Assembly (NCBI GenBank): GCA_020073115.1
Contig: JAIQFU010000002.1
Location: 1-42,804 of the forward strand
From: Terriglobia bacterium
GTDB taxonomy: Bacteria; Acidobacteriota; Terriglobia; Bryobacterales; Bryobacteraceae
Direction: 5' to 3'
DNA: 42,804 nucleotides
Shown: piece after piece, positions 1 through 42,804 of the stretch
Numbering within the stretch: position 1 is the first letter of the stretch
Layout of the letters: each line of letters begins with the position of its first letter
The notes under the pieces: generated by a model
Told to the model about the DNA's origin: nothing
Database searches by the model: none
Seen by the model: only the letters and a program-made list of their open reading frames with translations
Position numbers and translations under genes: made by a program

Positions 1-45
1 CGTGGCGGCCGCGGCGGAAACTAGCCCGCAAACCGGGGACTGGCT

Positions 46-74
46 CGAATTTCGCCGCTTTTTGGCGAAATTCG
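46..74. terminator. Perfect 11-bp hairpin, possible terminator of an upstream gene
   Basis: CGAATTTCGCC (46-56) and GGCGAAATTCG (64-74) are exact reverse complements around a 7-base GCTTTTT loop. No T-run follows the right arm, so a Rho-independent terminator is not proven. It lies ahead of the first gene, where the transcript of a gene left of the window would end. Confidence 0.4.
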
Positions 75-119
75 TGCCTGTGCCCGCTTTGCCCCGCAGC
101 CCGATTTCCGATCGCCGAG

Positions 120-128
120 TGCTAAAAT
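120..128 (+). promoter_or_regulatory. Candidate extended -10 element
   Basis: TGCTAAAAT matches the extended -10 form TGnTAnAAT and sits about 30 bases before the chosen ATG at 159, leaving a short leader with a GGAG Shine-Dalgarno at 149-152. I found no convincing -35 at the usual distance, which extended -10 promoters tolerate. Confidence 0.35.
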
Positions 129-158
129 CTGCCTTCCAATTCCCCGTTGGAGACACCC

Positions 159-2291
159 ATGAAGGTCACGTCCTATGCTCTTCTTGTCCTTCCGCTGTTC
201 CTCTCCTCCGCCGCGTTCGCCCAGCCTGAGGTCATGGCGTGGGGCAACCTGACGGGTCTCCGCGTTGACGGCCACCTGTTGGAACTCAATACCAGCCTGT
301 GCGTGGCGCAGCCGGACATGGTGGGCGTCTTCCGCACGGGCAGGGAAAAGCAGACCAACCGCTACTCCCGCAACGGCAAGATCGAAACCGTGGACGTGGC
401 CATGCGCACCCCGCGGGAGTTCCGCGAAGCCGACAAGCCGGACTGGCTCCTCTGGGCCACCGAAGTGGTGGAAGATGCTGGGGCCGGCGCCGCCAAAATT
501 GACCTGGAGTTCTCCGCCCAGGAAGAGGCGAACATCGGTGGAGCATTCCTCTGCCTGGATCTCCCCGCGTCCCAGTTCTCCGGAGGCCGCGTGGAACTGA
601 TCAATCCGGCGCCTCCCGCGGCGGCGCAGGCTTCGCTGGCGCCCGGCCCGGACGAGCAGAACGACTACGTGAAGGCCAGGGCCGGCGGGGTCCGCTTCAT
701 CACGCCGCGCCGTCAGATCGAGGTGATATTCGCGGAGCCGACCGACGTCCTGGTGCGGGATGACCGGCGGACGGGCAACTACGATATCCAGGTCCTGCTG
801 GGCGTTGCCTCGGGCAAACTCGCGGCGAACCAGTCGGCCAGGAAGAGCTTCGCCCTGAAGATCGCCGGCGAGCCGGACAAGACCGCCGTGGAGTTCGCCA
901 TCGACGCCTCGCGCCCCGGGCAGATGTTCGACGGCCTCGGCGGGAATTTCCGTCTCCAGAATCCCGGAACCGACCCGCCGGTGATCCAGTACAGCCTCGA
1001 CAACCTGCGCGTCGCCTGGGGTCGTGTCGAAATGCCCTGGAGCATCTGGCAGCCGAACGAAGAGGTGGACGCTCTGGCGGAGGCGCGCGCGGGCCGCGCC
1101 AACGTGAGAGTCCTGCAGGCCATGGAGATGGCGCGCCGGTTGGCGCAGAAGGGCATGCCGGTGATCGTCAGCGCGTGGTCCGCTCCCTCTTGGGCCATCC
1201 TCGGCGGCGGCGGACGTGGATTGGGAGGCTTCGGCGCGGGAGTCGCTCCGGGACGCGGCGCGCCGGCAGGCGCCGCCCCCGGAGGCCGCGGCGCTCCCGG
1301 TGGCAGGGGTATGCCCGGCGGCCCCGGCGCGACGGCCCGCCTCCAGCCCCCGCCTCGCCAGGAAGGCCCCCGCGGCAATCCGCTCAACCCCGAGAAGATG
1401 AACCGCATCCAGGAATCAATCGCCGGGTACCTGCTGTTCCTCAAGGAAAAGTACGGCGTCGAGGCGGCCATGTTTACCTTCAACGAGTCGGATCTGGGCA
1501 TTAACGTGCGCCAAACCGCAAGGGAGCATGCCGCGCTTATCAGGACCCTGGGCGCGTACTTCGCCTCCAGGGGGCTGGCCACCAGGCTCGCGCTGGGCGA
1601 TACCTCCGACGCCAACCCCATCGACTTCATTAAACCGGCCATGAACGACCCGGAGGCGGCCAGGTACATCGGCGCGGTGGATTTTCACTCCTGGCGCGGA
1701 TGCACGGACGAAATCCTCGCCCAATGGGCCGCCGCGGCCCGGCAACTGAACCTGCCGCTGATCGTGGGCGAGGGCAGCACTGACGCTGCCGCCTACCGTT
1801 ATCCCTTGATCTTCGGCGAACAATCGTTCGCCCTCTATGAGATCAACCTGTACACCCGCATCCTGGCCATCGCGCAGCCCAAGTCCATCCTGCAATGGCA
1901 GCTCACGGCGGATTACTCCCTGCTGGCCGGCGGCGGCATCTTCGGCGACAACGGCCCGCTCCGTCCCACCCAGCGGTTCTGGAACATCAAGCAACTGGCC
2001 TCCACGCCGCCGCGGTCATTCGCCCTGCCGGTGAAATGCGGCAAGCCCAACCTGACCTGTGCCGCCTTCGGCAACATCGCCGAGGGCGCCTACACGCTGC
2101 ACATCGTCAACAACGGCGGTTCCCGCCCGGCCGCCGTCACCGGCCTCCCCGCGGACCTGAAGCAGTTGCGCATCTGGGTTACGGATAAAGCGCGCGGCAT
2201 GCAGGAAGGCGAACGCATCCCGGTAGTGGACGGCAAGGCGCAATTCAACCTGGACGCAACCAGCTTCACCACCCTGATCGGAACCCTGTAG
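159..2291 (+). CDS. Secreted glycoside hydrolase, clan GH-A, GH30-like
   Basis: Predicted exported retaining glycosidase of 710 aa. I start at ATG 159, with GGAG six bases upstream, rather than the in-frame TTG at 147, because this begins a clean Sec signal peptide (MKVTSYALLVLPLFLSSAAFA, then Q). Residues about 23-245 form an N-terminal beta-rich region. The TIM-barrel part from about 245 has GH-A landmarks: FDGLGG (257-262), SAWSAPSW (338-345), likely acid/base Glu443 in FNES, DFHSW (508-512) and likely nucleophile Glu538 in IVGEGS. A C-terminal beta domain follows. Residues 349-406 are a Gly/Pro/Arg-rich insert between SAPSW and the next helix, unusual for the family. GH30 is the best guess for family; the substrate (xylan, glucan or similar) cannot be told. 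Confidence 0.75.
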   Translation: MKVTSYALLVLPLFLSSAAFAQPEVMAWGNLTGLRVDGHLLELNTSLCVAQPDMVGVFRTGREKQTNRYSRNGKIETVDVAMRTPREFREADKPDWLLWATEVVEDAGAGAAKIDLEFSAQEEANIGGAFLCLDLPASQFSGGRVELINPAPPAAAQASLAPGPDEQNDYVKARAGGVRFITPRRQIEVIFAEPTDVLVRDDRRTGNYDIQVLLGVASGKLAANQSARKSFALKIAGEPDKTAVEFAIDASRPGQMFDGLGGNFRLQNPGTDPPVIQYSLDNLRVAWGRVEMPWSIWQPNEEVDALAEARAGRANVRVLQAMEMARRLAQKGMPVIVSAWSAPSWAILGGGGRGLGGFGAGVAPGRGAPAGAAPGGRGAPGGRGMPGGPGATARLQPPPRQEGPRGNPLNPEKMNRIQESIAGYLLFLKEKYGVEAAMFTFNESDLGINVRQTAREHAALIRTLGAYFASRGLATRLALGDTSDANPIDFIKPAMNDPEAARYIGAVDFHSWRGCTDEILAQWAAAARQLNLPLIVGEGSTDAAAYRYPLIFGEQSFALYEINLYTRILAIAQPKSILQWQLTADYSLLAGGGIFGDNGPLRPTQRFWNIKQLASTPPRSFALPVKCGKPNLTCAAFGNIAEGAYTLHIVNNGGSRPAAVTGLPADLKQLRIWVTDKARGMQEGERIPVVDGKAQFNLDATSFTTLIGTL

Positions 2292-2297
2292 CATTCC

Positions 2298-2341
2298 GTG
2301 GCGTGGACATTCCTGCCTGCCGTGTCGGCAGTCATGCCGAC
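2298..2341 (+). repeat. Dispersed repeat, copy 1, with hairpin
   Basis: The 33-base core 2298-2330 matches 37526-37558 at 30 of 33 positions. It ends in a hairpin: GTCGGCA (2324-2330), loop GTCA, TGCCGAC (2335-2341). The second copy has an equivalent stem with a changed but still paired base. It lies just after the hydrolase stop and ahead of the response-regulator gene, which has no good Shine-Dalgarno. Confidence 0.65.
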
Positions 2342-2391
2342 ATCCGGCCCCGGGAGTGCCTGCGCCGCGTTTTTCCGCTAAATTGGTCTCA

Positions 2392-3135
2392 ATGGACGAA
2401 CGCAAGCTGCGCGCCGTAATCGTCGACGACGAGGAACTCGCGCGCGCCTATCTCCACGAACTCCTGGACGCGCATCCGGAAATCGAAATTGCGGCCGAAT
2501 GCGCCAACGGCTTCGAGGCCGTGAAGGCCATCGCGGATTCGACCCCCGATCTGCTTTTCCTCGATGTCCAGATGCCCAAGCTCGACGGCTTCGAGGTGCT
2601 GGAGTTAATCGACCCTGGTCCCGCCATCGTCTTCGTTACCGCCTACGACCAGTACGCCATCCGCGCTTTCGACGCGCACGCGGCCGACTACCTGCTGAAG
2701 CCTTTCGGGGCCGACCGCTTTGAGCGGGCGCTGGAGCGCGCCAAGGCGCGGTTGGGCCAGCGGCAGGCGCCCGCCGAATTGGCCGCGGTCCGCCCGCCCG
2801 AGCAGCGGCCGGAGCGTCTCGTCGTCAAGGACGGGACCCGCGTGCACGTGATTCCGCTCGACAAGCTGGACTACGTGGAAGCGCAGGACGATTACGTGGC
2901 GCTGGCCAGCGGCGGCAAGAAGTACCTCAAGCAGCAGCCCATCGGGAGCCTGGAAGCGATTCTCGACCCGGCGCGCTTCGTGCGCATCCACCGCTCCGCC
3001 ATCGTGAACCTCGACCGCGTGGCGCGGATCGAGCCCTACGGCAAAGACAGCCGCCTGGCGATCCTGTCGGATGGCGCGCGCCTCCCCGTCAGCCGCTCCG
3101 GTTACGCCCGGCTGTTGGAAGTCATGAACAAGTGA
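2392..3135 (+). CDS. LytTR-family response regulator
   Basis: 247-aa two-component response regulator of the LytR/AlgR type. The receiver domain (about 6-120) shows the acidic pocket VDDEE (11-15), the phospho-acceptor Asp58 in LFLDVQMP, and the conserved Lys in DYLLKPF. After a short linker, residues about 140-245 form a LytTR DNA-binding domain (VHVIPLDKLDYVEAQDDYV, then RFVRIHRSAIVNL). I start at ATG 2392 because the receiver begins there. An upstream in-frame GTG at 2356 would add unrelated residues from the repeat-flanking DNA. It faces the LytS-type kinase at 3179-4177 tail to tail and is its likely partner, although pairs of this kind are normally co-directional. Confidence 0.9.
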   Translation: MDERKLRAVIVDDEELARAYLHELLDAHPEIEIAAECANGFEAVKAIADSTPDLLFLDVQMPKLDGFEVLELIDPGPAIVFVTAYDQYAIRAFDAHAADYLLKPFGADRFERALERAKARLGQRQAPAELAAVRPPEQRPERLVVKDGTRVHVIPLDKLDYVEAQDDYVALASGGKKYLKQQPIGSLEAILDPARFVRIHRSAIVNLDRVARIEPYGKDSRLAILSDGARLPVSRSGYARLLEVMNK

Positions 3136-3141
3136 GTACCG

Positions 3142-3165
3142 CCGGCGTTCGTTCCTTGGCGCCGG
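3142..3165. terminator. Short hairpin between convergent genes
   Basis: CCGGCG (3142-3147) pairs with CGCCGG (3160-3165), followed by TCGCTTTT. It lies in the 43-base gap between the response-regulator stop and the kinase stop, where a bidirectional terminator is expected. The stem is only 6 bp. Confidence 0.35.
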
Positions 3166-3178
3166 TCGCTTTTGCCCG

Positions 3179-4177
3179 CTATTCGCAGGGCAGTCGCAAG
3201 ATTACCCGGTAGATTCCCCCGCCTTGGTCGGTCGCCAGCGAAGCCCCCTCACCGTAGCGCACCTGCAGCCGCCGGCGAACGTGCCGGAGCCCCAACCCCG
3301 TCTTGGACGGCGCCGGACATTCGGCGTCGAAGGCGTTTTCCAGCGTGATCTCGACCGTTCCGTCCGTCCGGCGCGCCGCAAGCAGGATCTCCGCGCCTTC
3401 GAGCATCCCGGCCACCCCGTGCTTCACGGCGTTCTCCACCAGGGGTTGCAGGAGCAGCGCGGGCACGGAGCAGCCGCCGCACGCGGGCTCGATCTGCTCC
3501 TTCACCCGCAGGCGCTCTCCGAAGCGGACGTGCTCCACATCCAGGTAGCTCTTGGCCAGGGCCAGTTCCTCGCTCAGGGAAATGGTTTCGCGCCCGCTCA
3601 GCGCCAGCGCGTTCCGCAGGAAGTCCGCCAGCCGGATGCACATTTCGCGCGCGCGCCTCCCGTCCTGCGTGGCCAGCGCGGCGATGGAATGCAGGCTGTT
3701 GAACAGGAAGTGGGGATTGATCTGCATCCGCAGCGCCTGCAGTTCCGCCTCGCGCGCCAGCGTGCGCGCCTCGCCCGCGCGCCGCTCGGCCTCGTGCGAC
3801 GCTTCCATCGCCAGGCCGGCGTAGTGCAGACCCGAGGAGAGCAGGTAGAGCAGCACGCCCATGCCGAACCACAGGATGAGGTGAGTCGAGAGCCGCCGGT
3901 CCGCCACGGCGGTCTTCCCCAGCGCCAGCGCGGTCATCCGCGCCACGCCGGCGAAGATCAGGGCCGCCGCCACCGCCGCCGAGCCGAACGTAGCCAGAAG
4001 GCCCGCGGCGTTGGCCAGGCGCAGCGGCCGCGCCCTACAGGCTGGCCCCAGGTTCGCCGCCGCAGCCGGCCACGGCGTCCCGTCCCAGGACGTGAGCATC
4101 ACCAGCAGGACGAACACCGGCGCCCAGGCCAGCACGTACAGCAGCAGCCGGCGCAGGGATGTCAGGAGCGGGTGCAT
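3179..4177 (-). CDS. LytS-type sensor histidine kinase
   Basis: 332-aa membrane histidine kinase of the His_kinase (PF06580)/LytS class. Hydrophobic segments lie at about 8-30, 55-86 and 95-122, then a short helical linker (126-150). The phosphoacceptor is His156 in MQINPHFLFNSLHS, the hallmark of this class. The ATPase domain has the N-box LLLQPLVENAVKHG and a glycine-rich GLGLRHVRRRL. There is no periplasmic sensor domain of note, so it probably senses through its membrane part or through the LiaF-like protein encoded six bases upstream in the same operon. It is convergent with the LytTR regulator at 2392-3135. Confidence 0.9.
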   Translation of the reverse strand: MHPLLTSLRRLLLYVLAWAPVFVLLVMLTSWDGTPWPAAAANLGPACRARPLRLANAAGLLATFGSAAVAAALIFAGVARMTALALGKTAVADRRLSTHLILWFGMGVLLYLLSSGLHYAGLAMEASHEAERRAGEARTLAREAELQALRMQINPHFLFNSLHSIAALATQDGRRAREMCIRLADFLRNALALSGRETISLSEELALAKSYLDVEHVRFGERLRVKEQIEPACGGCSVPALLLQPLVENAVKHGVAGMLEGAEILLAARRTDGTVEITLENAFDAECPAPSKTGLGLRHVRRRLQVRYGEGASLATDQGGGIYRVILRLPCE

Positions 4178-4183
4178 CGCGGC

Positions 4184-4912
4184 CTAGTTCTTGACGACCA
4201 CGCCCCCGAAAACCGCCCCGCCTTTGATGATCAGCTGCTTGCTCCCGGGCGCGCCGGGCGCCGGATGGTGCGATTCGTCGGAGTAGCCGCCGAACACCGC
4301 GCCGCCGTGGAGCGTCACATTCCAGGTTTCGGGGATCTTGATCTCGCATCCGCCAAACACGGCGTCCACCTGGAGAACGGCGGAATCGACGGTCATGACG
4401 GCCCGGCGGAGGTCGAGTTCGAAACCCCCGAAGACCGCCGAAATCGTACCCCCCTGGAAGTCCTCGCCGTCGTACTTCCGCTTGCCGCCGCTGAACACTG
4501 CGTCCAGCTTCACCTTCCCCGGAGCGGGCGGTCGCGGGCGAAGCGCTCCGAGGCGCTCGTGCCAGGGGATCCGGTCCAACAGCAGTCCGAAGCCCAAGGC
4601 AATGAGGAGCAGCGGCCAGAGTTCCCAGACCGGCACGGGCAGGATCCCGAAATTATCCAACAGGAAGACGGCGCCTATCGCCAGCAGGATCGCCCCACCC
4701 CGGGTGCTGGTCCGCCGTCCCCCGCCGTCCACCATCTTATAGAGCCCGAGGACGATCAGGATGACGGGCCACAGGGTTCCCCAGTTCCAGTCCGGCGGAA
4801 AGACGTGCAGGTTCGTAAGCAGGAAGATCGCGCCGACCACGATCAGGATGAGAGCCGGGATAAACCTGCCGCTGGTCTCCCAACCCGGCCCGGTTTGTGC
4901 GCCGTTCGTCAT
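4184..4912 (-). CDS. LiaF-like membrane protein with GAVFGG repeats
   Basis: 242-aa protein with two similar two-helix membrane modules (about 17-58 and 72-112; each runs GAIFLL or GAVFLL, an Asn, a loop, then LWP and a second helix), as in LiaI/LiaF transmembrane domains (DUF5668 type). The soluble part (about 135-242) is a ladder of five short beta repeats: AVFSGGKRK, AVFGGFELDL, AVFGGCEIKIP, AVFGGYSDE and AVFGGVVVKN. This matches the C-terminal domain of LiaF and cell-wall-active antibiotic response proteins. Its stop is six bases from the kinase start, so the two are one operon. LiaF proteins restrain their kinase, so I infer it regulates the neighbouring LytS-type kinase during envelope stress. 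Confidence 0.8.
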   Translation of the reverse strand: MTNGAQTGPGWETSGRFIPALILIVVGAIFLLTNLHVFPPDWNWGTLWPVILIVLGLYKMVDGGGRRTSTRGGAILLAIGAVFLLDNFGILPVPVWELWPLLLIALGFGLLLDRIPWHERLGALRPRPPAPGKVKLDAVFSGGKRKYDGEDFQGGTISAVFGGFELDLRRAVMTVDSAVLQVDAVFGGCEIKIPETWNVTLHGGAVFGGYSDESHHPAPGAPGSKQLIIKGGAVFGGVVVKN

Positions 4913-5313
4913 GCTTTCAGCTTAGGGCCGCCACGGCCCCCACGCCCCCGATTTTCGGCGAACAGCGGCGCGGCGCCGGTAAACAGGGACATGACGCGTT
5001 GCCTTTACCGCCCGAACGCAACCGCGGCAGCTCTGTAGGGGCCGGCATGCCCCGCCCGGGCGGCCCTACGAGCACCCGCTCGTACCCCCAGCCGAATAAC
5101 AGGAGTTCGCCCGTAAACCCGTGAAGGCGAAAGGAAACACGACTCGGCATATGGCGGGCGCCATGTTTCGTGAGACGAGCAGGCGGAACACGTTCGCCTA
5201 AAGCCGGGCATCAACACTCCCCAGGGTGTTATGAGGAGTAATCGGTCGAGGGCGCCGGAAAACTGGGCAGATCAGCGTTTAGCGTTATCCGCCCTGAGGG
5301 TTGCTTACATGCA
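4913..5313. other. Intergenic region rich in hairpins, no gene recognised
   Basis: No frame here reads like a protein family I know. The stretch holds several inverted repeats: the double element at 5035-5084, a bulged arm pair AGGCGgAAC/GTTCGCCT near 5181-5199, and AACAC/GTGTT at 5213-5230. It separates the LiaF-like gene from the 3' end of the acetyltransferase gene. Confidence 0.5.
5035..5084. repeat. Overlapping palindromes, REP-like element
   Basis: GTAGGGGCC (5035-5043) pairs with GGCCCTAC (5062-5069). The last bases of that arm are reused in a second perfect hairpin, TACGAGC (5067-5073), loop ACCC, GCTCGTA (5078-5084). The two structures share TAC and so exclude each other at the edges. 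The form resembles REP or MITE-type intergenic repeats, but no second copy is in this window. Confidence 0.5.
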
Positions 5314-5793
5314 TCAACCCCGCCGCGGTTCATTCACAGCCGGAAGCATCGCCCGAGAATCTTCCCAGACCGTCCAGTGGCTCTTGAACGGTTGTGCGCC
5401 GTACCGTTGATATAAACTGCGGGCGGCAACATTGTCAGGTTCCACGTTTACGCAAATGTGACGCGCGCCTTGTTCAGCAAACCAGGCGCCGATTTGGCCG
5501 ATAAGCTTTTGAGCAATGCCCTTACCTCTGCTTGCCTTCGCAACGTTGATCCCCTGCAATTCAGCATCGCCGCCCAGCCGGCGCGTTCGATGTCCCACTA
5601 CGAAACCTACCAAAGCAGTTCCATCGAGGGCAGCAAAAGCCGCACGTTCCGGCTCCGCCTGCTGCGGCGATTGTTTGCCCTGCAAGTAGTTGGTGATTCG
5701 ATCAGTCCCGTACGCTTCCGTTTCCCACTCCCGCGCGCGCAGCGCCGCCATCTCAGGTATGTCGGCGGAATGAGCTGGTCTGAGAATAACCAT
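5314..5793 (-). CDS. GNAT family N-acetyltransferase
   Basis: 159-aa cytosolic acyl-CoA-dependent acetyltransferase. It begins VILRPAHSADIPEMAALR, a typical GNAT beta1-alpha1. The acetyl-CoA pyrophosphate loop is ASRGKGIAQKLI (motif A, about 92-103), and the later part reads VEPDNVAARSLYQRYGAQP, the conserved motif B region. A GAGGG lies about seven bases before the ATG. The substrate is unknown, and nothing in the neighbourhood points to one. Confidence 0.85.
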   Translation of the reverse strand: MVILRPAHSADIPEMAALRAREWETEAYGTDRITNYLQGKQSPQQAEPERAAFAALDGTALVGFVVGHRTRRLGGDAELQGINVAKASRGKGIAQKLIGQIGAWFAEQGARHICVNVEPDNVAARSLYQRYGAQPFKSHWTVWEDSRAMLPAVNEPRRG

Positions 5794-5899
5794 CCTGGCC
5801 CTCGAAGCTCGCGGACTTTATCGTCAATAAACCTGAACTGCGCGGCCTTTCCGGGACCCAAGAAATCGCGCAGTTCAGTGCGTCTTCAACCCCTGCGGT

Positions 5900-6271
5900 T
5901 CAGAAGATCGGCTTCAGGACTGCCCGGCCGTACGCGATGAACGCCATGAGGAGGCCCAGCACGCCGCTCAAGATTGTAGGCGTGATCTCACGGTACCGGA
6001 TGTGCACCCAGACGAAAACGAGGCTCTCGATCGCCAGGACCGTGGCAGCCAGAACCGTCAGCCGCGGCTGCCAGTGGAGGGCGGCGGGGACAATGAGCCC
6101 GACTGTGCAGACGAGTTCGAGGGTGCCGAGGGCCATCCAGACTTCCCGCGGCAACGCACCAAAGGACGGGACCCCCGCGCTTACCTTGTCGAACATAAAG
6201 ACCTTCATGACGCCCGACGCTCCGAATAGGAGCGCGGCTAGGACCTGCAGGACCCACAACGTGATGTTCAT
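5900..6271 (-). CDS. DoxX-like small membrane protein
   Basis: 123-aa protein with four predicted helices: about 5-22 (LWVLQVLAALLFGASGVMK), 44-64, 70-90 and 98-115. The first helix with GASGVMKVF and the second with ALGTLELVCTVGLIVP fit the DoxX-like family (PF13564 type). GGGAGG precedes the ATG by six bases. These proteins sit in the inner membrane; their role is poorly known and usually linked to redox or stress functions. It is a single gene, in line with but separate from the acetyltransferase by 106 bases. Confidence 0.8.
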   Translation of the reverse strand: MNITLWVLQVLAALLFGASGVMKVFMFDKVSAGVPSFGALPREVWMALGTLELVCTVGLIVPAALHWQPRLTVLAATVLAIESLVFVWVHIRYREITPTILSGVLGLLMAFIAYGRAVLKPIF

Positions 6272-7497
6272 CGTGCGCCTCCCGGTTTCCGCGTCGGCGC
6301 GCAGGGCGGTTTCTTCCGGTGCGATCCCCGGAAACGTTTGATCTTGACCCGGAACGTTCCGGCGGTGCTATTCTGGGACCCAACCTCGCCTGCGCTGATT
6401 CGGCGCTCCACAAGGATTAATCAGGAGCAGCCGCTCGTTCCCCAACAATAATAATATGAATCTCGCTCTATCTTACTGATTCCTAAAACCGCAAGCCGAT
6501 GGCATATGCCGACTTGCATATGCCGCATGCGATGCGCACGGCATAGAGGACCCTCTCAACCACGTAGCAGATGAACTGGCTTCAAAAGGAAGGAGAGGGG
6601 GGCCGTACTGTTAAAGAAGTGCCCGAAAATCTTGCGACGGTGAAACATGGCGTGGGCCAGCGCACAGGGCATTGCCTTTTCGCAGCTGACGCCGCGAATG
6701 ATTGTGCCTGCAAGTGAGAGCCAACCTGACGCAGGTTGACAGGCGAAGATCCGGTGGAGAAGGGTGGATTTGAGATCCCGGCCGCGGTCACGTTATATTT
6801 GCCGTCGCTGTTTCTCGGTTTCAGGGGGTTCCGCGCTGACGGATCCTTGAGCTTAGGATATTGGCCGCGGGGTTTTCGGCATAAGACCACTTTGCGGAGA
6901 CGCCCCGAACCAGCACCGAAGGTCTTCCGCATCCCCTGAATCACGCGGGCGGCCGCGCTGATCAGTTCGGGCGAGAACCCATTTTCGCTTTCCCACCGGA
7001 ATGTGCGATGCGGAGAATTGTGCAGCGATCCCACTCCGCTGTCGCATGTCGGCGGCTGAGAATTCCTTCCAATACCTGAATTGAGCCTCCGGACTCGAAC
7101 GCTCGGCGGCGCGAAGACGCCAATGTAGCAGGTCCGCTGCTCCGGTCATTGCGGGTTGTTCCCCGTACGCGGCTCTTTCTCCTGCTCAGCTGGTCGACTC
7201 TCTTTCCATTTGGCCGTCCAGAAACTCAAAGAGGCGGACCACATTGCGCTGTCCGCAAGATGGGAGTTCGCGCTTACGGAATCGGCTCAGGGACGGAGAA
7301 TGCGGCTCGGGGGAGCAAAGGATGGCGCTTTGGTCTTTACTGAATGAAATACTGAACTCCAAGGAAGTCCGAAATAGAAATTTTGGTTCAGATCTTATTG
7401 TCGTATGATCGAGGTGATCGACGGCTGGACTCGATTCGGGACGCGCCGATCTCCCGTGAAGCGGGGCTTGCGGGGAAACCGGAAGGAGCACTGACCT
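6272..7497. other. 1.2-kb stretch with no convincing gene
   Basis: The open frames here have composition unlike the neighbouring genes and no motif I can name with confidence. On the minus strand, 6853-7149 opens with plausible residues (AQFRYWKEFSAADMRQRSG), and another frame at about 6890-7020 continues with FSPELISAAARVIQGMRKT. This could be a frameshifted remnant of a small gene. At 6499-6523, GGCATATGCC and GCATATGCC form a repeated palindrome. The stretch is less GC-rich than the genes on either side and probably holds the promoter of the hydrolase operon starting at 7498. Confidence 0.4.
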
Positions 7498-8922
7498 TTG
7501 ACAAAGCACTTGTTGGAACATCCGGTCAACCGGCGCTCGTTCATGAGATTCGTCGGCGTTCTGGGAGCGGGCTATTCGGCCGGAACATCTCCCAAGGCAG
7601 CCCAAAGCGACGCCGGCGCGCGGCCACGCATCAGCCCCTGCCTGGTGGGCAACAACGTCTGGTTGAACCCTAGCGATGCGATTTGGGATGTTGCTTCCAA
7701 AGCCGGCTTGCAGCTTCTGCGGATCGGCGGCATCAGCTATGACCGCAAAATGCCGCCCAGTGAACAGCTCATGGATTGGCTCCGGCGCATCAAGGCGATG
7801 GGAGCAGAGCCGATGATCCAGGTTTCGCAGTTCCGGCCGGCCCAGGAAGCCGCCGATCTGGTTCGGTACTTCAATATCGAGAAGAAATTGCCCGTCCGTT
7901 TCTGGAATATCGGAAATGAGCCATGGCTGGAGCGCAAGAAGCCCCCCGTCGCGACAGTGGCCCCCGAGGTAGCGGCTTACGTCAAGCCGATTGCCTCGGC
8001 CATGAAGGCGGTGGATCCGGCGATCAAGATCTACATACCGGATGAATGCGACTATCTCGACGAGCTCTACGAAGCGCTAATCGGAGGCTCGAACGACGTG
8101 TGCGGGAAGGATGAGAACAACCGGTACTACGTCGATGGCATTTCCTGGCACCGGTACGTGAGCGGCAACCGCCGATGGGTGGCGGCCAATGCGGCCCAAC
8201 AGTTCCGGGTCCGCGCAGCCAAGTGCAAGAGCCTGATCGACCGCGCCAATGCGGCGCACGGACGCAGAGGCGCCGACGCGCTTAGCTGGGGCATCGGCGA
8301 GTTCAACCTGGAGAACAGAGGCTACGAGGGACCCAGCGCCATCGAGGGCTCGGGCGTTCACTCTTTTGTGAACGGCCAATTCCACGCGGAAGTCCTGGGC
8401 ATCTGCATGAAGTACGCCGCCAGCTATTGCGCCACTTGGGACATCTTCGAAAGAAACGGCGATCGGCAGGGGACTGATTACAGTTTTATCGATGGCCAAG
8501 GTCTCACGCCTCGGCCCAGCTATCGGCATTTGGAACTGGTGGCGAAGAATTTCCGCGGCGAATACCTGGATGGCGTCACGAATCTGCCCGACATTCGCGC
8601 ATTCGGCTGTAAACGCAGTGATGGGTTTTGCGCCATGATCCTCAATTTGGAGGATGCCGGGACACGATCATACACCCTACGGTTCGATGACGGGAAAATC
8701 GAGGGCGCATGTGCGATCAACCTCGATGGCGGGCTCATGGCTCAATACAAAGACGCGATTGCGAATCAGACCACGCAATTGCTCGTTTTCTCAGGGAATG
8801 GCATGCTTGCCCGCAAGTACACCTACGGCCTGGATCAGGCCAAGGCCGGAGAGCCGCCTAAGCTGGAGGAGTTCACGAAGAAAGTTGGACGAAGCGCCGC
8901 TGCAGGCAAATCGAAGGAGTAA
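7498..8922 (+). CDS. Tat-exported clan GH-A glycoside hydrolase, copy 1
   Basis: 474 aa, TTG start with AAGGAG about ten bases upstream. The N-terminus carries a twin-arginine signal (NRRSFMRFVGVLGAG, 11-25). The TIM-barrel core has GIGN-type and acid/base motif NIGNEPW (Glu141), the barrel strand motif DGISWHRY (213-220) and likely nucleophile Glu268 in WGIGEFNLENR, giving the retaining two-glutamate layout of GH-A families such as GH44, GH51 or GH39. A C-terminal beta domain follows (about 355-450), then a charged tail absent from the second copy. I cannot fix the family or substrate. The stop codon overlaps the start of its near twin (TAATG), so both are made from one message. Confidence 0.7.
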   Translation: MTKHLLEHPVNRRSFMRFVGVLGAGYSAGTSPKAAQSDAGARPRISPCLVGNNVWLNPSDAIWDVASKAGLQLLRIGGISYDRKMPPSEQLMDWLRRIKAMGAEPMIQVSQFRPAQEAADLVRYFNIEKKLPVRFWNIGNEPWLERKKPPVATVAPEVAAYVKPIASAMKAVDPAIKIYIPDECDYLDELYEALIGGSNDVCGKDENNRYYVDGISWHRYVSGNRRWVAANAAQQFRVRAAKCKSLIDRANAAHGRRGADALSWGIGEFNLENRGYEGPSAIEGSGVHSFVNGQFHAEVLGICMKYAASYCATWDIFERNGDRQGTDYSFIDGQGLTPRPSYRHLELVAKNFRGEYLDGVTNLPDIRAFGCKRSDGFCAMILNLEDAGTRSYTLRFDDGKIEGACAINLDGGLMAQYKDAIANQTTQLLVFSGNGMLARKYTYGLDQAKAGEPPKLEEFTKKVGRSAAAGKSKE

Positions 8923-10307
8923 TGACGTTGATGGGGCACTTGCTGGAACGTTTTGTAGACCGGCGCTCATTCATGAGGTCTGCCGCCCTCCTGGGAGCGA
9001 GTTCTTGGGATGTAACGCCTTCCGAGGGGGCCAACGCGCGTCCGCGCATCAGCCACTACCTGGTCGGCAACAACGTCTGGATGAATCCGAGCGATGCGGT
9101 CTGGAGTGTCGCTTCCAAGGCCGGCTTGCAGATCGTGCGGATCGGCGGCGGCGCCTACGACCGCAAGATGCCGCCCAATGATCAGCTCGTGGATTGGCTC
9201 CGGCGTATCAAGGCGATGGGAGCGGAGCCGATGGTCCAGGTTTCGCAATACGGGACGGCCCGGGAGGCAGCCGACTTGGTGCGATTCCTCAATGTCGAGA
9301 ACAAGTTCGCCGTCCGTTACTGGAACCTCGGCAACGAGCCATGGCTGCAGCGCAAGAAGCCCCCTATCGGGACGGTGGCGGCGGAAGTAGCGGCTTACGT
9401 CAAGCCGATTGCGTCGGCCATGAAGGCGGTGGACCCGTCGATCAAGATCTACATACCGGATGAGTGCGACTATTTCGATGAGCTGTATGAAAGCCTAATC
9501 GGCGGGCCAAGCGACGTGTGTGGCAAGGATGAAAACAACCGGCACTATGTCGATGGCATCTCCTGGCATCGGTATGTGAGCGGCGACCGCCGGTGGGTGG
9601 TGGCCAACGCGGCCCAACAGTTCCGCGTCCGCGCCGCCAAGTGCAGGAACCTGATCGACCGCGCCAACGCGGCGCACGGACGCGCAGGCGCCGGCGCGCT
9701 GGGTTGGGGGATTGGCGAATACAACCTGGAGAACAGAGGCTTTGAGGGACCCAGCACTACCGAGGGCGCGGGTGTTCACTCGTTTGTCAACGGGCAATTC
9801 CAGGCGGAGGTCCTCGGCATCTGTATGAAGTACGGCGCCACGTATTGCAGCCCGTGGTCCACCTTCGAGAACGGGGGCCGCCGCCAGGGGACGGATTACA
9901 GTTTTATCGATGGCCAAGGGCTCACCCCTCGGCCAAGCTACCGGCACATGGAACTCGTGGCGAAGAATTTCCGCGGCGAGTATCTGGACGGCGCCACGAA
10001 TCTGCCCGACATTCGCGCCTTCGGCTGCAAGCGCGATGACGGGCTTTGCGCCATGATCCTCAATATGGAGGATACCGGGACCCGATCCTACACGCTCCGG
10101 TTCGATGCTGGGAAGATCGAAGGCGCGTGTGCGATCAACCTGGATGGCGGGCTCAGGATTCAACACAAAGACGATATTTCGAATCAGACCACGCAATTGC
10201 TCGTTTTCTCAGGGAATGGCACGCTTGCCCGGAAGTACACCTACGGAGTGGATCAGGCCAAGGCCGGAGAGCCGCCTAAGCTGGAGGAGTTCAAGAAGAA
10301 ACGCTGA
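8922..10307 (+). CDS. Tat-exported clan GH-A glycoside hydrolase, copy 2
   Basis: 461 aa and very similar along its length to the preceding protein, so the pair arose by tandem duplication. ATG 8922 shares its A with the upstream TAA, and AAGGAG at 8914-8919 lies inside the end of the first gene. It keeps the twin-arginine signal (DRRSFMRS), NLGNEPW (Glu139) and GIGEYNLENR (Glu266). Differences cluster in the signal region, around the substrate-side loop after the fifth strand (CSPWSTFENGGRRQG against CATWDIFERNGDRQG) and at the C-terminus. Such changes could alter specificity while the catalytic frame is kept; this is inference. Confidence 0.7.
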   Translation: MTLMGHLLERFVDRRSFMRSAALLGASSWDVTPSEGANARPRISHYLVGNNVWMNPSDAVWSVASKAGLQIVRIGGGAYDRKMPPNDQLVDWLRRIKAMGAEPMVQVSQYGTAREAADLVRFLNVENKFAVRYWNLGNEPWLQRKKPPIGTVAAEVAAYVKPIASAMKAVDPSIKIYIPDECDYFDELYESLIGGPSDVCGKDENNRHYVDGISWHRYVSGDRRWVVANAAQQFRVRAAKCRNLIDRANAAHGRAGAGALGWGIGEYNLENRGFEGPSTTEGAGVHSFVNGQFQAEVLGICMKYGATYCSPWSTFENGGRRQGTDYSFIDGQGLTPRPSYRHMELVAKNFRGEYLDGATNLPDIRAFGCKRDDGLCAMILNMEDTGTRSYTLRFDAGKIEGACAINLDGGLRIQHKDDISNQTTQLLVFSGNGTLARKYTYGVDQAKAGEPPKLEEFKKKR

Positions 10308-10354
10308 GGGAGCGATTCGCCCCAATTTGGACCTGTCAGGGATCAAAGTCCAAC

Positions 10355-10389
10355 CCAGGGGAGTGCGTCTCACGGCTTGCTCACCCTGG
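10355..10389. other. Long-loop inverted repeat before the GH5 gene
   Basis: CCAGGG (10355-10360) can pair with CCCTGG (10384-10389), with GAG/CTC extending inward. It lies in the 101-base gap between the second GH-A gene and the GH5 gene and could weaken read-through. There is no T-run, so the effect is uncertain. Confidence 0.25.
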
Positions 10390-10408
10390 TGTGGGATTTG
10401 GAGAATCA

Positions 10409-11455
10409 ATGACCATGAGTACACACCGTAACGACGCATTTTTCCGATTTGGCCGTCTGGTGGCGGCGTGCATTGCCGTCCCGATGCTGTTCGCGGCCTC
10501 CAGTTCGGCGGCGGAACCGCTGGATCCGTTTACGCAGAACGAGAGGATCGGACGGTCCGTCAATATTATCGGCTACGACCCTATCTGGAAGTCCGTGGAC
10601 CAGGCCCGCTTCAAGGCCAGACACTTCCAGTTGATCAAGCAAGCGGGATTCAATTCGGTACGTATCAACCTGGCGCCCTTCCGGGCAATGGACGCGAACA
10701 ACGACAACCAGCTCAGTGACGCGTGGCTGAAGGTGCTGGACTGGGCGGTACGCGGCGCCCTCGATAATAATCTGGCCGTCATTCTGGACTGTCATGAGCA
10801 CAACGCCCTGGGGAACGACCCCGAGGGTAATCACGAACGGTTTCTCGCGTTTTGGAGGCAGATTGCGCCGCGTTTCCGGGATGCCTCCTCCAACGTGATA
10901 TTCGAGCTTCTCAATGAGCCCACGCGCAAGCTGTCGCCGGAGTTGTGGAATACTTATCTGGCGGAATCGTTGGCCCTTGTCCGCCAGTCGAATCCGACTC
11001 GCACGGTGATCATCGGTCCAGGCAACGGCAACGGTTTTAACGCACTCGATCGACTCAAACTGCCCGAGAATGACCGCAATATCATCGTCACGATTCACTA
11101 CTACTTTCCGATGGCATTCACGCACCAGGGGGCTCCCTTCTCGGCGGCGAATCGGGACAAGACTGGCGTGGAGTGGCTCGGCACGCCGCGGGAACAGCAA
11201 GACATCGTCCAGAACTTCGGGCAATCTCAGGCTTGGGCGAAGGCCAACAACCGGCCGATCTTTCTGGGAGAGTTCGGAGCCTACGACAAGGCTCCGATGG
11301 AATCGCGCGCCCGATACACGGCTTTTGTGTGCCGCACGGCAGAGAAACTGGGCTGGAGCTGGGCGTACTGGCAACTTGACAGCGATTTCATCCTCTACAA
11401 CATCGAGGAAGACCGCTGGGTGGAACCGATTCGAAACGCGTTGATTCCTCGGTAA
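10409..11455 (+). CDS. Secreted GH5 endoglucanase-like cellulase
   Basis: 348-aa exported beta-glycanase. ATG 10409 has GGAG five bases upstream; the in-frame GTG at 10391 lies ahead of that site and is rejected. A Sec signal peptide spans about 1-35 (hydrophobic LVAACIAVPMLFAASSSAA). GH5 landmarks follow in order: FNSVRINLAP (strand 2), ILDCHEHNA (strand 3), acid/base Glu170 in FELLNEP, HYYFPMAFTHQ (strand 6), nucleophile Glu288 in FLGEFGAYD and SWAYWQLDSDF (strand 8). Family members hydrolyse beta-1,4-glucans or mannans. It follows two exported GH-A enzymes on the same strand, which suggests joint action on one plant-wall polymer. Confidence 0.85.
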   Translation: MTMSTHRNDAFFRFGRLVAACIAVPMLFAASSSAAEPLDPFTQNERIGRSVNIIGYDPIWKSVDQARFKARHFQLIKQAGFNSVRINLAPFRAMDANNDNQLSDAWLKVLDWAVRGALDNNLAVILDCHEHNALGNDPEGNHERFLAFWRQIAPRFRDASSNVIFELLNEPTRKLSPELWNTYLAESLALVRQSNPTRTVIIGPGNGNGFNALDRLKLPENDRNIIVTIHYYFPMAFTHQGAPFSAANRDKTGVEWLGTPREQQDIVQNFGQSQAWAKANNRPIFLGEFGAYDKAPMESRARYTAFVCRTAEKLGWSWAYWQLDSDFILYNIEEDRWVEPIRNALIPR

Positions 11456-12060
11456 CACGTCCACGACTGTAAAAGCGAGATCCATGGGAGCACTGAGTTG
11501 AACAATAAACCTTGTAACACTTGATATACACCGCGTCTTAAATAGTTGCGCGTAGGCGGAGCAGGCTGTCGCGGTGGCGCGCCCATGGTCGTGGAGTTTT
11601 CGCGCTATGAAAATGCTGGCGGATTCAACTAGCCTCCAGCTCTGTTACCTCCTCCGCCCCGCACCAAGCCAAGCCTCTAAACACAGGCAAACTGCTGGCT
11701 GCGAGGACTCGATAGGCGGGGCTGCGAAGGCGCCGCGCGCGTGTGAGCAGATCATCCTGCGCCTTCGGTCGCCGTCGGGGAAGCGTTCGCCTGTCCACTG
11801 CGACTCGTGAAACGGGATCTGTTCTTTGTCTGTTTGACCTGGCCAAAGACAGGCTACAAACCGGCGCCTGCGGTCCACGCAATTAGAGTCGTTTTCTTCA
11901 GGCCTCTCCTGTTTCGTTGGTTACACGGCACGGCGTCGCAAAGGCGCCCGGCGATCGGGAATTATGCTTTAAGTCCGGCGGCGCCGGGCCCAACAGGATC
12001 ATCAGCCTATATCAGTCACAATCGGAAGGTGTAAGGCTCGCCTCGACGTTCCCCCTTTTC
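11456..12060. other. Intergenic region between convergent genes, nothing recognised
   Basis: About 600 bases between the GH5 stop and the enolase-like stop. I read the frames on both strands and found no family signature and no frame with coding-like composition. GGCGGCGCCGGGCCC near 11977 is a GC-rich inverted sequence. Confidence 0.5.
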
Positions 12061-13503
12061 TTACGTATACGTCTTGTCTCCGCCGGTTTGCGAATCCCAA
12101 TACGTCGTAGGATCGGTGAAGAACTCTCCCTGCCTGCAGAGGGGGCGCATCGCTTCTTCATTGACTTTGATGCCCAAGCCGGGCCCCGTCGGAACGGGGA
12201 TGTAACCCTTGACCACGAGGTCCCCTGCATCGGTTATGTCTTTGTGCCAGGCTGGCTGCGGCTGGTGCCATTCCATGGCGAGGAAGTTCTGGGAGGCGGC
12301 TATCGCGTGCACGCCGGCTGCGTAGCCGATCGGGGTAGCGTTGCTGTGGACCATCATCCCCACCGAATACTTCGCCGCCATGTCGGCGGTCTTCTTTAAT
12401 TCGAGACAGCCGCCGATAACACAGTGATCCGGGTGGATATAATCAACTGCACGCGCTTGGCAAAGCGGCTCGAGCGATTCCACCAGGTAGGCGTCCTCGC
12501 CGGTCAAGGTGGGTACCCTGATCGAATTGGTGATGAGCTTCCACTCCTCTACCCGGAACCACGGGACCATGTCTTCCAAATACGACGGAGTGACCCTCTC
12601 CAGCGCGTTAGCCAGCTTGATGCAGCTTTTCGCGGTGAGGTGCCCGAAATGGTCGTGACCCATGGGAATATCGGCGGCATCGCCCATGGCCTCCTTGATC
12701 GAAGCGACGTAGTCGGCTACGAGTTCACATCCCTTGTCGCTGATCTCCAATCCTTGGTAGTAGTTCTCGGGGCCTTCCCCCGGTTCCCCGTTATAGCCTG
12801 CCGGCGCAAAAATCGTGCCCCGCTTGCCCTGGAGGATGCGAGCTACGCCCAGATCCATTTTGACCATCGTAAACCCGGCGGCGGCTTTCTCCTTATAATC
12901 GGCGGCGATCTCTTTGATGTCGTTCGAGCGCGCCGTACCCTCGGTGTACATGCGGACCCTGTCGCGAAATTTCCCGCCAAGCATTTGAAAGATCGGCACG
13001 CCATAAGCTTTGCCGGCCAGATCCCATAACGCGTTCTCAATCGCGTTGACGCCGCTCCCCTGACGGTTGTACCCGCCATGCATTTTGAGTTTGCGGAAGA
13101 TCTTGTCAACGTTGCAGGGATTCTCGCCGATCACTCGGGTCTTGTGCGTTAGCACGTAGTTAGGCTGGGGGCCGTCCCCAATCGTCTGGCCGTAACCCGA
13201 AATACCCTGATTGGTATCGATTCGGACGATGATCGTGCCGCCTGAGGCCCCTCCCGTGCCGGGAGTCGCAGGAGGCAGCGATCCCCTGCCGCCCGGTCCG
13301 CCCGCTGGCCCCGCGCCCGCCTGGCCTTGCGGCCCTCTAAGAACGGCGATGCGCATGTCAGTGATTTTCAAGTCTGACGGAAGTGAACTCCGGTTTACAT
13401 TCTGGGGATAGGCTTCGAGGTCAGCCAAGAGACCAAGCCCCGCGGCCGTCGCTCCCATCGTCAAAAGCGAACGTCGCCCAATTGCGTCCTCTTTTATAGA
13501 CAT
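12061..13503 (-). CDS. Tat-exported enolase-superfamily enzyme (mandelate racemase type)
   Basis: 480 aa, ATG with AAGGAG six to nine bases upstream. The N-terminus has a Tat signal (GRRSLLTMGATAAGLGLLA). The capping domain follows, and residues 57-90 are a Gly/Pro/Ala-rich insert not usual in the family. In the barrel I see Lys215 in MVKMD at the second strand, then acidic metal ligands Asp284 (GHDHFGH), Glu310 (YLEDMVPW) and Glu336 (LTGEDAY), with DYIHPDHC (354-361) supplying a candidate Asp/His pair. Such enzymes dehydrate or isomerise sugar acids by proton abstraction next to a carboxylate. Export is unusual, since relatives are mostly cytosolic. It converges on the glycanase block; the substrate is not predictable. 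Confidence 0.8.
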   Translation of the reverse strand: MSIKEDAIGRRSLLTMGATAAGLGLLADLEAYPQNVNRSSLPSDLKITDMRIAVLRGPQGQAGAGPAGGPGGRGSLPPATPGTGGASGGTIIVRIDTNQGISGYGQTIGDGPQPNYVLTHKTRVIGENPCNVDKIFRKLKMHGGYNRQGSGVNAIENALWDLAGKAYGVPIFQMLGGKFRDRVRMYTEGTARSNDIKEIAADYKEKAAAGFTMVKMDLGVARILQGKRGTIFAPAGYNGEPGEGPENYYQGLEISDKGCELVADYVASIKEAMGDAADIPMGHDHFGHLTAKSCIKLANALERVTPSYLEDMVPWFRVEEWKLITNSIRVPTLTGEDAYLVESLEPLCQARAVDYIHPDHCVIGGCLELKKTADMAAKYSVGMMVHSNATPIGYAAGVHAIAASQNFLAMEWHQPQPAWHKDITDAGDLVVKGYIPVPTGPGLGIKVNEEAMRPLCRQGEFFTDPTTYWDSQTGGDKTYT

Positions 13504-13803
13504 TTGCTCTCCTTTCGTCCCAAAACACTAATAGTAGTCTGGAACCGGTCCCTTCTCTCATCACATAAGGTATCCGAAATCGAATCTCGAAGCAGGTGCT
13601 CGCCCTGCCGCGACGTTCAAGTCTACCGCTACAGCTTCTCCGGCTCGATGACGCTGATGTTCGTACGTTGCCGTGCGTTCGAGCCGACGGGCCCGCACAC
13701 GAAGCTGCGCTGGCGCGGCGCGAGTTGCACGTGAAAACAGCGACTGTTCACCGCACGCGGGCCAGACCGCACCAGCGGCCGCGCTACCCCGGTTCGCAAT
13801 GCC

Positions 13804-14010
13804 GCCCGCCCGAGGTACACCCGCAACCAAGGCCCATACCTCGCGTTCATCTACTAAACCAAGATCCACGGGCGCGCGCCGGCCGAATCGGGGATGCCGG
13901 AGTGCTCTCAGGCCACGCCGCCCAACGCCCCCCAGATGATCCTCAGGTTTGAGAGGCGGCGCACCAATCCGTCCGCGCGGCGCTGCGAAACGCAGAGCAT
14001 CAGCCAGAGA
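13804..14010 (+). pseudogene. Broken LexA-like winged-helix protein gene
   Basis: One reading frame gives RPRYTRNQGPYLAFIY, a TAA stop (13855-13857), then TKIHGRAPAES and, after poorer sequence, PPNAPQMILRFERR. Intact relatives (small winged-helix proteins close to the LexA DNA-binding domain) read like RYTxKQGQYLAFIYYYTKLHGRAPAEADMQ, then SPPAVHQMILTLERRG. The stop replaces the second Tyr, and the stretch after it has lost the recognition-helix consensus. I know the family pattern from memory and could not align it. No start codon or Shine-Dalgarno is evident, so the 5' end may also be lost. Confidence 0.65.
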
Positions 14011-14084
14011 ATCGACCTGAGATTCAAGGCGGTCGTATTTCGCGCGCATCCGGAGAAGTCGATGAAACCCCTTGAATGGATATT

Positions 14085-14200
14085 GCAAACTTCACCGAAT
14101 CTACTCCGCTGGCCGCCAGAGGAACTTGGCGGTAAACAGCGGGTCGGCGGTCGTGAATCAGGTAGCGCTTGCCGGCAAGAAAGCCGGATTCGACGTCGGT
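14085..14200 (-). pseudogene. Remnant of an rve-type transposase or integrase core
   Basis: Minus-strand frames, joined across two frameshifts, read DVESGFLAGKRYLIHDR, then DPLFTAKFL, then ASGVDSVK. Intact transposases with an rve (DDE) core show GFL, then RYLIHDRDPLFT, then a helix and GV-SVKLPPRSPN. The second Asp of the DDE triad lies in HDRDP. Nothing recognisable follows VK, and no terminal inverted repeats are visible. It is an old insertion scar next to the broken LexA-like gene. Confidence 0.6.
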
Positions 14201-14331
14201 GCCCGCCGCAGACCGGACTGCGGACTCCCTCGGTCCGCTTTGCCGCACGCCGGCGCGCCGCGCCACCCCGCTGGACCCGTGATTGCGCCGCGCCAGCAGT
14301 GAACGGCGTTGTTAACGCGCAGAACGGCAAG

Positions 14332-15270
14332 TCACCTGGGCGGCGCGGTGGAGGATGGCACGGGCTTGCCGTCCACTGTCTTCGGCTCCATCAGTTCCGT
14401 GCGCGTGCCGTCGGGATCGTAGAGGTTCAACTGGCGCTTGCGGTTGACGCCTGTCTTAGTTTCCAAGGAGTGGCTGTAAGCGACGCGCTCCGCGCGCTTT
14501 TTGAGATCGGCGGCCGAGGCTTCCACATCGGACGACTCCAGGCTGATGTGGTTCAGCGTACCGAGCGAGGCGAGCGAGAGCGGCGCGCTGTACAGCATCA
14601 GTTCCAGGTAATCGTCCCCCTCCGGAGCCTTAAGGTTCACCCAGTCCAACTGCTTGCCGTCCTTGCTGCCGCGCCAGATCTCCTGGAACCCCAGGACGTC
14701 GCGATAGAACGCCAGGCTCGGCTCGAGAGACCGCACGGTGATGCCAACGTGCGTCATGCGCGTGGAGATCCGGGGGCCGTCCATGTACTTGCCCTTTTCC
14801 CGCGCGCACCAGCTGTCGGGGCCGTACTGCGTGATCTCCACCGTGTGCCCGTCCGGGTCCGTGATGTTGAAGTTGAAGTTGCCTACGCGGCCCTTCGCCA
14901 CCTTGTCCGGGACCTTGACGCCGCGCGCGGCCAGGTAGGCCCGCAGGGCTTCGGCATCATCGGTTTCGAGCGAGTAATGGCTCAGCCGGTCCGTGCCGGG
15001 CTGCTTCTCCGGGAAGATCTCGATATACTGCCGGTCGTTCACCTTGATGAAGGTTAGCGACAGAGTGCCATCGGCGTTGTTCAATTGGAACGGTTCACCG
15101 AACCCCAGGAAATCCTTGTAGAATGCGCGCGACTTCTCCACGTCGTGCACCCAGAGGGCGATGTGCGCCACGCCGGTGATAGGGGGGCGCTTGGGCGCCT
15201 CGGCGGCCGTTGCCGCGGAAGCGCAGAGTATGGCGCCGAGCCAGGCTTTGGTCGTGCAGCGCGTGAGCAT
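14332..15270 (-). CDS. Exported two-domain VOC (glyoxalase/dioxygenase-fold) protein
   Basis: 312 aa. I start at the second Met (15270), which has GGA(AGA) six bases upstream and opens a signal peptide (LTRCTTKAWLGAILCASAATAAEA). Two vicinal-oxygen-chelate modules follow: about 30-150 (ITGVAHIALWVHDVEKSRAFYKDFLGF, closing with NITDPDGHTVEITQYG) and about 165-295 (THVGITVRSLEPSLAFYRDVLGF, closing with LYDPDGTRTELMEP). Each has the His of strand 1 and Glu of the last strand that bind metal in the fold, although the fold covers lyases, dioxygenases and resistance proteins. Its location outside the cytoplasm argues against a plain glyoxalase I. The reaction is unknown. Confidence 0.75.
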   Translation of the reverse strand: MLTRCTTKAWLGAILCASAATAAEAPKRPPITGVAHIALWVHDVEKSRAFYKDFLGFGEPFQLNNADGTLSLTFIKVNDRQYIEIFPEKQPGTDRLSHYSLETDDAEALRAYLAARGVKVPDKVAKGRVGNFNFNITDPDGHTVEITQYGPDSWCAREKGKYMDGPRISTRMTHVGITVRSLEPSLAFYRDVLGFQEIWRGSKDGKQLDWVNLKAPEGDDYLELMLYSAPLSLASLGTLNHISLESSDVEASAADLKKRAERVAYSHSLETKTGVNRKRQLNLYDPDGTRTELMEPKTVDGKPVPSSTAPPR

Positions 15271-15391
15271 GGGTCTTCCGTCCTCGCGGAATAGCACCAG
15301 TCTACCCTAGATTCCCCGGCGCCCTTCGACGGCAGCCGCGCCAAGCGCTCGTCGCGTACCGGCAGATGCTCATCGGCCGACGCAGAGCGGG

Positions 15392-15556
15392 TCATGCATG
15401 CCTGACGTTGAAGCGCTCGCCACACCCGTGGCGCCGGTAGGCGCGTCTGCCGAAGAGCCGCATCAGAACATCGAGGCGCCATAGCCGAGTCCGTGACCCG
15501 TGAACGTCGCGCGTGCTCCCACAGTGCGGGCAGGGTGCGGCTGGCGCTTCACTCAC
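15392..15556 (-). CDS. Small zinc-ribbon protein, possibly decaying
   Basis: A 54-aa frame bounded upstream by an in-frame TAG and starting at GTG 15556, with GGAG eleven bases before it. It reads CPHCGS (9-14), then LMRLFGRRAYRRHGCGERF (31-49). This matches a widespread small-protein pattern in which a CxxC knuckle is followed by a basic linker, F-G-x-R-x-Y-R and a second CxxC knuckle. Here the first Cys of the second knuckle is Arg (RRHGC), so only three of four metal ligands remain. It lies 180 bases past the nrdJ stop on the same strand. It may be a nucleic-acid-binding protein or a gene that has started to decay. Confidence 0.5.
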   Translation of the reverse strand: MSEAPAAPCPHCGSTRDVHGSRTRLWRLDVLMRLFGRRAYRRHGCGERFNVRHA

Positions 15557-15735
15557 ATCTCGAAACGCTCCAGACTATCGCAAAAAACAAAAAGACGGGC
15601 GGGCTGTCGCCCTCCGCACTGGGCGACGCTCCGCCTCGCCTACAACAGCGCAAGTCCAGCAGTCGGAATACGAAAATAGCCGGTGCTATTCTGGAGCCCA
15701 AGTCTGTAGCTCGTTCGGCGCCACACACGGAATAC

Positions 15736-18546
<2,811 letters not shown>

Positions 18547-18602
18547 CTCAGGGTTCTCCTCCCCTCGGGCTTCCCTCTCCTTTGGAAGAAACGCCTTCGT
18601 CA

Positions 18603-18631
18603 TATTGCCCCAATATATAGGGGCGCGTCAA
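18603..18631 (-). promoter_or_regulatory. Candidate nrdJ promoter
   Basis: On the minus strand TTGACG (18631-18626) resembles a -35. CAATAT lies 18 bases downstream as a weak -10 (3 of 6). The NrdR box fills the spacer, a layout in which repressor binding blocks polymerase. The distance fits the nrdJ start at 18546. Confidence 0.4.
18608..18623. promoter_or_regulatory. NrdR operator (NrdR box)
   Basis: The 16-mer read on the minus strand, CCCCTATATATTGGGG, fits the NrdR-box pattern nCnCwATATATwGnGn at every conserved position and is palindromic at 14 of 16 bases. NrdR is the ATP/dATP-sensing zinc-ribbon repressor of ribonucleotide reductase genes, and this site is directly upstream of nrdJ. 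A second box about three helical turns away is usual; here only a weak match (CATATAG near 18641-18647) is present. Confidence 0.7.
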
Positions 18632-18660
18632 GGATTTTATCTATATGCAGGGTCTTAGGG

Positions 18661-20412
18661 TTACAGGAGTTTGATTTGGGCCGCTTGACACTCAGCCCAG
18701 GCGATGGCGGTTTGGATCCGCACTCTGATGCTATCCGAGGTTATGGGGGGACTATACGTAACGGAATAGCGGCCCAGAAGGCGCAGATAGGCCCGCTGAA
18801 CCAGCGGGGGGACCTCCCCCTCCGTGCGGGCCAGTTCGAATCGGCCCCCCGCCAACCGGCACAATTCCTCCAGCGGCGGGTTGGGGTCGAGCGAAACGGC
18901 GTGGATCGAGGCGGCGCACGCCGCCGCCGAGGCGGCCAGAGCCTCCGCGGCAAGGGGCGGCAGTCCCATGCCACGCCCGGCGAAAACCACCAGCCGTCGG
19001 CCTCCCGGCGGCGCGCATTGAGGATCGAGCGCGCGCTCCATGGCGCTCCAGAGGTCGGGAAAGTACACCCGTTCCAGCGATTCGTCGAACAGGTTCCGGG
19101 CTGCGTCCTTGCCGGTTGCGACCGGGGCGGCCGCATCGCGTAACGAAACCCGGGTTCCCCCCGGCGCCTGTTCCAGGAGATAGGGGACTGCCCACCACGA
19201 ATCGAACGGCCGCTTCCAGGGGAGTAGGGCCCGTCCGGCCGTATTGAACGGCGCGCCCGGACCAGTCGCCTCCGGGAAAACGAATGCCACCGAAAGAGCG
19301 TCGGGCGCCGGGCGCGCTTCGACGGCGTACTCCGTCACCGGCAGACTGCCTTCGGCCAGCGCAACTTCCGTCGGGAGGAGGACTGGCTGGCGGCCTTCTT
19401 CATCGGCGACCGCCACTTCCACCCGGCGCGGCATCGCGGAGCCGCTTTCGAGCCAGGCCGCCGCCCGCCACTCGCGCGTCTGCCGCGCCCGGGCGGCCTT
19501 GATGCGCTGCAGCGCGGCGATGGCGCGTTTGCGGACCATCTGGCTGGGGTCCCCCAGCATGCGCGCCAGGGTCTCCTTGAAACGAGGGTCGCCGGCCTCC
19601 CCTATCACCCAGGCCGCGCTGGCCCGGAACAGGGGGGAGGCATGGATCGCCATGCGCGCCGCTTGAGCCACCGCCGAGGCTTCGCCCAGGCGGTAGAGGG
19701 CCAGCACGGCGTTCCCGGCCACCCGGTTGTTGGGGTCCTGCGAAGCCGTCCGCAAAAGATCCCGCGCCTCGCCGCTGTCGAACCCCCACAGCGACTCGAC
19801 GGCGTTGGCCCGGATGCGCGGGTCCGCCTCCGCCAGGCGGTTCTGGAGCCATGCCGCGCTCCGGTTGTCGCGCCCGATCAGGAGCACCGCCTTGGAGCGC
19901 AGGTACGGATCGGGGTGCCGCACCATGTGCCGCAGCGCGGGAGGAACTCGGGAATGGCCCGAAGCCTCGCCGATGATCTCCATCAGCCGCGCCAGTTCGT
20001 GGGCGGGCGTACCGTTCCCACCCGCGGAAGAAGCCAGCGCGTTGGCCAGGTTGATGTCCGCCAGGGAATCGATCCGCAAAGCGGCGCGCAGCAGCGCCAC
20101 GGCCTCCTGGCGGCCCAGGGCGCGGTCGCAGAGCGCTTGCAGGAGGAGGTCCCGGCCCATCAGCACCGAAACCAGATGGCGGTAGCCGCGCGTATCCCCC
20201 GGCGTTTTGAGAACATTCAAGGCCGCGGCGTAGAATGCCTCCCGGTCGCGGCTCGCCAGGTCCCGGATGAGAACCCGGGCTTTGCCCGGCTCCTTATCGA
20301 AATCCCGCACCAGGGCCAGCAGGGGTGTGCCGCCATTTTCGGCGAAGGCATCGGAGGCGGCGCACGTTCCCACGGCTGTCTCATCGGACGATGGAGGTGG
20401 GGACTTTAGCAA
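18661..20412 (-). CDS. HEAT-repeat protein with VWA-like C-terminal domain
   Basis: About 583 aa if started at the TTG at 20412; the start is uncertain, as no Shine-Dalgarno is clear and the open frame runs further upstream over non-coding-looking sequence that includes the hypB promoter region. The first half is a run of HEAT-like helical pairs with the pattern DPxxxVRxxAAxALxR (for example PDPYLRSKAVLLIGR, DPNNRVAGNAVLALYRLG, DPSQMVRKRAIAALQRI). The second half alternates beta strands and helices and includes RRLVVFAGRGMGLPPLAAEALAASAAAC and SIHAVSLDP, close to von Willebrand A-type domains of acidobacterial VWFA proteins but without a clear MIDAS DxSxS. No catalytic motif. Scaffold or regulatory role inferred. 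Confidence 0.65.
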   Translation of the reverse strand: MLKSPPPSSDETAVGTCAASDAFAENGGTPLLALVRDFDKEPGKARVLIRDLASRDREAFYAAALNVLKTPGDTRGYRHLVSVLMGRDLLLQALCDRALGRQEAVALLRAALRIDSLADINLANALASSAGGNGTPAHELARLMEIIGEASGHSRVPPALRHMVRHPDPYLRSKAVLLIGRDNRSAAWLQNRLAEADPRIRANAVESLWGFDSGEARDLLRTASQDPNNRVAGNAVLALYRLGEASAVAQAARMAIHASPLFRASAAWVIGEAGDPRFKETLARMLGDPSQMVRKRAIAALQRIKAARARQTREWRAAAWLESGSAMPRRVEVAVADEEGRQPVLLPTEVALAEGSLPVTEYAVEARPAPDALSVAFVFPEATGPGAPFNTAGRALLPWKRPFDSWWAVPYLLEQAPGGTRVSLRDAAAPVATGKDAARNLFDESLERVYFPDLWSAMERALDPQCAPPGGRRLVVFAGRGMGLPPLAAEALAASAAACAASIHAVSLDPNPPLEELCRLAGGRFELARTEGEVPPLVQRAYLRLLGRYSVTYSPPITSDSIRVRIQTAIAWAECQAAQIKLL

Positions 20413-20537
20413 ACAGCGCCGGTGACCGCTCCGCCGCCTGGTCGGGCCGCGCTCCGCGCCAAGCCCGGTCCAACGCACCGTTCCCCCGGCGCTAAGTGCC
20501 GCGGAGGCAAGGGAGCGGTTACAGTAGTTAGAGAGCC

Positions 20538-21179
20538 ATGCGCGTCCCACTGGAACGCAAAGTCCTGAACGAGAACGACCGGATCGCCGCCGGCCTGCGC
20601 GAGAATTTCAAACGCCACGGCGTCTTCTGCCTGAACCTGATCAGTTCGCCCGGTTCGGGCAAGACCTCCCTGCTGGAGCGCACGCTGGAGGGTTTCCCCG
20701 CGTCCCGCAAGGCGGCGGTGCTCACCGGCGACATCCAGACCGATAACGACGCCCGCCGCCTGGCGCGCTTCGGTTTCCCCGTCCGGCAGATTACCACGGG
20801 CGGGGCGTGCCACCTGGACGCCCGCATGGTGGAGCGGGCGCTGGGCGATTGGCCCGTCGAGGACCTCGACATCCTCTTCCTGGAAAACGTGGGCAACCTG
20901 GTGTGCCCCACCAGCTACGACCTGGGCGAAGATGCCCGCGCCGTGCTGCTGAGCGTCACCGAGGGCGAGGACAAGCCCCTCAAGTATCCCGCCACCTTCC
21001 ATCACGCCGACGTGATGGTCCTGAACAAGATCGACCTGCTCCCCTACGTGCCGTTCCAGCGCGAGGTGGCCTGCGAAAACGCCCGCCGCGTGCAGCCCGG
21101 GATCGAGATTCTGGAGCTTTCCTGCAGCACCGGCGAAGGACTGGACCGCTGGCGCGCCTGGCTGGACGCGCACCTATGA
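20538..21179 (+). CDS. hypB: HypB, nickel-insertion GTPase
   Basis: 213-aa G3E-family GTPase that delivers nickel to [NiFe]-hydrogenase (or helps urease-type maturation) in the cytosol. Seen: P-loop SPGSGKTS (37-44), TGDIQTDNDARR, metal-binding Cys91-His92 in GGACHLDA at the dimer interface, FLENVGNLVCP (Walker B), NKIDLLPY (guanine specificity) and ELSCSTGEGLDRW. It lacks the N-terminal Cys-Gly and His-rich metal stores found in some HypB proteins. No hypA, hypCDEF or hydrogenase gene is next to it; the next gene starts inside its stop (ATGA). It may serve a hydrogenase encoded elsewhere. Confidence 0.92.
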   Translation: MRVPLERKVLNENDRIAAGLRENFKRHGVFCLNLISSPGSGKTSLLERTLEGFPASRKAAVLTGDIQTDNDARRLARFGFPVRQITTGGACHLDARMVERALGDWPVEDLDILFLENVGNLVCPTSYDLGEDARAVLLSVTEGEDKPLKYPATFHHADVMVLNKIDLLPYVPFQREVACENARRVQPGIEILELSCSTGEGLDRWRAWLDAHL

Positions 21180-21379
21180 CCGGTTCGCCGCTGCTCAACG
21201 CCATCCTCTTCACTGCCCTGGGGCTGATCGCCTTCGGCATCGCGGGCTCGATCCTGGCGAAATCCGCGCCGTTCAACTTGTGGAAGCAGATCGTCGAGGA
21301 GCGCAACGTGGCGGTCGCCATTCTGGCCGGGGCCGTAGCGTTGGGCATCGCCTGGATCATTGCCGCGACCATGCACTGA
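21176..21379 (+). CDS. DUF350-family membrane protein
   Basis: 67 aa with two hydrophobic helices (about 5-28 and 46-65) joined by the polar segment NLWKQIVEERNVAVAI, which is the recognisable DUF350 (PF03994) signature; family members often have two such units, so this is a half-length form. Its ATG overlaps the hypB TGA, so translation is coupled. Function unknown. Confidence 0.7.
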   Translation: MTGSPLLNAILFTALGLIAFGIAGSILAKSAPFNLWKQIVEERNVAVAILAGAVALGIAWIIAATMH

Positions 21380-21408
21380 GCGGGGATATCATAGCTACAG
21401 GTCGTCCC

Positions 21409-21759
21409 ATGAAATGCTGGTTTCGGCTCAGCGCGCTGGCGCTGTCCTTCTTTTTCGCTTCGCCGTTCGCACCCGGCGGGGCCACTGCGTCCGCGCAGGA
21501 AGGGGGTTCGCCGCGCGTCCAGGAAAGGCAGCGCGATGACGTCACGCTCCCCAACGGCAAATCGCAGAAAGACGAAATGCTCAAGGCCGAGCACGAACAG
21601 AACCTGAAGGACGCGGCGCAACTGGTCGAGCTCTCCCAGGGACTGAAGGACGACCTGGAAAAGAACGACCGTTTTGTGTTGTCGCTCGCCACGCTCAAGA
21701 AAACGGATGAGATCGAAAAACTCGTTAAGAAGATTCGTTCCCGCCTGCGTCACAATTAG
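21409..21759 (+). CDS. Small exported protein with coiled coil
   Basis: 116 aa. The signal peptide is about 1-29 (KCWFRLSALALSFFFASPFA, cleavage near SAQ). The mature part is highly charged: from about 52 it reads KSQKDEMLKAEHEQNLKDAA, then LKDDLEKND and TDEIEKLVKKIRSRL, as expected of an amphipathic coiled coil. Not a family I recognise. It ends 53 bases inside the start of the next gene, so the two are likely co-translated. Confidence 0.65.
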   Translation: MKCWFRLSALALSFFFASPFAPGGATASAQEGGSPRVQERQRDDVTLPNGKSQKDEMLKAEHEQNLKDAAQLVELSQGLKDDLEKNDRFVLSLATLKKTDEIEKLVKKIRSRLRHN

Positions 21760-22891
21760 CCTGCTGGGCGGCGGGGCCGGGCAGGCCGCGGAGCAGACGG
21801 CGAAGACCCCCGCCATCGCCGTGCTGGCGGGCGGGGAAGCGGCGCAGTGGCAGGCGTGGACCAAGGACCTGGGCTGGCGCGTGATCGTCCCGGACAGTTC
21901 CGCCGGCCAGGGCGCCGATGTCCACGTGCAGGCTGTATCGGCCGCCGTCCAGGAAGCCATTCGGAACTCCGGCGTCGATCCGGACCGGGTTTACCTCGCG
22001 GCCCGCAGCGCCGCCGACGTCCTCTACACGATCTCGCGCACGCCGGACCTGTGGGCGGCGGCCGTGGCGGCGGGCGGATCGCCGCAGGCAGCCATCGACA
22101 CCAACCGTATCTTCGCGGCGAATTTCCGGAACACGCCCGTCCTGTGGATCAGCCAGGACCCCGGTACCCAGGACCTGGCGGGCAAGCTCAAGAGCGCCGG
22201 CCTCAACCTTGAGCGGCGTTCGGGCGACGTCGCCGCCGGTTCCGTGCTCCAGTGGCTGGCCGCCCATCAGCGCGAGGAGTTTCCGCTGTCTGTCGACTGC
22301 GAGACCAACGCGCCCGCCTTCGCGCGCTGCTATTGGATCCAGTTGACGAAATTCGACCCGGCCGAGCGCAACGACGTGCTGCCCACGACCCTCATCCCGG
22401 GCAGCTCCGGCGCGGCCCTGGACCTGGGCGGCTTCTCCTACAAGCTCGATGACCCCGGGCCCGGCGTGCTGGTCAACCTGCCCCAGAAGTACAGCGGGCC
22501 GCTGAAGACCGGCGACCGCATCGTCGCGCTGGATGGCAAGCCCGTGGAAAACGCACGCCAGTTCGCGGAAACAATGGAGAAAACCACCGAGGAGAAGAGC
22601 GCGGTGGCTATGGTGCAGCGCGGCGCCGAGCGCAAGCGCATCGAGACGCGGATCGTCCTGCCGAAGCGCGACCCGGTGGTCACGGCGCGAGTGCAGGGGA
22701 AGTATGTCCCCGAGGACAAGGAGATTCAGGTGATCACCCGGACCGTCACCGAGCTACGGGTGACGGTCCCGCCGCAGTGGGTCCCCGCGAACCTCTACTG
22801 GAACGGCCTCGCGCTGGAAGATATCAAAACCCCCGGCTGCATCGCCCTGAAGATGAACAAGGAACTGCTGCGTGCGGAGAGGTGCCAGTGA
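21707..22891 (+). CDS. Serine-hydrolase-like protein fused to a PDZ domain
   Basis: 394 aa, from ATG 21707, which gives a signal peptide (RRFVPACVTISLLGGGAGQAAE). This overlaps the upstream gene by 53 bases; an in-frame upstream ATG at 21674 only adds sequence from that gene. Residues about 34-200 resemble the esterase/phospholipase alpha-beta fold (GVDPDRVYLAARSAADVLYT, then RTPDLWAAAVAAGG), where intact enzymes have G-H-S-x-G. Here Ser101 is present but both glycines are lost, so catalysis is doubtful. A PDZ-like domain follows (about 245-310: GVLVNLPQKYSGPLKTGDRIVALDGKPVENA). The last 80 residues are beta-rich. Probably a periplasmic binding protein. Confidence 0.65.
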   Translation: MRSKNSLRRFVPACVTISLLGGGAGQAAEQTAKTPAIAVLAGGEAAQWQAWTKDLGWRVIVPDSSAGQGADVHVQAVSAAVQEAIRNSGVDPDRVYLAARSAADVLYTISRTPDLWAAAVAAGGSPQAAIDTNRIFAANFRNTPVLWISQDPGTQDLAGKLKSAGLNLERRSGDVAAGSVLQWLAAHQREEFPLSVDCETNAPAFARCYWIQLTKFDPAERNDVLPTTLIPGSSGAALDLGGFSYKLDDPGPGVLVNLPQKYSGPLKTGDRIVALDGKPVENARQFAETMEKTTEEKSAVAMVQRGAERKRIETRIVLPKRDPVVTARVQGKYVPEDKEIQVITRTVTELRVTVPPQWVPANLYWNGLALEDIKTPGCIALKMNKELLRAERCQ

Positions 22892-22924
22892 AACAGAAAA
22901 ACCCTGCCCCTGGGCCTGCCACGC

Positions 22925-24019
22925 TCACCTGACGTTTTGCTTTTCCGCCCTGGCGATCCTCTCCATATCTTTATCGAAGCCCTTGCCGTCGAAAGGTACG
23001 ACGATAACCTTGCTGCCGTGATTGTCGTTTCCCCGTTCCTGCTCTTTGGGCACATCCAGCACCGCGAACGTAAAGCAGGCTACGTGGCCGTCCGCCAGGA
23101 CCACGGCGGGCCGCTCGATCTTGTCCCAATGGTTTATGGTTCCGTCCTTATACCGGACGAAGCTCGTGGTGGGATCGTAGGCCAGCCCGCGGTTCGTCCA
23201 GTGGCCGATACCGTCGGGCGAGGTCAAATGGAACGCTTTGCGCTCACTCCAGCAATTGACCACGATGTGATACAGGTCCCCGCTGTACCAGATCACGGGG
23301 TCCTCCAGGTTGCGGGTGGGGAGGCCGGGGATGCCCGGATAGATGCTCGGCCCTTGAATCCTGTAAGGGCCCAGGATGCCGTCCGAGCTGATCAGGATCG
23401 CGCCGGAGCGCGGCACGATCTCGAACTTCCCGTCCGGGCGAACCATCATGCTGACATTCGACATTCTGCCATCCCGGGCATTGAAGCCGTCGGGGTCGAC
23501 CTTGATCGAGCCGAGTTGTTCCCAAGGCCCGTCCAGGGACTTGGAAACAAAGACGTCGCCCGGCCTCGTCTCGCTGACCACCACGGCATAGCGCTTGTCC
23601 GGCAGCGCCAGCGCCGTTACATTGTGCCCTTTGCCGCCCTGACTGTCCGGCCAGGTGAGGCCTTTATCGGCGTAGGGACCGATGATGTTTCCGCTGACCG
23701 CGTGGACGGCGAGCGAGCCGAACCATCCGTTGTGGCCGCGGCTCTGATCCCAGCGGCTGGCGAACATGTGATACTTGCCCTCCGGCCCCTTGATGATCTG
23801 TCCGTCCCAGTAGCACCATTGTTTCATGGTGACGTCCTCCAGGCCGTTCTGCGGATCGCGCGGGAGAACACTGTCGGCGCCCCAGACGTCTTTCGTCAGG
23901 CGGCCCTGAACCGGCATTGGCAGGAAGTAGTCAATCAGAGTCTTGTCGGCGGCAGGCGCCCAGGCGCCCAGGCTCGACATCATCGCAAGTACCTTGAATA
24001 GCGTCCTATTGGCTCTCAT
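22925..24019 (-). CDS. Secreted five-bladed beta-propeller glycosidase (GH43-like fold)
   Basis: 364 aa with a Sec signal peptide (about 1-23, TLFKVLAMMSSLGAWAPA). The repeated blade pattern, a conserved hydrophobic strand followed by GxY/HxxxS, includes WDGQIIKGPEGKYHMFASRW, NVTALALPDKRYAVVVSET, RNLEDPVIWYSGDLYHIVV and DKIERPAVVLADGHVACF. The layout fits clan GH-F/J propellers (GH43, GH32-like). The acidic residues in DGQ, EDPVIW and ERP are candidate catalytic positions. Its start is six bases after the GH29-like stop, so both enzymes are one operon. I cannot name the substrate. A pure lectin-type propeller is the alternative. Confidence 0.65.
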   Translation of the reverse strand: MRANRTLFKVLAMMSSLGAWAPAADKTLIDYFLPMPVQGRLTKDVWGADSVLPRDPQNGLEDVTMKQWCYWDGQIIKGPEGKYHMFASRWDQSRGHNGWFGSLAVHAVSGNIIGPYADKGLTWPDSQGGKGHNVTALALPDKRYAVVVSETRPGDVFVSKSLDGPWEQLGSIKVDPDGFNARDGRMSNVSMMVRPDGKFEIVPRSGAILISSDGILGPYRIQGPSIYPGIPGLPTRNLEDPVIWYSGDLYHIVVNCWSERKAFHLTSPDGIGHWTNRGLAYDPTTSFVRYKDGTINHWDKIERPAVVLADGHVACFTFAVLDVPKEQERGNDNHGSKVIVVPFDGKGFDKDMERIARAEKQNVR

Positions 24020-24025
24020 TCGTTT

Positions 24026-25486
24026 CTATCCCTCTATCTCTTGTCCCAATACGGCCATGAGCGCTGCCGACGCCTCCCCGATTCCGCCGTCCTGGTAGAT
24101 CTCCAGGTTCACGGACGGCACTACGCCGTGCGCGATTCCGCCCTTCATATCGGCGATGAATTGATCTTTGGGATACCGGGGCGGACGGATCGGAGTGTTG
24201 AGCCTGCTGTGGGGCCAGTCGCCCTCGAGAATGAAATTAGTGTGCGCCTGCAGTCCTTTGTGCGGGCCGGACGTGTAGATTCCGGTTCCGTCCGCCGGCA
24301 AACCGTCCCGGAACTTCAGGAATTCGTACCCTTCGCCGCACAGATAATCCTGGAAATCGGTCATGCGCGGCAGCACCCAGGGGTTGTAGCAAACCACCCG
24401 GTTCGGATTTCCGGTCTTCGCCGCCGCGGTCAGGCTCCGAAAATCGGGGTTAAGCGGATAGTACGCACAGCCATCGTCGAAGAACCAGCCGGCCAAGCCC
24501 TTTCCGTAGCGCTGCCCGACTTCGGTGGTAATGGCAGTCCAGTTAGCCAGAAATTTCTGCGGATTCTTGGGGTCGTAGCCGGTGGCGCGCCACCATCCGT
24601 CCGGCTGCCGCCAATCATCGTGGCCCATGTGGTAGTAGAGGATCAGTTTGATGTTGTAGGCCCCCAGCGCCTCGATCCAGTCGCGGACCAGGTCCCGTTC
24701 GGCCGTGCGCCCCGGCTTGATCCGGTCGATGGCCTGAATCGGGGCGGGAAAATAGTGCTGCGCGTGAGACGTGGTGATGATCACGTAGCCGGCGCCGGTG
24801 GCGTTCACCATGGCGGCGAACTCTTTCGCCGGAAAATCGCGAGTGGCTTCGAGGTAGTTCTTTCGCTCTCCCTGCCGCGGGGCGGACATGGACGTCCAGT
24901 GGAACTGAAGTCCGTACTTGGCCTTGCGCATCCAGGACGTATCGGACCGCATGTCCTTCACCTGCTTTTGCATCTTGCGGTCGAGATCGGGCCTGATCAG
25001 TTCCAGCGAGTAGAACTCCATATTCGGCGCGGGCTGAGGGGCTCGCAGGCTGATCTCGTGCAGGCCTTTGGTCAACTTCAATGGACCCAGGTCGATGCGG
25101 TCCCAGGCCGTCGAGACGGGCCGCTCGGTTTTCTTGCCGTCGCACGTGAACTCGAGCACTGCGCCTTTGCTCTTGATCAGCGCGGTGACGTCGAACTCGC
25201 CCCCAGCCGGCGCGTCCACCTGCCACGTGAACGAGTCGTCCGCCGTGTTCCAATTACGAACCTGCAGCCGTTTACAGGTGTTGCCGACCATCCCCGGCTG
25301 CAGCGCGCCCGCGATCTTCGCCTCGTCGCCCATCAGCAGGGTAGGGCGGTCCGCTTTGATTCCGATCGGCCCCGAGGGGCCCGGAGGAAGGGTGAAGTTC
25401 CCCTGCTGCGCTCCGAGTCGCGCCGCGCCCGCCAGTCCGGCGGCGACGGCAAGAAATGCTCGCCTGCCGATCTCGATTTGTGACAT
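24026..25486 (-). CDS. Tat-exported GH29-like enzyme (alpha-L-fucosidase type)
   Basis: 486 aa. ATG 25486 has GGGAG about eight bases upstream; an extra 11 residues from 25519 are rejected. A Tat signal (GRRAFLAVAAGLAGAARLGAQ) leads to a beta-sandwich (about 55-165) that reads like a carbohydrate-binding module (AWDRIDLGPLKLTKGLHEISL). The barrel begins near 185: KYGLQFHW, GAGYVIITTSHAQHY, LKLILYYHMGHDDW and GWFFDDG (Asp337/Asp338), the last at the position of the fucosidase nucleophile. The usual HHDGF is replaced by SHAQH, so specificity may differ from true fucosidases. It heads the operon with the propeller glycosidase and diverges from the esterase remnant and the GH27 gene. Confidence 0.7.
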   Translation of the reverse strand: MSQIEIGRRAFLAVAAGLAGAARLGAQQGNFTLPPGPSGPIGIKADRPTLLMGDEAKIAGALQPGMVGNTCKRLQVRNWNTADDSFTWQVDAPAGGEFDVTALIKSKGAVLEFTCDGKKTERPVSTAWDRIDLGPLKLTKGLHEISLRAPQPAPNMEFYSLELIRPDLDRKMQKQVKDMRSDTSWMRKAKYGLQFHWTSMSAPRQGERKNYLEATRDFPAKEFAAMVNATGAGYVIITTSHAQHYFPAPIQAIDRIKPGRTAERDLVRDWIEALGAYNIKLILYYHMGHDDWRQPDGWWRATGYDPKNPQKFLANWTAITTEVGQRYGKGLAGWFFDDGCAYYPLNPDFRSLTAAAKTGNPNRVVCYNPWVLPRMTDFQDYLCGEGYEFLKFRDGLPADGTGIYTSGPHKGLQAHTNFILEGDWPHSRLNTPIRPPRYPKDQFIADMKGGIAHGVVPSVNLEIYQDGGIGEASAALMAVLGQEIEG

Positions 25487-25584
25487 GCGGTTCTCCCTCG
25501 CGAATCCGTGTACGACCATAGTGAAAACCAGAGAGTTAACGATTTTATTTGACCATCCTAACGAGCTACCATAGCATCTTGTGC

Positions 25585-26098
25585 ATGCGCCTTACAATGC
25601 TGTCTCCTTCTTTTGGCGGCCGTGCCCTGCGGCTGGAGCCAGCCCCCCGCCGATGATTCCTAGCCGGCGTCCTCCAACGTTACGGGGAACCAGTACCCCA
25701 GAACCCATGCGGACCTGCGCGCGACATTTCGTTTCAGGGCGCCTGATCCCCAAAAGGTGGAGGTACGGCTGGGCGCCGATCAGAATCATCATCCCCTCGT
25801 GAAAGACGCCGACGGCGTCTGGACCGGAACCACGCCGCCCTTGGCCACCCTTCCACGTGAAGATCGCCTTCAATGGCGTGTTTGCGGATGCCGCGGCGTT
25901 CAACAAGAAAGTGAAGCTGGTCTGGCCGGGCATCGGAACGGCCGAAGCCCAGGGCATCGGCGCCGGCGTTAAGAGCTTCCGGACCGCCCTGGAACAGGCG
26001 GGGATCACGACCGTCTATTCCGAGTCCCCGGCACGACTCATGTATGGCTGACCTGGCGCAGGTCGCTGAACGTGTTTGCGCCGGGGCTTTTCAATTGA
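25585..26098 (+). pseudogene. Decayed secreted esterase (feruloyl/enterochelin-esterase type)
   Basis: Pieces of one esterase in order. Start ATG 25585 (MRLTML), then a frameshift into a signal-like LLLLAAVPCGWSQ, an in-frame TAG (25661-25663), then NVTGNQYPRTHADLRATFRF and PDPQKVEVRLGADQ, the N-terminal beta-sandwich typical of these esterases, up to DADGVWTGTTPPL. At about 25850 a large part is missing, including the expected GxSxG nucleophile, and the C-terminus resumes in another frame: LVWPGIGTAEAQGIGAGVKS, then AGITTVYSESP. A one-base shift at about 26031 is needed to reach GTTHVWLTWRRSLNVF with the catalytic-type His, ending TGA 26096-26098. It sits ahead of GH27 in the same direction, so it was probably part of that operon. 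Confidence 0.75.
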
Positions 26099-26115
26099 TC
26101 GCGAGGTTGTCGAAG

Positions 26116-27480
26116 ATGGCTCTCATGACGAAGATTCTTTCCGCTTCCATCCTGATTGCGACACTGGCCGGTTCGGCCTGGTGCCAGGGCGTGCTCGCGC
26201 CCACTCCCCCCATGGGGTGGAACAGTTGGGATTCGTTCGGCACCGGCGTGACTGAGGCGGAGGTGAAAGCCAACGCCGACTACATGGCCGCCAAACTGGC
26301 GAGATCCGGCTGGCAGTACATTGTCGTCGATATTCAATGGTCCGAGCCGGCCCCCAAGACTCACGGCTACCGGCCTAACGCCGAGTTGGTCATGGATTCG
26401 TACGGCCGCTTGACGCCCGCTCCGAATCGATTTCCCTCGGCATCGGACGGCCGGGGCTTCAAACCCCTCGCCGATTACGTCCACGCGAAGGGCTTGAAAT
26501 TCGGGATCCACATCATGCGCGGGATACCGCGCCGGGCCGTGGACGCGAACCTGCCGGTGTTCGGGAGCAAGGCAAAAGCGGTGGACATCGCCGACAAGAA
26601 ATCGACGTGCTTCTGGAACTCGGATATGTACGGCGTCGATACCGGCAAGGATGGCGGGCAGGCCTATTACGATTCCATCGCCAGGCTGTATGCGGATTGG
26701 GGCGTGGACTTCATCAAGGCTGACGACATGTTCGGCTTCGGTCCGGGCGGAGATCACAGCGCCGAAATCGAAGCTCTCGGCAAAGGCATCAGGAAGACCG
26801 GTCGCCCCGTCGTGTTGAGTCTCTCGCCGGGGACGCGGGACGCCTCCAAGGTGGAGTTCGTCGCCGCGCATGCCCAGATGTGGCGCATCTCCGGCGATTT
26901 CTGGGACCGGTGGGCGGACCTCAAACGGCAGTTCCCGAACTTCACCAGGTGGAATCCTTACGTGAAGCCGGGCAACTGGCCGGACGGCGACATGCTGCCC
27001 CTGGGACACATCGGAATTCGCGCGGAACGCGGCGATCCGCGGATGTCGCTGCTGACCCACGACGAGCAGCGGACCCTCATCACGCTTTGGTCCATCGCCC
27101 GCTCTCCCCTGATGTTTGGCGGCCACCTGCCGGATAACGATGAGTTCACCCTCGGTCTCATCACCAACGACGAGGTGCTCGCGGTGAACCAGAAGGCCAC
27201 CGCCAGCAAGGAGCTCTTCTCGAAGGAGAACCAGGTCGCGTGGGTCGCGGAGATGGCCGGTTCGCCCGCAAAATACCTCGCCGTGTTCAACATCGGCGAC
27301 GGCGGCGAGGAGAACGTTCCGGTCAAGTGGTCCGACCTGGGACTGCCGCAAAACTGCGTGGTTCGCGACTTGTGGGCGAAGAAGGATCTCGGAGTGGTGG
27401 TGGACGGCCAGGCTCTTCCAATCGCCCCGCACGCATCTCGAATACTCCGAATTACGCCCGCACGGGCGAACGCGAGGTAA
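26116..27480 (+). CDS. Secreted GH27 alpha-galactosidase-like enzyme
   Basis: 454 aa. ATG 26116, with GAGG nine bases upstream, gives a signal peptide ending near SAWCQ; ATG 26125 is an equally possible start. Barrel landmarks: TPPMGWNSWDSFG (30-42), YIVVDIQW (68-75), GLKFGIHIMRGIPR, then DFIKADDM with likely nucleophile Asp203, and MWRISGDFWDRW with the second acid. The KxDD form departs from the common KYDNC of GH27. A C-terminal beta domain follows (about 360-450). Family members remove terminal alpha-galactose or related sugars from oligosaccharides. It lies between the esterase remnant and a LacI regulator 41 bases downstream. Confidence 0.85.
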   Translation: MALMTKILSASILIATLAGSAWCQGVLAPTPPMGWNSWDSFGTGVTEAEVKANADYMAAKLARSGWQYIVVDIQWSEPAPKTHGYRPNAELVMDSYGRLTPAPNRFPSASDGRGFKPLADYVHAKGLKFGIHIMRGIPRRAVDANLPVFGSKAKAVDIADKKSTCFWNSDMYGVDTGKDGGQAYYDSIARLYADWGVDFIKADDMFGFGPGGDHSAEIEALGKGIRKTGRPVVLSLSPGTRDASKVEFVAAHAQMWRISGDFWDRWADLKRQFPNFTRWNPYVKPGNWPDGDMLPLGHIGIRAERGDPRMSLLTHDEQRTLITLWSIARSPLMFGGHLPDNDEFTLGLITNDEVLAVNQKATASKELFSKENQVAWVAEMAGSPAKYLAVFNIGDGGEENVPVKWSDLGLPQNCVVRDLWAKKDLGVVVDGQALPIAPHASRILRITPARANAR

Positions 27481-27521
27481 ACCAGCCGACGGCCGCGGCG
27501 CTGCATGCGATAATTTGGGCC

Positions 27522-28553
27522 ATGGCCGTGACAATGAGGGATATTGCGGAGGAGCTTGGAGTGTCGGTCGGCACGGTGTCCAAGGTCCTCCGCAATCATC
27601 CGGACATCAGTCCTCACACCCGCGAGCGGGTTCAGCGCCGCATGAAGGAACTCCACTATTCCCCCAACCTCACGGCGCGCGCGCTGGTGACCGGCCGTTC
27701 CTGTAACATCGGACTTATCGTGCCGGATATCGTCCACCCGTTCTTCGGCGAGGTGGCGAAGGGCCTCTCGAAGGTATTGCACAAAAAGGGGTACAACCTG
27801 GTCATATCCTCGTCGGATGAGGACCTGCAGGTGGAACGCCGGGCGATCGACCAGTTGCTGGCCCGCAGGGTGGATGCGCTGATCCTGGCGTCCTCCGAGA
27901 AGGACGCCGAAAGCCTCCGGCATCTCGAGCAGCAGAAGACGCCCTACGTGCTGATCGACCGCCGCCCCGATGGGCTGAATACCAACTTCGTTGGCGTGGA
28001 CGACGAGGAGATCGGCCTTTTGGCGGCGGAGCACCTGATCGAAATGGGCAGCCGCCGCGTGGCGCACATCGCCGGCCCGCGCATCAGCACCGCCGTGGGC
28101 CGGTTGCGAGGATACCGGCGCGCGCTGGAACGGCACGGTCTGCCGTTCGATCCGGCGTATGTGATCGAGCGGGAACATGGGGACGCCGCTAGCGATTCGA
28201 CGGGCTACGAGGCGATGCGGCGGTTGCTCGATCTGAAACGCCCGCCCGACGGCGTTTTCTGCTACAACGATCCGGCGGCCATGGGCGCCATGGAAGCGAT
28301 CCTGGAACGCGGGCTTCGCATTCCCCAGGATGTCGCGGTCGTCGGGGCGGGGAACGTCCGGTACGCCCGGTTCCTCCGCGTGCCCCTCGCCAGCATCGAC
28401 CAGCAGAGCGAGGAGATCGGCGTCCGCGCCGGGAAGCTTGCCCTGCGGCTCGTCGAATCGAAGACGACGCCGAAAGCTCAGACCATCCTGCTGAAACCAA
28501 CCCTCGTGGCGCGGCAGTCGAGCGCCAGGAAGCCCCCGCAGCGCAAGGAATGA
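27522..28553 (+). CDS. LacI-family transcriptional regulator
   Basis: 343 aa. The N-terminal helix-turn-helix is complete (VTMRDIAEELGVSVGTVSKV, then LRNHPDIS), followed by the hinge helix LHYSPNLTARALVTGRS. The periplasmic-binding-protein-like sensor domain starts at IGLIVPDIVHPFFGEVAKGL and contains DVAVVGAGNVRYARFLRVPL and the usual closing LLKPTLVAR. It is probably cotranscribed with the GH27 gene and likely controls this glycan locus, releasing DNA or binding it on a sugar signal. I searched the 25487-25585 intergenic region by eye for the AT-flanked, CG-centred palindrome such proteins bind and found none convincing. Confidence 0.92.
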   Translation: MAVTMRDIAEELGVSVGTVSKVLRNHPDISPHTRERVQRRMKELHYSPNLTARALVTGRSCNIGLIVPDIVHPFFGEVAKGLSKVLHKKGYNLVISSSDEDLQVERRAIDQLLARRVDALILASSEKDAESLRHLEQQKTPYVLIDRRPDGLNTNFVGVDDEEIGLLAAEHLIEMGSRRVAHIAGPRISTAVGRLRGYRRALERHGLPFDPAYVIEREHGDAASDSTGYEAMRRLLDLKRPPDGVFCYNDPAAMGAMEAILERGLRIPQDVAVVGAGNVRYARFLRVPLASIDQQSEEIGVRAGKLALRLVESKTTPKAQTILLKPTLVARQSSARKPPQRKE

Positions 28554-28584
28554 AGCCCCAACGTCTGGATGCGCCCGCGCGCGA

Positions 28585-28782
28585 CTACGGATTACAGGGC
28601 GGGCCGCAGGCGCGGCACAGCAGATCGGACGGGGTCGCCCGCGGAATCGTGATCCGGCCGGGGTCGCCGGTTCCCGGGCCGCCGCGCATCCCGCCCATGC
28701 CGCCCAAGCCGCCCATCACTCCGGAGACCAAAGGAACGGCTGGCTTCACCGAAGCCACCTCGAACGTGACATTGGAATCGGG
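28585..28782 (-). pseudogene. Truncated TIGR03435-type gene fragment
   Basis: The minus strand reads VTFEVASVKPAVP, a Gly/Met-rich stretch, then RGGPGTGDPGRITIPRAT and DLLCRACG before a stop at 28585. This matches the start of mature TIGR03435 proteins (FEVASVKP, then GGPGTxDPGRI, then LLMRAYG), a family expanded in Solibacter-like genomes and about 250 aa long. Only about 60 residues remain and the LMRAYG element is already eroded. The rest has been lost, with another gene starting just upstream on the other strand. Confidence 0.6.
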
Positions 28783-28885
28783 GGCGATAAGCATCATAGC
28801 CCTGAAACGGTCTGGAGAACCCGCCGACATCGGGATCCCCAAGCCCGGTTTGCCGCGCATGGGCAACAGTCGATAATGTAAGGTC

Positions 28886-29485
28886 ATGCGCCTTGCCGCC
28901 GTGCTGTTCCTGGCCGGAATTCTGCGCCCCATGGCTGGGGCCGAGCAATCGGGCTGCAGGGAAATCTCGTTGGTTGACTTTAGGAACCGCGTGATCGTCG
29001 CCCGCCGTGAAACGCGGCCCCTCTTCTACGGCCTGTTCAACGGCCCTGCTCCCGGCGGGCCAATTCGTCTGAGGGACGGGCGCTCCTATGATTGGGACCT
29101 GACGCCCGGAGATTCCGGGAGAAAGCCGCCGCCGGATTGGTTAACGGAGATCGACCGCGACGTAGTCGTCCGCCCCCCGCGGTCCGGGGCCGTTCGCGTC
29201 TTAAGCCTTACGCGCACTCACTTGACGGGAACCGGATCATTCACTTACATATTCGGGTTCACGTGTCAGGAGGGCGTCGTGAGAAAGATCTTCGAGGCGT
29301 CCGGGCAAGGAATCAAACTGGGGACGGCCACTGATTCGGTGATGGTCGTCGATGTTGCCGTCTGGGTGGAAGGCGATGCCCACGCGTCGCCTTCCCGAAC
29401 CGTATCCCTCCGCTACGTCTGGGCGCCTCAGTCGCAGCGTTTCGTCCGATCGTCGTCAAACGCAGGGTGCCCGTGGATGCCTTGA
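28886..29485 (+). CDS. Secreted hypothetical protein
   Basis: 199 aa with a signal peptide (RLAAVLFLAGILRPMAGAE) and no transmembrane segment after it. The mature part is beta-rich with two Cys that could form a disulfide (Cys in QSGCREIS and GFTCQEG). No family recognised. AAGG precedes the ATG closely. It starts beside the TIGR03435 fragment on the opposite strand and stands alone. Confidence 0.6.
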   Translation: MRLAAVLFLAGILRPMAGAEQSGCREISLVDFRNRVIVARRETRPLFYGLFNGPAPGGPIRLRDGRSYDWDLTPGDSGRKPPPDWLTEIDRDVVVRPPRSGAVRVLSLTRTHLTGTGSFTYIFGFTCQEGVVRKIFEASGQGIKLGTATDSVMVVDVAVWVEGDAHASPSRTVSLRYVWAPQSQRFVRSSSNAGCPWMP

Positions 29486-29506
29486 ACGTCGAGCCCCGCT
29501 GCCCCC

Positions 29507-31732
29507 TTATCCCCCGGCCGCGTTCCCTCGCCCCGTTTCCCCGATCCAACGCCGGAACATCGCCGTATACCCCCGCGCCTCGGGGTCGTTGCGCAACTGC
29601 TCCAGGGTGAAGCGCATTTTCCTTCCCCAGTTCGGGTACTGCCACGTGGTTCCCGGCAGGTTTTGCTGGTTCAGCTCCTTCGTCAGGTCCTCCTGGTTGA
29701 TGGCCAGCAGTTGCGAGGGCGTGCCCGCCAGGAAGCCCACTACCGCGTTGTGCAGCTCGCCGTTCAGTTCCGAATAGGCGGCGGCGTGGCGCGGCAGGTG
29801 CGGAGGCATGAGGCCGGTCTCGAACAGCGCGTCCAGCATCTTCTGCTTTTCCCGCATGCGGGTCTCGGACTGCCCTCGCCAGCCGCTATCGTCCAGAACT
29901 CCCGCCGCCCGCCGCGCATCGAGGTCCACGCCCTTCCAAAAGCCGGCCAGCGTGGGGAGGTCGTGCGTGGTGGAAGAGACCAGCGACTGGGCCGGATACT
30001 CCCCAGGCCGCTTGAAGCGCCCGTCCTTCCTTTTTTCGAAGTAGAAAAGCCCGTAGCTGAGCACGCCGAAGCGCGCCAGGGATTCGCGGATCTCCGGTTC
30101 CACGGTGCCGAGGTCCTCGCCCACCACTACCACATGATTGCGCACGCTCTCCAGCGCCAGCACGCGGACATAATCCTCCCAGCGTTCGTGGACGTAGGCG
30201 CCGTGCGCGGCGTCGCTGCCTTCGGGAATCCAGTAAAGCCGGAACAGGCGCATGACGTGGTCGATGCGCAGCGCGCCGCCGTGCCGGCAATTCCTGCGGA
30301 TCGATTCGGCGAAAAGACGGTAGCCGTCCTCGCGGTGGCGCTCGGAGTTGGGCGGAGGGAAGGCCCAGTCCTGCCCCTGCGGCGAGAAATCGTCCGGCGG
30401 CGCCCCCACCCGGCAGCCCTCGACGTAAAAAGGCCGGTGCGCCCAGAGATCGGAGCCGAACCGGTCGGTAGCCAGCGCCAGATCGTGATACAGCCCGATA
30501 GACCGGCGGCGGTCGCGCGCGTGCCGCTGCGCCCGGCGCAGCTGCAACTCGATCTGCCACTGGATGTACTGGTAGAACATCACGGAGCGCCAGCGCTGCC
30601 GGCGGAACTCGCGCGTTTCCGGCGAAAGCGGGTCCTGATACGGTTTGGGCCACTGGCTCCAGACCCAGATCTCCGGATTGCGCCGGTGCTGGTCCTCATC
30701 GAGCGCGCAGTAGAGGGCGAACCGCTCCAGCAGATCGCCTTCCCGGGCGACGAACGCCTCGAACTCGTTGGCGCGCGCCGGGTCCCCGCGCCGCTGGCGC
30801 AAAAAGCGCACGAACAGGAGCTTCAGGAAACGCAGCTTGAGGGCGGCGACGCGCTCGTATTCGACGAACTCCGAGCCGCGCAACGCCTCGATTTCGGCGG
30901 CCGCCTCGGGACTGCGCCGGAGCGCCTGCGCGCGCCGGCAGCCGGCGAAGTCCTCCATTCCCTCGATATCGAGGTAAATGAAGTTCTGGTAGAAGATGCT
31001 GTTGGGGAGGTATGGGCTGGTGTTGAACGGCCGCCGGTTGTAGATGGCGTGCAGGGGATTGAGCCCGATGAAGCCGGCGTCCAGTTCGTCCGCGGCCCAA
31101 TCCACCACGTCCGCGAGATCGCGGAAATCGCCGCATCCCCAGTTGCGTCCGGAGCGGACGCCGTACAGGCTGACCGCGATGCCGGCGGCCCGGCCGCCGC
31201 GGCCGAGGTGAGGCGCGGTCCAGGCGCGTTCCGGGGTCACGATGTAGCGCGCCGTGGCGCGGGCGGGACCTGCCTGGGCCGTAATCTCGTGGTATCCCAG
31301 CGGCAGGCGGATGGGGAGGCGGGCCTGCTTGCGGACCCAGGTGCGGCCGTCCATTTCGATGCAGGCGGTTTGCATCAGGTCCTGGAGACCGAGTTCGAAA
31401 TCCGCCGTAGTCCCGTCTTCGCGCCGCACCGCGAAGCGCGCGCGCTCCCCCAGGCGCTCGGCGGGGATATTGAGCGGAAGTTCCGCAAATTCGGATTCGC
31501 CCGTCACCACGGCCGGCGGAAGCAGCCGCTCCCACTCACATTTGGTCTGCGCCGCCAGCGCGCGTTCGAGTTCCTCGGGACCGCCGGCGGGATGTCCCAT
31601 CGCCCGCAAGATGGCCTGCTTGGTCTCCGGAGGAGTGACGTGATAATGCCCCCAGATATCCCAGAATCCGGGTTCGATGCCGCGCGCCGATGCGGCGCGC
31701 CCGAGTAGCTGCTCGAATGTGTCGGGGGCCAT
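29507..31732 (-). CDS. malQ: 4-alpha-glucanotransferase (amylomaltase), GH77
   Basis: 741 aa, cytosolic. It transfers 4-alpha-glucan segments between maltodextrins in glycogen or maltose metabolism. Seen: an N-terminal region of the longer bacterial MalQ type, then [29 protein letters not shown] and [18 protein letters not shown], the acceptor-side loop, [16 protein letters not shown] (barrel strand 4 with the nucleophile-type Asp), [19 protein letters not shown] (acid/base-type Glu) and [17 protein letters not shown] (strand 7). These are the conserved GH77 blocks in order. It diverges from nuoB with a 54-base gap. Confidence 0.93.
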
Positions 31733-31786
31733 GCAAACGTACCTTCGATTCTACAGGAGCCGCGGGGCGCATGCGAGAATGAAGGT

Positions 31787-32341
31787 ATGGATAAGCCCTT
31801 AGCCAGCGGTCCTCCGGAGCTGTTCGCGCGGGTCGACAACTACGCCGTCGATAACGCGGCGGCCGCGGCTTCCGAGGGCATCCTGTTGACCACGCTCGAT
31901 CGCGCGGTGAACTGGGCCCGCAAGAACTCCATCTGGCCCATGACCTTCGGGCTGGCGTGCTGCGCCATCGAGATGATGTCGATGAGCGCCTCGCGCTTCG
32001 ACATCGCGCGCTTCGGCGCGGAGGTGTTTCGCGGCTCGCCCCGGCAGTCGGACCTGATGATCATCGCCGGCCGCGTTTCCATCAAGATGGCCCCTGTCAT
32101 CCGCCACCTCTACCAGCAGATGCCGGAGCCCAAATGGGTGATCTCCATGGGCGCCTGCGCCACCTCCACGGGCGTGTTCAACAACTACGCATTGATCCCG
32201 GTGAACCAGGTGATCCCGGTGGACGTGTACGTTCCCGGCTGCCCCCCGCGCCCCGAGCAGTTGATCTATGCGCTCATGGTTCTGCAGCAGAAGATCCAGG
32301 ACCAGAGCGGCACCGTGAAGCAGGTTTTGAATTTGGCATAG
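31787..32341 (+). CDS. nuoB: NADH-quinone oxidoreductase subunit B
   Basis: 184 aa. It holds the N2 iron-sulfur cluster of respiratory complex I, last in the electron path to quinone. The four cluster ligands are visible: adjacent Cys pair in [10 protein letters not shown], one in [11 protein letters not shown] and one in [25 protein letters not shown] and [18 protein letters not shown] are standard NuoB blocks. It stands alone: no nuoA, nuoC or other complex I gene adjoins it, so the main operon must be elsewhere or this is an extra copy. Confidence 0.95.
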
Positions 32342-32365
32342 CGGGCGCCGCCGGCGCCGGTTGGG

Positions 32366-32400
32366 CCACCGGTTCTTTTGGGCGCCCAAGCGACCGGTGG
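32366..32400. terminator. Nested palindrome between convergent nuoB and patatin genes
   Basis: CCACCGGT (32366-32373) pairs with ACCGGTGG (32393-32400), enclosing a second perfect palindrome TTGGGCGCCCAA (32378-32389). It fills the 82-base gap between two convergent stops and likely ends transcription from both sides. Confidence 0.45.
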
Positions 32401-32423
32401 CGAAATGCGACCACCGGCGGCAC

Positions 32424-33320
32424 TCATGCCGGAACCGTCTCCGGCAGGGATTCCAATTTCGGCAGCCACGCTTCGATTTTCGGTATCGCCGCCAGCGCTG
32501 CCTCTTCCCCGAGTTTCACCAGATCGGGCCCGCAATCGAAGCCATCCCACTGTACGCGGGAGACCTCAGGCGTGATCACCAGGTCGCTGTACGCGCGCCA
32601 TTTCTCTTCGGTGCGCTCCTGCAGGATCTGAAAACACCGGTTCACAACCTGAAACATGTTCCGCGGCTGCACATCGGCGCCCTGCGCGGGCAGATGGACG
32701 GAGATCACGCGCGTGGCCCCCAGTTGGTGAGCCAGGATGGCGGGAATCTCCATGCTCATCGCGCCATCGACCAGCAGCCGTCCGTTGTAGGGCACCGGCT
32801 GAAACAACCCGGGGTAGGAGCAACTCGCGCGAATAGGCAGAAACACGTCACCCGTGTCGCGGAAGCGCACGGACTGGCCCGTGGCGAGGTCGGTGGCGAC
32901 CACCCCCAGCGGAATCCGCATATCCTCGAAGCGGTAGCCCTTGAGCAGCCGTTCCAGGAACCGCTTCATCCGTTCGCTCACCACGAACCCCATGCGGCAC
33001 AGGCTCCAGCGCGCGACGTCGGCGAAGCGCATCGTGCAGCCGGCCCGGGCGATCTCATCGGGCGTCGCGCCGCTGGCGTATGCGGCGGCGACGATAGACC
33101 CGGCGCTGACGCCCGCGATGCAGTGGATCGGGATTCCGTGTTCCTCGAATACCTTCAGGATGCCAGCGTGAGCGATGCCGCGGGCAAAACCGCCTCCGAG
33201 CGCCAGCCCGATTTTCGGAGCAGCGGGCGGCAGCGGAAGCGCGACGGGGCGCTGCGCCTTGGAACGCGATAAGCGACGGAAAGCGGAAATGAAGCTGCCG
33301 GCGACGTGGCCAGCGCCCAT
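32424..33320 (-). CDS. Patatin-like phospholipase
   Basis: 298 aa. I start at the Met at 33320, which has AAAGGAGG five bases upstream, rather than the ATG at 33392. Patatin landmarks: the glycine-rich oxyanion loop LALGGGFARGIAH (40-51), nucleophile Ser72 in AGVSAGSI, and the Asp of LLVDGAMS completing the catalytic dyad. The order and spacing match the bacterial patatin/RssA family, which cleaves phospholipids or lipoproteins near the membrane. No signal peptide is clear. It diverges from the PIG-L gene with a 64-base gap. Confidence 0.9.
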   Translation of the reverse strand: MGAGHVAGSFISAFRRLSRSKAQRPVALPLPPAAPKIGLALGGGFARGIAHAGILKVFEEHGIPIHCIAGVSAGSIVAAAYASGATPDEIARAGCTMRFADVARWSLCRMGFVVSERMKRFLERLLKGYRFEDMRIPLGVVATDLATGQSVRFRDTGDVFLPIRASCSYPGLFQPVPYNGRLLVDGAMSMEIPAILAHQLGATRVISVHLPAQGADVQPRNMFQVVNRCFQILQERTEEKWRAYSDLVITPEVSRVQWDGFDCGPDLVKLGEEAALAAIPKIEAWLPKLESLPETVPA

Positions 33321-33384
33321 GACCCCTCCTTTGAGCCATTCCCGGCGGCGCGCCGTCGTAGAATGGTCTGTTCTACTGACTTCG

Positions 33385-35859
33385 ATGAGCAAATTCGTTT
33401 CCAGGTTTCCGCCGGCCCTCCTGATTCTATTCGCGATCTCACCGCTGCGCGCGCAACCGGCGCCTGCCGGTGAGATTCAGCAGTCGCTGGAGCGGCTCAA
33501 CGAGATGGGCACCGCGCTGATGATTGGCGCCCATCCCGACGACGAGCGCACGGAGGTGCTGGCCTACCTCGCACGGGGCCGTCACATGCGCGCCGCGTAC
33601 CTCTCTATCACCCGCGGCGAAGGCGGGCAAAACCTGCTCGGGCCGGAGCAAGGCGCCGCGCTGGGGTTGATTCGCACGCAGGAACTGCTGGCGGCGCGCC
33701 GCATTGACGGCGCCGAGCAGTTTTTCACCCGCGCCATCGACTTCGGCTTCTCCAAGACCGCCGCCGAAAGCCTGCAAAAATGGGGCCATGAGCGCGTCCT
33801 TTCGGACGTGGTGTGGGTGATCCGCCGCTATCGCCCCGACGTGATCGTGCTGTGCTCCACGGGAACCCCCAGCGACGGTCATGGACATCACCAGGCCTCC
33901 GCCATCCTCGGCAAGGAAGCGTACGACGCCGCCGGCGACCCGGCCCGCTTTCCCGAACAGTTGAAATTCGTGCAGCCCTGGAAGCCGGCCAAAATCGTCG
34001 TGTCCGGTTTCGGACGCGGCGGAACGAACGCGGTTGCGCCCGCTGTCCAGATCAATGCCGGGGGCTACGACCCGATCCTGGGGTACTCCTACTCGCAACT
34101 AGCCACCATGAGCCGCGGCCAGCATCGCAGCCAGGGACTGGGCGGCATGGCCATCGGCGGCGGGATGGGCGGCGGGCGCGGGGGCCGGGGAGCGGACCAG
34201 GCTTCCCCTCCCGCGCCGGATTTGTTCGAGGGTATCGATCACTCCTGGAATCGCCTGCCCGGCGGCGCCGCGGTGGCCGCCATCCTCTCCCAGGCGGTCC
34301 GCCAATTCGACTGGCAGCATCCCGACCGGACCATTCCGCTCCTGGCCAAGGCGCGCCCGCTGATTGCCGCCATTTCCGACCCGTTGGCGAAACTGAAGCT
34401 GGCGGAGTTGGATGAAACCATCGCGCGCTGCGCCGGCATCTGGGCCGATGCCCAGGTCCGGCAGGGAGAGGCGACCCCCGGTTCGCGCGTGGCCGTTTCC
34501 CTGACCGTCACCCCGCGGCTGCCCGTGGAAGTGAAAATCCGCGAGATCCGCCCCGAGGGACTCTGGGCCGGGCCGGCGTGGACGCCCGCCGACCCCGCGG
34601 CCAGGCCCGAGATCGATCTCCAGGTTCCGCCCGAGCAGCCCTACTCCCAGCCGTATTGGCTGGTGAGGCCGCCCTCCGCCGGGATGTACACGGTAGACGG
34701 CCAGGAGCTGATCGGCCGGCCCGATACGCCGGTGGAACAGATGCGCATCGCGCTCACCGTGGGGGGCGCGCCGATCGAGATCGTGCGGCCCATCCTCTTC
34801 CGCTATAACGACCGGCTGGAGGGCGAAAAAGTGCGGCCCCTAATCATCGTGCCGGAGGTGTCGGTGGAGGCGCCGAGATCTCCGGATCTCTCCGCCGCCG
34901 TCGCCGTGTTCCCCAGCGCCGCGCCGCGTAAGGTGCAGATCGCGGTAACTGCCAACGTGGCGAACGCGCAGGGCGAGTTGCGGATGGATGTGCCCGCCGG
35001 CTGGAGCTGCGCGCCGCAGTCGCAGCCGTTCCAACTGGCCGCGGCGGAAGACCGCCAGGAGCTGACCTTCGAAATCACGCCGCCGGCGGGGGAAGCCGCT
35101 GGGACGGCCCACGCGGTAGCCGCCATCGGAGGTCGGCGGATCGCATCCGGCATGGCCGCGATCTCTTACCCGCACATTCCCCGGCAGACTGTGTTTCCGC
35201 CCGCGGATATCAGGCTGGTGCGCTCCGAGATCCGCGTGAGCGCGCGCCGCGTCGGCTACATCATGGGCGCGGGCGACGAGGTGCCCGATGCGCTCCGGCA
35301 GATGGGCCTCGAGGTAACCCTGCTGGGCGAGGAGGACCTCAGGAAGGGCGACCTCTCGCTCTTCGATGCCATCGTGGCCGGCGTGCGCGCCTACAACGTG
35401 CGGCCCGACCTGCGCGCCTACCACTCGCGGCTGATGGATTACGTGAAAGGCGGCGGGACCTACGTGGTGCAATACATGAGCGCCGGGGCGCAGAACATCG
35501 GGCCTTACCCCATCGCCATCCCGGGCGGCAACGGCTTCCGTGTGACCGTGGAAGAGGCGCCGGTGACCTTCACTCACCCCGACAGCCCATTGCTGCAGCG
35601 GCCCAACCGAATCGGCCCCCGCGATTTCGAAGGCTGGGTGCAGGAACGGGCGCTGCTGTTCCCGACGCAGTGGGACCCGCGGTACCAGACGCTGCTCGCC
35701 TCCGGCGACCCCGGCGAAAAGCCGCTCGAGGGCGGCGTGCTGTCGACCCGCTACGGCGACGGCGTGTACGTCTTCACCTCTTACGTATTCTTCCGGGAAC
35801 TGCCCGCGGGAGTTCCGGGGGCATACCGGTTGTTCGCCAACCTGCTGAGCGCAAAGTAG
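33385..35859 (+). CDS. Secreted PIG-L/LmbE-type deacetylase with C-terminal domains
   Basis: 824 aa. ATG 33385 starts a signal peptide (KFVSRFPPALLILFAISPLRAQ). The PIG-L domain (about 42-240) has the zinc motif IGAHPDDE (His50, Asp52, Asp53), then RYRPDVIVLCSTGTPSDGHGHHQAS with the second His set. The family removes acetyl groups from GlcNAc-type sugars. Residues 250-275 form a Gly/Arg-rich stretch (GGMAIGGGMGGGRGGRG). About 400-600 looks like tandem Ig-like beta domains and about 620-824 a GATase/ThuA-like fold (RRVGYIMGAGDEVPDALRQM, DAIVAGVRAYN, KGGGTYVVQYM). Substrate uncertain. Confidence 0.75.
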   Translation: MSKFVSRFPPALLILFAISPLRAQPAPAGEIQQSLERLNEMGTALMIGAHPDDERTEVLAYLARGRHMRAAYLSITRGEGGQNLLGPEQGAALGLIRTQELLAARRIDGAEQFFTRAIDFGFSKTAAESLQKWGHERVLSDVVWVIRRYRPDVIVLCSTGTPSDGHGHHQASAILGKEAYDAAGDPARFPEQLKFVQPWKPAKIVVSGFGRGGTNAVAPAVQINAGGYDPILGYSYSQLATMSRGQHRSQGLGGMAIGGGMGGGRGGRGADQASPPAPDLFEGIDHSWNRLPGGAAVAAILSQAVRQFDWQHPDRTIPLLAKARPLIAAISDPLAKLKLAELDETIARCAGIWADAQVRQGEATPGSRVAVSLTVTPRLPVEVKIREIRPEGLWAGPAWTPADPAARPEIDLQVPPEQPYSQPYWLVRPPSAGMYTVDGQELIGRPDTPVEQMRIALTVGGAPIEIVRPILFRYNDRLEGEKVRPLIIVPEVSVEAPRSPDLSAAVAVFPSAAPRKVQIAVTANVANAQGELRMDVPAGWSCAPQSQPFQLAAAEDRQELTFEITPPAGEAAGTAHAVAAIGGRRIASGMAAISYPHIPRQTVFPPADIRLVRSEIRVSARRVGYIMGAGDEVPDALRQMGLEVTLLGEEDLRKGDLSLFDAIVAGVRAYNVRPDLRAYHSRLMDYVKGGGTYVVQYMSAGAQNIGPYPIAIPGGNGFRVTVEEAPVTFTHPDSPLLQRPNRIGPRDFEGWVQERALLFPTQWDPRYQTLLASGDPGEKPLEGGVLSTRYGDGVYVFTSYVFFRELPAGVPGAYRLFANLLSAK

Positions 35860-35915
35860 GGGGCAGGTCCCGCTGGGAAGACCGGCAGGCTCGACGAGCA
35901 TTCGTTGGCGACGCC

Positions 35916-37520
35916 CTATCGTTCTTTCAGAATTCCCCGCTGCTTCTCCCCGATCGCCGCCCAGTCGAAATTCCTGACCGCGTGCCAGTAGGCCGCGTCC
36001 GCGATCTGCGCCCGCCGCTCCGCATCGCCCATCAGGGTGGCGATTCCCGCCGCGAAGGCTTCGGGCGCGTCGGCCACCCACACGCTGTGGCCGTGCAGCA
36101 GGCCCAGGCCGGCGCATCCCGAAGTGGTGGATACCACCGCGCGCCGCATCGCCATGGCTTCCAGGACCTTCAGGTTCGTGCCGGCCGAAACGGTAGTCGG
36201 GACAATCGCCAGGTTCGCCTCCACATACAGGGGCCGCACGTCGGCGACGAATCCCAGCAGGCGGATGCGTCCGTCCGCCGCCGGCTCGGGGGAATCGGTG
36301 AATGCGCGCCAGTGCGTCAGGTGGTCGGCCCCGCACACCACCGTAAGGGTCATATCGGGGAACAGGTCCCGCAGCAGCGGCCACACCTTACCCGTAAAGA
36401 ACCGGTACGCCGCCACGTTCGGAAAATGCTGGAAGGAACCGATGAACAGCAGGCGCCGGCCCGGCTGCTCCGGTTCGGCGTGAAAGCGCGCCAGGTCCAC
36501 GCCGTTTTCGATCACCGCCGTGGGGACAGCCGGCCCCAGCAGTTCCGCGTCTTTCTTGGACATCACCACGACCCGGCGAAAGCGGCGTGCGTGGCGCATT
36601 TCGAAGCGGCGCCAGCGGAAGTAGTTCCACCAGGCGGCGAGGGTCCGTTCCCGGCGCGCGATCTGGCCGAAGAGGTCGAAGGTGACGTCGTGTTCCACCA
36701 GGAAATCGCCCCCGTACTCCGCCAGTTGCGTGTACTCCACCTGTAACGTCTCGAAACCGAAGGCGCGGCGCTCCTCCACGAGCGCCTGCCGCATGGCCGG
36801 CGAGCGGAACTCGTGGACCTCGGGCGGCAGCAGCGTGGACCAGCGCGGCTCGCGGTAGCGCGGCTTCTCCACCAGGACCAGGCGCGCGCAGAATTCGAGT
36901 GGCGCGGGTTCCACGCCCGCCCGGTCCTGGAAAGCGAACAACTCCACGTCGAACTCGCGCGCCATCTCGCGCAGCAAATGGAAGATTCTCACCGCGCCGC
37001 CGTGCGAGAGCGGGTACGGGAAATAGGGCGAGAGCACGGCGACACGCCTTCGCTCCGGCGAGCAGGGTCTCCCTTCCAGAATCCGCCAGCCCTGGGGAAC
37101 CACCGAGCGGTCGCGCTTCGGCCATGGCCACCACCAGGGACGCAGGTAGATGCGGTCGAGTGGAACGCCGAGCCAGAACAGCAGTGAGGCCAGGTTGAGC
37201 CGCAGGTGGCGCCGCTCCAGCCGCGAGTTGTAGGCCAGGATCCTGCGCGGCGCCATGCGGTAAGCGGCCCGCCGGAGCGCCTTCGCCTCGCGGGTCAGCA
37301 TCACCGGCGCGAGCCCGATCCGGTAACGTTTCAGTTCGCGCCGCAAACTGCTCCAGTTCTCCGCCGTGGCGACGAAGTGGCGCCGGTCCGGAACGAGGCC
37401 GCGCACTTCCTCCGCCATCCGCCGGCACAACTCCTCGGGCCCCGTGCAGAACGTGACCACGACAGCCTCGGGATCCTTCCCGAGCAGGCGAAACACCCAC
37501 CTCTTGAGCCATTGCTTCAT
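35916..37520 (-). CDS. Glycosyltransferase, GT4-like
   Basis: 534 aa. I start at Met 37520 (KQWLKRWVFRLLG); upstream in-frame Mets at 37559 and 37580 translate the dispersed repeat and are rejected. No Shine-Dalgarno is clear. The first 150 residues are unfamiliar; from about 160 the protein shows a two-domain GT-B fold: VAVLSPYFPYPLSHGGAVRIFHLL (N-domain with donor-site loop), VVVMSKKDAEL, VIENGVDLARF, RRLLFIGSFQHFPN (C-domain start), RIRLLGFVADVRPLY and the donor-binding SAGTNLKVLEAMAMRRAVVST. It resembles PEP-CTERM/exosortase-type sugar transferases. Likely adds sugars to envelope polymers; donor and acceptor unknown. Confidence 0.8.
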   Translation of the reverse strand: MKQWLKRWVFRLLGKDPEAVVVTFCTGPEELCRRMAEEVRGLVPDRRHFVATAENWSSLRRELKRYRIGLAPVMLTREAKALRRAAYRMAPRRILAYNSRLERRHLRLNLASLLFWLGVPLDRIYLRPWWWPWPKRDRSVVPQGWRILEGRPCSPERRRVAVLSPYFPYPLSHGGAVRIFHLLREMAREFDVELFAFQDRAGVEPAPLEFCARLVLVEKPRYREPRWSTLLPPEVHEFRSPAMRQALVEERRAFGFETLQVEYTQLAEYGGDFLVEHDVTFDLFGQIARRERTLAAWWNYFRWRRFEMRHARRFRRVVVMSKKDAELLGPAVPTAVIENGVDLARFHAEPEQPGRRLLFIGSFQHFPNVAAYRFFTGKVWPLLRDLFPDMTLTVVCGADHLTHWRAFTDSPEPAADGRIRLLGFVADVRPLYVEANLAIVPTTVSAGTNLKVLEAMAMRRAVVSTTSGCAGLGLLHGHSVWVADAPEAFAAGIATLMGDAERRAQIADAAYWHAVRNFDWAAIGEKQRGILKER

Positions 37521-37525
37521 GAGTT

Positions 37526-37576
37526 GTGGCGTGGGCATTCCTGCCCGCCGTGCCGGCATCCGGCCCGAATGCCGGC
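37526..37576 (+). repeat. Dispersed repeat, copy 2, with hairpin
   Basis: Core 37526-37558 matches copy 1 at 2298-2330 (30 of 33 bases). Its hairpin has an 8-bp stem, GCCGGCAT (37552-37559) with ATGCCGGC (37569-37576), around a 9-base loop. It lies in the 64-base gap between the glycosyltransferase start and the transporter stop and creates a false N-terminal extension of the former. Confidence 0.65.
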
Positions 37577-37584
37577 GCAACGGA

Positions 37585-38775
37585 TCACCGCGCCGATCCC
37601 CACAACAACGCGCACGCCGCCAGCGGCATGAGGGCGGTGAACGTGGTCACCGGGGCATACCCATAGAGATCGATCATCCGGCCGAAAACCGGCGAGATCA
37701 CCGCCTGCGCCGCGCCATACGACGAAACCAGGATCGATACGGCGAAGGCCGCGCGCGCGCCGCCAAAGACGTCGAGCGGGAGCGAGTACATGTTCACGCT
37801 GAACGCCGAGACCGCCAGGATGCTCAGCGAGATTCCGGCGGCGGCCCATCCGGCGGAAGGCGCCGCGGGAATCGCGATCCCGCCCAGCGACAGCGCCGCG
37901 GCCAGGAGGCAAACGCGGAAGCGCGCCGGCGGCGCGGCCATGCCGCGCTCCACCAGCCGCAGGGAAAGCCAGCCCCCGGCGAAGCCGCCGGCCAGGGCGG
38001 CCAGCGGCGGAATCCACGCGTACCACGCCGCCTGGACTAACGTGAGGTGGTGCGTTTCCACCAGGTACAGCGTGGTCCAGTTCGTCCACAGCGAGTAGCC
38101 GATCATGCTCAGCGCATTGGCCCCGACGAAGGCCCACAGGCGTGAATCGCACAGCATCTCCGAACCGGCGCCGGCCGCGATCTTCGGAGCGGGCGCGGCG
38201 CGCACCCCGCGGGCGGCGAGGTTCCACACCGGAATCCACAGCAGTCCCAGAACGCCGGTGACGAGGAAGGCATGCCGCCACCCGCTGCGAATCGCGATCC
38301 AGGTGGCGATGGGCGGCGCCAGCATCAGCCCCAGGCTCACCCCCGCCTGGTTGACCGCGTTCCCCAGGGCACGCTCCGAGGGCCGCAGGTATTGGTGGAT
38401 GGCCTTGCCCGCGCCTGGGATCCCGCCCGCCTCCGCGACCCCCAACGCCGCGCGGCACCCCACCAGGCCGCCCAACCCGCGGGTGAGGCCGGTGGCGATT
38501 CCCGCGCAGGACCACAGCCCTACCGCCAGGCTGATCCCCCGGTTCAGACCGATGCGGTCGATGAGCATCCCTGCCAGCGGCGCGCTGGCGGCGTACGTGA
38601 GGGAGAAAGCCGTCAGGATCAGCCCGTACTCCGCGTTGGAGAGGTGAAATTCGGCGCGCAACAGCGGGGCCAGCGTCGCCAGGGTTTGGCGGTCCAGGTA
38701 GTTGATGGCGGTGGACAACACGAAGACCGCCAGCACGAGCCAGCGAAAACGCGAGACCTCGGGAGCTTGCGTCAC
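37585..38775 (-). CDS. MFS transporter, sugar-acid/organophosphate type
   Basis: 396 aa with about twelve membrane helices. GTG start at 38775 overlaps the upstream stop (GTGA), which indicates translational coupling. Seen: FRWLVLAVFVLSTAINYLDR (helix 1 with the NYLDR motif common in the anion:cation symporter family), GLILTAFSLTYAASAPLAGMLIDRIGLNRG (loop 2-3 signature), GVAEAGGIPGAGKAIHQYLRPSERALG (helix 4 region) and SGWRHAFLVTGVLGLLW. Relatives carry hexuronates, glucarate or related acids. It may import products of the glycanase genes, but no direct link is visible. Confidence 0.85.
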   Translation of the reverse strand: MTQAPEVSRFRWLVLAVFVLSTAINYLDRQTLATLAPLLRAEFHLSNAEYGLILTAFSLTYAASAPLAGMLIDRIGLNRGISLAVGLWSCAGIATGLTRGLGGLVGCRAALGVAEAGGIPGAGKAIHQYLRPSERALGNAVNQAGVSLGLMLAPPIATWIAIRSGWRHAFLVTGVLGLLWIPVWNLAARGVRAAPAPKIAAGAGSEMLCDSRLWAFVGANALSMIGYSLWTNWTTLYLVETHHLTLVQAAWYAWIPPLAALAGGFAGGWLSLRLVERGMAAPPARFRVCLLAAALSLGGIAIPAAPSAGWAAAGISLSILAVSAFSVNMYSLPLDVFGGARAAFAVSILVSSYGAAQAVISPVFGRMIDLYGYAPVTTFTALMPLAACALLWGSAR

Positions 38776-40436
38776 TGAAACTCGATTGTAGCTACTTCGC
38801 CGGCCGTCCCCAGGCGCGCATTGGTCTTGGGGAAGTATTCCACACGGACGCGCCGCGCCTTCTGCGCGCCGCACCCGAGGGCCAGGTCGCCGGCGCCGTT
38901 GATGGCCACTTTGGAGGGGTCCGCCACCAGCAGCCGCACGGTCTTGCGGTCGTCGGTCTCGATCACCAGGCGCGCCTGTTTGCCGATGCAATCCACCTGT
39001 TTGAGGGCGCCGCGCGCGTGGCCCGAGGGCTGGGGTCCGTCCCACCAGGGTACGGGCTTCTGGTCGGTCTTGGGCGCCGGATCGTTGTACTTGGATTCGA
39101 GCGCGTGCACCTCGGCGCGCGCCTCCGCTTTGAGCCGCTCCAGTTCGCGCGCGTCCTCCTCGGCCTGGCGCTTCTTCTCGGCCGCCTGGTAGTCGAGCCT
39201 CTGCCGTTCGATGGCCTGGCGGGCCTCGCGCATGCGCTGGCGCTCGGCGGGCTCCGTGGCGGCCTGCTCGCCCGCGGTCCATGCCTTGGCCGCGTCTCCG
39301 TAGTTGTGGTCGGCCAGGTAGCACTCGGCCAGGTTCTTCCAGTACTCCGCGTTCCGCGGATTGCGTTCCGCCGCGGCTTTCCAGTGCGCCAGCCGGGCGC
39401 GCGGGTCGGTGTCGCGCTGCGCCAGCAGGGCGAACGGCTCGTCCAGTTTGGGGTTGATGCCCGCGGCTTTGAGGAGCGCCTTCTCGGCCTTTTCGTTGTC
39501 CGGTTCCAGCCGGGCGTACTCGATGTAGCAGCGGGGGCTGGCGCTGCCGGCGTTCATCGCCGCGGTGAAGCGTTGCAGGGCTTCGTCTTTCCGGCCCCCC
39601 CGAAGCGCCAGGAGGCCCAGGCCTTCCTCGGCCTCCGCGGTTTTGAGCTTGCCGCGGAGCAGCGCCTGGTACTCGCCGGCGGACGCCTCGCCCGCCAGCA
39701 GGTCCGCCCGCGCCAGCCGCGCATCGGCGTCGGAAACCGGCCTCTCCTCGAAATCCGCCGCGGCGAGCGGCCGGCTGGAAAGAGAGGTCGTCTGGAAGTT
39801 CCCCGCCGCGAGGTGGGCTTTGGCCTGCGCTTCGACCTGCGCCGGCGTCTTCCCGAAGGCGTTGCCGTACGCAACGTCGTCCGGCGCCCCGTTCCGCAGG
39901 TTGTAGAGCAGGACGCGTAGCTTGCCGTAGTAGTCCGGATCCACGATTAGCAGGTGGACCCGAGCCCAGTCGAGATCCGTTTTCGGCGGAGGCGCGCCCG
40001 CCGTGATGTGGATGCCGCTCACTGCGAACGTCGAAAAGAACTCCATCAGGCCGTGCTCGAAGGCCCCCGGCATGCGTCCCGTGTTCGCGTCGAGGAGCAG
40101 GCGCGTCAGGGCGCGGTAGACATCCGGCGAGACGTCGGCCTTTTCCGCGAGTACGATGTCGTACCGGTCGCGCCCTTCCACCAGCGGCGCCGGCTGCGCC
40201 CAGCCTTTCGTGTTCTTGAACACCATGATCCGGATGGGCTGCGGCGCGGTCATGTCCTGTACGCCGGTGACGGACCCGACGGCATGCCGGAACTCCTCGA
40301 AGCGCAGCAGCGTTTCCCGGCCGGGACGCGAGCCGGCGTCGGTGAACACCTCGAACGGTCCGGAAGCGAACTTGATCCAGTGGTCGTCGGCGGATAGCAG
40401 AGAGGCGAACAGACAGAGCAACAGCAGCCGCGGCAT
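38772..40436 (-). CDS. Exported TPR-repeat protein
   Basis: 554 aa with a signal peptide (PRLLLLCLFASLLSAD). The region from 20 to about 170 resembles the DUF1570-like, peptidase-fold N-terminus found before TPRs (FKNTKGWAQPAPLVEGRDRYDIVLAE), but no zinc site is clear. TPR-like pairs follow from about 240 (EGLGLLALRGGRKDEALQRFTAAMNAG, HWKAAAERNPRNAEYWKNLAECYL). Residues about 385-435 are a charged helix (RQAIERQRLDYQAAEKKRQA) of coiled-coil type, and the last 100 residues are a beta domain. It is translated together with the MFS transporter, suggesting a shared envelope role that I cannot specify. Confidence 0.7.
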   Translation of the reverse strand: MPRLLLLCLFASLLSADDHWIKFASGPFEVFTDAGSRPGRETLLRFEEFRHAVGSVTGVQDMTAPQPIRIMVFKNTKGWAQPAPLVEGRDRYDIVLAEKADVSPDVYRALTRLLLDANTGRMPGAFEHGLMEFFSTFAVSGIHITAGAPPPKTDLDWARVHLLIVDPDYYGKLRVLLYNLRNGAPDDVAYGNAFGKTPAQVEAQAKAHLAAGNFQTTSLSSRPLAAADFEERPVSDADARLARADLLAGEASAGEYQALLRGKLKTAEAEEGLGLLALRGGRKDEALQRFTAAMNAGSASPRCYIEYARLEPDNEKAEKALLKAAGINPKLDEPFALLAQRDTDPRARLAHWKAAAERNPRNAEYWKNLAECYLADHNYGDAAKAWTAGEQAATEPAERQRMREARQAIERQRLDYQAAEKKRQAEEDARELERLKAEARAEVHALESKYNDPAPKTDQKPVPWWDGPQPSGHARGALKQVDCIGKQARLVIETDDRKTVRLLVADPSKVAINGAGDLALGCGAQKARRVRVEYFPKTNARLGTAGEVATIEFQ

Positions 40437-40549
40437 GGCACATCCATTATCCCGCGTTGCCGGGGAGGGCGGCCCTCCGCGCCTGCCCGGCCCCTGCGAT
40501 TTCCAAAATCCGGTTCTCTGGAACGCTCCCCACGGCCGATAAGGGTAGT

Positions 40550-41134
40550 ATGGTCGAATCCACGGAATCACGCGGCTCAGCTCCGGCAGCCGACCGGCGG
40601 GAGCATCCCCCGAGTTTCGCGGCGCGTGCGCGCGCGAGACTGTCCGTCTGGAAACCGGGCGTGATCGTTCTATCGGCGCTTTCGATCGGCATGGGACCGG
40701 TCCTGGCGCCGGCCGCGGACCGGCCGCAGGTTACGTGGTTCAGTCTGGCAGGCTCGGATTTCAATCCCGTCACGAATTCCGCGCAGACGATGGGCGTGAC
40801 CGTCTACGTCTCCTGCGCGGATCCGGCGGTTCTGGGCTTTCGCGCGACGGCATCGGTGCAGTTCGGCGAAGGGGTGGGAGCGGCCGCTCTCTCGGGAACC
40901 GCGGCCAACGTCATGGACGGGGATCAAACCGCGGTTTATATCCCGATCGCGCCGTTCTCCAGCCAACTGGCCTTCAAGACGCGGTGGATCATTCTGGAAG
41001 TTTTCCGCAATGACGGCGGCGTTTACACGGTGGTAGAAGCCGCCCCGATCCCCAATAAAATCTACTCCGTGTCGCCGGGCCAACAGGCCCCGCGCCGGGT
41101 CCAGCCCGCAAGCGCGGGCCATCTTTCGCCCTGA
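40550..41134 (+). CDS. Hypothetical exported protein
   Basis: 194 aa; ATG 40550 has AAGGG a few bases upstream. The first 33 residues are polar and basic, then a hydrophobic stretch (SVWKPGVIVLSALSIGMGPVLAPA, about 31-54) that could be an uncleaved signal anchor or a long signal peptide. The rest is beta-rich, with no family recognised. It is convergent with the Ig-like/TIGR03437 gene 21 bases away. Confidence 0.55.
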   Translation: MVESTESRGSAPAADRREHPPSFAARARARLSVWKPGVIVLSALSIGMGPVLAPAADRPQVTWFSLAGSDFNPVTNSAQTMGVTVYVSCADPAVLGFRATASVQFGEGVGAAALSGTAANVMDGDQTAVYIPIAPFSSQLAFKTRWIILEVFRNDGGVYTVVEAAPIPNKIYSVSPGQQAPRRVQPASAGHLSP

Positions 41135-41155
41135 CGGGCCGGCAGCCGGCTCGCC

Positions 41156-42804
41156 TTACGGCTTGACCCGCACCGTGACCGTATTCGAGGCGTGGCCATC
41201 GACGGTAAGCGAAACATTCAGCAGGTCCGCATTTGCCAGGGAAAGGGGAAGATCCACATTCACCTGATCGAGTCCGACAAACGTGGGCTGCGCCCCGGCG
41301 TATCGCACGGGCAACGCCTGCCCGTTAATGAGGACCGAGACCTTCTGCGGGCTGGACCGTCCGCGGATGCCGGTTCCGTACAGGACCAGCGTGAAAACAT
41401 CGGTAGCCGATCCCATGCTGACGGGGGCCGCCACATAACGGTTCGTTGCCGGGTCCCAAGCCGCCAGATTCGGCAGAAACTCCTGTCGCCCGTCGGCATG
41501 GGTCAGTACTGCCTGCGCCGCCGCGGCGCCTTCGCCGCTGGCGTTCGCCGAAAACAGCCCCGGAGCCGTAGGGCCGATCCACGCCCCGACCGATGCCGAG
41601 TCCCCCGCGCCCGAGGTCAACTTGAGCGTGGCCAACCCGAGAGCCGCTTCGTCAGGGATCAGAATGTTGACCTGCGTCGGGTAGACGTAGAACAACGGGG
41701 CGAGCCGCTCTACGCCGACGCTGTCCGTGATCCTCACCGTCGTTCCCCGTAGAACCGTAGGCAGCGGGAGCTTCTCCGGAGAGTCGGCCGCATCCGCAAG
41801 GCGAATGCCTTTGCCCCACACGTTTGCGATCTGCCCGGGTGCGAAGGGCTGGCCGGCGTAACTGGCCGCGTTGGTTACAGCTAACTGGCCGGCGAACATG
41901 CTGGTTATTGTGAGGGCGTTCGAACTGCTGCCGTTGTAGCTGGAGTCGCCGGTGTACACCGCACTCACCTGGAACGCGTCGCCCAGCGGCGATAGCGCGG
42001 CGGTGAGCGCCGCGGTGCACACGGTGGCCCCGGAGGATCCGGCGGCGCATACCAACGGCGACGATCCCAAACCGGTTTCACCGTTCACGAACTGTACGCT
42101 GCCGGTCGGAAGCCCGCCTCCGGGCGGGTTCACGGAAACCATCGCGGTGAGGATGGCCCGGACCCCCGGCACGGAAGAATCGATCTGCCAACTCAGCAGC
42201 GTAGTGGTATCGGCCTTGCCGACCACGACGGTCTGCGGGAGCCCCGGCGACTGACTCGGCGCGTAGTTCGCATCGTCTCCGATGTAACGGGCTGAAAGCA
42301 GGTGCGTACCCGCCGTGAGCGGACTGGCGCCGGCCACCAGTATGAGTTGTGCGATTGGCCCGCCGGCATCCGCGGTAAGGCTTCCTCTGCCAATGGCAAC
42401 GCCGTTGTCAAGGAACTCCACCGTGCCCAGAGGCGCTTGTCCCAGGACGCCCGGCGACGTAACCCGCGCCGCCAGGGAGACGGGTTGACCGAAGACCCAG
42501 GCCGACGCGCCTGTGGCGAACGAGGTCGCCGTGGGGGCTTTGCCGACGGACATCACAGCCACAGCGGAGGCGCTGTTTGCATACTCCAGCGCGGGAGTGG
42601 AATAGGCGGCCGAAATGCCGTGCGAACCGACGACCGGGCTGTTCACTCCATCGGGAGAAATCAGGTTCACCCTGACGCTTGCTCCGCCGGTGACGGGGTC
42701 GATCCGGCTCGTTCCGATGGGTGTGGTTCCGTCGAAGAACCGGATCACCGCCGAGCCATTAGCCAACTGGGGGGCGCCATAACACGGGGAACCGGCCGCG
42801 TCGG
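41156..42804 (-). CDS. Partial Ig-like repeat protein with TIGR03437 domain
   Basis: The frame is open to the window edge, so the 5' end lies outside. About 549 residues remain, in two parts. First come about three Big_3-like immunoglobulin repeats, each with GTVEFLDNG- or GSVQFVNGE-type and HLLSARYIGDDANY- or QVSAVYTGDSSYN-type strands. Then, from about the last 235 residues, the TIGR03437 domain: NAASYAGQPFAPGQIANVWG, LAPLFYVYPTQVNILIPDEA, PGLFSANASGEGAAAAQ and VGLDQVNVDLPLSL. TIGR03437 is massively expanded in Solibacter-type acidobacteria, in large exported proteins of unknown role, perhaps adhesion. It is the main taxonomic marker here. Confidence 0.85.
   Translation of the reverse strand, partial: DAAGSPCYGAPQLANGSAVIRFFDGTTPIGTSRIDPVTGGASVRVNLISPDGVNSPVVGSHGISAAYSTPALEYANSASAVAVMSVGKAPTATSFATGASAWVFGQPVSLAARVTSPGVLGQAPLGTVEFLDNGVAIGRGSLTADAGGPIAQLILVAGASPLTAGTHLLSARYIGDDANYAPSQSPGLPQTVVVGKADTTTLLSWQIDSSVPGVRAILTAMVSVNPPGGGLPTGSVQFVNGETGLGSSPLVCAAGSSGATVCTAALTAALSPLGDAFQVSAVYTGDSSYNGSSSNALTITSMFAGQLAVTNAASYAGQPFAPGQIANVWGKGIRLADAADSPEKLPLPTVLRGTTVRITDSVGVERLAPLFYVYPTQVNILIPDEAALGLATLKLTSGAGDSASVGAWIGPTAPGLFSANASGEGAAAAQAVLTHADGRQEFLPNLAAWDPATNRYVAAPVSMGSATDVFTLVLYGTGIRGRSSPQKVSVLINGQALPVRYAGAQPTFVGLDQVNVDLPLSLANADLLNVSLTVDGHASNTVTVRVKP

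Follow-up and report, generated by a model that had tools for sequence, protein, structure and literature searches.

The window, which is the whole 42,804-nucleotide stretch of DNA that was analysed, belongs to a MAG (G000; 7.19 Mb, 683 contigs) of a Bryobacterales-like member of the Acidobacteriota. Two copies of a hairpin-bearing repeat are found in the window, one ahead of a response regulator gene (copy 1) and the other between a glycosyltransferase gene and an open frame with a transporter domain (copy 2). The genes and repeat elements at the two sites are as follows.

147–2291, + strand: gene upstream of copy 1, without a Pfam match; its stop codon lies 6 bases ahead of the REP
2298–2351, + strand: REP half-unit, copy 1, solo and complete at 54 nt (covariance-model match, 78.2 bits, E 5.3e-13, model positions 1–54)
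2305–2318, + strand: hairpin 1 of copy 1, GGACA/TTCC/TGCCT, its stem weakened by A2307 opposite C2316 (position from alignment R1, and sequence)
2323–2342, + strand: hairpin 2 of copy 1, 8 bp, TGTCGGCA/TGCCGACA, loop GTCA (sequence; DNA fold of the unit, z -3.0)
2392–3135, + strand: gene for a LytTR response regulator, on the downstream side of copy 1 (Pfam PF00072 and PF04397)
35916–37520, - strand: glycosyltransferase gene, its start adjoining copy 2 (Pfam PF13692; start MKQWLKRWVFRLLG agrees with relatives)
37521–37584, + strand: 64-nt spacer holding copy 2 (junction comparison with L218, L226, L227, L230 and L231)
37526–37567, + strand: REP half-unit, copy 2, lacking 12 nt of hairpin 2 through a deletion (covariance-model match, 55.5 bits, E 4.7e-8, model positions 1–54 over 42 nt)
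37533–37546, + strand: hairpin 1 of copy 2, GGGCA/TTCC/TGCCC (sequence)
37552–37576, + strand: secondary foldback of copy 2, GCCGGCAT/ATGCCGGC, loop 9 (sequence and fold; deletion from the covariance-model match)
37585–40443, - strand: open frame with a C-terminal MFS transporter domain (Pfam PF07690, residues 575–904); its stop codon (37587–37585) adjoins copy 2

The first 33 bases of copy 1 (2298–2330) and copy 2 (37526–37558) are identical at 30 of 33 positions, and the sequence contains both hairpins as the original prediction described them. Copy 1 is a solo unit, and copy 2 is a decayed one, in which the deletion, as placed by the covariance-model alignment (42 of 54 nt), removes the loop and the 3' arm of hairpin 2. 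The 3' arm of the copy 2 foldback (37569–37576) lies beyond the half-unit and has the look of an outer arm from a degenerate right half-unit. It probably originates from the outer arm of a right half that was lost, and its pairing would follow from REPIN symmetry. A T-A pair in copy 1 and a C-G pair in copy 2 had been taken as a compensatory change between the two copies. This comparison is invalid because copy 2 has lost 12 nt and folds with an arm that is not homologous to the 3' arm of copy 1.

Elsewhere in the window, positions 7612–7911 and 9030–9329 form a direct repeat of 300 nt with 83% identity, located in the adjacent open frames 7498–8922 and 8922–10307. This direct repeat is probably a tandem gene duplication.

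The repeat family and its hairpins

The covariance model was built on a 54-nt unit, GTGGCGTGGGCATTCCTGCCCGCCGTGTCGGCAnTCnTGCCGACATCCGGCCCC, that consists of a GTGG foot, two hairpins and a GC-rich tail. Hairpin 1 (5 bp) pairs columns 8–12 with columns 17–21, and hairpin 2 (8 bp) pairs columns 26–33 with columns 38–45 around a loop of 4 nt. GTGG starts nearly all copies; in the curated alignment (A1), columns 1 and 4 are invariant and column 3 is conserved at more than 90%. A pyrimidine directly precedes the foot in 80 of 85 copies.

The repeat is not confined to the two copies first noticed. A search of G000 with the 20-nt core, allowing up to 3 mismatches, yielded about 122 matches compared with 4 for a reversed-pattern control, and the covariance model yielded 148 matches at E ≤ 0.01. 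Within the window, the core matches twice, compared with 0.06 matches expected from shuffles. In the fetched sequence, 26 inverted pairs place GTGG outermost; intact pairs measure 97–106 bp, with a full size of about 102 bp. Another 69 units are unpaired in the set examined for inverted pairs. The head-outward inverted pairs are REPINs, and the remaining units are solo units or decayed pairs. The GTGG repeats constitute a previously uncatalogued family of approximately 150 copies.

The placement of the copies was assessed with a rough home-made gene finder, which overlooked the RAYT gene discussed below. By these gene calls, 81 of 103 copies lie between genes, although non-coding DNA makes up only about 12% of the sequence, and the median distance from a copy to the 3' end of a gene is 10 bp. 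The other 22 copies fall inside predicted genes, which counts against the reading preferred here, dispersal of REPs by a RAYT.

Both hairpins covary strongly, within G000 and across related genomes. For the covariation test, copies were picked by their first 20 nt only, since a choice based on the stems would introduce bias. In the 85 copies obtained in this manner, hairpin 2 exhibits 60 two-sided changes compared with 20.4 in shuffles (maximum of 32). Column pair 31-40 occurs as G-C, A-T and C-G, and pair 30-41 occurs as G-C and C-G. Alignment A1 contains 46 two-sided changes compared with 11.3 in shuffles. When the partner strand is slid by one base, pairing in this alignment drops from 94% of cells to 25–36%, and every slid register fails. 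Hairpin 1 covaries once more divergent copies enter, as in the change from GGGCA/TGCCC to GAACA/TGTTC. In related genomes, two-sided changes are observed at 11 of 13 pairs, a count to be read with caution, since the model itself supplied those copies. The general conclusion of the original prediction, that the fold is retained, stands on the two-sided changes that abound across the rest of the family, and further copies do pair in their stems, with covariation above both shuffles and slides.

The retained pairing could also be a product of mutation, for instance by template switching in the palindrome, or of a small number of differently palindromic founders, rather than of selection on the fold. 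Neighbouring pairs change jointly (TCGGCA/TGCCGA, TCCCCA/TGGGGA and TCGACA/TGTCGA), as expected from few founders or from hairpin-templated correction. The same architecture, however, recurs with other sequences beside the RAYTs of many genomes, and recognition of the folded REP by a RAYT is established in other systems (PMC8266576). We regard this origin of the pairing as rather unlikely; it is in any case a refinement that is compatible with the dispersal of REPs by a RAYT.

Operon junctions with and without a repeat copy

Three operon junctions that hold a copy in G000 are empty in related genomes. In the window, 64 nt separate the MFS stop codon from the glycosyltransferase start codon, and this spacer is copy 2. 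In five related genomes, one from the same genus and four from the same family (L218, L226, L227, L230 and L231), the MFS stop overlaps the next start by four bases (ATGA, GTGA or TTGA). The other two junctions are in the nuo (NADH dehydrogenase) operon, which carries two putative REP insertions (G000:C94:2659–4550, L069). The nuoD/nuoE gap is 87 nt long with a REPIN in G000, compared with 4–16 nt in six relatives; a seventh relative has a 56-nt gap that contains no REP. The nuoF/nuoG gap is 94 nt long with a REP in G000, and its length in seven relatives ranges from -4 to 19 nt. Because related genomes have the empty site at all three junctions, these copies are most simply read as insertions, and empty sites within conserved operons make the comparison unusually clean. 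At the copy 1 junction, close orthologues of the response regulator are found in G002, G003 and G023, and the upstream gene differs or aligns poorly.

The empty sites bear on a reading in which the repeat is a structured RNA or an RNA-level signal (a terminator, an attenuator or an mRNA stabiliser) kept at gene 3' ends for its function. Covarying stems and a median distance of 10 bp to the gene 3' end would suit such a signal. Copies located inside the nuo and MFS/glycosyltransferase operons where relatives have none lack positional conservation and are unlikely to be strong terminators. Moreover, a scan of both window copies for promoters and for intrinsic terminators (a GC hairpin followed by a T run) found none, the window has no Rfam match at the gathering score, and an RNA function leaves the bracketing of a RAYT gene by the same repeat unexplained. 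An RNA role as the reason for the family is thus very improbable; individual REP copies may still exert a secondary effect at the RNA level. Of the two identities originally offered for the repeat, REP/MITE-type DNA or structured RNA, the former holds in the form of REP/REPIN-type mobile DNA, and the latter is disfavoured.

The RAYT gene and the proposed mechanism

The RAYT whose presence in the genome had been suggested as a check is encoded on contig C70. Among ten Y1_Tnp-domain matches in G000, the gene at C70:1485–2018 encodes a RAYT of 178 residues and is flanked on both sides by the same repeat, 16 bp before the start and 2 bp after the stop, which identifies it as the cognate gene. The protein scores 91.3 bits against the NCBI RAYT model NF047646 (cut-off of 80) and also matches the Y1_Tnp domain. 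A further match is to structure 4er8, the E. coli TnpA_REP, with weak sequence similarity (E 1e-4). The HxH motif (residues 94 and 96) and the catalytic tyrosine Y153 are conserved among homologues.

Homologues of the C70 RAYT are present in 33 of the 61 genomes searched, and the nearest RAYTs among named genomes are mostly from Bryobacterales. The closest homologues (G033, G036 and G037) also lie between repeats that the model detects. Read by eye, an L122 flank (GTGGCGCACGC...GCGTGCCGCG...) follows the same plan, with a model score under the threshold. By a loose text criterion, an inverted repeat with a foot-like tetranucleotide surrounds the gene in 49 of 64 homologues examined. Most homologue flanks follow, by eye, the order of foot, hairpin, GC and hairpin with different stem sequences, and the repeat type therefore appears to change along with the RAYT lineage. 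To place the four RAYTs with model-scored REPs in one clade takes two label changes because L122 falls inside, on a tree that has one very long branch (L175). At the C70 locus (L118, 1426–2088), the REPs beside the gene point GTGG towards it, the reverse of the orientation in the closest relatives, and the locus may thus be rearranged; this, too, counts against the dispersal of REPs by the RAYT.

Other Y1/RAYT-like genes in G000 (C428, C240, C538 and C221; L034/L040, L036/L039, L035 and L037) have flanking inverted repeats of their own, which contain GGGACAG (C428 and C240) or GTACCGCCGGTGG (C538) or are of a GTAG-type double-hairpin form (C221). Immediately beyond the REP on the downstream side of the RAYT, two genomes have short tandem repeats, in L119 (CACTAACACTGG-like, after 2082) and L121 (CCCAGCACGA-like, after 2086).

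The nature of the bracketed gene bears on a further reading, a MITE of a classical DDE transposon with inverted repeats and a target-site duplication, which is very unlikely: REPINs are indeed short and dispersed with inverted ends, but the repeats enclose a gene for a Y1/HuH RAYT rather than for a DDE transposase, the unit has a GTGG foot and internal covarying hairpins like those of REPs, and solo half-units are common.

The repeats are best explained as GTGG-headed REPs, solo or arranged as REPINs, that are dispersed by the cognate RAYT/TnpA_REP at C70:1485–2018 (probability of about 0.94). This reading draws together the repeat family, its covarying hairpins, the bracketed gene, the match between RAYT clade and repeat type, and the insertions. 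Single-strand recognition, cutting and the route of spread are modelled on the studied TnpA_REP systems. By this analogy, the C70 RAYT would bind the single-stranded folded REP through the GTGG foot and hairpin, cut REP DNA with its HuH/Tyr centre and join REP copies at other places. The copies lie mostly between genes and just 3' of stop codons, where little harm is expected.

The two hairpins of each half-unit may together form one bipartite recognition site, a GTRG foot followed by two successive hairpins, that is read by this acidobacterial RAYT clade; we propose this only tentatively. Such a site would set these repeats apart as a separate class of REP, cut in a geometry of its own, in which the plan is conserved and the hairpin sequences change from one RAYT to the next. 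The large natural set of covarying hairpins is useful for learning how RAYTs read their REPs.

Comparison with known REP/RAYT systems

REPs and REPINs with a cognate RAYT are a known kind of selfish DNA. There are good published descriptions of GTGG-footed REPs, of their doublets and of RAYTs flanked by REPs (PMC2817692, PMC3686654), and GTGG is common among P. fluorescens REPs (PMC2817692, PMC3686654, PMC3116915). The Pseudomonas and Stenotrophomonas REP/REPIN systems with their RAYTs (PMC2817692, PMC3686654, PMC3116915) share with the present family a GT(A/G)G head, a hairpin, inverted doublets, a high copy number, a RAYT flanked by inverted REPs and a joint change of RAYT and REP type. They differ in host, which is an acidobacterium here, and in the half-unit, which contains a single hairpin in about 22–26 nt in those systems and two hairpins in a row in 54 nt here. 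E. coli REP/BIME elements with TnpA_REP (4er8; PMC8266576) are also similar, with a HuH/Tyr protein, a REP foot and palindrome, and BIME pairs. The E. coli REP, however, has a GTAG foot and a single bulged hairpin (PMC8266576), and its protein is only weakly similar in sequence to the C70 RAYT.

The two-hairpin half-unit is notable, yet precedented. A 2013 study, whose set covers Acidobacteria among others, noted doubly palindromic repeats next to RAYT-like genes (PMC3733652). These TIRYT/TIRtron elements resemble the present family in their RAYT-like genes, some of them acidobacterial, and in their inverted, sometimes doubly palindromic flanks, which can be repeated genome-wide. Their TIRs were separated from GTAG REPs (PMC3733652), whereas the family described here has a GTGG foot and a cognate gene that passes the RAYT model. 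The class 3 TnpA_Y1 of Solibacter usitatus Ellin6076, with about 600 repeats (PMC6006769), is comparable in its related host group, HuH Y1 gene and abundant structured repeats, but has a CnGA foot and a Y----Q motif in contrast to the GTGG foot and YIE-NPV motif observed here. The present family extends well-tested REP/RAYT biology to Bryobacterales.
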